In this document: one piece after another, positions 1 through 37,769 of the stretch
How the letters are laid out: each line of letters starts with the position of its first letter
Position numbering within the stretch: position 1 is the stretch's first letter
Assembly: GCA_902778145.1 (NCBI GenBank)
Contig: CACYWW010000014.1
Coordinates: 1 to 37,769, forward strand
Direction: 5' to 3'
DNA: 37,769 nt
Origin: an uncultured Ruminococcus sp.
Lineage (GTDB): Bacteria; Bacillota; Clostridia; Oscillospirales; CAG-272
Notes under the pieces: generated by a model
Database searches by the model: none
Seen by the model: the letters and a program-made list of their open reading frames with translations, nothing else
What the model was told of the DNA's origin: nothing
Translations under genes and position numbers: made by a program

Positions 1-76
1 CTCAGGACTTTCTTCCTAAGATCCGGCCGCCCGCTTCTCCGTTGGCCCTTATTCAGGTCCCCCGTTTCCCGAGCGC
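1..76 (-). other. 5' end of a structured transcript leaving the window to the left
   Basis: This stretch lies directly downstream of a strong leftward promoter at 111-83, and no ORF starts in it. The leftward RNA would fold a 7-bp hairpin at 20-1 (one G-U pair). Its segment at about 19-7 reads GGAAGAAAGTCC, which resembles the conserved GAGGAAAGTCC of bacterial RNase P RNA but carries two extra bases. About 60 nt from the predicted start to this motif would suit RNase P RNA. A structured mRNA leader is an equal alternative. The window ends before either can be decided. Confidence 0.25.
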
Positions 77-82
77 CTGACT

Positions 83-111
83 AATATATCACTTTTTTCC
101 CGATTTGTCAA
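83..111 (-). promoter_or_regulatory. Leftward sigma-A promoter
   Basis: On the minus strand TTGACA (111-106) is followed by a 17-bp spacer and TATATT (88-83). This is near-consensus and should drive an RNA starting at about position 76 that runs out of the window. It lies beyond the terminator of the SPOCS/LysM gene, so it belongs to the next transcription unit. Confidence 0.6.
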
Positions 112-169
112 CCCCTTTTTTCGCCTTTTTTTCAAATTCTTACACATTACCGTGTGTTTCCGATTTCGG

Positions 170-192
170 CAAAAAAAAGCAGCGCAGGCTGC
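170..192 (-). terminator. Rho-independent terminator of the sigK-SPOCS unit
   Basis: Read leftward, a short GC hairpin (arms 192-188 and 183-179, 4-nt loop) is followed by a run of eight T. It lies 17 bases past the stop codon of the SPOCS/LysM gene. Confidence 0.6.
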
Positions 193-208
193 CCCGCGCC
201 GCTCATAT

Positions 209-1681
209 TCACGGTATTATCCTGACGCTCTTCCCGTGGTCCCTGTTCGCCGCCTCAAGCGAGCTGACCGGGACTCCGTATCTTTTCGCCGTATCCCAGA
301 CGCTTTCCCCATCCGGTCGGCAGATCAGGAGCGAAGCGTTCCTTTTTTTCAGCGGCGTTTCCGAGATATTGAAGATCTTCACCGTCTGCACCGGCGTTTC
401 AGTTTCGCCGTATACCCCGACATACACCTCACAGTCGGAATACATTCTTCCGCCCTCCGTCCTCACCGACGGTATACCCGCTGCCACACAGATCCTGTTC
501 TCTTTTCCCTGCATATCGTACGGGATCACGCTCCTGAACTCAGTTTGTACCGTGCCGCTCTCGTACTCGCCGTTCTTTTCTTCTATTATATACATATTTA
601 TTATTCCCTCGCATATGCTCTGACCGTTCCCGTGCGTGACGGTAACTTTCTCGACCTCCGCCGTTGCCGCGACCGCTCGCGATAACGGGTCCGACGCCTC
701 TTCGTGCGAGACCGTGAAATGCGACGTGTACGGCAGCGACACATGGCGGAGCATGACGTCGGAATACACGGCGGACGACTCTTTTTCCGTTGAGTACATA
801 TCCCTTATATATTTCACGTTCTGCGGCGTGTCTATGAAATAATCCGCGGTGTAGGTAATATCGACCTCGACGGTACGCAGATCTCCCGATTTATCCGTTG
901 TGAGCGAGCAGCGGCAGTCGGTCAGCGTTACGGACGCACGGCAAAGCGAATCCGCAAAGAACGCGTCATCCTGCGTGACGTGTACGATGTCGACGCCGGA
1001 TCTGAACGAACTCGGGACTCCGTCCTCCGTCAGGTAGACGACGAGGACGTCGGCGCGGAAGCTGATCTCCGCGCTGCCGTCTGACGGTGTTACGGACGGG
1101 ATACCGGCGACAACGTAATACGATATCATCCTGTCCGGTTCCGGAAGACTTTCCGGGATATGCAGATCCTCGGCGTACGGAATATCGGTCTCTCTCGCTT
1201 CTCCCGCGGTATACGCGACAGCAGATACCTCGTCATACTGCAGCCCCTGATCCTGAACGCCTGTTATATAAGGCGCGATCTCCTCTCCGATATATGAGGT
1301 GTAATCAACCGGGATCCTGCATCTCACCGAGAATTTTCTCGGATTTGCAAGTCTTACCGACGTTTCCGATCTTCCGAAAACTATCTCGCATATGTCGGCC
1401 TTCTCGCCGTCTCTCAGTCTCGTCCTCGACGTCAGCTCCGACGTGTACGACGCTGAATGGAGCGCTCCGTCGTCACCCGAATACGTGATCGTAAACGACG
1501 CGACGCCCTCCGCCGACAGCGTCTGATCCTCTATATAGCTCCCCGTTTTTCTGAGCTCTGTCATAACGTGCACTATGCGTTTCACATCCGGGAGATCGTT
1601 CGGCAGTATGAAATCTCCGCCGGTCTCCGCCGACGAGGCGGTGCGCGCCGATACGCGCCAGTTTATAAATCCGCGATCCAT
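209..1681 (-). CDS. SPOCS (DUF3794)-LysM spore coat protein, SipL-like
   Basis: A 490-residue protein rich in beta-strand-like sequence, with a region matching the SPOCS/DUF3794 family of clostridial spore proteins and a C-terminal LysM-like segment (about residues 448-490, containing SVWDTAKRYGVPVSSLEAAN). SPOCS plus terminal LysM is the architecture of Clostridioides SipL, which binds SpoIVA and ties the coat to the forespore. The length is close to SipL (about 515 aa). The start has a good Shine-Dalgarno GGAGGT seven bases upstream. The gene follows sigK on the same strand after 50 bases and ends at a terminator, consistent with mother-cell expression. Other SPOCS-LysM paralogues exist, so equivalence to sipL is inferred. 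Confidence 0.75.
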   Translation of the reverse strand: MDRGFINWRVSARTASSAETGGDFILPNDLPDVKRIVHVMTELRKTGSYIEDQTLSAEGVASFTITYSGDDGALHSASYTSELTSRTRLRDGEKADICEIVFGRSETSVRLANPRKFSVRCRIPVDYTSYIGEEIAPYITGVQDQGLQYDEVSAVAYTAGEARETDIPYAEDLHIPESLPEPDRMISYYVVAGIPSVTPSDGSAEISFRADVLVVYLTEDGVPSSFRSGVDIVHVTQDDAFFADSLCRASVTLTDCRCSLTTDKSGDLRTVEVDITYTADYFIDTPQNVKYIRDMYSTEKESSAVYSDVMLRHVSLPYTSHFTVSHEEASDPLSRAVAATAEVEKVTVTHGNGQSICEGIINMYIIEEKNGEYESGTVQTEFRSVIPYDMQGKENRICVAAGIPSVRTEGGRMYSDCEVYVGVYGETETPVQTVKIFNISETPLKKRNASLLICRPDGESVWDTAKRYGVPVSSLEAANRDHGKSVRIIP

Positions 1682-1731
1682 TGTGATACCTCCGTTTTGT
1701 TTTATTTATATATATTCCTCTTTCGGTCGTA

Positions 1732-2424
1732 TTATTCATACCCGAGCTTTTTCATATGCGCTCTCAGCTTATCGAGCGCGGATCTTTCAAGTCTTGAAAC
1801 GTATGACCTTGAAATGCCGAGGACTGACGCCGTCTCAGCCTGAGTCATCGGCTCCGCGCCGTCAAGCCCGCAGCGGCATATGATTATTTTCTGTTCTCTT
1901 CCCGAAAGCCCGTTCATGACGTACCCCACGGCGCTCTCGGCGCGCGCCCGGAATTCCACCGTTTCGGTTATGTCGTCGTCATCTGAAATGATATCGCCGT
2001 ACGTCAGCGGGTTCCCGTCCTTATCCGTGTCTATCGTATCATTGACGGAGACCTCGTTTTGGAACTTCTTTGACGTCCTGAACTGCATCAGTATCTCGTT
2101 CTGAAGACACCTGCAGGCGTACGTCGCAAATCTCGTGCCGTTTTCCGGGTCGAACGTGTCCACGGCTTTTATGAGTCCTACGGTACCCGTTGAGATAAGC
2201 TCCTCCTGATCCTTGCCGGAGTAGTATTTTTTCACGATGTGAGCGACAAGGCGCAGATTGTGGCGTATCAGCTTCTGACGCGCCTCCCTGCTTCCGTTTT
2301 TCATCTGTCTGAAGCATTCCGTCTCCTCGGAAGCAGACAGCGGTGGAGGGAACGAGTCCGACTCCGAGACCTTCAGGAACAGATACATTGACCGCAGCAG
2401 CGCCGCGGCGAGACTTTCTATCAT
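1732..2424 (-). CDS. sigK: RNA polymerase sporulation sigma factor, SigK type
   Basis: A 230-residue sigma-70 family factor. Region 2 shows RHNLRLVAHIVKKYY, the DQEELISTGTVGLIKAVDTFD core-binding segment and FATYACRCLQNEILM. Region 4 has the helix-turn-helix QAETASVLGISRSYVSRLERSAL. The hydrophobic N-terminus (about residues 1-20, LAAALLRSMYLFLKV) followed by FPPPLS matches the pro-sequence of pro-SigK, which is cleaved before activity. In known sporulators SigK drives late mother-cell genes for coat and cortex. The ORF is continuous, unlike species where a skin element splits the gene. Start chosen at ATG 2424 with GAGGTGA just upstream. SigK rather than SigE is favoured by the short pro-segment and the FPxPLS junction. 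Confidence 0.88.
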   Translation of the reverse strand: MIESLAAALLRSMYLFLKVSESDSFPPPLSASEETECFRQMKNGSREARQKLIRHNLRLVAHIVKKYYSGKDQEELISTGTVGLIKAVDTFDPENGTRFATYACRCLQNEILMQFRTSKKFQNEVSVNDTIDTDKDGNPLTYGDIISDDDDITETVEFRARAESAVGYVMNGLSGREQKIIICRCGLDGAEPMTQAETASVLGISRSYVSRLERSALDKLRAHMKKLGYE

Positions 2425-2537
2425 TTTTCACCTCTTACCGGGAGTGTTTCATATTTTTTTACAGATTATTATTACGCAAAAAATACCGCCGTAGTAGTAT
2501 ATATATGACGAATAATAAGTGACGCGGGGGCAATGAG

Positions 2538-3434
2538 TTGAAATTTGCCGTTATTGATATAGGTTCAAATACCGCCAAGGCGGAAATATACGGATACAAG
2601 AACAAAAAACTGATCCTTCTCGAGAAATACGTCGAGCGCGATATGATAGCCGACCATAAGGATCTCGGTACGCTCGACGATGACGGCGTCTCGATCCTGA
2701 TAAATATTATGAACAAGTTCCGCCGTATATGCGAGAGATCCGGCGTAAGGATGATATTCCCGTATGCGACGCAAAGTCTCCGCGGGATCGATAACGCGGA
2801 CGACGTACGCGGCAGGATAAAGGACGCAACGGGTCTTCGTGTCACGATAATCTCCGGCGAGGACGAGGCGCGTCTCTGCTGCGAGGCGTTTTTATCCCTG
2901 TCAGGCGAGAATGACGGTTATCTGACCGATATGGGCGGAGGCTCCACGGAGATCAATCTGATAGATAACGGAAAGATACTGCGCTCGGTAAGTCTTCCGT
3001 TCGGCAGCAGATCCATCTGCCGCGAATTCGGCGTAGACATTGTGCCTGACCCGGATCAGGAAAGGCTCATCTGCGAAGCGGTCGACAGAAGGATAGAAGC
3101 CGCCGGATTCACACAGTCTGGCAAGGATATGTTCGCGTGCGGCGGCACTGTCTCCGGTATGTTCAAGTTGTACCGCGCGATCACCGGGAACAGCGTCGAA
3201 TGCGCGGAGGTAAAAGAGCTTTCGGATTTTTACGCGACGCTCAAAAACGACCGTGACAGCGCGGAGGAGACGGCGCGGATCCACACACCCGACAGATATG
3301 ACACCATATACGCGGGGATGCTTGCGCACCTCCGGCTCTGCACCGCGCTCGGCTGCAAGGTAATACATCACGCGAAGACGACGTGCAGGAGAGGATACGC
3401 TCAGCAACTGATAAACAACGGGATCATAAGATGA
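2538..3434 (+). CDS. Ppx/GppA phosphatase family protein
   Basis: A 298-residue member of the ASKHA fold exopolyphosphatase/guanosine pentaphosphatase family. Visible signatures are the phosphate-1 motif AVIDIGSNTAK at the N-terminus, the phosphate-2 motif TDMGGGSTEI (about residues 135-144) and the ACGGTVSGM adenosine-type motif near residue 200. About 300 residues corresponds to the short Ppx/GppA form without the C-terminal HD-like domain. It may hydrolyse polyphosphate or pppGpp, but substrate cannot be read from sequence. Translation starts at TTG 2538, because the nearby ATG at 2533 meets a stop after one codon. A GGGGG Shine-Dalgarno lies at 2526-2530. It is divergent from sigK and overlaps the next gene by 4 bases (ATGA). 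Confidence 0.85.
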   Translation: MKFAVIDIGSNTAKAEIYGYKNKKLILLEKYVERDMIADHKDLGTLDDDGVSILINIMNKFRRICERSGVRMIFPYATQSLRGIDNADDVRGRIKDATGLRVTIISGEDEARLCCEAFLSLSGENDGYLTDMGGGSTEINLIDNGKILRSVSLPFGSRSICREFGVDIVPDPDQERLICEAVDRRIEAAGFTQSGKDMFACGGTVSGMFKLYRAITGNSVECAEVKELSDFYATLKNDRDSAEETARIHTPDRYDTIYAGMLAHLRLCTALGCKVIHHAKTTCRRGYAQQLINNGIIR

Positions 3435-4099
3435 AAAAAATTATATTATATATTATAATTGCCGCGGAGCTTATTCTCTGCTCCTGCGGGAGGCTTTACA
3501 GCGCGCTCGGGATCGACAAAAAGGATTATTCAAAGGAAGCGGTGACGGCAACCATCATGGACGACGATCAGCTTATCGCCAGGCTTGCGCAGAGCGCCTG
3601 CATCGTCTGTTTCGGAGACAGCATAATAACGTTCGATTCATTCCGCGACCGCGCGGACGCATACGTGGACGTCGTTCTCAACTATCTTGCCGGAACGTTT
3701 TATTCGCGATACTCCGCTGACCGCGCCATGATGGATAAATTCAGCCGGGAGTATCCGGAGCTGCACGTAAACGCGCTTATACCGGTAAAGGATTACGAAA
3801 ACACTGTTTACACGTATTTCGGCGGCACACGGAAGGCGACGGTCAGATCGACCGCGATGTACACGTATCTTGACAGAATAGACGCCTTCATACTTGTCGG
3901 ACGCGCTCCGGATATAACGGCGGACTGCACCGTGCACGAAGCCGAGGAGACGGAAAACACGTACAGGCTGACTGTTACGTTTACAAAAAACAACGTATCG
4001 GCAGGCACGTATGACGTGATATTCCGTAAGCGGGAGGATGGAGACCCGTATATCTGGCGCCTTTCGGCTTCGTCCAAAAAGTACGGGACCGACGGCTGA
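3431..4099 (+). CDS. Predicted lipoprotein of unknown function
   Basis: Starting at ATG 3431 the product is 222 residues with a lipoprotein signal: MKK, a hydrophobic stretch (residues 4-16) and a cysteine-bearing box LILCSC giving Cys17 or Cys19 as the lipidated residue. The rest is soluble and not recognised. It contains an IVCFGDSII segment and a C-terminal strand-rich part ending DPYIWRLSASSK. The start overlaps the Ppx/GppA stop by ATGA, so the two are translationally coupled and probably form one operon that ends in the hairpins at 4189-4288. A longer reading from 3383 would hide the signal peptide and is disfavoured. Confidence 0.7.
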   Translation: MKKIILYIIIAAELILCSCGRLYSALGIDKKDYSKEAVTATIMDDDQLIARLAQSACIVCFGDSIITFDSFRDRADAYVDVVLNYLAGTFYSRYSADRAMMDKFSREYPELHVNALIPVKDYENTVYTYFGGTRKATVRSTAMYTYLDRIDAFILVGRAPDITADCTVHEAEETENTYRLTVTFTKNNVSAGTYDVIFRKREDGDPYIWRLSASSKKYGTDG

Positions 4100-4188
4100 T
4101 ACGGTCGGGCACAGAGTATATCGATAACTCCTTCGTCATGGCAGGATCCCCTCAAAGATCGAGGCAGACAAAGCCCCCCGAGGGAGCT

Positions 4189-4211
4189 GTCATACGGTTT
4201 TTCCGTATGAC
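4189..4211 (+). terminator. Hairpin downstream of the lipoprotein gene
   Basis: A perfect 9-bp stem (4189-4197 with 4203-4211) encloses five T. The 9-mer CCGAGGGAG flanks it as a direct repeat (4179-4187 and 4211-4219), followed by a T-rich stretch. It could terminate the Ppx-lipoprotein unit. Confidence 0.45.
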
Positions 4212-4261
4212 CGAGGGAGTTTTTCATACGACAGAGCCATCCGCGAAAAAAGCCGGATATA

Positions 4262-4288
4262 AAAAGCGGGCGCAGTTCGCCCGCTTTT
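4262..4288 (+). terminator. Second terminator-like hairpin
   Basis: An 11-bp perfect stem, AAAAGCGGGCG (4262-4272) with CGCCCGCTTTT (4278-4288), and a 5-nt loop. The A and T runs on both sides let it work in either direction. Its stem core is the same as in the hairpin at 4677-4722 beyond the integrase gene. Confidence 0.6.
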
Positions 4289-4340
4289 GTGTAAGGAGAA
4301 AAAGTGAAGCATTTTGCCCGACGGCAAAATGTGAAATAAC

Positions 4341-4663
4341 GGCTTCGGATCCCCCTGCCTGTCTTGCGTTACTTCGATCAGGGGGATTCGTCTCGGATTT
4401 TGCAAAGCAATTTGCAAAAATCTGTGCGTGCGTGCTTTGCAAAATCCTTCGGTCACCGCGGAAAACGGTCCACCGGACCGTTTTCTTTTTCGCGGCTTCG
4501 AATCCACCCGCCTGTCTTGCGTTACTTCGATCAGGGGGATTCGTCTCGGATTTTGCAAAGCAATTTGCGGTAATTTGTCCGTGCGTGCTTTGCAAAATCC
4601 TTCGGTCACCGCGGAAAACGGTCCACCGGACCGTTTTCTATTTCGCGGCTTCGAATCCCCCTG
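4341..4663. repeat. 153-bp tandem repeat, two full copies and a partial third
   Basis: GGCTTCG begins copies at 4341, 4494 and 4647, exactly 153 bases apart. The third copy stops after about 17 bases. Each full unit contains three inverted repeats. The first is a C-rich/G-rich pair around a 21-nt loop (4350-4357 with 4379-4386), intact only in copy 1. The second is a perfect 14-bp pair (4396-4409 with 4433-4446). The third is a perfect 11-bp hairpin with 3-nt loop followed by a T run (4461-4485), repeated at +153. The G-rich arm CAGGGGGATTCG (4379-4390, 4532-4543) and its inverse (4652-4663) match the T-arm of the tRNA-Arg at 32.7 kb. No gene is evident from 4100 to 4700; ORFs across it exist only because 153 is a multiple of three. 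Confidence 0.85.
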
Positions 4664-4676
4664 TATGAAGAAAAAA

Positions 4677-4722
4677 GCCAAATACAAAAGCGGGCGTTTT
4701 TACGCCCGCTTTTGTATTTGGC
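4677..4722. terminator. Bidirectional terminator overlapping the integrase stop
   Basis: A perfect 20-bp stem (4677-4696 with 4703-4722), 6-nt loop, with A-rich and T-rich shoulders. The last residues of the integrase (about GQIQKRA) and its stop codon are encoded inside the right arm and loop. It would end the leftward lysogeny transcript. Confidence 0.75.
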
Positions 4723-6223
4723 CTCCCGAAAAATCTATATCCGAACCCGTGAGGGTGTCGGGGATGGGGGCGGTTATTTCGTTGTTTTCGCCGGTAAAAT
4801 TCAGCGATATGAGGATCCGGTCATCGTAGACGATCACGCGGTTAACGAACGTATCGATCAAGCGCGAGCGATATGCCGGATCGTTCGGGTCGCCTCCTCT
4901 GAACGACGTTATGAAAAACACGATCTGTTCTTTGTTAATTCCCGGCGACTTCACGCTTTCGGCGGTGAGATCTATCTTGATAGACTCGGCCTCCGCCTCC
5001 AGCTCGCGGAGCCTTGCCGCGGTCGTTTCGGTGAATACGCCCGCCTCGATCGCTTTCATGATATTTGAGATCGCCGTCTCCGTGCGCTTCAGGTTATCCC
5101 GGAGCGCCGCCTCGGTGCTGTTGTCCTTCTCTTCGAGCTGGACGTCGACGCAGCGCTGCGCAAGACGGTCGACCGCCCGGTCGTCCGATATAAAGGCGGT
5201 TATGTACTCGACGACGGTCTTTTCGAGCCATTCCTTCAGCACGCTTTTCTTATCACACGCGTGATCTCTTTTGCGCTTTTTGCACGAATAATAATAGTGG
5301 CGTTCCCCGCTCTTCCCGGTCCCGCTGTCGCCGAACATAGGCGAACCGCACCGGCCGCAGAACACTCTCCCGGTGAGCAGATATTTGATCCCTTTGCGCT
5401 TCGGCGCGACAGGGGTCTTTTTGTTTTTCTCGATCATATCCTGCACCTTTTCAAACTGGCGGTCTTCGATGATCCGCGGCACGCCTCCGGGCACGGTCAC
5501 GTCCGCCCATGAGTATTCACCGATATAAAATCTGTTGCTTATAATCCGCTGAACGGACTGCACGGTAAAGCTGTTCCCGCGTGACGTTCTGAATCCCGCG
5601 GCGTTCAGATCACGCATTATATCCGCCGGAAGCTTCCCGCTCTCGTACAGGTCGAAGATCCTGCGTACGACCGGAGACGTCACCGGATCGATCACGAACC
5701 GCTTTTCCGCGTCAACCGAATACCCGAGAGGGACAGCCGAGCCGTTATATCTGCACTTATAAGCCGATTCGCGCATTCCGCGTATGACCTTGCCGTTCAG
5801 CTCCGCGCTGTAATACTCCGCGAGCCCTTCGAGCAGGCTTTCAAGGATGATCCCCTCCGGTCCCTCCGGGATCCGCTCTTTTGCCGACAGCAGCGTCACG
5901 CCGTTACGGCGCAAAATCGCCTTGTTAATCGCTATGTCTTCACGGTTGCGTCCGAAACGGTCGATCTTCCATACGATCACATAATCGAACGTACGCGCGG
6001 CGCTGTCCCGGAGCATCTTCTGAAAGTCCGCTCTGTTGTCGTTCGTGCCGGTCTTCGCACGGTCGATATACGTACCGACGACGCGCAGATTATTGTCGTC
6101 GGCATACGCCCGGCATTCCCGGAGCTGTCCCTCAATGGACTGCTCCGTCTGCCGTTCGGACGAATACCGGGCGTATATCACGGCGCGCACTTTTTCAGGC
6201 GCCTGTAAAACTTTTTTGCTCAT
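4700..6223 (-). CDS. Large serine recombinase (phage integrase)
   Basis: A 507-residue large serine integrase that would join attP to attB. The N-terminal resolvase domain (about 12-150) has YARYSSERQ with catalytic Ser21, the IDR-FGRN segment near residues 87-93 and the E-helix. The recombinase DNA-binding domain covers about 160-265. A zinc ribbon has Cys289, Cys292, Cys314 and Cys323, and a coiled-coil region spans about 350-415. Length is normal for the family. It is the last gene of the lysogeny operon, overlapping the exonuclease gene by ATGA at 6220-6223, and is read toward the prophage left end. Its stop lies inside a terminator hairpin, so the C-terminus may sit at or over an att site. 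Confidence 0.95.
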   Translation of the reverse strand: MSKKVLQAPEKVRAVIYARYSSERQTEQSIEGQLRECRAYADDNNLRVVGTYIDRAKTGTNDNRADFQKMLRDSAARTFDYVIVWKIDRFGRNREDIAINKAILRRNGVTLLSAKERIPEGPEGIILESLLEGLAEYYSAELNGKVIRGMRESAYKCRYNGSAVPLGYSVDAEKRFVIDPVTSPVVRRIFDLYESGKLPADIMRDLNAAGFRTSRGNSFTVQSVQRIISNRFYIGEYSWADVTVPGGVPRIIEDRQFEKVQDMIEKNKKTPVAPKRKGIKYLLTGRVFCGRCGSPMFGDSGTGKSGERHYYYSCKKRKRDHACDKKSVLKEWLEKTVVEYITAFISDDRAVDRLAQRCVDVQLEEKDNSTEAALRDNLKRTETAISNIMKAIEAGVFTETTAARLRELEAEAESIKIDLTAESVKSPGINKEQIVFFITSFRGGDPNDPAYRSRLIDTFVNRVIVYDDRILISLNFTGENNEITAPIPDTLTGSDIDFSGGQIQKRA

Positions 6224-7152
6224 TCTTCCAGCATCTCATAAAATGCGTTTTCCGTGATCACCTGAATATCGATCCCGGCAAGGACGTATTCCTCTGCTTT
6301 TTTCTGCTTCGTCGTTTTTCCGTTCTTCACGTTCACCGAATAGTCGGTATTTCCGAGTATCAGAAAATTCGTCTTTTTTGTGATGCCGTTGTCGCAGATC
6401 CCGCCGACGTTGACGACGAGCTGCGCGGCCTCGGCTCTCGTCATCTTGTCGAGCGCTCCGGTAAAAACACAGTGTTTTCCGTAAAGCGGGTGCGTTTCGT
6501 CAAATTCGGTCGTATCCGCAGTGATCGTCCGGAGATCAAGTCCCGGCAAATGCGGCTTTTTAAAACTCTTCACGAGATCCGCGACGGACCCGCTCGCGTT
6601 TATCCGCTTTTTCATCTCTTCGAAACAGCGGAACGTCGTCACACAATCGTCATACGCGCGGTGTTCTCTCGTCTGATCGACGCCGAGCGTGCCGGCGATA
6701 TCCTTCAAGCGGTGATGTTTAAGATCCGGAAGCAGCTTTCGCGCGATCCTCATAGTATCGACAAAGTCGTTACCGAACGGCTTACCGTACGCCCGGACGC
6801 TGTTCTCATATATAAAATTTACGTCAAAATTCACGTTATGGCCGACGACAAGATCGCCGTCGATGAACGAGATGAACGGTGAGAGGGCATCTTTTACCGC
6901 CGGCGCGCCCTTCAGATCGTCGTTTGTGATACCCGTCAGATTCTGTACGAAATCGTCGATCTTATAACCGGGATTCACCAGCGTCGTGAAGCTGTCAACA
7001 ACGGCGCCGCCTCTGATACGCAGCGCAGCGAGCTCGATTATATCGTCGTATTCCGGCGCGTAACCCGTTGCTTCAATGTCGATGACTGTATAATCGTCGC
7101 ACAGATCAATAATATTGTTTCCTTTTCCCGGTCTTGTAATCGTTTTTGCCAT
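6220..7152 (-). CDS. DEDDh 3'-5' exonuclease fused to a BRCT domain
   Basis: A 310-residue two-domain protein. Residues about 20-185 form a DnaQ/Pol III epsilon-type exonuclease with all acidic motifs: VIDIEATG (Asp25, Glu27), GHNVNFDVNF (Asp110) and HRAYDD (His164, Asp169), so catalysis is expected. Residues about 222-310 form a BRCT domain (GKHCVFTGALDKMTRAEAAQLV, GGI, TNFLILG) as in NAD-dependent DNA ligases and RFC1. The start has a strong GGAGG. It lies 12 bases after the repressor gene and overlaps the integrase by ATGA, so it is expressed in the lysogen. The role is unknown: DNA processing during integration or excision, or attack on superinfecting DNA, are both inference. Confidence 0.88.
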   Translation of the reverse strand: MAKTITRPGKGNNIIDLCDDYTVIDIEATGYAPEYDDIIELAALRIRGGAVVDSFTTLVNPGYKIDDFVQNLTGITNDDLKGAPAVKDALSPFISFIDGDLVVGHNVNFDVNFIYENSVRAYGKPFGNDFVDTMRIARKLLPDLKHHRLKDIAGTLGVDQTREHRAYDDCVTTFRCFEEMKKRINASGSVADLVKSFKKPHLPGLDLRTITADTTEFDETHPLYGKHCVFTGALDKMTRAEAAQLVVNVGGICDNGITKKTNFLILGNTDYSVNVKNGKTTKQKKAEEYVLAGIDIQVITENAFYEMLEE

Positions 7153-7164
7153 TTTCTGCCTCCG

Positions 7165-7773
7165 TTAAAATTTTTGCCTGTTCTCGATCACTTTTCCAAG
7201 GATAGTGACCGGAAGCTGTTCGATCTGTTTGTTTGTGAAAAACATCGGGGCGTAATTTGAATTGAACGGGATCAGCATGATGCCGTCGTCGGTGCGCTGG
7301 ATCTTTTTCAGCGTCGCCTCGTCACCGTTTACCATTACAACGCAGACGTCGCCGTTTTCGGCTGTCGGCTGACGCCTGACGATCACGACGTCGCCCGCGC
7401 AGATCCTCGGCTCCATACTGTCACCGGAGACGCGCAGCGCCATAAACTCACCGCTCGCGGCAAGCTCCGGCGTCAGCTCTTCGAAGTCGAGGATTTCCTC
7501 GACGGCCTCTACAGGAAGCCCGGCGTGTACGATACCGATAACGGGGATTTTTACTCCCTTGCCGGACACGTTAACCTCTCCGTTTTTCTCAGATATCAGA
7601 AAATCAACGGATACGCCCAAATAGTCGGCGAGCTTTTTAAGAGAATTATAGTTCGGCATTTTTCCGGATTTCCAGTTTGACGTCGATGAAGTGCTCAAGC
7701 CGAGTTCCGTGCACACCTTCGTTATGTTTGTGCCTTTGGCTTTGCATATTCGTTTCAAGCGTTCGTAAAACAT
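7165..7773 (-). CDS. LexA/CI-like phage repressor (HTH-XRE plus S24 peptidase)
   Basis: From ATG 7773 (AAAGGGGTG upstream) the protein has 202 residues. Residues 3-60 are an XRE helix-turn-helix (NITKVCTELGLSTSSTSNWKSG). Residues about 75-200 are the S24 self-cleavage domain with scissile Ala84-Gly85 (HAGLPVEA), nucleophile Ser119 (VSGDSMEP) and general base Lys156 (EATLKKI). This predicts RecA-stimulated autocleavage, so the prophage should be induced by DNA damage. First gene of the leftward operon. It probably binds the AACATC half-sites in the adjacent switch region. A ten-residue longer reading from 7803 lacks a good ribosome site. Confidence 0.93.
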   Translation of the reverse strand: MFYERLKRICKAKGTNITKVCTELGLSTSSTSNWKSGKMPNYNSLKKLADYLGVSVDFLISEKNGEVNVSGKGVKIPVIGIVHAGLPVEAVEEILDFEELTPELAASGEFMALRVSGDSMEPRICAGDVVIVRRQPTAENGDVCVVMVNGDEATLKKIQRTDDGIMLIPFNSNYAPMFFTNKQIEQLPVTILGKVIENRQKF

Positions 7774-7828
7774 AAAACACCCCTTTTTGTGCAAAACCGC
7801 CAAAAATCACTGTTGTTTTTTTACACTC

Positions 7829-7903
7829 TTTTTCGATGTTTTTTGTAAATCACGCTTGACAAACATCTTTTTGTAGTGTATAATATCGTCGAACATCGAA
7901 AAA
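7829..7903. promoter_or_regulatory. Operator candidates around the rightward promoter
   Basis: A perfect 12-bp inverted repeat, TTTTTCGATGTT (7829-7840) and AACATCGAAAAA (7892-7903), brackets the rightward promoter. A third AACATC lies inside its spacer (7862-7867), and AACATCAAAAA recurs at 8020-8030 beyond the leftward promoter. These are the best candidates for repressor half-sites. Binding is inferred. Confidence 0.6.
7856..7884 (+). promoter_or_regulatory. Rightward early promoter, perfect consensus
   Basis: TTGACA (7856-7861), 17-bp spacer, TATAAT (7879-7884). It is expected to start at about 7891 and transcribe the early genes from 8045 with a leader of about 155 nt. It points directly at the leftward promoter at 8005-7977. 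Confidence 0.85.
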
Positions 7904-7976
7904 ACGGCAAAAATCGCCGAATAATCGAGTTCATACGGCAAAGGCGGTTTATATTCGTAATGTGTTCAGCAAGCTC

Positions 7977-8005
7977 ATTATAGCATATAAATACGCCTTT
8001 GTCAA
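7977..8005 (-). promoter_or_regulatory. Leftward lysogeny promoter, perfect consensus
   Basis: On the minus strand TTGACA (8005-8000), 17-bp spacer, TATAAT (7982-7977). The transcript should start at about 7970, cross the rightward promoter and run into the repressor gene with a leader of about 200 nt. It therefore overlaps the rightward transcript by about 80 nt. Confidence 0.83.
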
Positions 8006-8044
8006 CCAAAAACGCAAAAAACATCAAAAAAGAGAGGTAAAAGC

Positions 8045-8251
8045 ATGGACAAAAGAACATTCTACAGCTGCAACGAAGCTGCCGTCATTCTCGGATGTCA
8101 TCGTCAGACAGTAAAGGCGATGATCGAGCGCGGTGAGCTGAGAGGCCAGCGCATGCACCCGGGCATGAAGAAAAGCAAATACGTGATCCCCGTGTCCGAG
8201 GTGATGCGCAAAAAGGCCGAATGGGAAAACGGCGTCGCTTATGCAGAATGA
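8045..8251 (+). CDS. Small helix-turn-helix protein, excisionase/MerR-like
   Basis: A 68-residue protein with the pattern of DNA-binding excisionase-family proteins: an N-terminal winged-helix motif, CNEAAVILGCHRQTVKAMIERGELRGQR, followed by a wing ending KYVIPVSEV. GAGAGG lies 6-11 bases upstream of ATG 8045. As the first gene after the rightward promoter it could be the early regulator acting as Cro counterpart, or the recombination directionality factor that large serine integrases need for excision. The sequence does not say which. Confidence 0.75.
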   Translation: MDKRTFYSCNEAAVILGCHRQTVKAMIERGELRGQRMHPGMKKSKYVIPVSEVMRKKAEWENGVAYAE

Positions 8252-8450
8252 TACGACGATCCGTATCGAGACCGTCCCGCCGAATGCGCGCGTTGACTAT
8301 GATCTTATGTCAGACAGAGTCTTCGACCAGTTCGCGCGGGACACCGTCGAGACCTGCCGCCGGTTCTTTGCCATTCCCGGCGTGCAGGAAAAATACGAAA
8401 TATGGCTGAAAGAGTACAGAAAGAAGCAAAAGGAGAGACAAACACAATGA
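8241..8450 (+). CDS. Hypothetical phage early protein
   Basis: A 69-residue protein, not recognised. It has an acidic N-terminal half and a basic, helical C-terminus (WLKEYRKKQKERQTQ). It starts inside the end of the HTH gene and overlaps the following small gene by ATGA, so it sits in a chain of translationally coupled early genes. The overlaps at both ends support that it is expressed. Confidence 0.6.
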   Translation: MQNDTTIRIETVPPNARVDYDLMSDRVFDQFARDTVETCRRFFAIPGVQEKYEIWLKEYRKKQKERQTQ

Positions 8451-8578
8451 AAAAGAACCCCGGGAGAAAAGAACGCCGCCGGCTCGCGCGTCAAAACCGC
8501 AGATCCGACGGACGCGAGAGGGCGAAAAGAAACGAGCAGCTGCAGAAAGAAGCGGCCGCGGAAAGGAAACGGAAATGA
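8447..8578 (+). CDS. Very basic 43-residue peptide
   Basis: A small ORF starting ATGA at 8447 and ending at TGA 8576-8578. Well over a third of the residues are Arg or Lys (MKKNPGRKERRRLARQ at the start, AAAERKRK at the end). Start and stop both overlap neighbours by four bases, which is the pattern of the surrounding genes. It could bind nucleic acid, but no family is recognised. Confidence 0.55.
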   Translation: MKKNPGRKERRRLARQNRRSDGRERAKRNEQLQKEAAAERKRK

Positions 8579-8751
8579 AGATCAAGCAAACGAACATGTG
8601 CCCGTACTGCGGACGTGCGCTCAGGATCGACGTGAACGCGGAAAAGCAGCGTGATATCGTCCGCTGCGACTGCGGCGCCGATCTGCTGATACTGTCAGAG
8701 GTGCAGGTAAAAACGAAGATCTACCGCGTGACGATAGGCGAGGAGGAATGA
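8575..8751 (+). CDS. Small zinc-ribbon protein
   Basis: A 58-residue ORF with CPYCGRAL near the N-terminus and CDCGADLL about 22 residues later: two C-x(1-2)-C knuckles that would bind one zinc ion. ATGA overlaps join it to the genes on both sides. Phage proteins of this size and form are often annotated as Com-like or hypothetical. Function not assigned. Confidence 0.6.
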   Translation: MKIKQTNMCPYCGRALRIDVNAEKQRDIVRCDCGADLLILSEVQVKTKIYRVTIGEEE

Positions 8752-8942
8752 TGAACGATCATGGTTTCGATATTAACGGTCCGGCGCTGATCGATGCTTT
8801 TATCAAAGCTCATGCAAAGGCGACAGGAGACGAAAAAACGTTGAAGGTCGCTCGAATATTTGAAAAATACGGAGTATCTCTGATGGATGGTGTGGCAATG
8901 ACATTAGAGCTCATTGCTGCAATACAGGAGGAGCAAAAATAA
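8748..8942 (+). CDS. Hypothetical phage early protein
   Basis: A 64-residue protein that looks all-helical (ALIDAFIKAHAKATGDEKTLKVARIFEKYG). Two tandem ATG codons at 8748 and 8751 can serve as start. AGGAGGAA lies just upstream, inside the end of the zinc-ribbon gene. No family recognised. Confidence 0.6.
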   Translation: MMNDHGFDINGPALIDAFIKAHAKATGDEKTLKVARIFEKYGVSLMDGVAMTLELIAAIQEEQK

Positions 8943-8943
8943 C

Positions 8944-9267
8944 ATGACGATGATATCAAAGGCGTGCAAGGTCACGGCGGGCATTTTCGCGGCCGCGGTG
9001 ATCGTCCTTCTCATCGGGCTTGCGGGCCGCCTGGAAGGCGAAGACCGGCAGATCAAAGCCGGCGAAATGCTCCCGGAGCAGGCGATGACGCTTGACGAGA
9101 TCGGGGAGGACGCGGGCAAGGCGGCGGCGACGCTGGTCTGCTGCATAGTGTTCGCGACGATATCTCTTCTCATCGACACGCACGAAGCGAAAACGCCGTG
9201 CTTCACGGACGACGAAGATATGCCGTCGGTCATCCCGGCGGCGGGAGGTAAAAACAATGATACATAA
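8944..9267 (+). CDS. Small membrane protein with two transmembrane segments
   Basis: From ATG 8944, preceded by AGGAGG, the product has 107 residues. Hydrophobic segments lie at about 9-27 (VTAGIFAAAVIVLLIGLAG) and 61-77 (AAATLVCCIVFATISLL), separated by an acidic loop and followed by an acidic tail. Its early-region position argues against a holin. It may alter the host envelope or exclude other phages, but no family is recognised. Confidence 0.6.
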   Translation: MTMISKACKVTAGIFAAAVIVLLIGLAGRLEGEDRQIKAGEMLPEQAMTLDEIGEDAGKAAATLVCCIVFATISLLIDTHEAKTPCFTDDEDMPSVIPAAGGKNNDT

Positions 9268-9526
9268 CGTTAAGATCAGGTCACAGTATTACAACGCGCT
9301 GAAATCGGGGCTGAAAAAGTTCGAGATCAGAAAAAACGACCGCGGATACAAGGTCGGGGATCTGCTCGCGCTGAACGAGATCGACAACGGAGGCAACTAC
9401 ACCGACCGCGCGGCGGTCTGCAAGATCGTTTATATCCTTGACGGCTTTGAAGGGCTCTCCGCCGACTACGTCGCGCTCGGCGTCGAGCTGCTCCTCGCGG
9501 ATTCGGGAGGTACGTATGACGGCTAA
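9257..9526 (+). CDS. DUF3850 / ASCH-like domain protein
   Basis: An 89-residue protein matching the DUF3850 pattern: an initial strand, YYNALKSGLKKFEIRKNDRGYKVGDLLALNE, and a final VYILDGFEGLSADYVALGVEL. The family is a small beta-barrel related to ASCH/PUA folds, thought to bind RNA and common in phage early regions. GGGAGG precedes ATG 9257, which overlaps the previous gene. Confidence 0.8.
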   Translation: MIHNVKIRSQYYNALKSGLKKFEIRKNDRGYKVGDLLALNEIDNGGNYTDRAAVCKIVYILDGFEGLSADYVALGVELLLADSGGTYDG

Positions 9527-10007
9527 AGAGGCGTTATCGCTGATGAAGAACAAGTCGTACGTCAAGTGGTACGACTCGCGCTCCGACAGTTTCCATTACG
9601 GGCGGTACATTGAGCTTTTGCAGATCTACCACGGCAGGCACCCGCAGGACATAGGAGAGCCACCGAGGCTGATCACGAACGCGAGGATCCGCGTATCAGA
9701 CATCTGCACCGTCTTCGTCGCTCTGAAAGACCTGTATCCGTATTCGGTCTCCGACGATATGATCCGGAACGATTACGACAAAAAGCTTGAGAAGATCGGC
9801 CGCGCCCAGCGCGCGCGTCTGTACAAGAGGTGTCCGCGGTGCGGCGGGAAGCTCGCCGACGAGCTTGTCGACAACACGGTATCGAAGCGTGACGGACGCG
9901 TCCTTGTGTGTCCCCGGTGCGGAAAGACGGAAGTCTTCTGCGACGAAAACGGTATAGCCGATCCGTTCACGGACTGGTGGTGTTTTCTTACGGAGGACGA
10001 GATATGA
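9516..10007 (+). CDS. Zinc-ribbon phage protein of unknown function
   Basis: From ATG 9516 (GGGAGG upstream, inside the end of the DUF3850 gene) the product is 163 residues. The N-terminal half has no recognised domain. Residues about 110-145 contain RCPRCGGKL and VLVCPRCGKTEVFC, a four-cysteine zinc ribbon. The C-terminus ends in an acidic DWWCFLTEDEI. Probably nucleic-acid or protein binding. Function not assigned. Confidence 0.65.
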   Translation: MTAKEALSLMKNKSYVKWYDSRSDSFHYGRYIELLQIYHGRHPQDIGEPPRLITNARIRVSDICTVFVALKDLYPYSVSDDMIRNDYDKKLEKIGRAQRARLYKRCPRCGGKLADELVDNTVSKRDGRVLVCPRCGKTEVFCDENGIADPFTDWWCFLTEDEI

Positions 10008-10135
10008 GAGGGCAAAAAAAGATCCCCGGAGGTCTCCGGAGATCGGTCTTGAGTGTGCGCGGCAGCGGTCGGCAAATCGGCGCCGCGCTTCACTTTCCCC
10101 TATTATATCACAAGGAGAGAGAAAATGCAAGATAA
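10004..10135 (+). CDS. Possible 43-residue basic peptide
   Basis: An ORF opens at ATGA 10004, overlapping the previous stop, and ends at 10135, overlapping the next gene start at 10125. It covers a stretch that would otherwise be a 117-base gap. The DNA also contains a tight hairpin (10026-10031 with 10034-10039), so this may be leader sequence instead. Coding support is only positional. Confidence 0.3.
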   Translation: MRGQKKIPGGLRRSVLSVRGSGRQIGAALHFPLLYHKERENAR

Positions 10136-10469
10136 AAACGACAATATCCTGAAAGTTTTATATAAAGAGCCGTTTTGCCCGCCGGTCGTGGTCGACTGTA
10201 CGCTCAAAAGACTTGAAAAAATGCTTACGGCGGACGGCGGAAAGATCGAAAAAATGCGCTTTGCGTCAGACGTCGAGATCATATACGCGAACAACGGCAC
10301 TCTTAACTTCATGTGCGGGTTCGACTGGGTAAAGGGGCCCGCGGCGTTCGTGGGCAAAGGCAGGCACGAAGGCGTATTCATGCCGCTCACACAGGCGCGT
10401 ATCAACGCGATCAGATATCTTTTCAAATGGGAGGACAAGGATAATGCAGAAAACACCAAGATACATTGA
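10125..10469 (+). CDS. DUF3846-like protein
   Basis: From ATG 10125 (AAGGAGAG upstream) the product is 114 residues. The order ILKVLYKEPFCPPVVVDCTLKRLEKMLTADGG, then a strand with DVEIIYANNGTLNFM, fits DUF3846, a family found in phages and conjugative elements of Firmicutes with no known function. The C-terminus extends over the start of the next ORF and contains the first copy of the 39-bp duplication. Confidence 0.55.
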   Translation: MQDKNDNILKVLYKEPFCPPVVVDCTLKRLEKMLTADGGKIEKMRFASDVEIIYANNGTLNFMCGFDWVKGPAAFVGKGRHEGVFMPLTQARINAIRYLFKWEDKDNAENTKIH

Positions 10470-10668
10470 TAGGACAATGATAATGCAGAAAACACGAATA
10501 TACATTAAAGGCGAATGCGGTCACATTGACGTTTCCGAGCCGATCAACGAGGTGCTCAGGCAGTACGCCGACAAGACGAAATACCTTTTTGTAAACGAAA
10601 ACCGCGTCGGCATCGTGAAAAGCGAGATCCGCGGTATCATGAGCATCGAAGAGGAGGCAGGAAAATGA
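10444..10668 (+). CDS. Hypothetical phage protein with duplicated start
   Basis: A 74-residue ORF from ATG 10444, or 61 residues from the in-frame ATG 10483. A 39-base tandem duplication puts two nearly identical starts in one frame (MQKTPRYIDRTMI then MQKTRIYIKGE). GGAGG lies before the first and AGGA before the second. The body, GHIDVSEPINEVLRQYADKTKYLFVNENRVG, is not recognised. It ends overlapping pcfK by four bases. Confidence 0.55.
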   Translation: MQKTPRYIDRTMIMQKTRIYIKGECGHIDVSEPINEVLRQYADKTKYLFVNENRVGIVKSEIRGIMSIEEEAGK

Positions 10669-10985
10669 CCGAAGCACTCAAAACGAAACTGACCGCCGAG
10701 GCGGGCAAGGACGAGGCCCTGAAAATGTGGCTCGGATACCTCGAGCAGATCATGACGCCGGCGGCAGAGACCGCCTTCGTGACGAAAAATCTCACGTTAA
10801 ATGGCTATTTTGAAAAAGTCCGCGACTACGCGAAAAAGAACGCGAAAAATTCGTCGTTCTGCGGCGACGATCAGCTTGCGGCGCGCCTGCTCAGCGAGTA
10901 CACCGGAACGCAGCAGGAACAGCCGGCGCCGGCTCCGAAGCAGGATCAGGGCGTCACGCTCGACCTGCTCGATCTGATAGGATAG
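10665..10985 (+). CDS. PcfK-like protein
   Basis: A 106-residue helical protein whose N-terminus resembles PcfK-like proteins, named for a gene beside pcfJ on the enterococcal plasmid pCF10. The central part carries GYFEKVRDYAKKNAKNSSFCGDDQLAARLLSEY, then a Pro/Gln-rich linker and a DLLDLIG tail that could be a protein-docking peptide. The PcfJ-like gene lies just downstream, as in conjugative elements, which supports the call. Biochemical role unknown. Confidence 0.65.
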   Translation: MTEALKTKLTAEAGKDEALKMWLGYLEQIMTPAAETAFVTKNLTLNGYFEKVRDYAKKNAKNSSFCGDDQLAARLLSEYTGTQQEQPAPAPKQDQGVTLDLLDLIG

Positions 10986-10997
10986 GGGGCGCTAAGC

Positions 10998-11192
10998 ATG
11001 GCGATGCTCGACAAAATGACAATTCAAGTAAATATTGACGTGAGAAGGCTGAAAAAAGCGACTAAAGCGATTGAGCGGGCGACAAAGGCCATTGAAAAGG
11101 CGACGTCGGCAATAGTAGAATTCGTCGTATCTACGAGACAGCTCGAATTAAAAGAAGCCGTGAGGCAGAATCAGACGGGGGACAACCTATGA
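10998..11192 (+). CDS. Short coiled-coil protein
   Basis: A 64-residue ORF (ATG at 10998 or 11004). It has an internal seven-residue repeat: KATKAIE, RATKAIE, KATSAIV, predicting one amphipathic helix or coiled coil. It ends overlapping the next gene. No family recognised. Confidence 0.5.
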   Translation: MAMLDKMTIQVNIDVRRLKKATKAIERATKAIEKATSAIVEFVVSTRQLELKEAVRQNQTGDNL

Positions 11193-11536
11193 CAGATGAA
11201 CAGCTCCGAAAGATCAGGTATTATCTTCCGAGCCCGCGCGATCCGGAGCTTGAAGAAGACGAGTATTACGTCGAGGACACGGCGGGACGAATCAGAAAAG
11301 TATACATCACCGATATCTATCCTTACAAAGAAGAAACGACGTACGCCGTTCGGGAAGTCTCGACAGGCCGCCGTATTGACTCCGGTTGGGGATCTGAATA
11401 CGTCGGATTTTATAAATATCAGCTTTACGACAACAAACCGGATTGCAAGAACCGGGAACACAGCATATATGACGGCTGGGAAGAGCTTCGGAGGCTCCAG
11501 CAGCGAGAGGGGGCGGGGATATATGATCCCGTTTAA
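11189..11536 (+). CDS. Hypothetical phage protein
   Basis: A 115-residue protein rich in Tyr and charged residues (VEDTAGRIRKVYITDIYPYKEETTY), probably a small beta domain. It is not recognised. ATGA overlap with the previous gene and 14-base overlap with the PcfJ gene place it in the same operon. Confidence 0.55.
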   Translation: MTDEQLRKIRYYLPSPRDPELEEDEYYVEDTAGRIRKVYITDIYPYKEETTYAVREVSTGRRIDSGWGSEYVGFYKYQLYDNKPDCKNREHSIYDGWEELRRLQQREGAGIYDPV

Positions 11537-13547
11537 GAAGTTGCTCGCGTTCGATCCGCCGGCGCCGTCCCGGTTCCCGGTCGTAAAAGAAGAGGCGGTC
11601 TGTGCCGCCGCGGTGCGCAATACCGGCGGCAAGATATACGCCGAATTTGCGTACTGGTATGACGCCGGGGCAAAGCCATATCCCGCGCTGCGGGCTTTCA
11701 CGGACGGCGAAAACGTCCGGATATGGAACTCAAAGACCGACAAAGAGGCGACCGGTATTCTCGGATCGATATACTTTATCGGCAATATCTATTATAACGG
11801 AGGACAGAGCCTGAGATACGGCGGCTTTAAGTATTTAAAAGTATACGAAGACAAAACCGTGACCTCCGCCATGCTCCAGATCTTCGGCAAATATGAGGGC
11901 ACTGCGCTGAACGCGATCGAAGGTATCCAGCACAAACGCCGCGCCGCGGCCGAAAACGCGCGCATATTGAAAGAGCGCGAATATCAGGACGACGTCTTCG
12001 GCGTTATACCGGATCACGATATCAACGAATTTCGGCAGTTTATAAAGGTCGTCGTAATGCCCGAGCATTATGTATTTCAGCAGTCCGGGAAATGCCGCGA
12101 CCGCCGCGGATACTGCACGTACTGCGAGCAGTGGATCCCGCTCTACTGGTCATACCGACACAACGATCACGCGCGCTGTCCGCGATGCGGAAACTGGGTG
12201 ACGGTGAAGGACGTCCGGAGAGGGCACAAGAACGTATATCACGTCGGCTTATTCGCCGTCGTCGACAGGCTCGGCGACGAGTCCGTCGTCCTGCGCACGT
12301 ACGAGACGCGCGTCGATTACGGCGCCGTCAGCGAGGATATGACGGCCCCGCCGTTGATCGGGCTCTGCGAGGGCACGCGCCACGTGATCAATTATAAAGG
12401 CCGATCCGTGCGGTACGAGTATTTGCGAGAATACGACTACGCGGACGGTTACTGGGAATACGACTGGGAGCGCCGCAACGACTTCGACAATAACGCGACC
12501 GTGTACAAAAAGTATCAGAACGTATATAACGCGTACCTGGGCCGCAAGGTTGAACCGAACGGATTTTGGCTTTACCGGTCGCCATCCGACGCGTTCCGGA
12601 GCACGAAGCTGAAATACGTCGACCTGCTCGGCGTATGGCGTCAGAACGAGACCGGCGTCAACGATCTGCTCCCGTGGTCGTTTCATTCCGCGCTTCGCGC
12701 GTTCTTTGAAAGTCCGGTCGTCGAATACCTGTATAAATTCGGCGCGAAGGCTCTGATCAAAGATCCGAACCCGTCACGTTACGGTCTGAAATACAGCGGC
12801 AAAACTGTCCCGGAGATATTCGGAGGTCTGACCGTCGCGGAAGTGTCGGAGATCCTGAAAAAGGACCCGACGCCCGTTCAGCTGTACGCCGCGATACAGA
12901 TGAAGCGGCACGGTATAAAACCGGATTTCGAAGACGTAAAAAAATACGACCGCCTCGCCGGCGGTACCGTCGGTTCGTCGATATTCAATATCAAACATCT
13001 TTCGGCTCTGCCGGAAGCGGCGAAAAAGTACAAGTATGAAATGACGCTGTACCGGGACTACTTGGAAATGTGCAAACAGCTGAATTATGATCTGACTGAT
13101 AAGTACGTCGAATTTCCGAAGGATCTCCGCCGGGCACACAACGCGGCATGCTCGACGCTTGAGATCAACAAGAACCCGAAGCTGAACAAACAGATCATAA
13201 AACTTGAAGAAAAGACGAACAAAAAATATGCTTACGAAAACGACGTGTATCTGATCCGAGCGCCGCACGACGTCCCGGATTTCGTCGTAGAAGCAAAAAC
13301 ACAAAACAACTGCGTCGCCCGCGTCTATATGGAAAAGTACGCGCGCGGCGACTGTGTGATACTGTTCGTCCGGAAGAAGGCGGACGCCGAGGATTCATAT
13401 ATCACCGTCGAGATCCGCAAGAACGTTATAAAGCAGTATTACGCAAAAGGCAACAGAACGCCGGACGACTCCGGCCTGAACTTCAAAAACGAATACGACG
13501 CGGCGGTGTTGAAGCCGCTGCGGGAGAAGGAGAGACAAAGAGCATGA
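11523..13547 (+). CDS. PcfJ-like protein
   Basis: From ATG 11523 (GGGGGCGGGG upstream) the product is 674 residues. A zinc ribbon lies near residues 195-225 (CTYCEQW, CPRCG). The C-terminal part has the PcfJ signature: LIRAPHDVPDFVVEAKTQNNCV, YARGDCVILFVR and SYITVEI. PcfJ-like genes occur on conjugative plasmids, ICEs and some phages of Firmicutes, usually with pcfK. The mechanism is not established. A reading 109 codons longer in the same frame would overlap the whole preceding gene and is rejected. Confidence 0.78.
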   Translation: MIPFKKLLAFDPPAPSRFPVVKEEAVCAAAVRNTGGKIYAEFAYWYDAGAKPYPALRAFTDGENVRIWNSKTDKEATGILGSIYFIGNIYYNGGQSLRYGGFKYLKVYEDKTVTSAMLQIFGKYEGTALNAIEGIQHKRRAAAENARILKEREYQDDVFGVIPDHDINEFRQFIKVVVMPEHYVFQQSGKCRDRRGYCTYCEQWIPLYWSYRHNDHARCPRCGNWVTVKDVRRGHKNVYHVGLFAVVDRLGDESVVLRTYETRVDYGAVSEDMTAPPLIGLCEGTRHVINYKGRSVRYEYLREYDYADGYWEYDWERRNDFDNNATVYKKYQNVYNAYLGRKVEPNGFWLYRSPSDAFRSTKLKYVDLLGVWRQNETGVNDLLPWSFHSALRAFFESPVVEYLYKFGAKALIKDPNPSRYGLKYSGKTVPEIFGGLTVAEVSEILKKDPTPVQLYAAIQMKRHGIKPDFEDVKKYDRLAGGTVGSSIFNIKHLSALPEAAKKYKYEMTLYRDYLEMCKQLNYDLTDKYVEFPKDLRRAHNAACSTLEINKNPKLNKQIIKLEEKTNKKYAYENDVYLIRAPHDVPDFVVEAKTQNNCVARVYMEKYARGDCVILFVRKKADAEDSYITVEIRKNVIKQYYAKGNRTPDDSGLNFKNEYDAAVLKPLREKERQRA

Positions 13548-14548
13548 ACGAAATGATCGAAACAACGGCAACGGAGCGCACGCCGGAGCTGATCGCGCAC
13601 GAGATCAACGCCATAAAGCAGATCGCGCGGCGCTCGAACCTGCAGTACGCGATAGAGATCGGAGAACGCCTCACGGAGGCGAAGCAGATCGTGCCTTACG
13701 GATCGTGGGGCGAATGGCTTTCGTCAAACGTGGACTATTCCACGAGCACCGCGGCGAACCTCATGAAGCTTTACCGCGAATACGGGGACAAGCAGATAAG
13801 CATGACGACGGAAACGCTCACGCACGCGCTGGAGGGCGTCGATATGACGTCGGCGCTTCTCCTCACCGCTCTGCCGGCCGATGAGCGCGCCGAGTTCGCA
13901 GAGCAGAACGATATCGTAAACAAGAGCACCCGCGAGGTCGAGGCGCTTATAAAGGCGAAAAAAGAAGCCGACGAGAGGGCGGCGAAGGCGAACGAGCGGA
14001 TCGAAGAGCTCCGGGACGAGCTCGACGCCAACCTGCACGAGCAGGGCGAGCTCGGCGTGAAGGTGCAGGAGCTTCAGAACAATCTCCGGGACAACGCCGA
14101 GACGATAAAGGATCTCGAGGATCAGCTTTCAAAGGCGAAAAAAGCGGCTCAGGCCGCCGAGACGGCAAAGGCAGCGGCGTCCGAAAAGGCGCTCGCCGCG
14201 GCAAAGAAAGAGGGCGCGGAGGATCAGAAGAAAAAGGGCGCCGCGGAGCTTGAGAAGCTTCAGAAGACCGCGGACGAGCTCAAAAAGAAGCTTGACGAGG
14301 CGGAATATCTGAGAAAGGCTGCCGCCGAGCAGTACGAGCAAAAGCTCGCGATCCTGCGCCGCGCCGAAGAGGAAGCGAAGGCGCAGGCGGACCCGGATAT
14401 CGTAAAATTTCAGACTTTGCTCGGACAGCTGCAGAACGATTTCAACGCGCTGCTCACGGTCGCGGCGTGCGCGAGATCGGAGGAAACGAAGGACAAGCTT
14501 TCCCAGGCGCTTAAAAAAGTGCTTGAAAAGCTTTCGGCGGCGGTCTGA
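13544..14548 (+). CDS. DUF3102 domain protein with long coiled coil
   Basis: A 334-residue protein. Residues about 10-90 match DUF3102: NLQYAIEIGERLTEAKQIVPYGSWGEWLSSNVDYSTSTAANLMKLYREYG, a helical domain common in phages and plasmids that may contact DNA. Residues about 115-285 are a nearly unbroken coiled coil rich in Ala, Lys and Glu. The C-terminal 45 residues are again globular. ATGA overlap with pcfJ. It is the last gene of this early block before the structured gap. Confidence 0.75.
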   Translation: MNEMIETTATERTPELIAHEINAIKQIARRSNLQYAIEIGERLTEAKQIVPYGSWGEWLSSNVDYSTSTAANLMKLYREYGDKQISMTTETLTHALEGVDMTSALLLTALPADERAEFAEQNDIVNKSTREVEALIKAKKEADERAAKANERIEELRDELDANLHEQGELGVKVQELQNNLRDNAETIKDLEDQLSKAKKAAQAAETAKAAASEKALAAAKKEGAEDQKKKGAAELEKLQKTADELKKKLDEAEYLRKAAAEQYEQKLAILRRAEEEAKAQADPDIVKFQTLLGQLQNDFNALLTVAACARSEETKDKLSQALKKVLEKLSAAV

Positions 14549-14577
14549 TCCGCCGTTCGGGACACAGAAAAAAGCGG

Positions 14578-14732
14578 GCGGACGCGTCCGCTTAATGTCT
14601 CGAATATCAATCTTAAAAGCTCGACCGTCTCTTATAAAAAGAGGCGGGGCGACTTCTATCACGAAAAGAGGGGTGCGCGGTACGGCATGACAGCGCGGCC
14701 GTGCCGCCTCTGACCGTGCGGGCGTCAGCCCG
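14578..14732. other. Structured gap upstream of the HUH endonuclease (origin candidate)
   Basis: The 203-base gap 14549-14751 has no gene but dense dyad symmetry: a 14-bp palindrome GCGGACGCGTCCGC (14578-14591); an 8-bp pair at 14640-14647 and 14704-14711; nested within it a 9-bp pair with one G-U (14678-14686 with 14698-14706, 11-nt loop); and a small hairpin (14719-14723 with 14728-14732). A terminator role for the first palindrome is possible. A nicking origin for the adjacent HUH protein is an inference from position and structure. Confidence 0.4.
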
Positions 14733-14751
14733 TCACAAAGGAAGGGACAGG

Positions 14752-15525
14752 ATGAGAAGGACACGGATTTACAGGAAGCGGACGACGAGCACGGCGATCA
14801 CCGTCGAGGAAGAATACTATCCGGTATGGGAAGGGCCGAAGGGCAGGGGCAGAAAGCTCCGCCCGACGAGCGACGCCCAGCAGATCCTCAACGACAAAAA
14901 GAGTCTGAAGCACTTCACCGACCTGGTCAACAACAATTTCAGACAGTACGAAGACCTGAAGATCGAGCTCACATACTGCGACGCCCGCAAACCCGACGGC
15001 ATCGATGACGCGCGCCGGCTTCACGCCGCTTTTGTCCGCCGCCTCCGCCGCTGGTACGAACGGCGCGGCAAAGAGCTCAAATACGTCGTCGTCGACGAGA
15101 TCGGCAAAAACGGGACGATGCGTCCGCATCATCACATGCTGATCACCGGCGGGATCGATTACAAAACGCTCAAAACGCTGTGGGGCAACGGAAGCGTGAA
15201 TATCTCGCCGATCGATTACGAGCAGTACGGCTCCGCGTCATGGTGCGAATACGTGTTCAAGGATCCGCGTTACTCGCGCAAATGGCGCGGGTCCCGCAAC
15301 CTCACGCCGCCGGACGTAAAGGAACGCGACAGCGAGAACAACGGCAAGACCGCCGTCAAGCTCCTCAGATCGTTCGAATCCGGAAAGCCCTTCGCACCGG
15401 CGCGCCCGGGATATACGGCGGAGCGCGTCGAGATCAAACGAAATCCGTACAACAAGGACGTATACGTGCGTATACGGTGGGTAAAGGAGGACCTATATGA
15501 AGATCGTCGGAAATCTGCTGTGTGA
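14752..15525 (+). CDS. HUH rolling-circle replication endonuclease-like protein
   Basis: From ATG 14752 (GGAAGGG upstream) the protein has 257 residues. It shows the two hallmarks of HUH nucleases: a histidine triad RPHHHMLITGG (His126-His128) for metal binding, preceded by the strand YVVVDEIGKNG, and a candidate nucleophile Tyr167 in CEYVFKDPRYSRKWRGSRNL. This order resembles the ORF2/G2P-type replication-associated proteins of filamentous phages and gut mobile elements. It would nick one strand at an origin and attach to the 5' end. No helicase, primase or polymerase gene is seen in the prophage, so this is the main replication candidate. An in-frame extension to 14701 would run into the hairpins and is disfavoured. 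Confidence 0.72.
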   Translation: MRRTRIYRKRTTSTAITVEEEYYPVWEGPKGRGRKLRPTSDAQQILNDKKSLKHFTDLVNNNFRQYEDLKIELTYCDARKPDGIDDARRLHAAFVRRLRRWYERRGKELKYVVVDEIGKNGTMRPHHHMLITGGIDYKTLKTLWGNGSVNISPIDYEQYGSASWCEYVFKDPRYSRKWRGSRNLTPPDVKERDSENNGKTAVKLLRSFESGKPFAPARPGYTAERVEIKRNPYNKDVYVRIRWVKEDLYEDRRKSAV

Positions 15526-15805
15526 TCCGAATTACGACTACGTACATACCGAACCCGGGCGGGAAAACGACCCGGACGCGGCGGCTGAAATGTGGGCTAT
15601 GTTCGCCATGATGGAGCACGTCGGCGGCGTATCGCGCAAATTCAGGATAAAAGCAAACGGCAGGGCTTGCCGGATGATGCACGTCGACAGACTGAAAAAG
15701 GGCGATTTCGTGCAGATCACGGGATACCCGAGAGTGCAGAACGACGGACGCCCGTACGTGCTCGTCACGGAATACAGGATGCTGAAAAAGGCGGTAAGCA
15801 AATGA
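15497..15805 (+). CDS. Small protein, possible OB-fold single-strand DNA-binding protein
   Basis: A 102-residue protein starting at ATG 15497 after a strong AAAGGAGG, 29 bases inside the end of the HUH gene. The C-terminal half (MHVDRLKKGDFVQITGYPRVQNDGRPYVLVTEYRML) reads like the end of an OB fold, where SSB proteins have a KGDxVxVxG strand followed by a final V-x-x-L strand. The N-terminal half is unlike SSB and there is no acidic tail. An SSB role beside a strand-nicking protein is plausible but only inferred. Confidence 0.4.
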   Translation: MKIVGNLLCDPNYDYVHTEPGRENDPDAAAEMWAMFAMMEHVGGVSRKFRIKANGRACRMMHVDRLKKGDFVQITGYPRVQNDGRPYVLVTEYRMLKKAVSK

Positions 15806-16254
15806 CGGAGCGGCTCGGATATTACGACCGTCAGATAGCTCTCTGGCACGTCCGCGCGTACGCGTCCCGGAAAAAGGCTTTCGAAACGCTGCGCCGCTCC
15901 GTCGCTTCGGCGATGCCTTCACCGTCTGCAGACAGGCCCGTACCGTCCGGCGGCTCCGTATCCGACTCCACGGCGGCGAAGGCGGAGAAAATAGAGCGCC
16001 TGTATGAAAGCCGCGAGTACGTGCAGATCAGAGCCGTGGAGGACGCGCTCGAGACGGCGGGCGCCGACATACGCGGCAGATCCGAGCGTCAGAAGCTCCG
16101 CCGCGCACTGATGCTCAACTGTGCCGACCGCAAAACGTATCCGTTTCACAGGCTTGGAATCGACTTTGTATCACAGCGTGATTTCTTCCGGAGGCGCGAC
16201 CGCTTCCTCGCCGAAGTCCTGAGACGTCTGCAATATGGCACTGCGCCGCGCTGA
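15802..16254 (+). CDS. ArpU/RinA-like late transcription regulator
   Basis: From ATG 15802 (ATGA overlap) the product is 150 residues. An N-terminal helical part is followed by a Ser/Pro linker (about 40-55) and a C-terminal sigma-region-4-like segment (YPFHRLGIDFVSQRDFFRRRDRFLAEVLRRL). Size, motif and position, as the last early gene just before HNH-terS, match the ArpU/RinA group that activates late operons in Firmicute phages. Downstream is a -10 element lacking a -35, as expected for an activated promoter. Confidence 0.65.
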   Translation: MTERLGYYDRQIALWHVRAYASRKKAFETLRRSVASAMPSPSADRPVPSGGSVSDSTAAKAEKIERLYESREYVQIRAVEDALETAGADIRGRSERQKLRRALMLNCADRKTYPFHRLGIDFVSQRDFFRRRDRFLAEVLRRLQYGTAPR

Positions 16255-16258
16255 AACG

Positions 16259-16267
16259 TGGTATAAT
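16259..16267 (+). promoter_or_regulatory. Late promoter candidate, extended -10
   Basis: TG-G-TATAAT (16259-16267), 5 bases after the ArpU-like stop and before the HNH gene. No recognisable -35 exists around 16239-16244 (CACTGC). An extended -10 without -35 suits activation by the upstream regulator. Confidence 0.5.
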
Positions 16268-16329
16268 GGTCACAATGGAAAGTGCGGACGCCGGGACGGT
16301 GACGCAAGTGGGTTTGAAGGGTGGGCTTT

Positions 16330-16644
16330 ATGAAAGACTTCGCACGGGCGTTTTACAACTCCGCCGCGTGGGCGGCCTGCCGTGAGTCGTACATCGCCGA
16401 ACGCCGGGAAACAGACGGCGGGTTGTGCGAGGTCTGCAGAGAGCGGCGCGGCGAGATCGTGCATCACGTGATCATGCTGACGCCGAACAACATCGGTGAT
16501 CCGCTCGTCGCTCTGAATCACGACATCCTGCGGCTTGATTGTCTGCAGTGTCACAACGACGAGCCGGGTCATTACAACGACAGCCGGTACGGGAGAAAAA
16601 GCGCGTGCGGCTTTGACGAGAACGGCGAGCCGTTCAAAAGATAA
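16330..16644 (+). CDS. HNH endonuclease
   Basis: A 104-residue phage HNH protein. CEVCRERRG and CLQCHND form the structural zinc knuckles. The catalytic core reads HHVIML, then LNHDILRLDCLQCHN. In cos-type siphophages a small HNH protein encoded just upstream of the terminase assists cos cleavage with TerL, and this gene has that position. ATG 16330 is chosen, with GAAGGG 13-8 bases upstream. A GTG at 16321 is the alternative. Confidence 0.9.
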   Translation: MKDFARAFYNSAAWAACRESYIAERRETDGGLCEVCRERRGEIVHHVIMLTPNNIGDPLVALNHDILRLDCLQCHNDEPGHYNDSRYGRKSACGFDENGEPFKR

Positions 16645-16847
16645 CGCGCCCCGGGCGGTCTTTTCTTCTCCGCGGTACTCCCCCCCGTTTCAGGCTCCGG
16701 GATACCCCCCGCGGAGACCGTCGCGGGTGGGTTAATTTTTGCTGCGGCTTATGTGCAGGGAAGGGCTCACACGCGCAAAACAGCAAAACAGCATAAAAAC
16801 AGACAAATGCGGACAAGTCCCCCGCATGTCGGGAAAGGACGGTCAAA
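16645..16847. other. Non-coding gap between HNH and terS, candidate cos region
   Basis: 203 bases without a gene. A perfect 9-bp inverted repeat, TCTCCGCGG (16667-16675) with CCGCGGAGA (16709-16717), encloses two C-runs of seven and six bases and the centre TTTCAGGCTCCGGG. In HK97-type phages with HNH next to terS, cos and the TerS-binding sites lie here. The rest, from 16735, is A-rich with repeated ACAGCA and leads to GGAAAGGA, the ribosome site of terS. The cos call rests on position and symmetry only. Confidence 0.45.
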
Positions 16848-17225
16848 ATGCCGAAAAAAAGCGCTGAAGTCACAAAAGACGACCGCATAAAAGCGTATGC
16901 GAAGAAGCTTCGCCGGCTTATCCGCGACGTTCCCGCCGAGAGGGCGAGCCTCGCCGGCAAGATAATCGAGGAGATCGCTTTTCAGACCGCAACGCTCGAA
17001 GATCTCCGCGACGTTATAAACCGCGAGGGCGTGATCACGGAGGTCACGAACGGCAACGGCATAACGTTCATGGGCGAATCGCCGGAATCGAAGGCTTACA
17101 ACGTTCTGATAAAGAATTACAACGCCACGGTCACGGCACTTTCAAAGATCGTGCAGATAGACGCGGCGTCCGGCGCCGAGCCGGAGATCATGAAGTATCT
17201 GCAGAATACACGCGTTCGGAGATGA
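16848..17225 (+). CDS. terS: Terminase small subunit, P27-like
   Basis: A 125-residue helical protein with the P27-family layout: a basic N-terminus, an HTH-like central region, and a conserved C-terminal helix SPESKAYNVLIKNYNATVTALSKIVQID. TerS recognises phage DNA (cos or pac) and presents it to TerL. It overlaps terL by four bases and is preceded by GGAAAGGA and the cos-like gap. Confidence 0.88.
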   Translation: MPKKSAEVTKDDRIKAYAKKLRRLIRDVPAERASLAGKIIEEIAFQTATLEDLRDVINREGVITEVTNGNGITFMGESPESKAYNVLIKNYNATVTALSKIVQIDAASGAEPEIMKYLQNTRVRR

Positions 17226-18889
17226 GCGCGTTTTTTGATTATTTCACGGCGGTCTATGACGGGCGCATAGTCGCCTGTCAGAAAATGAAAAAGCAGGCCG
17301 AGCGGCTGCTCGAGGCGGCCGCAAAGCCCGGCAAATACCATTACGACGAGAGGATCGCGAACAAGCACGTCGATTTTATTGAGAAGTTCTGCCGCCTCCC
17401 GTCCGGACGGATCGGTCAGCCGTTCGTCCTGGAGCCGTTTCAGAAGGCGAGACTGCAGGCGACGTTCGGCTTTGTCGACGACAAGAACCTCCGGCAGTAC
17501 CGCGAGGTCAACACGATCGAAGGACGTAAGAACGGCAAAACGTCGGAGGCCGCCGCCGTAGAGCTCGATCTTTTGCTCAACGACGAGGAAGGCGCGCCGC
17601 AGGTGTACAACGTAGCGACGAAACACACTCAGGCGATGCTTGGCTTCAACGCCTGTTACCGCATGGTCAGGCAGTCTCCGGAGCTGCGCTCCGTTGTCCG
17701 GAAACGGCAGTCGGATCTTTACTGTCCGTTCAACATGGGTTATATTATGGCGCTCGCGTCGAACACAAAGAGCCTTGACGGGCTTGACGTCTCGTGCGCC
17801 GTCATCGACGAGCTCGCCGCGATCCGCAACCGCGATCTTTACGACCTTATAAAACAGGCCGGCTCCGCGCGTGAGCAGTCGCTCATTTACGTGATAAGCA
17901 CGAACGGATTCGTGCGTGAATCGATCTTCGACGCGCAGTATGAATACGCTGCCGCCGTGATCGACGGAAGCAAGGAAGACGAGCGTTTTCTGCCGTTCAT
18001 CTACGAGCTCGATTCTCCGGACGAATGGCTTGACGAAACGTGCTGGATCAAAGCGAATCCCGGGCTCGGAACGGTAAAGAAATACGACGAGCTCAAAGCG
18101 AACGTGAACAAAGCCGTGCAGGATCCGAAATTTAAGCCGACCGTTCTCGTAAAGGATTTCAACATACCGCAGACGGCGTCCTCCGCCTGGCTCACAGCGG
18201 AGCAGGCGAACAACACCGCCGTCGAGTGGCCCGGCTTCGATTACTGCATAGGCGGCTTCGACGCCGCCGACAGCGTCGACCTCAACGCCGCGACGTGTTA
18301 CTGCGCGCGCCCGGACGACCCGAATATATACACGCGTCAGATGTACTGGATCCCGCAGCGCGTTATCGACGACGCGGAAAAAGCCGGCGACCGCAAGGAG
18401 CGCGACGCCGTCCCCTATTCTCTGTGGGTACAGCAGGGATATATGAGAACGTACCCGGGTACGAAGGTCGACAAGCGTGTTTTCCTTGACTGGTTCTGCG
18501 AGTTGCGCGACACGGAGAACCTTTACCCGGTTTATATCTTTTACGACCCGTGGCACATAGACGACTCGCTCCTCCGCGAATTCAAGGCGAATTTCGGGGA
18601 GAATTCGATGAAGCCGGTGCGGCAGGGTGTTATATCGCTCTCGGAACCGATGAAGGATCTCGGAGTCGAATTCGCCGAGCACCGGGTGATCTATCAGAAC
18701 AACCCGGTCACAAAATGGTGCTTGTACAACACCATGAAAAAGCAGGATATAAACGGCAATATCCAGCCCGTCAAGACTACGGATCCGCGCAACCGTATCG
18801 ACGGCGCCGTATCCCTTATAATCGCGCACAAAGGATTTCTCGACGTGCGGGATCAATACGTAAATTTAAACGAGGGTGTACATGGCTAA
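17222..18889 (+). CDS. terL: Terminase large subunit
   Basis: A 555-residue Terminase_1-family packaging motor. The ATPase part has the Walker A-like EGRKNGKT (about residues 101-108) and Walker B CAVIDELAA (about 198-206). The C-terminal nuclease part has an acidic cluster, GGFDAADSVD, and FYDPW. Length is normal. It pumps DNA into the prohead through the portal and cuts it at the cos or pac site. The start overlaps terS and the end overlaps the portal gene. Confidence 0.95.
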   Translation: MSAFFDYFTAVYDGRIVACQKMKKQAERLLEAAAKPGKYHYDERIANKHVDFIEKFCRLPSGRIGQPFVLEPFQKARLQATFGFVDDKNLRQYREVNTIEGRKNGKTSEAAAVELDLLLNDEEGAPQVYNVATKHTQAMLGFNACYRMVRQSPELRSVVRKRQSDLYCPFNMGYIMALASNTKSLDGLDVSCAVIDELAAIRNRDLYDLIKQAGSAREQSLIYVISTNGFVRESIFDAQYEYAAAVIDGSKEDERFLPFIYELDSPDEWLDETCWIKANPGLGTVKKYDELKANVNKAVQDPKFKPTVLVKDFNIPQTASSAWLTAEQANNTAVEWPGFDYCIGGFDAADSVDLNAATCYCARPDDPNIYTRQMYWIPQRVIDDAEKAGDRKERDAVPYSLWVQQGYMRTYPGTKVDKRVFLDWFCELRDTENLYPVYIFYDPWHIDDSLLREFKANFGENSMKPVRQGVISLSEPMKDLGVEFAEHRVIYQNNPVTKWCLYNTMKKQDINGNIQPVKTTDPRNRIDGAVSLIIAHKGFLDVRDQYVNLNEGVHG

Positions 18890-20081
18890 CATATTCAACC
18901 GCAAAAAACTGAGAGAAAAGGACGCGATCGAAAAAGCCGTCGGTCAGTATTTCGGGCTTTTGACGGCATACTCGCCCGTATTCACGACCTTTGAAGGCTC
19001 GGTATACGAGGCGGAGCTCTGCCGCGCCGCGATCCACTCTTTCGCCCAGCACGCGAGCATGCTCGAGCCGCGCGTTTACGGCTCGGCGGACCCGGCCTTC
19101 GCCAACCGTATGAGGCAGCCGAACGAGCTGATGAACGTCAAGCAGTATCTTTACAGGCTCGCGACGGTCTACAAGGCGACGAACAACGCTTTTATCGCTC
19201 CGGTCTGCGACGACGCGCAGGGCGAGCATCTGATCGGCTTTTACCCGCTCGTGCCGTCCAAATGCGAGCTCGTCACCGTCAACAACACCGTGTATCTGCG
19301 TTATAATTTCGCCGGCTCCGTTTACGGCGCGATAGAATTCGACCGCGTCGGCAGGATGATGCAGTATTATTTCCGCGACGAGATACGCGGAGAGGGCAAC
19401 GAATCGCTCCGGCCTACGATGGACATGATCCACGCGCAGAACGAGGGCATCGTCGAGGGCGTGAAAAGCTCCGCGTTCATCCGCTTCCTCGCGCGCGCCG
19501 GCAACGTCCTGAAGGACGACACGATCAAAGCCGAGCAGAAGCGTTTCCGGGAAAACGCCCTCAATCCGGAGAACAACGGCGGCGTAATGATCTTCGACAG
19601 CAAGTACGCCGAGGTGAAGCAGGTAAACAGTACGCCGTTCGTCGTCGACGACAAACAGATGCAGATAATACGCGACAACGTATACATGCACTTCGGGACG
19701 AACGAAAAAATCATCAAAAACGAATACAGCCCGGAGCAGTGGTCCGCGTACTGCAAGGGCGAGGTCGAGCCGTTCGCGCTCGAGGCGTCGCTCGTGCACA
19801 CGCGTATGAAATACACAGAGCGCGAGATCAGCTCCGGGAACAAAATATATTTCTCGTCCGGACGGCTCGATTTCATAAGCACGCAGGACAAGATCAAGCT
19901 TATTACGGATCTGCGCGACCGCGGTATGATCTCCGCCAACGAGGGGCGCGAGCTTCTCGGGATGACGCCGATCGGAGAGGACGGAGACGTCTTCTATATC
20001 CGCCGCGATTACGCCACGGTCAAGGAATTACAGGCGCCTGCGGAACCGGCGCCGGAAAGTGAGACGAACAATGCCGTTTAA
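18882..20081 (+). CDS. Phage portal protein, HK97 family
   Basis: A 399-residue portal from ATG 18882, with GAGGGTG just before. Typical features are the N-terminal SPVFTTFEGSVYEAELCRAAIHSFAQHAS region, the stem-helix area with FGTNEKIIKNEYSPEQWSAYCKGEVEPFALE, and the C-terminal RGMISANEGRELLGMTPIGEDGD. Twelve copies form the DNA channel at one capsid vertex. A reading starting two codons earlier at GTG 18876 is possible but weaker. Confidence 0.94.
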   Translation: MANIFNRKKLREKDAIEKAVGQYFGLLTAYSPVFTTFEGSVYEAELCRAAIHSFAQHASMLEPRVYGSADPAFANRMRQPNELMNVKQYLYRLATVYKATNNAFIAPVCDDAQGEHLIGFYPLVPSKCELVTVNNTVYLRYNFAGSVYGAIEFDRVGRMMQYYFRDEIRGEGNESLRPTMDMIHAQNEGIVEGVKSSAFIRFLARAGNVLKDDTIKAEQKRFRENALNPENNGGVMIFDSKYAEVKQVNSTPFVVDDKQMQIIRDNVYMHFGTNEKIIKNEYSPEQWSAYCKGEVEPFALEASLVHTRMKYTEREISSGNKIYFSSGRLDFISTQDKIKLITDLRDRGMISANEGRELLGMTPIGEDGDVFYIRRDYATVKELQAPAEPAPESETNNAV

Positions 20082-20679
20082 ACCCGACGAAAGACAGTAC
20101 AGAGCCCTCACGGTGCTGCAGACGGCGCAGCGCGCCGACAGATATTTCGATACGGATTACTACGTTGAAGGCTACGCCGCAAAATACGCGCCGTATCTGT
20201 TATACGAGGACGAAGACGGCCCCGTATACGAGGAATTCGTCCCGGACGCGTTTCGGGAAGCCGACATATCCGACGTTATAATGCAGTACGACCACGAGGG
20301 TCGCGTGTTCGCGCGCACGCCCGACAGTCTGCGCATCATATTCGACAACGTCGGTATGTTCATCGCCGCCGATCTCGGAAAAAGCACCGGGGCGAAGCAG
20401 CTGTATGAGGAGATCAGCGCCGGGCTGATCCGAAAAATGTCGTGGTGCTTCCGCGTCGGCGAGTGCCATTACGACGAACAGCGCCGCACGATAGTGCACA
20501 CGGCTGTGAAAAAGATATACGACGTATCCGCCGTATCGATCCCGGCAAACGATAACACGGTCATCAACGCGCGAAAGTGGGGAGAGGGAGTCATCTTGCC
20601 CGCGCTTCAGGAGCTGAGGGAAAAGCGCGAGCGTGAAATAAAGCTTTTACAGCTCAAAATCAAACTGAAAGGATCTTAA
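20071..20679 (+). CDS. HK97-type prohead protease
   Basis: A 202-residue U35-family serine protease from ATG 20071. The catalytic His is in MQYDHEGRV and the nucleophilic Ser in RKMSWCFRVGE, the standard order. The protease part ends near DVSAVSIPANDNTVINAR, followed by a charged C-terminal helix. It removes the scaffolding delta domain of the capsid precursor during maturation and then itself. It starts within the portal end and lies just before the capsid gene. Confidence 0.93.
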   Translation: MPFKPDERQYRALTVLQTAQRADRYFDTDYYVEGYAAKYAPYLLYEDEDGPVYEEFVPDAFREADISDVIMQYDHEGRVFARTPDSLRIIFDNVGMFIAADLGKSTGAKQLYEEISAGLIRKMSWCFRVGECHYDEQRRTIVHTAVKKIYDVSAVSIPANDNTVINARKWGEGVILPALQELREKREREIKLLQLKIKLKGS

Positions 20680-20682
20680 ACC

Positions 20683-21873
20683 ATGAGAATTGACGAAATC
20701 AACACCCGCCTCGCCGCCATATCCGCGGAGGCAGAAAACGAAGGCGCCGACATAAACGCCCTCACCGCAGAAGCCGACGCTCTGATCGCAGAGCGCAAAG
20801 CAATACAGGAAGCCGGCGAAAAGCGCGCTTCCCTGCTCTCGAAGATCGCCGCGGGCGAAGTCGGCAAGAGGACCGAAGCGGTCAAGGAAAAGACCGCCCG
20901 CAAAGCCATGACGCGCGAGGAAGCGCTCGCAAGCGAGGAATACCGCAACTTCTTCGCAAAAACGCTCATGAGAATGCCCGTAAACGAAGACGAGCAGACC
21001 GCAGCGAGAGCCGCGGGCGTAGCTCTTACCACCACCGCGACGACCTTCGTCGAGGCGGGCGTGGCAGCCGACGGCGTGAACAACGGCGGTCTTTTCATCC
21101 CGACCGAAATGAGCCTCGCCCTGGTCAAAGAGGCGGAGCTCGTCTCCCCGATCTTCCGCGACATCGCAAAGGACAACCTCCCCGGCGTCCTCAAATTCCC
21201 GTACAAGGTATCCGGCACCGGCGCGGACATACGCACCGAGGGCACTCCTAACCCCGACGGTCAGATCGAATGGGCGGAGCTCGAGCTTACGCCGTACGAG
21301 ATATCCGAGACGATCCGCGTGACCTGGAAGCTGGAGCGTATGGCTGTCCCGGCGTTCCTCTCCTACCTGCAGACCGAGCTCATCGCCGCAGTCAAGGACG
21401 CGATGATCGATCAGACCATATACGGCACCGGCACCGATGAAGTGACCGGCGTCACCGCCTCCGCCGGCTCGGACAATGAAAAGACCTACGACGGCACCGA
21501 TCCGCTCGCCGCGATAAAGGAAGGTCTCGCCCTTCTCTCCGGCAAGCAGAAGGCGGGCGCGAAGATCTACATAAGCAACTCCGTCGCCGAGGAGATCATG
21601 TTCCATCAGGACGCGAACAGCTTCTACAACTTCGCCGTCGTCAACGGCGCCGGCATAAGCACGATCGGCGGCTATCCCGCGGAAAAGGATCCGTACCTGC
21701 ATGACGGCGATATCGTCATCGGCAACATGAAGAAGTTCAGACTCAACGAGATCGAACCCATCTCCGTAAGCCGCGACAGCTCCGGCAAGCAGCGCGTTTC
21801 CGACTACACGGCGTACGGCATAGTCGCCGGCGCGGGTCAGCCCGGAGAATTCGTCTACATCAGCAAAGAATGA
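20683..21873 (+). CDS. Major capsid protein, HK97 fold
   Basis: A 396-residue precursor. Residues 1 to about 100 form a helical, coiled-coil delta domain (IDEINTRLAAISAEAENEGADINALTAEADAL) that acts as built-in scaffold and should be cut off by the protease. The shell part contains the HK97 elements: NNGGLFIPTEM, the EWAELELTPYEISETIRVTWKLE strand region, a long spine helix FLSYLQTELIAAVKDAMIDQTIYGTGT, and the P-domain end GIVAGAGQPGEFVYI. Codon use here is strongly biased to C-ending codons, as expected for the most abundant virion protein. Confidence 0.96.
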   Translation: MRIDEINTRLAAISAEAENEGADINALTAEADALIAERKAIQEAGEKRASLLSKIAAGEVGKRTEAVKEKTARKAMTREEALASEEYRNFFAKTLMRMPVNEDEQTAARAAGVALTTTATTFVEAGVAADGVNNGGLFIPTEMSLALVKEAELVSPIFRDIAKDNLPGVLKFPYKVSGTGADIRTEGTPNPDGQIEWAELELTPYEISETIRVTWKLERMAVPAFLSYLQTELIAAVKDAMIDQTIYGTGTDEVTGVTASAGSDNEKTYDGTDPLAAIKEGLALLSGKQKAGAKIYISNSVAEEIMFHQDANSFYNFAVVNGAGISTIGGYPAEKDPYLHDGDIVIGNMKKFRLNEIEPISVSRDSSGKQRVSDYTAYGIVAGAGQPGEFVYISKE

Positions 21874-21880
21874 TAAAAGC

Positions 21881-21935
21881 CCTCCGCCCGGCGGAGGCCG
21901 TGACAAGGGAGGACCCCGTCTCTCCGGTCCTCCCT
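21881..21935 (+). terminator. Two stacked hairpins after the capsid gene
   Basis: Hairpin 1 pairs 21881-21887 with 21891-21897 (CCTCCGC/GCGGAGG, 3-nt loop). Hairpin 2 pairs 21906-21915 with 21926-21935 (10 bp perfect, 10-nt loop). Neither is followed by a T run. They may attenuate downstream transcription or protect the 3' end of capsid mRNA rather than terminate fully. Confidence 0.55.
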
Positions 21936-21961
21936 CACGATAGAAACGAAAGGAGCGGTAT

Positions 21962-22231
21962 ATGACCGTCGAATATGCAAAAAACGCCCTCCGCATCTCT
22001 CACGATCAGGAAGACGCGGAGATCGGCAGCGTTATAGAGTCCGCCGCAGCGGATCTGATGACCGCCGGCGTCACCGTGACGGAAGACGAAGAGCCGCTCA
22101 TAACGACCGCGATCGTGTTCTATCTGCGCGCGTACTTCAATTTCGAGGAGCGCGGAGAGAGATACGAGAGGGATTACGAGAAGCTTAAAGCGCTGCTCTC
22201 GCACAACTACGACGAAAGCGGGGACGCGTAA
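21962..22231 (+). CDS. Head-tail connector protein, gp6-like
   Basis: An 89-residue all-helical protein of the Phage_gp6/DNA-packaging connector type: TVEYAKNALRISHDQEDAEIGSVIESAAADLMTAG with a later LITTAIVFYLRAYF helix. It forms a ring below the portal after packaging. GAAAGGAG precedes the start, and it is the first gene after the capsid hairpins. Confidence 0.85.
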   Translation: MTVEYAKNALRISHDQEDAEIGSVIESAAADLMTAGVTVTEDEEPLITTAIVFYLRAYFNFEERGERYERDYEKLKALLSHNYDESGDA

Positions 22232-22543
22232 ATGTACGATACCCCGCTCACACTCGAAAGACCGGTGTACGGAAAAAACGGTAACGGCGACATGATAAAC
22301 ACGGCAACGGTACGCAAAAACGTCATGTGCGCCGTCAGATCCGTACGTCAGAGCGAATTTTACCAGTCCGCCGCCGCGGGCTTCAAGCCCGAGCTGATGG
22401 TACAGATCGCGGATTATCGCGACTACCAGGGCGAAAAGACCGCCGTCGTCGACGGCGTGCGTTATAAGATCCTGCGGACGTACAAGAAAAACACGGTCCT
22501 TGAGATCGTGCTGTACGGGGGTGTTATAATTGCCGACGCCTAA
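22232..22543 (+). CDS. Head closure protein (stopper), SPP1 gp16-like
   Basis: A 103-residue beta-rich protein immediately after the connector gene, with no gap. The pattern PLTLERPVYGKNGNGDMINTATVRKNVMCAVRSVRQSEFYQSAAAGFKPELMVQI and the end VDGVRYKILRTYKKNTVLEIVLYG match the phage head-tail joining family. It plugs the portal channel and gives the docking surface for the tail. Confidence 0.85.
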   Translation: MYDTPLTLERPVYGKNGNGDMINTATVRKNVMCAVRSVRQSEFYQSAAAGFKPELMVQIADYRDYQGEKTAVVDGVRYKILRTYKKNTVLEIVLYGGVIIADA

Positions 22544-22997
22544 ATCAGTATCAAAGATCACGAAGGATCACGGCAAAGTCGTCGTATCGTACGAGTCCGC
22601 CGTCGATAAATGCAGTTATTACCTGTTCGAGCTGACGCGCGCCGCGCTGCGCGACGTCGGAAAGTTCGTCGCGAAGACCTTCAAAGCGAAGTATTACGCG
22701 GCGTTCAGAAGGCAGAGCGGCAACGTCGGCAGAAACACGAAATACAAAGTGTATTCGGGCAAGGATACGCAGTATCCGCGCGTCGAGCTGTCGACGGTCG
22801 ACGACGGCTTTTACGGCCTGTTCCAGGAGATAGGCACGAAGCATCAGCCGCGGATGGGCTTTCTGCGCGATTCGGTCGAAAACAACGTCGACACGATCAG
22901 GGAGATACAGTCAAAGTATCTGTCCGCGATCGACGACGGCGACGCCTCCGTTGAAAACCTGATCAACGAAAGCGAATACGAGGGGGCTGCGGAATGA
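22530..22997 (+). CDS. Head-tail joining / HK97 gp10-like tail component
   Basis: A 155-residue protein with the gp10-like core: a long helix LTRAALRDVGKFVAKTFKAKYYAAF, a central strand region and FQEIGTKHQPRMGFLRDSVENNVDTI, the conserved end. It starts at TTG 22530, supported by GGGGGTG at 22517-22523, inside the previous gene. It ends overlapping the next gene by four bases. Confidence 0.82.
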   Translation: MPTPKSVSKITKDHGKVVVSYESAVDKCSYYLFELTRAALRDVGKFVAKTFKAKYYAAFRRQSGNVGRNTKYKVYSGKDTQYPRVELSTVDDGFYGLFQEIGTKHQPRMGFLRDSVENNVDTIREIQSKYLSAIDDGDASVENLINESEYEGAAE

Positions 22998-23683
22998 CAT
23001 ACGGCAATCTGAAGGAAGCCGTCGAAGAAATACTCTTTTCATCGACGGGGATACAGGTATATTACGAAAACGCGCCGGATTCGGCGGAATATCCGTACGT
23101 CGTGTACTCATTCAAGCGCGACGACACGACCGATCTTTACCGCGACGACGTCCGGCTTGAGGTCGACGTATGGAACCGGAGCGTTAATTTTATAAGCGTC
23201 GAGCATATCGGAGACGTCATCGACGAGTTTCTGAACGGCTTGAACTGGCCGACGGATAAGGTGCTCCCCACGTTCTTCCGTGAAGTCCGCTACAGTCTCG
23301 ACGATCCGGACAAGTCTCTGAAGCGTCATCACATGGAATACACCGTACAGACCTACGAGAGAAAAGAGCGCGTGACGCTCTTCGAAGGTATTATGACGAT
23401 CCGGGACGAAGAAGATCCGCAGGGGGCGGTCTACGCATTCGCGCCGGGCGACGATCTTTCCGGATACGGCAAAAGCTGGGACGTCCGCGTGCTCGATAAG
23501 GGCTCGCAGAACGCCGAATGGATCAGTTTAACGTGGCACGAAGATATGTCGGCATACGGAGAAGAGGGCGCCGATCTCACGTACACGGTAAAGCTCAACA
23601 GCGGCAGATATCTCATACTCGAGGCGGTGCACGTCCGGATGGAGCCGGGCAGCTACCGCGTCGCGGTATACGATTACTGTTGA
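22994..23683 (+). CDS. Tail terminator-like protein with C-terminal extension
   Basis: A 229-residue protein. Residues 1 to about 122 look like a tail completion/terminator protein (VEEILFSSTGIQVYYENAPDSAEYPYVVYSF, RLEVDVWNRSVNFISVEHIGDVIDEFL, HHMEYTVQTYERK), which caps the tail tube. Such proteins usually have 110-140 residues. The remaining 100 or so residues (from about RVTLFEGIM) form an extra beta-rich domain with YAFAPGDDLSGYGKSWDVRVLD that I do not recognise. Position between gp10-like and tail tube genes fits the call. Confidence 0.75.
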   Translation: MTYGNLKEAVEEILFSSTGIQVYYENAPDSAEYPYVVYSFKRDDTTDLYRDDVRLEVDVWNRSVNFISVEHIGDVIDEFLNGLNWPTDKVLPTFFREVRYSLDDPDKSLKRHHMEYTVQTYERKERVTLFEGIMTIRDEEDPQGAVYAFAPGDDLSGYGKSWDVRVLDKGSQNAEWISLTWHEDMSAYGEEGADLTYTVKLNSGRYLILEAVHVRMEPGSYRVAVYDYC

Positions 23684-23716
23684 CACAACAATTATAAACA
23701 CAGAGAGGGATAAAAA

Positions 23717-24235
23717 ATGGCTGCAACTACCACGACCCTGACGGGTTCAAACGTTCTCGCCGCGACCGATTTTCATACCGTCGTATGGACCGGCAAGACA
23801 AAAGCAGGCGACAGCATAAGCATCACTCTGAGGAACGCTTATTCAAAGGACCCGATGGCGCTCACGTTCTCGGAAAAGAACGATATCGTGCCGAAGATCA
23901 CTTTTGAAGTAACGTACGAGCAGAGCAATCTTGACAGCGAGGATTTCACGGAACCGTGGACTATCTCGTCAACGCTCAATTCCGCGGACAAGTGCGACAA
24001 TATCGTGCTCGGCGCCGGCAGGATCACGATCGACAGTACGACGATCGGTCTTACCCGCGGCGGCGGCACGTTCACCCGCACGCCCGATATACGCGAGATC
24101 AACGCGGACGACGACCCCGGCCCCGTAAAAGAGCGTATCGTCCAGCAGGGCGCGCGCGCCACGCTCGAGCTCAACGCGCTCACGTGGCTGACGAAAGAGA
24201 CGATGCTGTGGCCCGGTCTCAAGACCGCCACATAA
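23717..24235 (+). CDS. Major tail (tube) protein
   Basis: A 172-residue beta-rich protein preceded by GAGAGGGA. It has a Thr-rich start (MAATTTTLTGSNVL), a Gly/Thr-rich loop GLTRGGGTFTRTPDIREINADDDPGPVKERIVQQG typical of tube proteins, and a short C-terminal helix. Its place between the tail terminator and the chaperone genes is standard. It forms the hexameric rings of the flexible tail. Confidence 0.85.
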   Translation: MAATTTTLTGSNVLAATDFHTVVWTGKTKAGDSISITLRNAYSKDPMALTFSEKNDIVPKITFEVTYEQSNLDSEDFTEPWTISSTLNSADKCDNIVLGAGRITIDSTTIGLTRGGGTFTRTPDIREINADDDPGPVKERIVQQGARATLELNALTWLTKETMLWPGLKTAT

Positions 24236-24247
24236 CGAGGTGACGAC

Positions 24248-24583
24248 GTGAGCAAATTACGCACAGCCGACGTGTTCATCGGGATCCGCCTGCTGAAGAA
24301 GCTCGGCGCGATCGATCTTATAAACAGGATCTATGAGCAGAGCGCCGGCAAGCCCGCCGACGAATTCGGCAGAGATCTGATCTTCGCGCTGCTCGACGCG
24401 GCGACGGAGGCGAACGGTGAGAAAGAGCTTTACGGTTTTCTTTCGCGCCCGTTCGGCGTCCCCGCCGAGCAGATCCCGGAAATGGACGCGGACGTCTTTC
24501 TTGAAAAAGTCAAGGAGACGGCGAACCTGCGCGAGTGGGTCGATTTTTTTACACGTGTCGTCGGTATGCTGAAGGGGACCTGA
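24248..24583 (+). CDS. Tail assembly chaperone gpG-like, short product
   Basis: A 111-residue helical protein, the zero-frame product of the chaperone pair. It starts at GTG or ATG-like codon 24248 (gtg, with GAGGTGAC upstream) and reads DVFIGIRLLKKLGAIDLINRIYEQ. The stop lies just past a slippery heptamer at 24544-24550. In lambda-like phages gpG and the frameshifted gpGT bind the tape measure during tail assembly, and the ratio of the two matters. Confidence 0.85.
   Translation: MSKLRTADVFIGIRLLKKLGAIDLINRIYEQSAGKPADEFGRDLIFALLDAATEANGEKELYGFLSRPFGVPAEQIPEMDADVFLEKVKETANLREWVDFFTRVVGMLKGT
24544..24550 (+). promoter_or_regulatory. Programmed -1 ribosomal frameshift site
   Basis: In the zero frame the bases read GAT TTT TTT ACA, giving the slippery heptamer T-TTT-TTT. 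After slipping back one base the ribosome continues ...F-F-Y-T-C-R-R-Y-A-E-G-D-L into the second chaperone ORF. The zero-frame stop is 31 bases further on. Confidence 0.82.
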
Positions 24584-24876
24584 ACGAATTCATCCTGCGC
24601 CGGTACGGCGCCGCGTATGACACGGTCATGCGCATGCCACTCGAGGAATTCGTACAATTCATGGATTCCGCGCGCAAGGCGCAGGAAGACGAACGTTTAT
24701 ATCTGCTGTTCTGCGCCAATTTCACGAGGTGGAAGCCGGAATATCAGAATTTCCGCGCGTTCCGTGACGTGATGACGGGCGCGAACATAGACCGGCGCTC
24801 CGACGAGGATATCCTCGCGGAGGTCGCCCGGATTGAAAAGGAGCTGAAGCTTACTGATGGCGACGTCACTGTTTAA
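24550..24876 (+). CDS. Tail assembly chaperone gpT-like part, made by frameshift
   Basis: The -1 frame continues for 108 codons past the slippery site (YTCRRYAEGDLNEFILRRYGAAYDTVMRMPLEEF, ending ELKLTDGDVTV), giving a fusion of about 209 residues with the upstream ORF. The ORF has no start codon with a ribosome site of its own: the only early candidate, GTG 24535, lies before the slip. This agrees with expression by frameshift only. The end overlaps the tape measure gene by 20 bases. Confidence 0.82.
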   Translation, partial: YTCRRYAEGDLNEFILRRYGAAYDTVMRMPLEEFVQFMDSARKAQEDERLYLLFCANFTRWKPEYQNFRAFRDVMTGANIDRRSDEDILAEVARIEKELKLTDGDVTV

Positions 24877-26551
24877 GCTCGTCGGATCGATCTTCGTCGA
24901 CTCCGATGAAGCCAACAAATCAATATCAAAGACCGATAAGAACGCATCCGGTCTCGGCGCTACGTTCGGCAAGGTCGCGAAAGGCGTCGGATCGGCGGCG
25001 ACCGCGATCGTAGGCGGCGCCGCCGCGATAGGCGGCTCCGTTCTCGGCATAGCGCAGTCGCAGGCGGCCGCGGCGGACGAGATCGACAAGCTCTCGGAAC
25101 GCACCGGGATCAACCGCGAGGAGCTTCAGAGATGGATGCACGCGGCGGATCAGAGCGGCGTATCCTCCTCGTCGTTCACCGCCTCCGTGAAGAAAATGGG
25201 CGAAACGCTCGTTTCCGCGAAAGGCGGCTCCGAGGGAGCGTTAAAATCGTTTGAAAAGCTCGGAATAAATCTCGAGGAATTCGACGGGCTTTCCGTCGAG
25301 GAGCAGTTTTCCGCCGTCGTTGACGTCCTCGCCGAAATGGAGGACGGAGCCGACAGGAACGCCCTCGGCGCCGAGATCTTCGGAAAAGCGTACACGGACA
25401 TGCTCCCGATGCTCAACGCCGGCAAAGACGGCATCGCAGATCTGAAAGATGAGGCCGACAAGCTCGGCATCGTCATGAGCGAGGACTCCGTCAAAGCCGG
25501 CGTCAAGCTCGGCGACACGATCGCAAACGTAAAAGCGGCGTTCGACGGGCTGAAAAACGAGCTCGGCTCGGCGCTTCTTCCGCTCGTTCAGACGCTTGCG
25601 GATCTTATAGTCGAGAAAATGCCCGTCATTCAGTCAATGTTTTCGACGCTCATACCGATCATCGTCAAGCTTGCGGACTCCGTACTTCCTCCGCTGCTTG
25701 ATCTTGTCGATAACCTGCTCCCGGTACTTGCCGGGCTCTTCGAAGCGCTGCTCCCCGTGATCTCGGAGCTGATGGAGACGCTTTTGCCGGTGATCATAAC
25801 GCTGTTCACGGATATCGTGACCGCAATACTGCCGCCGCTCATGGAGCTTATAAAGATGCTCATGCCGTACGTGGTACAGATCATCGAAGAGCTTCTCCCG
25901 CTGCTTGTGTCCGTTCTCGACGTCATCCTGCCGCTGCTCACGACGGTGCTCGACCTGCTGGGTCCGATCATAGAACCTATCATGAAGCTCGTCACGGCGC
26001 TGCTCCCGCCTTTGGTGAAGGTCATCACCTTCCTGCTCGAGCCGCTCAAAGGCATCATGGCGCTGATCGGCCCGCTGCTGAAGCCGCTTCTCACGCTCGT
26101 CGACGTCGTGCTGACACCGATAACGAAAGCGCTCGAGTACCTGACGGAGAAGGTCTTCCCGAAGCTCAAGGAGGCTTTCAAGGGTCCTTTGAACTTCATA
26201 ATCGAGGGTCTGAACGTGCTCGTCCGCGGGCTGAACAAGCTCAGTTTCGACGTTCCGGACTGGGTCCCGTTCATAGGCGGCAAGACGTTCGGATTCAACA
26301 TACCCGAGATCCCGAAGCTGAAAAAAGGTATCAACTACGTGCCGTATGACGAGTATCCCGCCGTTCTGCACGAGGGCGAGAGGGTTCTCACCGCCGAAGG
26401 AAACAGATCGTACAACGGAACGCTCGAGCAGAAGCTCGACACCGTGATCGCTCTTCTCAACGCTCTGCTCGACAAGGACAGCAGCGTGTATATGGACGGC
26501 GAAAAGGTCGCCGCCGTCGTCAATGAAAGACTCGGAGAGGTATTCGCATGA
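24857..26551 (+). CDS. Tape measure protein
   Basis: A 564-residue protein. An N-terminal part with GSVLGIAQSQAAAADEIDKLSERTGINREELQRWMHAADQSG is typical of phage tail tape measure proteins. Residues about 240-410 are very hydrophobic, with a proline every 11 residues (256, 267, 278, 289, 300, 311, then 326, 337, 348, 359, 370). The C-terminal part has GLNVLVRGLNKLSFDVPDWVPFIGGKTFGFNIPEIPKLKKG and LHEGERVL. At about 0.15 nm per residue it would set a tail near 85 nm, short for a siphophage. This is a length rule, not a measurement. Confidence 0.92.
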   Translation: MATSLFKLVGSIFVDSDEANKSISKTDKNASGLGATFGKVAKGVGSAATAIVGGAAAIGGSVLGIAQSQAAAADEIDKLSERTGINREELQRWMHAADQSGVSSSSFTASVKKMGETLVSAKGGSEGALKSFEKLGINLEEFDGLSVEEQFSAVVDVLAEMEDGADRNALGAEIFGKAYTDMLPMLNAGKDGIADLKDEADKLGIVMSEDSVKAGVKLGDTIANVKAAFDGLKNELGSALLPLVQTLADLIVEKMPVIQSMFSTLIPIIVKLADSVLPPLLDLVDNLLPVLAGLFEALLPVISELMETLLPVIITLFTDIVTAILPPLMELIKMLMPYVVQIIEELLPLLVSVLDVILPLLTTVLDLLGPIIEPIMKLVTALLPPLVKVITFLLEPLKGIMALIGPLLKPLLTLVDVVLTPITKALEYLTEKVFPKLKEAFKGPLNFIIEGLNVLVRGLNKLSFDVPDWVPFIGGKTFGFNIPEIPKLKKGINYVPYDEYPAVLHEGERVLTAEGNRSYNGTLEQKLDTVIALLNALLDKDSSVYMDGEKVAAVVNERLGEVFA

Positions 26552-27312
26552 TCATATCGCTTTACAGGACGATGCAGTCGTTTATCAGACTGCACACGCT
26601 GAACGACGGTTTTGTAACGTCACGCTCGGGCGAGGGCTTCGGATATGAGAGCTCTTACGTCCCGTCGGTGAACGGTACGTACTTCACCGACGAGCGAAGG
26701 ATCGCGCAGAACAGGATCGCGCTCGTGTGCGAGTTTTCAGACCGGAGCGGATACGCCGAAGCCGTGAAATACGCGGACGGCGACGGAACGATGCTCGAAT
26801 ACGACACGGGAACGGAAAAATACTACCGCAAGGTGCGTTTTCTTTCCGCACAGCCGAAGGTGATGAAGCTCGGGAGGATCCGGGCGACTCTCACCTTCGA
26901 CGCGCTCACGCCCTATTTTCAGGCCGTAGAACGGTACGTATACGGCGCGACGGATCCGCAGGAGAGCTTCGACGTGCACCCCGATCTTCCGATGAGGCTT
27001 TACGCGTTCGTTCAGCCGTTTGACGACGTTCAGTCCGTCACGATCGCGGCGACGGGAGCGGGCGGAAGCATTCCGATCGGATCGATCACCGTACCCGGCC
27101 CGTTCGAGGTCGCCGATCAGATCGAATACTCGAGCGAGCCGACGGACTGCCGTCTTCTTATAAACGGCGAATCAGCCGCCGGTAGGCTCGATATGAGCCG
27201 CGACAACTTCTTCGACATAAGCAACACCGCAGACCTCACCGTCAGCGTGACGTCCGGGGCGGTTTGTTACGTTCATCTGATCCTGTATACGTATTTCAAG
27301 GAGATCTCATGA
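26548..27312 (+). CDS. Distal tail protein (Dit)
   Basis: A 254-residue siphovirus tail component: the N-terminal ring domain (FIRLHTLNDGFVTSRSGEGFGYESSYVPSVNGTYFTDERRIAQNRIALVCEF) and a C-terminal jelly-roll-like part (PIGSITVPGPFEVADQIEYSSEPTDCRLLINGES). Dit forms the hub between tail tube and tip. It overlaps the tape measure and tail-tip genes by four bases each. Confidence 0.85.
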   Translation: MIISLYRTMQSFIRLHTLNDGFVTSRSGEGFGYESSYVPSVNGTYFTDERRIAQNRIALVCEFSDRSGYAEAVKYADGDGTMLEYDTGTEKYYRKVRFLSAQPKVMKLGRIRATLTFDALTPYFQAVERYVYGATDPQESFDVHPDLPMRLYAFVQPFDDVQSVTIAATGAGGSIPIGSITVPGPFEVADQIEYSSEPTDCRLLINGESAAGRLDMSRDNFFDISNTADLTVSVTSGAVCYVHLILYTYFKEIS

Positions 27313-29822
27313 CCGGATATATCATATCATCCGCCGATTTTTCGGTCAAAGACGCGCTGACGCTCGGCTCGTACGCGTTCACGTGGCGCGCCGATCTTTC
27401 CGGTAAATCGACCGTGACCGTCCCGAGAGCGCCCGTCGCCGCGGAAAACGACTTTTTCTTCTGCGAAGCATTCTTCGGTGTGATCGAAACGGTCAAATCC
27501 GCGCGCGGCGCCGCGGCTTACACGATAAGTCTGCTCCAGCCGGAATATATGTTCTCCGACGACGCGATACTCAGCTCCGTCGCGGAAACACTGTTCACCG
27601 AAACGGGCAGCACAACGATGGGCGTGAAGCAGATACTCGACGAGAATTACGCAAACACGACGGATCCGTATCTTCATATGCCGTATCTGAGCGTCACGGC
27701 GCCGGATCCGAACACGCCGTACAATCTGTGCCCCGAATACGACGACAACCGGAAATTCAACGTCATCGAATATCTGTCGTGGATCAGATCCGCGTCGTAT
27801 CAGTGGCCGCAGCACACCGTATATCTGAAATTTGCCCCGTCCCGCGGCGCTCTTTCCGTGGAGGTGATACACCGCGCGGGGCTCGCGTATACGCCGGAAT
27901 ATCCGGCGCTTTCGAGCATCGCCCCGGTCGATCTGTCATTCCCCGCGTTTGCCATGCGCAGCGAAAACTACAGCATGAACCGCGCGGCGGAGGCGGAGAT
28001 CATATACACGAACACGGAAACGGAGGTCAGTACATGCCTGCGTTATTATCTGCTGCCCGACGGCACGGTGACGCAGACGCCGTCCGCGAACCGCCTGCGC
28101 GGCAAAAGAGTGATAGACACGGCGGAGGGCACGTCGCAGTCCGCGGCTTCTCTGCGCGCGAGAGAGATCCTGTCGGAGAGCATCGGACAGCACAGCGTCA
28201 GCGTCCGCTACGACGGCAATAATCCGACGTACGCGTTCGACAGATACGACGTCGGCAGAAGGTACGTTCTGAAGACCGCGCTCGGCGTCAAATACTCAAC
28301 GCTCGACGAGCTGACGATCCGCTCGGACAGCGCCTTGATCGATCTCACGTTCGGCGTCATGCCGACGAAGCTCACCGACATGCTCGCCGCAAACGAAAAA
28401 CGCCTTGACAAGGCTTCGCAGGAATCCGGAGGCGGCGGAGGCGGCTCCGCTCAGCAGGTTCAATCCGACTGGGACGAAGACGACACCACGGCGCCGGCGT
28501 ACATAAAAAACAAGCCGGCAGCCTCAAACGCCGGCGTGTTCTACGTTGAAGGCGTGAACAGCGTCGCCGCGGTCACGACTTCACCGTATTACGCCGCGCG
28601 CTGGAAGGGCTCGTACAATGACATCACGGAGCTTTACACGGGCCTGACGATCATTTATAAGATCGACGTCGCGGGGCACGCCACGTACGGCACCGTGCTC
28701 GACATAAACGGGCTCGGAGAGCATCCCGTCACGCGCAACGTCGACACCGCCGTCGGTACCGCGTTCCCTGTCGGCTCCTCCGTCGTTCTCACGTATGACG
28801 CGGACGTCTCGGCGAGCGTGTACCGGAATTCCGCCGCGGGCGAAGCCGTCGCCGGCTGCTGGAAGGTCGCCGACTACGCAAGCACGGCGAATTATCAGAT
28901 GCGCAAGAACAGCGGCGCGATGGCTGTCGCGTCAAACGCCGGCACGCTTTACAGGTACGAGCTGTGTATGACGGACAAAAACGGCGAGCTCGTCCCGTTC
29001 AACAACGTATCAAACGCGAGAACGACGTACACGAAGGCGATGAACGCGGCGCCGTTCGATCCGTTCGGACGGATATACTGGTATTATACGACCGGCACGG
29101 TCACGGCGGGCGCGAACGCCTCCGCCCCGTATCTGTACAATCAGGTCGCATACGACGTCCGGTATTCGCTGAACATAAACAGCTCGGGCACGACGACGGG
29201 CGCGGCGCCCACGGCTCTGACGGCTCAAAAGCCTGTATATCTGCGCGTCCTGTACGATCCCGCCGTCGGCACGGCGACGTTTACGCAGGACGTGTCAAGC
29301 GGATCGTATCTCGAGCGCAGCTCGATCGTCCAGGCGCTTCCCGCGTCGGACCCCGACGCCGCGCGCACGGACGGCAAAAAGACGCTTTATATTTACCTCG
29401 GACAGGCTTATTCAAAGTATCAGGCGGAGCTTTCGCTCTATCATCCCGTATACGCTTATTCAAAAGAATACGGCGATTTCCGGCACTATACGCAGGACAC
29501 GGAGGCGGCGTCCTCCGCGATGCGCGTACACACCGGCGTGTACGCGTCCGTGAACGGCGTGATCACGCTTCCGATCGATACGACAAAGTTCCGGATCGTG
29601 CAGCTCACGCTCGCGAGTCAGGACTTTTCCGTCGTGCTCGGAGCCCCGGAAAGCTACGTCAGGTCGAGCGACACGGTGCTTTATAAGGTCGGTACGCTGT
29701 CGACCTTCGCGATGCTCACGGAAGGCGCACAGACGGCCGTAGACGTCGTGAACGGCGACACGTCATCAACATATTACAATAACGGCGCGGTGAGCGTGAC
29801 GGCATTCTGCACGCTCAGATAA
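27309..29822 (+). CDS. Tail-tip / tail-associated protein fused to a fibre-like C-terminus
   Basis: From ATG 27309 the product is 837 residues. The first 370 or so residues resemble the Tal/gp18-type tail-tip baseplate protein that follows Dit. A poly-Gly linker (SGGGGGGSAQQ) then leads to QVQSDWDEDDTTAPAYIKNKPAAS, a motif common at the start of fibre modules in gut phages. The rest is Thr/Ser/Tyr-rich and beta-like, likely contacting the cell surface. No peptidase motif was seen. The C-terminal module is the most likely host-range determinant. Confidence 0.8.
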   Translation: MTGYIISSADFSVKDALTLGSYAFTWRADLSGKSTVTVPRAPVAAENDFFFCEAFFGVIETVKSARGAAAYTISLLQPEYMFSDDAILSSVAETLFTETGSTTMGVKQILDENYANTTDPYLHMPYLSVTAPDPNTPYNLCPEYDDNRKFNVIEYLSWIRSASYQWPQHTVYLKFAPSRGALSVEVIHRAGLAYTPEYPALSSIAPVDLSFPAFAMRSENYSMNRAAEAEIIYTNTETEVSTCLRYYLLPDGTVTQTPSANRLRGKRVIDTAEGTSQSAASLRAREILSESIGQHSVSVRYDGNNPTYAFDRYDVGRRYVLKTALGVKYSTLDELTIRSDSALIDLTFGVMPTKLTDMLAANEKRLDKASQESGGGGGGSAQQVQSDWDEDDTTAPAYIKNKPAASNAGVFYVEGVNSVAAVTTSPYYAARWKGSYNDITELYTGLTIIYKIDVAGHATYGTVLDINGLGEHPVTRNVDTAVGTAFPVGSSVVLTYDADVSASVYRNSAAGEAVAGCWKVADYASTANYQMRKNSGAMAVASNAGTLYRYELCMTDKNGELVPFNNVSNARTTYTKAMNAAPFDPFGRIYWYYTTGTVTAGANASAPYLYNQVAYDVRYSLNINSSGTTTGAAPTALTAQKPVYLRVLYDPAVGTATFTQDVSSGSYLERSSIVQALPASDPDAARTDGKKTLYIYLGQAYSKYQAELSLYHPVYAYSKEYGDFRHYTQDTEAASSAMRVHTGVYASVNGVITLPIDTTKFRIVQLTLASQDFSVVLGAPESYVRSSDTVLYKVGTLSTFAMLTEGAQTAVDVVNGDTSSTYYNNGAVSVTAFCTLR

Positions 29823-29840
29823 CGCAGAAAAGGAGTAAAC

Positions 29841-30044
29841 ATGGCAAAGAACATCACAGCTCTTAAAAACCTTTACAAGCAGCTCGGAGGCGACGAAAAT
29901 GACGTCGCGTCCCTGACGAAGACCGTCGAGGTGCTGAACGCGATCACCGTACTGCTCGGCGGAGAGGGCAAGGATACGAAGATCAGCGACGCGATCGAAA
30001 GCATCGCCGAAGTCGCCCCGGAAATAAACGACGGAGGTAAATAA
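29841..30044 (+). CDS. Small tail-region protein, LGG family copy 1
   Basis: A 67-residue protein (AAGGAG upstream). It starts ITALKNLYKQLGGDENDVASLTKTVEVLNAI and is a likely paralogue of the next gene, sharing the N-terminal pattern IxALxxxYxxLGG. Similar short proteins follow tail-fibre genes in gut phages. Perhaps a fibre accessory or chaperone, but function unknown. Confidence 0.65.
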   Translation: MAKNITALKNLYKQLGGDENDVASLTKTVEVLNAITVLLGGEGKDTKISDAIESIAEVAPEINDGGK

Positions 30045-30046
30045 AA

Positions 30047-30268
30047 ATGGTCAAAAACAACATCGACGCCCTGAGATCCGTATATCTCAGCCTCGGCGGA
30101 AGCCTCGACGACACATACGAGGATATAAACGGCGGATCTCCCGTCTCGGCGTACAGATCCGTCAAGGATCATATCGCCGCGATCTCAAAGCTCGACGTCG
30201 GCTCGGGCTCGTACACCGAGACCACCACGTTTTATTCCGGCAACGCGACCGTTGTTGATCTCGGTTGA
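30047..30268 (+). CDS. Small tail-region protein, LGG family copy 2
   Basis: A 73-residue protein starting two bases after the previous stop. NNIDALRSVYLSLGGSLDDTYEDINGGSPVSAYRSVKDHIAAISKL aligns in its first 20 residues with the preceding protein, so the two appear to be an old tandem duplication. The C-terminus is Ser/Thr-rich. Function unknown. Confidence 0.65.
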   Translation: MVKNNIDALRSVYLSLGGSLDDTYEDINGGSPVSAYRSVKDHIAAISKLDVGSGSYTETTTFYSGNATVVDLG

Positions 30269-30286
30269 TGAAAGGGGGATTTGATT

Positions 30287-31147
30287 ATGTATGGATTTAA
30301 AATAAACAATGCGTCTATAGCCGATTATGGAAGCATTCCATCTATAGACTTAACCATCGCGCGTGATGAAACGGTCATAAAGAAACACCTTGTACAGATC
30401 GACGACTGGTATGCCGATCTGTCTAATAAGGATTGGGGTCTATATCAGGGCTATAATGCAACATATTTTGACGGTAACGTAACAACGGAAGCACCAAAAA
30501 CACCTGTTCGGGTTGAACTTGCAGCAGCCGCAGCAGAGGCAAACTGGATCAATTTCATTGTAACCGTAAACGATGACATCGTGCTTGAATATAGCGACGA
30601 GGATAATATCTTTTATTACGGTAAAGGCACATATTTACTTGGATATGCAAATGGAAATTGGCAATTTGTTTCGTCTGAAGCCGGAACATATTCTCTTAAA
30701 GTAATCGATCCCTACGGTGCAAGCGGAACGCCTTACCTCTCAATTGATACAGAGTTTGAATCAACTGATGTCGGTGATGAATATGTCGTATCCATCAGCA
30801 CGACAGATTTGACAGAGGCATTCGCGTCTGCAAGCGAGCAGATTATTAAAAAAATCATTTTCACTTATTCTTATTCTGATGGTACAATATCTTGTGACAC
30901 AGAATATAACGAGGTGTTGTCACGTTTATTGGAGAATTTGCCGACAATGGCGATAATTAGAAATCTCCCCGGTATTGATCCTTTATCACAGACTTGGATG
31001 AGTTTATATTATCCTGTGGGCGCAGAGGAGGCAAAGCCGTATGCGATGATAACAAGCGCAGCAAGTAATACTACTGTTCTTCACGATTGGCTTTATCTTA
31101 ACTCCGATAATACCGTTTCAATCGGTAGCGACCACGGTGCGGCGTAA
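30287..31147 (+). CDS. AT-rich unknown protein between tail and lysis genes
   Basis: A 286-residue protein from ATG 30287, eight bases after GGGGG (TTG 30281 is an alternative). It is not recognised. Tyr, Asn, Asp and Thr are frequent, it has no signal peptide or membrane segment, and the C-terminal third (LSRLLENLPTMAIIRNLPGIDPLSQTWMSLYYPVG) looks globular. G+C is near 40% and codons end in A or T, unlike all neighbours. Position suggests a receptor-binding or baseplate protein, or a lysogenic-conversion cargo gene. Recent transfer is the likely reason for the base composition. Confidence 0.6.
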   Translation: MYGFKINNASIADYGSIPSIDLTIARDETVIKKHLVQIDDWYADLSNKDWGLYQGYNATYFDGNVTTEAPKTPVRVELAAAAAEANWINFIVTVNDDIVLEYSDEDNIFYYGKGTYLLGYANGNWQFVSSEAGTYSLKVIDPYGASGTPYLSIDTEFESTDVGDEYVVSISTTDLTEAFASASEQIIKKIIFTYSYSDGTISCDTEYNEVLSRLLENLPTMAIIRNLPGIDPLSQTWMSLYYPVGAEEAKPYAMITSAASNTTVLHDWLYLNSDNTVSIGSDHGAA

Positions 31148-31196
31148 AGCCGTTACCTAACCAAAAACGCATTTTATACATAGAAAGGACGTTGAA

Positions 31197-31484
31197 ATGG
31201 ACGTGATAAAAAAAGTCGGAGCGGCGCTCCGTACGTTTTTTCTGGACTCGAACGGTAAGAATGTGATCAACGTGATCGAACGCGCTCTGTGGACGTTCGT
31301 CGAATCGTTCCTGCTTTCCATGCCGTGCGTGGAGTCGCTCGGCATTGACGGTTACAAATGGAAGTGCGCGCTCTTCGGAGCCGCCTGCGCCGCCTTTTCG
31401 GCGGTAAAGACCGTTATCATCGAGATCGTTCGGTCGAGACTCGACAGTCTGAAGGAGGCGGCGGACGATGGCAAAGACGATTAA
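31197..31484 (+). CDS. Holin, r1t-like
   Basis: A 95-residue protein with GAAAGGA upstream. Segments VIERALWTFVESFLLSMP (about 26-43) and ALFGAACAAFSAVKTVIIEIV (about 58-78) are the two membrane helices, and the tail is charged. ER-A-x-x-TF at the first helix and the W-K/A-rich second helix resemble the r1t holin family. It would form pores that release the adjacent amidase. Confidence 0.75.
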   Translation: MDVIKKVGAALRTFFLDSNGKNVINVIERALWTFVESFLLSMPCVESLGIDGYKWKCALFGAACAAFSAVKTVIIEIVRSRLDSLKEAADDGKDD

Positions 31485-32274
31485 AATAGTGCTCGACCCC
31501 GGCCACGGAAAAAACAGCGGCGCCGGGATCATAAAAGGCTTCTACGAAGGCAGCAACAATTTCGAAGCCGTGCAATACCTGAAGGAAGAGCTCGAAAAGT
31601 ACAAGGACGTGCAGATCGTCGTCACGCGCACGGCGATCACGGACGACCCGTCGCTTGCCGAGCGCGGCGAAATGGGGCGTGACGCTGACCTGTTCTTTTC
31701 CTGGCACTCAAACGCATGGAAAAAAGAGATAGCGCACGGCGTTTCATCCTTCAGCTCCGTGCGCCGCGACGGTCGGGCGCTTTGCGACGCGATATCCGCC
31801 GCCGTCGTCGCGGCGTTCAAGGAGTGCGGCGTCGGATCATGCTATTACCGCGGGTACTCTCAAAAGAAATGGGACGATTCACTCCCGACGGTGGACTATT
31901 ACGGCGTGCTCCGCAGCTCCACGCTGCTGAACCCGACAAAAGCCGTGCAGGGCAAAACGCCGGAAGACTCCGCGTGTAAGCAGTCGATCATCATCGAGCA
32001 CGGTTTTCACTCGAATCTCGAGGAGTGCAAGGCTTTAAACGATCCGGAAAAGCTGAAAAAGATCGTGCAGGCGGAAGCGGCGGTGATCGCAAAATACTAC
32101 GGCCTGAAAGAAAAGGATCCCGAACCGGGACCGGCTCCGGATAACTATTATTATTTCGCTGTCTTATCCGCAAACAAAAACAAACTGTACGCGGAGGAAG
32201 ACGTCGCAAAAGCGAAAAAGCTCGGATTTGAGGACGCTTACGTAAAATACGCAAAGAGGGACGGCGCGCTGTAA
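31468..32274 (+). CDS. Endolysin: N-acetylmuramoyl-L-alanine amidase with SPOR-like end
   Basis: A 268-residue Amidase_3 endolysin. Zinc ligands and catalytic residues are visible: LDPGHGKNSG (His), GFYEGSNN (Glu), FFSWHSNA (His) and SIIIEHGFHSN (catalytic Glu). A Pro-rich linker (EKDPEPGPAPDN) leads to a 40-residue SPOR-like segment (YYYFAVLSANKNKLYAEEDVAKAKKLGFEDAYVKY), which in that family binds peptidoglycan stripped of stem peptides. SPOR usually has about 70 residues, so this copy is short. It overlaps the holin gene by 17 bases. Confidence 0.9.
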   Translation: MAKTIKIVLDPGHGKNSGAGIIKGFYEGSNNFEAVQYLKEELEKYKDVQIVVTRTAITDDPSLAERGEMGRDADLFFSWHSNAWKKEIAHGVSSFSSVRRDGRALCDAISAAVVAAFKECGVGSCYYRGYSQKKWDDSLPTVDYYGVLRSSTLLNPTKAVQGKTPEDSACKQSIIIEHGFHSNLEECKALNDPEKLKKIVQAEAAVIAKYYGLKEKDPEPGPAPDNYYYFAVLSANKNKLYAEEDVAKAKKLGFEDAYVKYAKRDGAL

Positions 32275-32579
32275 TGGATGAAACGAAAGTATCGATCCTG
32301 TGCACGGTGCTGTCGCTTACCTTCGCAGTTCTCGGCTATCTTGTTGCATACCTGACGTTTCAGCGCAATAAGAAAAAAGACGACACGGCCGAAGGTCAGA
32401 ACAAGGGCGAGATGATGTCGGATATCAGATACATAAAAGCCGGCGTCGACGATCTCAAACGCGAGACCGCCGACCAGCGCAAAACCGTGAACGAACTCGG
32501 CGAACGCGTCACCCGCGTCGAAGAATCCGTAAAGCAGGCGCTCAAAAGGATCGACGGCATCGAAAACAAAACACATTGA
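32274..32579 (+). CDS. XhlA-like membrane-anchored coiled-coil lysis protein
   Basis: A 101-residue protein with one N-terminal membrane helix (ILCTVLSLTFAVLGYLVAYLTF) followed by a charged coiled coil (DIRYIKAGVDDLKRETADQRKTVNELGERVTRVEESVKQAL). This is the topology of XhlA/hemolysin-like accessory holins, though those usually have the helix at the C-terminus. It starts on the stop codon of the amidase (TAATG) and is the last prophage gene. Confidence 0.6.
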   Translation: MDETKVSILCTVLSLTFAVLGYLVAYLTFQRNKKKDDTAEGQNKGEMMSDIRYIKAGVDDLKRETADQRKTVNELGERVTRVEESVKQALKRIDGIENKTH

Positions 32580-32580
32580 A

Positions 32581-32612
32581 AAACAACGGGCAGGAATCAC
32601 CTGCCCGTCGTT
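32581..32612 (+). terminator. Strong terminator of the late operon
   Basis: An 8-bp perfect GC stem (32587-32594 with 32600-32607) extends through A/T-rich arms with one G-U pair, then T(5). It starts 2 bases after the last prophage stop codon. Confidence 0.85.
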
Positions 32613-32687
32613 TTTATTACCATCCAAACCGCCCCGGAAAAAGCAAATACCCAGCCTTCCCCGCCCCGTGTTCGGACAGCTATACAA

Positions 32688-32764
32688 TGGCCTACCCAGG
32701 GGGATTCGAACCCCCAACCGTCAGAATCGGAATCTGATACTCTATCCAATTGCGCTATGGGTAG
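32688..32764 (-). tRNA. tRNA-Arg (anticodon CCG)
   Basis: A 77-nt tRNA with a perfect 7-bp acceptor stem (CTACCCA with TGGGTAG), encoded 3' CCA, and anticodon loop TTCCGAT closed by TCAGA/TCTGA. The T-arm is GGGGG-TTCGAAT-CCCCC. The D-stem, GCGC with GAGT, has one G-A mismatch and one G-U, as in some arginine tRNAs. It reads CGG codons. Its 3' end faces the prophage, the standard position for a tRNA that served as attB. Confidence 0.95.
32697..32708 (+). other. Candidate attR core (12 bp shared with the left end)
   Basis: CAGGGGGATTCG here, in the T-arm of tRNA-Arg, recurs in the same orientation at 4379-4390 and 4532-4543. A 12-bp identity is enough for a serine-integrase core, but the left copies belong to a tandem repeat and the match does not run to the tRNA 3' end. 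A shorter alternative pair is TGGCCT at 4719-4724 and 32688-32693. Confidence 0.25.
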
Positions 32765-32787
32765 TTATGAAGGGCGTGAGCCCTTGT

Positions 32788-33885
32788 TTATACGTTGAAT
32801 CTGATGACTACGACGTCGCCGTCGCGGAAGACGTATTCCTTCCCTTCACTGCGGATGAGGCCTTTTTCTTTAGCGACCGTCAGGCTTCCGCCGACAGCCA
32901 TGAGGTCCTCATACGCTATGACCTCGGCGCGGATGAAGCCGCGCTCCATATCGGAATGTATCTTTCCGGCGGCCTGCGGCGCCTTAGTGCCGTTCTTTAT
33001 CGTCCACGCGCGGACCTCCTTCGGTCCGGCTGTGAGGAAGCTGATGAGTCCGAGGATCCTGTAGCTCGCTTTTATCAGTTTATCAAGCCCGCTTTCGGAT
33101 ACGCCCATCTCTTCAAGGAACATCTGCTTTTCCTCGCCTTCGAGCTCGGACAGCTCCGCCTCCATCTCGGCGCAGATCGGTATGACCTCCGACCCCTCGG
33201 AATCCGCGTATTTTTTCAGCGCCTGATATTCCGTGTTGTCGGAAAGATCGGTCCCGACATCGGACTCGGGGATATTCGCGACGTATATAATCGGTTTTGC
33301 GGAAAGCAGCGGGACAGTTGAGAGAAGCTCCGCCTCTTCTTCCGTGCATTTCATCGCGCGGGCGGAAACGCCGTCGTTCAGCTGCGCAGTCACGCGGTCG
33401 AAGAAATCCGCCTCGGCGCCGAACTTTTTATCCGCCTTCATCATCTTACGGGCTTTGTCGGCTCTGCGTTCGGCAAGCTCTATATCCGAAAGGATGAGCT
33501 CGGTGTTGATCGTATCGACGTCGCGCAGAGCGTTAATATCGCCGTCCACATGGGTGACGTTTTCATCCCTGAAGCAGCGGACGACGTGTATGACCGCGTC
33601 CACCTCGCGTATATGAGACAGAAATTTGTTGCCAAGTCCCTCGCCCTTCGACGCGCCGCGCACAAGGCCCGCGATATCGACGAACTCCACGGTCGCCGGT
33701 GTGTACTTCTCCGGATGGTAGATCTCCGCAAGTCTGTCAAGCCTCTCATCGGGGACAGTTACGACGCCGACGTTCGGCTCGATGGTGCAGAACGGGTAGT
33801 TCGCCATCTCAGCCCCCGCGTTCGTTATCGCGTTGAAAAGTGTGCTCTTGCCGACGTTCGGCAGACCGATTATACCAAGCTTCAT
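32788..33885 (-). CDS. ychF: Ribosome-binding ATPase YchF/OLA1
   Basis: A 365-residue P-loop protein: G1 GLPNVGKSTLFNAIT, G2/G3 region with VEFVDIAGLVRGASKGEGLGN, and the C-terminal TGS domain (FLTAGPKEVRAWTIKNGTKAPQAAGKIHSDMERGFIRAEV). YchF binds ribosomes and hydrolyses ATP rather than GTP. The start is ATG 33885 with GGAGATG upstream. A 14-codon longer reading adds residues foreign to the family. It is transcribed toward the tRNA and is a host gene. Confidence 0.96.
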   Translation of the reverse strand: MKLGIIGLPNVGKSTLFNAITNAGAEMANYPFCTIEPNVGVVTVPDERLDRLAEIYHPEKYTPATVEFVDIAGLVRGASKGEGLGNKFLSHIREVDAVIHVVRCFRDENVTHVDGDINALRDVDTINTELILSDIELAERRADKARKMMKADKKFGAEADFFDRVTAQLNDGVSARAMKCTEEEAELLSTVPLLSAKPIIYVANIPESDVGTDLSDNTEYQALKKYADSEGSEVIPICAEMEAELSELEGEEKQMFLEEMGVSESGLDKLIKASYRILGLISFLTAGPKEVRAWTIKNGTKAPQAAGKIHSDMERGFIRAEVIAYEDLMAVGGSLTVAKEKGLIRSEGKEYVFRDGDVVVIRFNV

Positions 33886-34090
33886 ATTACATCTCCAGAT
33901 ACGTTTACAACGGCTGTATTTTACCACAGATCGTCCGTTTTGTCAATGATAAAATCCGATTTTTTCAAAGAAACGGAGCGTGATCGACCCCGATCGGACG
34001 GAACGAATTAAATTTTTATTTAAAAATTCTCAATATTTACCACAAGTTCACAAATATGTTACACGGAATTCACCACTATCCGACGGCGGG

Positions 34091-34099
34091 TGTTATAAT
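34091..34099 (+). promoter_or_regulatory. Promoter of the two-component operon, extended -10
   Basis: TG-T-TATAAT at 34091-34099, 57 bases before the response regulator start. No good -35 is present 17 bp upstream (CACCAC), so the extended -10 or an activator must suffice. The AT-rich stretch 34008-34060 upstream could act as an UP element. Confidence 0.5.
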
Positions 34100-34155
34100 G
34101 AATTTAGTGAAAAAAATCACAAACTTAACAAGTTTGAACACGGAGGTACAAAACA

Positions 34156-34848
34156 ATGATGGGAACCAAGATACTCGTTATTGACGACGACGTCAATATC
34201 TGTGAAACACTTCGCGTATATTTCGAACATGAGGGATACGAGGTCAAGACCGCCAATGACGGCGCTCAGGGCGTTGAATTCTTCAAAATGTATGAGCCGG
34301 ACATCGTTCTGCTCGACATAATGCTCCCGAGAAAAGACGGCTGGGCGGTATGCCGCGAGATCAGAGAAGTCTCTTCCAAGCCGATAATCATGATCACCGC
34401 AAAGGGCGAGGTCTTCGACAAGGTGCTCGGTCTTGAGATGGGCGCGGACGATTTCGTCGTCAAGCCCTTCGATCTCAAGGAGCTCGCAGTCCGCATCAAG
34501 GCTGTTCTCCGCCGCTGCAACTCTCACGAGAACCCCTCCAACGAGGAAGTCATCAAGTTCGAGAACATCGAGATAAGCCTGCAGAAATACGAGCTGAAGC
34601 TCAAGGGCAAGAGCGTCGACATCCCCCCGAAGGAGCTGGAGCTGCTCTATTTCCTCGCTTCCAACTACAACAGAGTCTTCACCCGCGATCAGCTGCTTGA
34701 CAAGGTCTGGGGCTTCGATTACCTCGGTGACAGCCGCACGGTCGACGTACACGTAAAGCGTCTGCGTGAAAAGCTCGAGGGCGTTTCCGACAAGTGGATA
34801 CTCAAAACGGTCTGGGGCGTAGGCTACAAGTTCGAAATACTTCAGTAA
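34156..34848 (+). CDS. OmpR/PhoB-family response regulator
   Basis: A 230-residue regulator. The receiver domain (1 to about 120) has the acidic pocket IDDD, phosphoacceptor Asp54 in VLLDIMLP, switch Thr in IMITAKG and conserved Lys in FVVKPFD. The winged-helix domain (about 130-228) reads FENIEISLQKYELKLKGKSVDIPPKELELLYFLA and SRTVDVHVKRLREKLE. ATG 34156 follows CGGAGGT. The partner kinase is the next gene. Target genes are not evident; the HtrA-like gene downstream is a natural candidate. Confidence 0.95.
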   Translation: MMGTKILVIDDDVNICETLRVYFEHEGYEVKTANDGAQGVEFFKMYEPDIVLLDIMLPRKDGWAVCREIREVSSKPIIMITAKGEVFDKVLGLEMGADDFVVKPFDLKELAVRIKAVLRRCNSHENPSNEEVIKFENIEISLQKYELKLKGKSVDIPPKELELLYFLASNYNRVFTRDQLLDKVWGFDYLGDSRTVDVHVKRLREKLEGVSDKWILKTVWGVGYKFEILQ

Positions 34849-34858
34849 AGAAGGACCC

Positions 34859-34886
34859 GGGGGAGCTCAGCGTGCTAAGCTCCCCC
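34859..34886 (+). other. Intercistronic hairpin between regulator and kinase genes
   Basis: A perfect 9-bp stem, GGGGGAGCT (34859-34867) with AGCTCCCCC (34878-34886), 10-nt loop, no T run after it. It could stabilise the upstream mRNA or lower kinase expression relative to the regulator. Confidence 0.6.
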
Positions 34887-34911
34887 GCTGATATTTAACA
34901 CGGAGGCGGCA

Positions 34912-36387
34912 GTGTTCAAAAGCGTATTCACGAGATATTTCACCATCTTCATGGTGATCATACTCGTCAGCTTCACGATACTGGGGCTGATATATTCATC
35001 TTCATCAGCCACATATTCTCAGAATATCAAAAAAGACAGCATGCGCGCGGCGAGGGATTCGCTCGTTTCATATATATCATCCGAATACAGGATGTCCGAC
35101 ACGAGCGATTTCGGAAGGTATATATACTTTTCAAAATCCGATATCTCGCCGATCGTGACTTATATGATCAACGCGGCAAATCAGGATATTTTCGTCATAG
35201 TCGTCAACGACGACGGCAAGGTCCTGATGCCCGTTTCCGCTCCCGACAGTCTGAACGAGGGCGACGTTATGAAGGATCCGGCGCTCTACAACGTCAGGAG
35301 CACAGACGATTATTATGCCTTTACCGATCTTGACGGGCTTCTCCCGTCAAAGATGCTCGTATACGGCGGCAGTGTCAGGGACAAGAACGAGAATCCCGTC
35401 GGGACCGTGCTCGTCTGCTCCGCAAGCTCATCCGTGCCGGGTCTCGCCGGCAACGCCGTGAAGACTACGGTGATCGCGATACTCTGGGTCACCGCGGCGG
35501 CGCTTATAACGGTCTTCTTCGTCACGGATAAGATCGTATCTCCTCTGAAAAAGATGAGCGAGGCGGCGAGAGCCTTTTCTCAGGGCAAATTTGACGTAAG
35601 GGTCCCCGTGACCGGCAACGACGAGGTCGCAGAGCTTGCAGAAGCGTTCAACAGCATGGCGTCATCTCTTGAAAAGAACGAGGATCTGCGGAAGACGTTC
35701 CTTGCAAACGTCAGCCACGATCTCCGGACGCCGATGACCACGATCGCCGGCTTTATCGACAACATCCTCTCGGGAGCCATACCGCCGGAAAAGCAGAATT
35801 ACTATCTTGAGATCGTATCGAGCGAGGTAAAGCGGCTCGCGAGACTCGTCAATTCCCTGCTCGACATATCGAGGATTCAGGCGGGCGACAGAAAGTTCGT
35901 GATGGCGCCGTTCGACATCTGTGAGATGTCGCGGCAGATCATAATCTCGCTTGAGCAGAGGCTCGAGAAGAAAAATCTCGACGTCAGGTTCGAGCCGGAG
36001 CATGACAATATGTACGTCAACGCCGACAGGGACGCCATATATCAGGTGCTTTACAACCTCTGCGACAACGCGGTCAAATTCGCGCGCGAAGGCGGCGTAT
36101 ACAAGATATCGCACATCGAGCGCAGCGGAAAGATATACACCGCTGTTTACAACGAGGGTCAGGGCATCGCGAAGGAAGAGCTTCCGATGGTCTTTGACCG
36201 CTTCTACAAGAGCGACAAGAGCCGCGGGCTCGACAGGACCGGCGTCGGTCTCGGGCTGTATATAGTGAAAACGATCATAGATTCGCACGGCGAGGAGATC
36301 TGGGTAAACAGCACCTACGGCGAATACTGTGAGTTCGTGTTCACGCTTCCGCAGACGGATCCGCCTAAAAAGCAACGTACCGATTGA
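34912..36387 (+). CDS. Membrane sensor histidine kinase
   Basis: A 491-residue kinase. TM1 is at about 9-30, an extracytoplasmic sensor of about 155 residues follows, and TM2 is at about 184-205. A HAMP linker (206-258) leads to HisKA with phospho-accepting His269 in FLANVSHDLRTPMTT. The HATPase_c domain has NLCDNAVKFA, GQGIAKEELPMVFDRFYK and GVGLGLYIVK. Translation starts at GTG 34912 after CGGAGG. It should phosphorylate the upstream regulator. The sensor region contains IVVNDDGKVLMP, compatible with a PAS/Cache-like fold; its ligand is unknown. Confidence 0.95.
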   Translation: MFKSVFTRYFTIFMVIILVSFTILGLIYSSSSATYSQNIKKDSMRAARDSLVSYISSEYRMSDTSDFGRYIYFSKSDISPIVTYMINAANQDIFVIVVNDDGKVLMPVSAPDSLNEGDVMKDPALYNVRSTDDYYAFTDLDGLLPSKMLVYGGSVRDKNENPVGTVLVCSASSSVPGLAGNAVKTTVIAILWVTAAALITVFFVTDKIVSPLKKMSEAARAFSQGKFDVRVPVTGNDEVAELAEAFNSMASSLEKNEDLRKTFLANVSHDLRTPMTTIAGFIDNILSGAIPPEKQNYYLEIVSSEVKRLARLVNSLLDISRIQAGDRKFVMAPFDICEMSRQIIISLEQRLEKKNLDVRFEPEHDNMYVNADRDAIYQVLYNLCDNAVKFAREGGVYKISHIERSGKIYTAVYNEGQGIAKEELPMVFDRFYKSDKSRGLDRTGVGLGLYIVKTIIDSHGEEIWVNSTYGEYCEFVFTLPQTDPPKKQRTD

Positions 36388-36413
36388 CTTTTTGTAAAGA
36401 TTTCGTTTAAAAT
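36384..36413 (+). promoter_or_regulatory. Promoter of the HtrA-like gene
   Basis: TTGACT (36384-36389) overlaps the kinase stop codon. After an 18-bp spacer comes TAAAAT (36408-36413). It would start an RNA about 40 bases before ATG 36462, letting the HtrA-like gene be controlled apart from the kinase. Confidence 0.5.
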
Positions 36414-36461
36414 CAGAATGATCACGTTGAAAGCTATTTTTCGTAACAAATCCGGGTTAAA

Positions 36462-37595
36462 ATGGAGTCAAACGAATTTGATTCTCCGGACGGGGGCGTC
36501 GGAATGCAGGACAATACAACGTTAAAAGACAACACAGAAATGAACAGAGAAGGATCATACGGCGGTTTCCAGTACAGGCACGATTATGACGAATACAAAA
36601 AAGAGCTTGCTCTGAAGCAGCAGCGCAAGCGCAACCGCGTCATAATCATATCCCTGATAGTTGCCGCTTTCCTGATACTCCTCGGCTTTGTCACGGTCTT
36701 CGTAGCGGACACGATAATGCGGACGAAGGGCTATACCTTCTACGATTATCTGCACGGCAACAAGCCCGCGTCTCTCGTGCCCCACAAGACCGATCTTGAC
36801 GCGGAAGCCGCGTCGGCGCTCTTCTCCGAAAGCACCGTGACCGTCAGATGCGGCGGCGCCGCCTCATGCGGGGTGATCCTCACGGAAGACGGTTATATCC
36901 TGACGGCGTCATCAGCCGTGCCGGACCGTCAGGCGCTTTCCGTAACAGCCGCGGACGGCCGCGAGATCGGCGCGAAATTCATAGGTGAAGACGCTGAAAA
37001 CGGCATCTGCCTGATCAAAGTGGACAAAACGGATATGAAAGCCGCGGAGATCGGCGACTCACGCGCTCTGACGGAGGGACAGCAAGTCTATTCGGTATCA
37101 CCCGCAGCCGGCGTCACGACGTGTTCTGTGATATCGTCGTCAGACATGACGAAGATAAGCGTCAGCGGAGGTGAGATGATCGCCGGAACCGCTCTGATCA
37201 ACACGTACGGTCAGCTCGTCGGCATCGTTACCGGCAGCGATGGCGGTACGGTGACCGCAAGCCATATGGCGGCTGTTCTGGGTCCGATAAAGAAGCTCAT
37301 AACCTCACCGTCGAACGGCGGCATCAGGGTCTCCGTCACGCCCGTATCGGTCGCGGCGCTCGGCATAAGAGTCGAGGCGGTCACGGAAAAGCAGGCGAAA
37401 ACGTACGGCATCCCGATCGGCTGCTTCATCGTATCCGCGGACGACGGCTCAGCCTTCCGCCGGGACGACATAATCGTCTCTGTGAACGGCGTTGCGGTGA
37501 CGGACGCCGCTTCACTTGAGAGCGCGATCTCCTCCGGCACCGATACGGTCAGGATATACCGCTCCGGCTCTTACACGGAAATAACGGTAAAATAA
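36462..37595 (+). CDS. HtrA/DegP-like membrane protein lacking the catalytic triad
   Basis: A 377-residue protein with a Gly/charged cytoplasmic N-terminus, one TM helix (about 59-83), a trypsin-like domain (about 120-280) and a C-terminal PDZ domain (about 295-377, IIVSVNGVAVTDAASLESAI). The scaffold of HtrA is clear (SCGVILTEDGYILTASSAV, INTYGQLVGIVTG). The triad is gone: the usual NNHVV His is Ser151, the TDLA Asp region reads ENGICL, and GNSGGPL reads MIAGTAL with Ala in place of Ser. It is therefore probably a binding scaffold, not a protease. The start at 36462 has a weak ribosome site; ATG 36504 with GGGGG upstream is a good alternative. Confidence 0.8.
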   Translation: MESNEFDSPDGGVGMQDNTTLKDNTEMNREGSYGGFQYRHDYDEYKKELALKQQRKRNRVIIISLIVAAFLILLGFVTVFVADTIMRTKGYTFYDYLHGNKPASLVPHKTDLDAEAASALFSESTVTVRCGGAASCGVILTEDGYILTASSAVPDRQALSVTAADGREIGAKFIGEDAENGICLIKVDKTDMKAAEIGDSRALTEGQQVYSVSPAAGVTTCSVISSSDMTKISVSGGEMIAGTALINTYGQLVGIVTGSDGGTVTASHMAAVLGPIKKLITSPSNGGIRVSVTPVSVAALGIRVEAVTEKQAKTYGIPIGCFIVSADDGSAFRRDDIIVSVNGVAVTDAASLESAISSGTDTVRIYRSGSYTEITVK

Positions 37596-37609
37596 TAAAA
37601 AGCAGGCTC

Positions 37610-37769
37610 GCGGTGTACTTCGTAAGGAAGTACACCGCAGCTAAATTCGCCTTGTGGCGAGCTAAATTGGGCTTCGCATAGCTAAATTCGCTCCGCGAGC
37701 TGAATTCGGCTTCGCCGAGCTTGCAGGCGAATTTAATTTAGCTGAAGCCGTGAGGCTTCAATTTAGCTA
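37610..37769. repeat. Hairpin repeat array built on AGCTAAATT, cut by the window edge
   Basis: After a perfect 12-bp hairpin (37610-37621 with 37627-37638, terminator-like position after the HtrA-like gene), units start at 37639, 37660, 37680, 37698 and 37718, spaced 18-21 bases. Each unit has AGCTAAATT or a near variant and most are followed by a tiny GC hairpin such as CGCTCCGCG or CGGCTTCGCCG. From 37730 on the motif appears inverted as AATTTAGCT (twice), with another hairpin TGAAGCC/GGCTTCA. No gene is seen here. Confidence 0.85.

Follow-up and report, generated by a model that had tools for sequence, protein, structure and literature searches.

Face-to-face promoters and a candidate RNA hairpin in a predicted lysis-lysogeny switch of a clostridial temperate phage

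Introduction

How can a lysogeny switch operate if its two promoters are aimed at each other? The question is raised by a stretch of 37,769 nucleotides from an uncultured Ruminococcus sp. (contig CACYWW010000014.1), the whole of which is called the window (WIN) here. From its sequence, it had been predicted that two perfect-consensus promoters face each other in a lysogeny switch, an arrangement known from the unrelated coliphage 186, and that AACATC half-sites lie at these promoters. We analyzed the two promoters, the sites around them, and their counterparts in relatives of the repressor and in IMG/VR contigs. The features of the locus are collected in Table 1.

Table 1. Features of the predicted switch and of the adjoining genes in the window
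Feature	Position	Strand	Remarks
Large serine recombinase (integrase)	4700..6223	-	Overlaps the exonuclease gene by 4 bases
DnaQ-like exonuclease with BRCT domain	6220..7152	-	Same strand after the repressor; between repressor and recombinase
CI-type repressor, HTH + S24 (LexA-like)	7165..7773	-	Pfam PF00717 1.4e-29, HTH_3 3.2e-7
Immunity module differing between window and L041	7455..8010		From per-bin identity
Candidate CI operator upstream of lytic promoter, ACACT-N7-GATGT	7823..7839	+	17 bp
Left arm of perfect 12-bp inverted repeat	7829..7840		
Lytic (rightward) promoter, TTGACA-17-TATAAT	7856..7884	+	12/12 match; all hexamer bases retained in L041; predicted start ~7891
Candidate CI operator inside lytic promoter spacer, ACATC-N7-AGTGT (inverted site)	7863..7879	+	17 bp
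Stretch transcribed on both strands	7891..7970		80 nt, from predicted start sites
Right arm of perfect 12-bp inverted repeat	7892..7903		
Inverted repeat/lytic-sense RNA hairpin	7937..8003	+	67 nt; arms 7937-7966 and 7972-8003; loop ~7967-7971; centred on lysogenic start
Lysogenic (leftward) promoter, TTGACA-17-TATAAT, TG before -10	7977..8005	-	12/12 match; all hexamer bases retained in L041; predicted start ~7970
First lytic gene, HTH_17 Xis-like protein	8045..8251	+	PF12728 1.6e-8; phrog_2907 excisionase 1.1e-5

Results

Two perfect promoters face each other

The window holds just two exact matches to TTGACA-N17-TATAAT, one on each strand, and both are indeed 12/12 promoters with 17-nt spacers at the positions predicted for them (Table 1). 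With up to two mismatches allowed, 9 matches were found in the window, where 1.43 are expected; the scan for spacers other than 17 nt was restricted to 6500-9500. The intergenic region (7774-8044, 271 nt) has 35% GC against 55% for the window, and the expectation from base composition for a perfect promoter in it is 9e-5 per strand. A consensus match by itself is no proof of function, but the composition chance for both is about 1e-8 and both promoters are conserved in relatives; that the two matches arose by chance, or that one alone is used, is scarcely credible.

The -10 elements face each other and are 92 bp apart. With start sites placed 7 nt past each -10 (~7891 and ~7970), the transcripts overlap by 80 nt, in agreement with the overlap of about 80 nt that had been predicted. 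The route from the rightward promoter to the early genes passes the lysogenic promoter, and the route from the leftward promoter to the repressor gene passes the lytic promoter and the candidate operators; since the leftward promoter sits beyond the rightward one, viewed from the repressor, each polymerase must cross the opposing promoter. The two promoters are equally perfect, and the sequence gives no sign which would win.

The repressor has the architecture of S24 (LexA/CI) autocleaving repressors, with an HTH, an S24 domain, an Ala-Gly site and a Ser/Lys dyad. Ala84, Gly85, Ser119 and Lys156 are invariant across eight aligned sequences (window included); we take Ala84-Gly85 to be a pair of the cleavage-site type and Ser119/Lys156 to be the dyad of this class. 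PF07022 scores 21.5 on the protein, just under its cut-off of 22. The best candidate for the promoter of this repressor gene is the leftward perfect promoter, since no other leftward promoter of at least 10/12 was found between the repressor start and 9500, where two 9/12 matches occur (8088-8059 and 9284-9257). Alternatively, the main product of the leftward promoter might be an RNA antisense to the lytic leader, with the repressor transcribed from an unrecognized proximal promoter. The lytic leader and the 5' end of the leftward transcript are complementary over ~80 nt, and face-to-face plasmid switches with antisense RNA exist; against this, there is no leftward promoter of at least 9/12 within 7774-7855, and 22/136 repressors have their promoter in this face-to-face position, which makes the antisense explanation improbable.

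The Xis-like protein encoded by the first lytic gene has no match to PF10743 and is a candidate equivalent of Apl, Cox or Cro. Rightward from it follow small ORFs and then a replication initiator gene (14701-15525), the product of which matches phage replication initiation proteins (phrog_3584). On the other strand, the exonuclease gene is perhaps cotranscribed with the repressor gene. Beside the recombinase gene lies a tandem repeat (4340-4658; 153-bp unit, 2.1 copies, 94% matches), which holds a 12-base match to a tRNA-Arg gene (32688-32764).

No Rfam match was obtained within 7700-8100. A terminator-like hairpin on the leftward strand (7919-7905) was discarded: the region has 5 such sites, shuffled sequences have 4.6, and by eye the sister prophage described below lacks such a T-run hairpin at this place. 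Pairing over long distances within the leftward leader was weaker (whole-leader z of -2.7 to +0.2 in six loci) than the lytic-sense hairpin of the window. Pairing of an inverted repeat, AAACCGCC / GGCGGTTT (7794-7801 and 7943-7950), would place the 5' end of the leftward leader close to the ribosome site of the repressor gene, and in the relative L042 a like pairing between the leader start and the region of the repressor ribosome site is predicted from other sequence.

A sister prophage differs in the immunity module

A sister prophage, L041, is present in another uncultured Ruminococcus sp., RUG10767 (CACWOQ010000028.1). Per 50-bp bin, it is 80-100% (mostly 94-100%) identical to the window over 6201-7450 and 8051-10450, and 44-84% identical over 7451-8000, that is, over the DNA-binding half of the repressor and the switch. 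The replacement is sharp, with boundaries within the repressor gene and just ahead of the Xis-like gene; the Xis proteins differ at one residue (99% identical). Both promoters of L041 are 12/12, and their -10 elements are 93 bp apart instead of 92. All 24 hexamer bases are identical, compared with 65% elsewhere in the intergenic region, and in seven other pairs 21 to 23 of the 24 were retained compared with 54-78% elsewhere. The exchange of the immunity module, as read from the alignment, leaves the promoters and their spacing in place. The locus has the appearance of a lysogeny switch in which the promoters face each other, as originally predicted, and this layout is conserved under sequence divergence.

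The four AACATC sequences were found where they had been predicted (7835 [inverted], 7862, 7892 and 8020), and the perfect 12-bp inverted repeat around the rightward promoter is real (TTTTTCGATGTT / AACATCGAAAAA). Four copies in the 271-nt intergenic region compare with 0.19 expected (P ~5e-5, for a motif picked after the fact), and no enrichment was seen over the whole window (13 versus 17.4 expected). AACATC as the operator stood up in part only: the half-sites do lie at the promoters, but ACACT-N7-GATGT at the lytic promoter fits better, and L041 has a different repeat in the same place. The two candidate operators of Table 1 are the only ACACT-N7-GATGT sites in the window, a motif likewise picked after the fact. 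The one inside the promoter spacer lies where L041 carries a TTCAC-N4-GTGAA repeat; L041 has three repeats near ACTTCACAAAAGTGAAGT in and upstream of its lytic promoter. L042 has TTCAC-N4-GTGAA-like repeats too, and the HTH segment of its repressor is nearly the same as that of L041. The candidate operators vary in step with the HTH: L041 and L042 are alike in both, and the window differs in both. Window and L041 resemble a natural heteroimmune pair: promoters and flanks are shared, candidate operators are not.

Promoter layout in the repressor family and in IMG/VR

The family set, assembled without the eight most distant loci (L007, L008 and L073-L078), comprised 143 sequences including the window and gave 136 distinct repressors with at least 370 nt upstream. 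A layout was assigned only if both promoters scored at least 10. Both were found in 70/136 repressors, 22 of them face-to-face, 44 back-to-back and 4 overlapping, whereas dinucleotide shuffles gave 0.5, 0.3 and 0.4 per set, respectively; the 66 repressors unclassified at this threshold had no lysogenic promoter (55), no lytic promoter (5) or neither (6). Back-to-back is thus the commoner layout in this repressor family, as had been stated for Firmicute siphophages. Among seven named phages, Lv-1, Wrath, phi37 and MPV1 look back-to-back with weak lysogenic promoters (scores of 9.5-10.5), phiRTG5 is overlapping, MCV1 gave no match, and Staphylococcus phage 2638A has weak matches alone, which would be face-to-face.

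Mapped onto a tree of the HTH domain (66 rows), the layout requires 4 changes compared with 18.5 for shuffled labels; 19/22 face-to-face members cluster together there, with no back-to-back member among them (SH-aLRT 93, not starred). The S24-domain tree requires 9 changes compared with 18.6. The results suggest that promoter layout goes with the DNA-binding domain of the repressor. A single face-to-face group is not rejected by the S24-domain tree (p-AU 0.33); therefore, no general module exchange is demonstrated, and the window/L041 mosaic is the sole direct case. Two other candidate markers of the layout were given up. PF07022, the HTH of 186 CI, was present in 5/22 face-to-face and 15/44 back-to-back members at E 0.01, which is no clear difference. 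An excisionase-like first gene was seen in the window, L041 and L002 but is not general: first genes were picked automatically (20/22 face-to-face loci listed, 18 of them with a pick; 38/44 back-to-back loci), and of the ten scanned from face-to-face members six passed the HTH_3 cut-off and one, that of L002, matched HTH_17, so that the other nine gave 0/9 for HTH_17 and 6/9 for HTH_3.

In IMG/VR, perfect face-to-face pairs were found at 63, 40 and 23 loci with gaps of 44-74, 75-105 and 106-136, and 20/63, 28/40 and 13/23 of these, respectively, are flanked by an outward CI/Cro-like HTH ORF. The figure for 80 perfect back-to-back loci retrieved from IMG/VR was 3/80; near-copies are included in these flank counts, and the back-to-back loci were not matched to the face-to-face ones as a control.

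A predicted hairpin in the lytic transcript is centred on the lysogenic start site

The lysogenic promoter of the window is itself part of a 67-nt inverted repeat, which is absent from the original prediction. The lytic-sense RNA over this promoter folds with a z of -6.0 (whole leader, -6.5), and z is -5.9 in L041 and -1.4 to -2.5 in L042, L002, L043 and L046. Since no T-run follows directly after it in the window, the hairpin is not an ordinary terminator. For comparison across loci, we counted the pairs whose centre lies no more than 5 nt from the lysogenic start, a measure that demands centring on the start site, so the position of the central loop is partly built in. The mean was 18.3 (shuffled, 6.1) at the lysogenic promoter of the 22 face-to-face members, and 4.7 (4.1) in the 44 back-to-back members; at the lytic promoter, it was 10.0 (5.9) and 4.8 (4.5), respectively. 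At least 15 centred pairs were present in 16/22 face-to-face members; the lysogenic sides in this count were listed by hand after the pair counts of the wider sets (below) had been seen. L353, L375, L411 and L421 have no centred pairs, L346 has 5 and L404 has 9. L346 and L404, which are tree outliers with weaker lysogenic promoters, and near-copies were dropped from the cluster, strand and geometry counts. At least 12 centred pairs, with the outer pair at about -35 and +33 and a loop of about 6 nt, were seen in 15/19 family members examined. Six members (L046, L359, L366, L367, L373 and L386) have in common a loop sequence at the lysogenic start, GTGG and then C or T, which may be a recognition element.

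Several of the other measures weigh against the hairpin. Between the window, L041 and L042, four pairs are changed on both sides, a number reached by 7/500 shuffles, and two other measures of covariation were reached by 51 and 70 of 500. Just 12/22 face-to-face members exceed 95% of shuffles, and a paired test on fold z between lysogenic and lytic windows of the family gave no difference (p 0.12). The ungapped dyad score exceeded shuffles in 6/22 lysogenic and 5/22 lytic promoters of face-to-face members, and in 1/44 and 5/44 of back-to-back members.

In wider sets, at least 18 centred pairs were found at 43/395 single perfect promoters and 12/146 in back-to-back pairs, at 1/24 and 1/20 in face-to-face pairs without an HTH ORF, and at 23/52 (gap 75-105) and 3/18 (gap 106-136) in those with one. 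The gap class 44-74 was omitted from these counts, and from the cluster and strand counts below, because its windows reach the other promoter. Beside an HTH ORF, 14/52 (gap 75-105) and 0/18 (gap 106-136) promoters of either side exceed 95% of shuffles. The 39 loci from IMG/VR formed 29 clusters, in which at least 15 pairs were present on the lysogenic side alone in 20, the lytic side alone in 3, both in 1 and neither in 5 (sign test for the lysogenic-side excess, 4.9e-4). This cluster count repeats the one with hand-listed sides under a fixed rule, by which the side of the longer outward HTH ORF (at least 100 aa) is lysogenic and pairs with a shorter HTH ORF are left out. The IMG/VR set is mostly independent of the family; one cluster is shared (L098, on the same contig as L360) and was omitted from the composition-matched strand test.

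Is this repeat an RNA element, or is it a DNA operator for the lytic regulator, such as an Xis- or Cro-like dimer? Apl and Cox sites lie between or over these promoters in P2-like phages, according to the accessible text of PMC7498355; such a repeat also occurs at the lytic promoter in 8/19 family clusters, and in the form of single-stranded DNA, too, the hairpin is stable (z -3.8). One point against an operator is the strand. The lytic-sense RNA was more stable than the opposite strand in 20/22 IMG/VR and 13/15 family hairpin cases, with more G-U pairs (60 versus 32 and 34 versus 20, respectively), while a sample of generic perfect promoters had no such bias (30/61). The bias survived composition-matched shuffling (37/47, p 2.9e-5), and therefore selection appears to act on the repeat as part of the lytic RNA and not as a DNA palindrome. 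Moreover, the arms are long (~24-40 nt) and bulged, and they change on both sides between the window and L041 although the Xis proteins differ at one residue only. On this balance, we consider a DNA operator unlikely, though it is the rival to be taken most seriously.

The palindrome might also be a by-product of promoter duplication, the arm opposite the lysogenic promoter being a decayed or second lytic promoter. TATAAT or TATGAT does occur in some mirrored arms (L042, L388, L406 and L041), but the mean best mirrored score of 15 hairpin members was 7.5, near the 6.9 of shuffled sequences; a mirrored-promoter origin is unsupported and, in our judgment, highly improbable.

Discussion

The locus very probably serves a temperate phage of a clostridial host as its lysis-lysogeny switch, built on the plan of P2 and 186 with an unrelated S24/LexA-type repressor; the roles of interference and of the operators we infer from sequence. 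At low repressor levels, the lytic promoter would fire, and its polymerases would clear or block the lysogenic promoter. Rising repressor would bind the candidate sites in and upstream of the lytic promoter and shut it, and the lysogenic promoter would thereby be freed, which amounts to positive feedback without activation. A polymerase from the lysogenic promoter must cross the repressor-bound sites, and this roadblock would cap the repressor level. Induction would come from SOS cleavage of the S24 repressor, if the RecA-dependent self-cleavage of its family extends to this protein, and the Xis-like product of the first lytic gene may act as a repressor of the lysogenic promoter.

The hairpin in the lytic RNA would most likely make the crossing asymmetric and favour the lytic transcript. 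The nascent hairpin would be complete as polymerase leaves the lysogenic -35 and could act by pausing it over the promoter; shielding from antisense pairing and processing by RNase III are alternatives. We tentatively propose, as a possibility rather than as the expected outcome, that face-to-face phage switches share an undescribed RNA part: a hairpin of the lytic transcript with its loop at the opposing lysogenic start and arms from about -35 to +33, kept as RNA despite very different sequences. It would tilt the collision to one side; pause-enhanced occlusion is one way in which this could happen, protection of the lytic leader from the antisense mRNA of the repressor another. A report of such a hairpin was not found in the open-licence literature searched for hairpins and stem-loops; within that literature, a hairpin on the lytic-sense RNA centred on the opposing lysogenic start is new here.

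The comparison with coliphage 186 was apt, and the 186 repressor is, as stated, unrelated to that of the window. The pR-pL pair of 186 likewise consists of face-to-face lytic and lysogenic promoters with overlapping transcripts, with 76 bp between the -10 elements (window, 92), the repressor gene beyond the lytic promoter and a small DNA-binding first lytic gene; 186 has CI sites at the lytic promoter, where the window has its candidate 17-bp sites. The 186 record places CI sites over pR and notes that convergent pR inhibits pL and that pL is activated when CI represses pR, and the accessible text of PMC7498355 states that the lytic promoter inhibits the lysogenic one, not vice versa. In contrast, 186 CI is PF07022 plus PF16452 and the window repressor HTH_3 plus S24 (PF00717), and an alignment of the two gave nothing meaningful (best E 1.7). 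In 186, int directly follows cI, whereas in the window an exonuclease and then a serine recombinase follow on the lysogenic strand, and the lysogenic promoter of the window, unlike that of 186, stops short of the first lytic gene. Over 186 pL, the lytic RNA has 22 centred pairs but folds no better than shuffles (z +0.2).

Phage P2 also has face-to-face promoters, Pe and Pc, with -10 elements 49 bp apart and repressor sites at the lytic promoter, and its Cox is both excisionase and Pc repressor. Where it crosses Pc, the P2 RNA has a fold about the Pc start (26 centred pairs, z -1.6). P2 C (99 aa, no S24 match) shares just the general HTH_3 family with the window repressor, and Cox is PF10743 where the Xis-like protein is HTH_17. 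As far as its sequence tells, the window switch would work like those of P2 and 186 but is not their relative.

Face-to-face promoters are not a matter of 186 alone, the one phage named for them in the original prediction: they recur in this repressor family, in IMG/VR contigs, in P2 and, by prediction, in two prophages of Clostridium clostridioforme LM41. For the latter, phi5 and phi12, convergent promoters were predicted with PhagePromoter in 2024 and their authors suggest 186-like interference in a clostridial lysogeny module (PMC11318856); predicted convergent promoters in clostridial prophages and the comparison with 186 are thus already published. These authors group phi5 and phi12 with ImmR/ImmA-like systems, and the accessible text of their paper does not mention a hairpin. 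In the accessible text on a C. difficile phage switch (PMC11172241), the words face-to-face and divergent do not occur.

The divergent CI/Cro promoters of the lambda type, with shared operators between them, are absent in the window; promoters are divergent in 44 relatives. A closer parallel is lambda PR-PRE, where the lytic polymerase crosses a convergent lysogeny promoter and pausing there strengthens interference or occlusion (PMC6593788). According to the accessible text of that paper, this pair differs from that of the window in that the promoters are 320 bp apart, the pause is at tR1 and the lysogeny promoter needs CII; the proposed pause element of the window is the palindrome of the lysogenic promoter itself. 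The same 2019 paper, as far as its text was accessible, states that pausing had been proposed as a widespread booster of interference, with lambda PR-PRE the only example observed (PMC6593788). The hairpin described here makes this question testable, and switches of the P2/186 style would then include those of a recurrent class of phages whose LexA-type repressors are unrelated.
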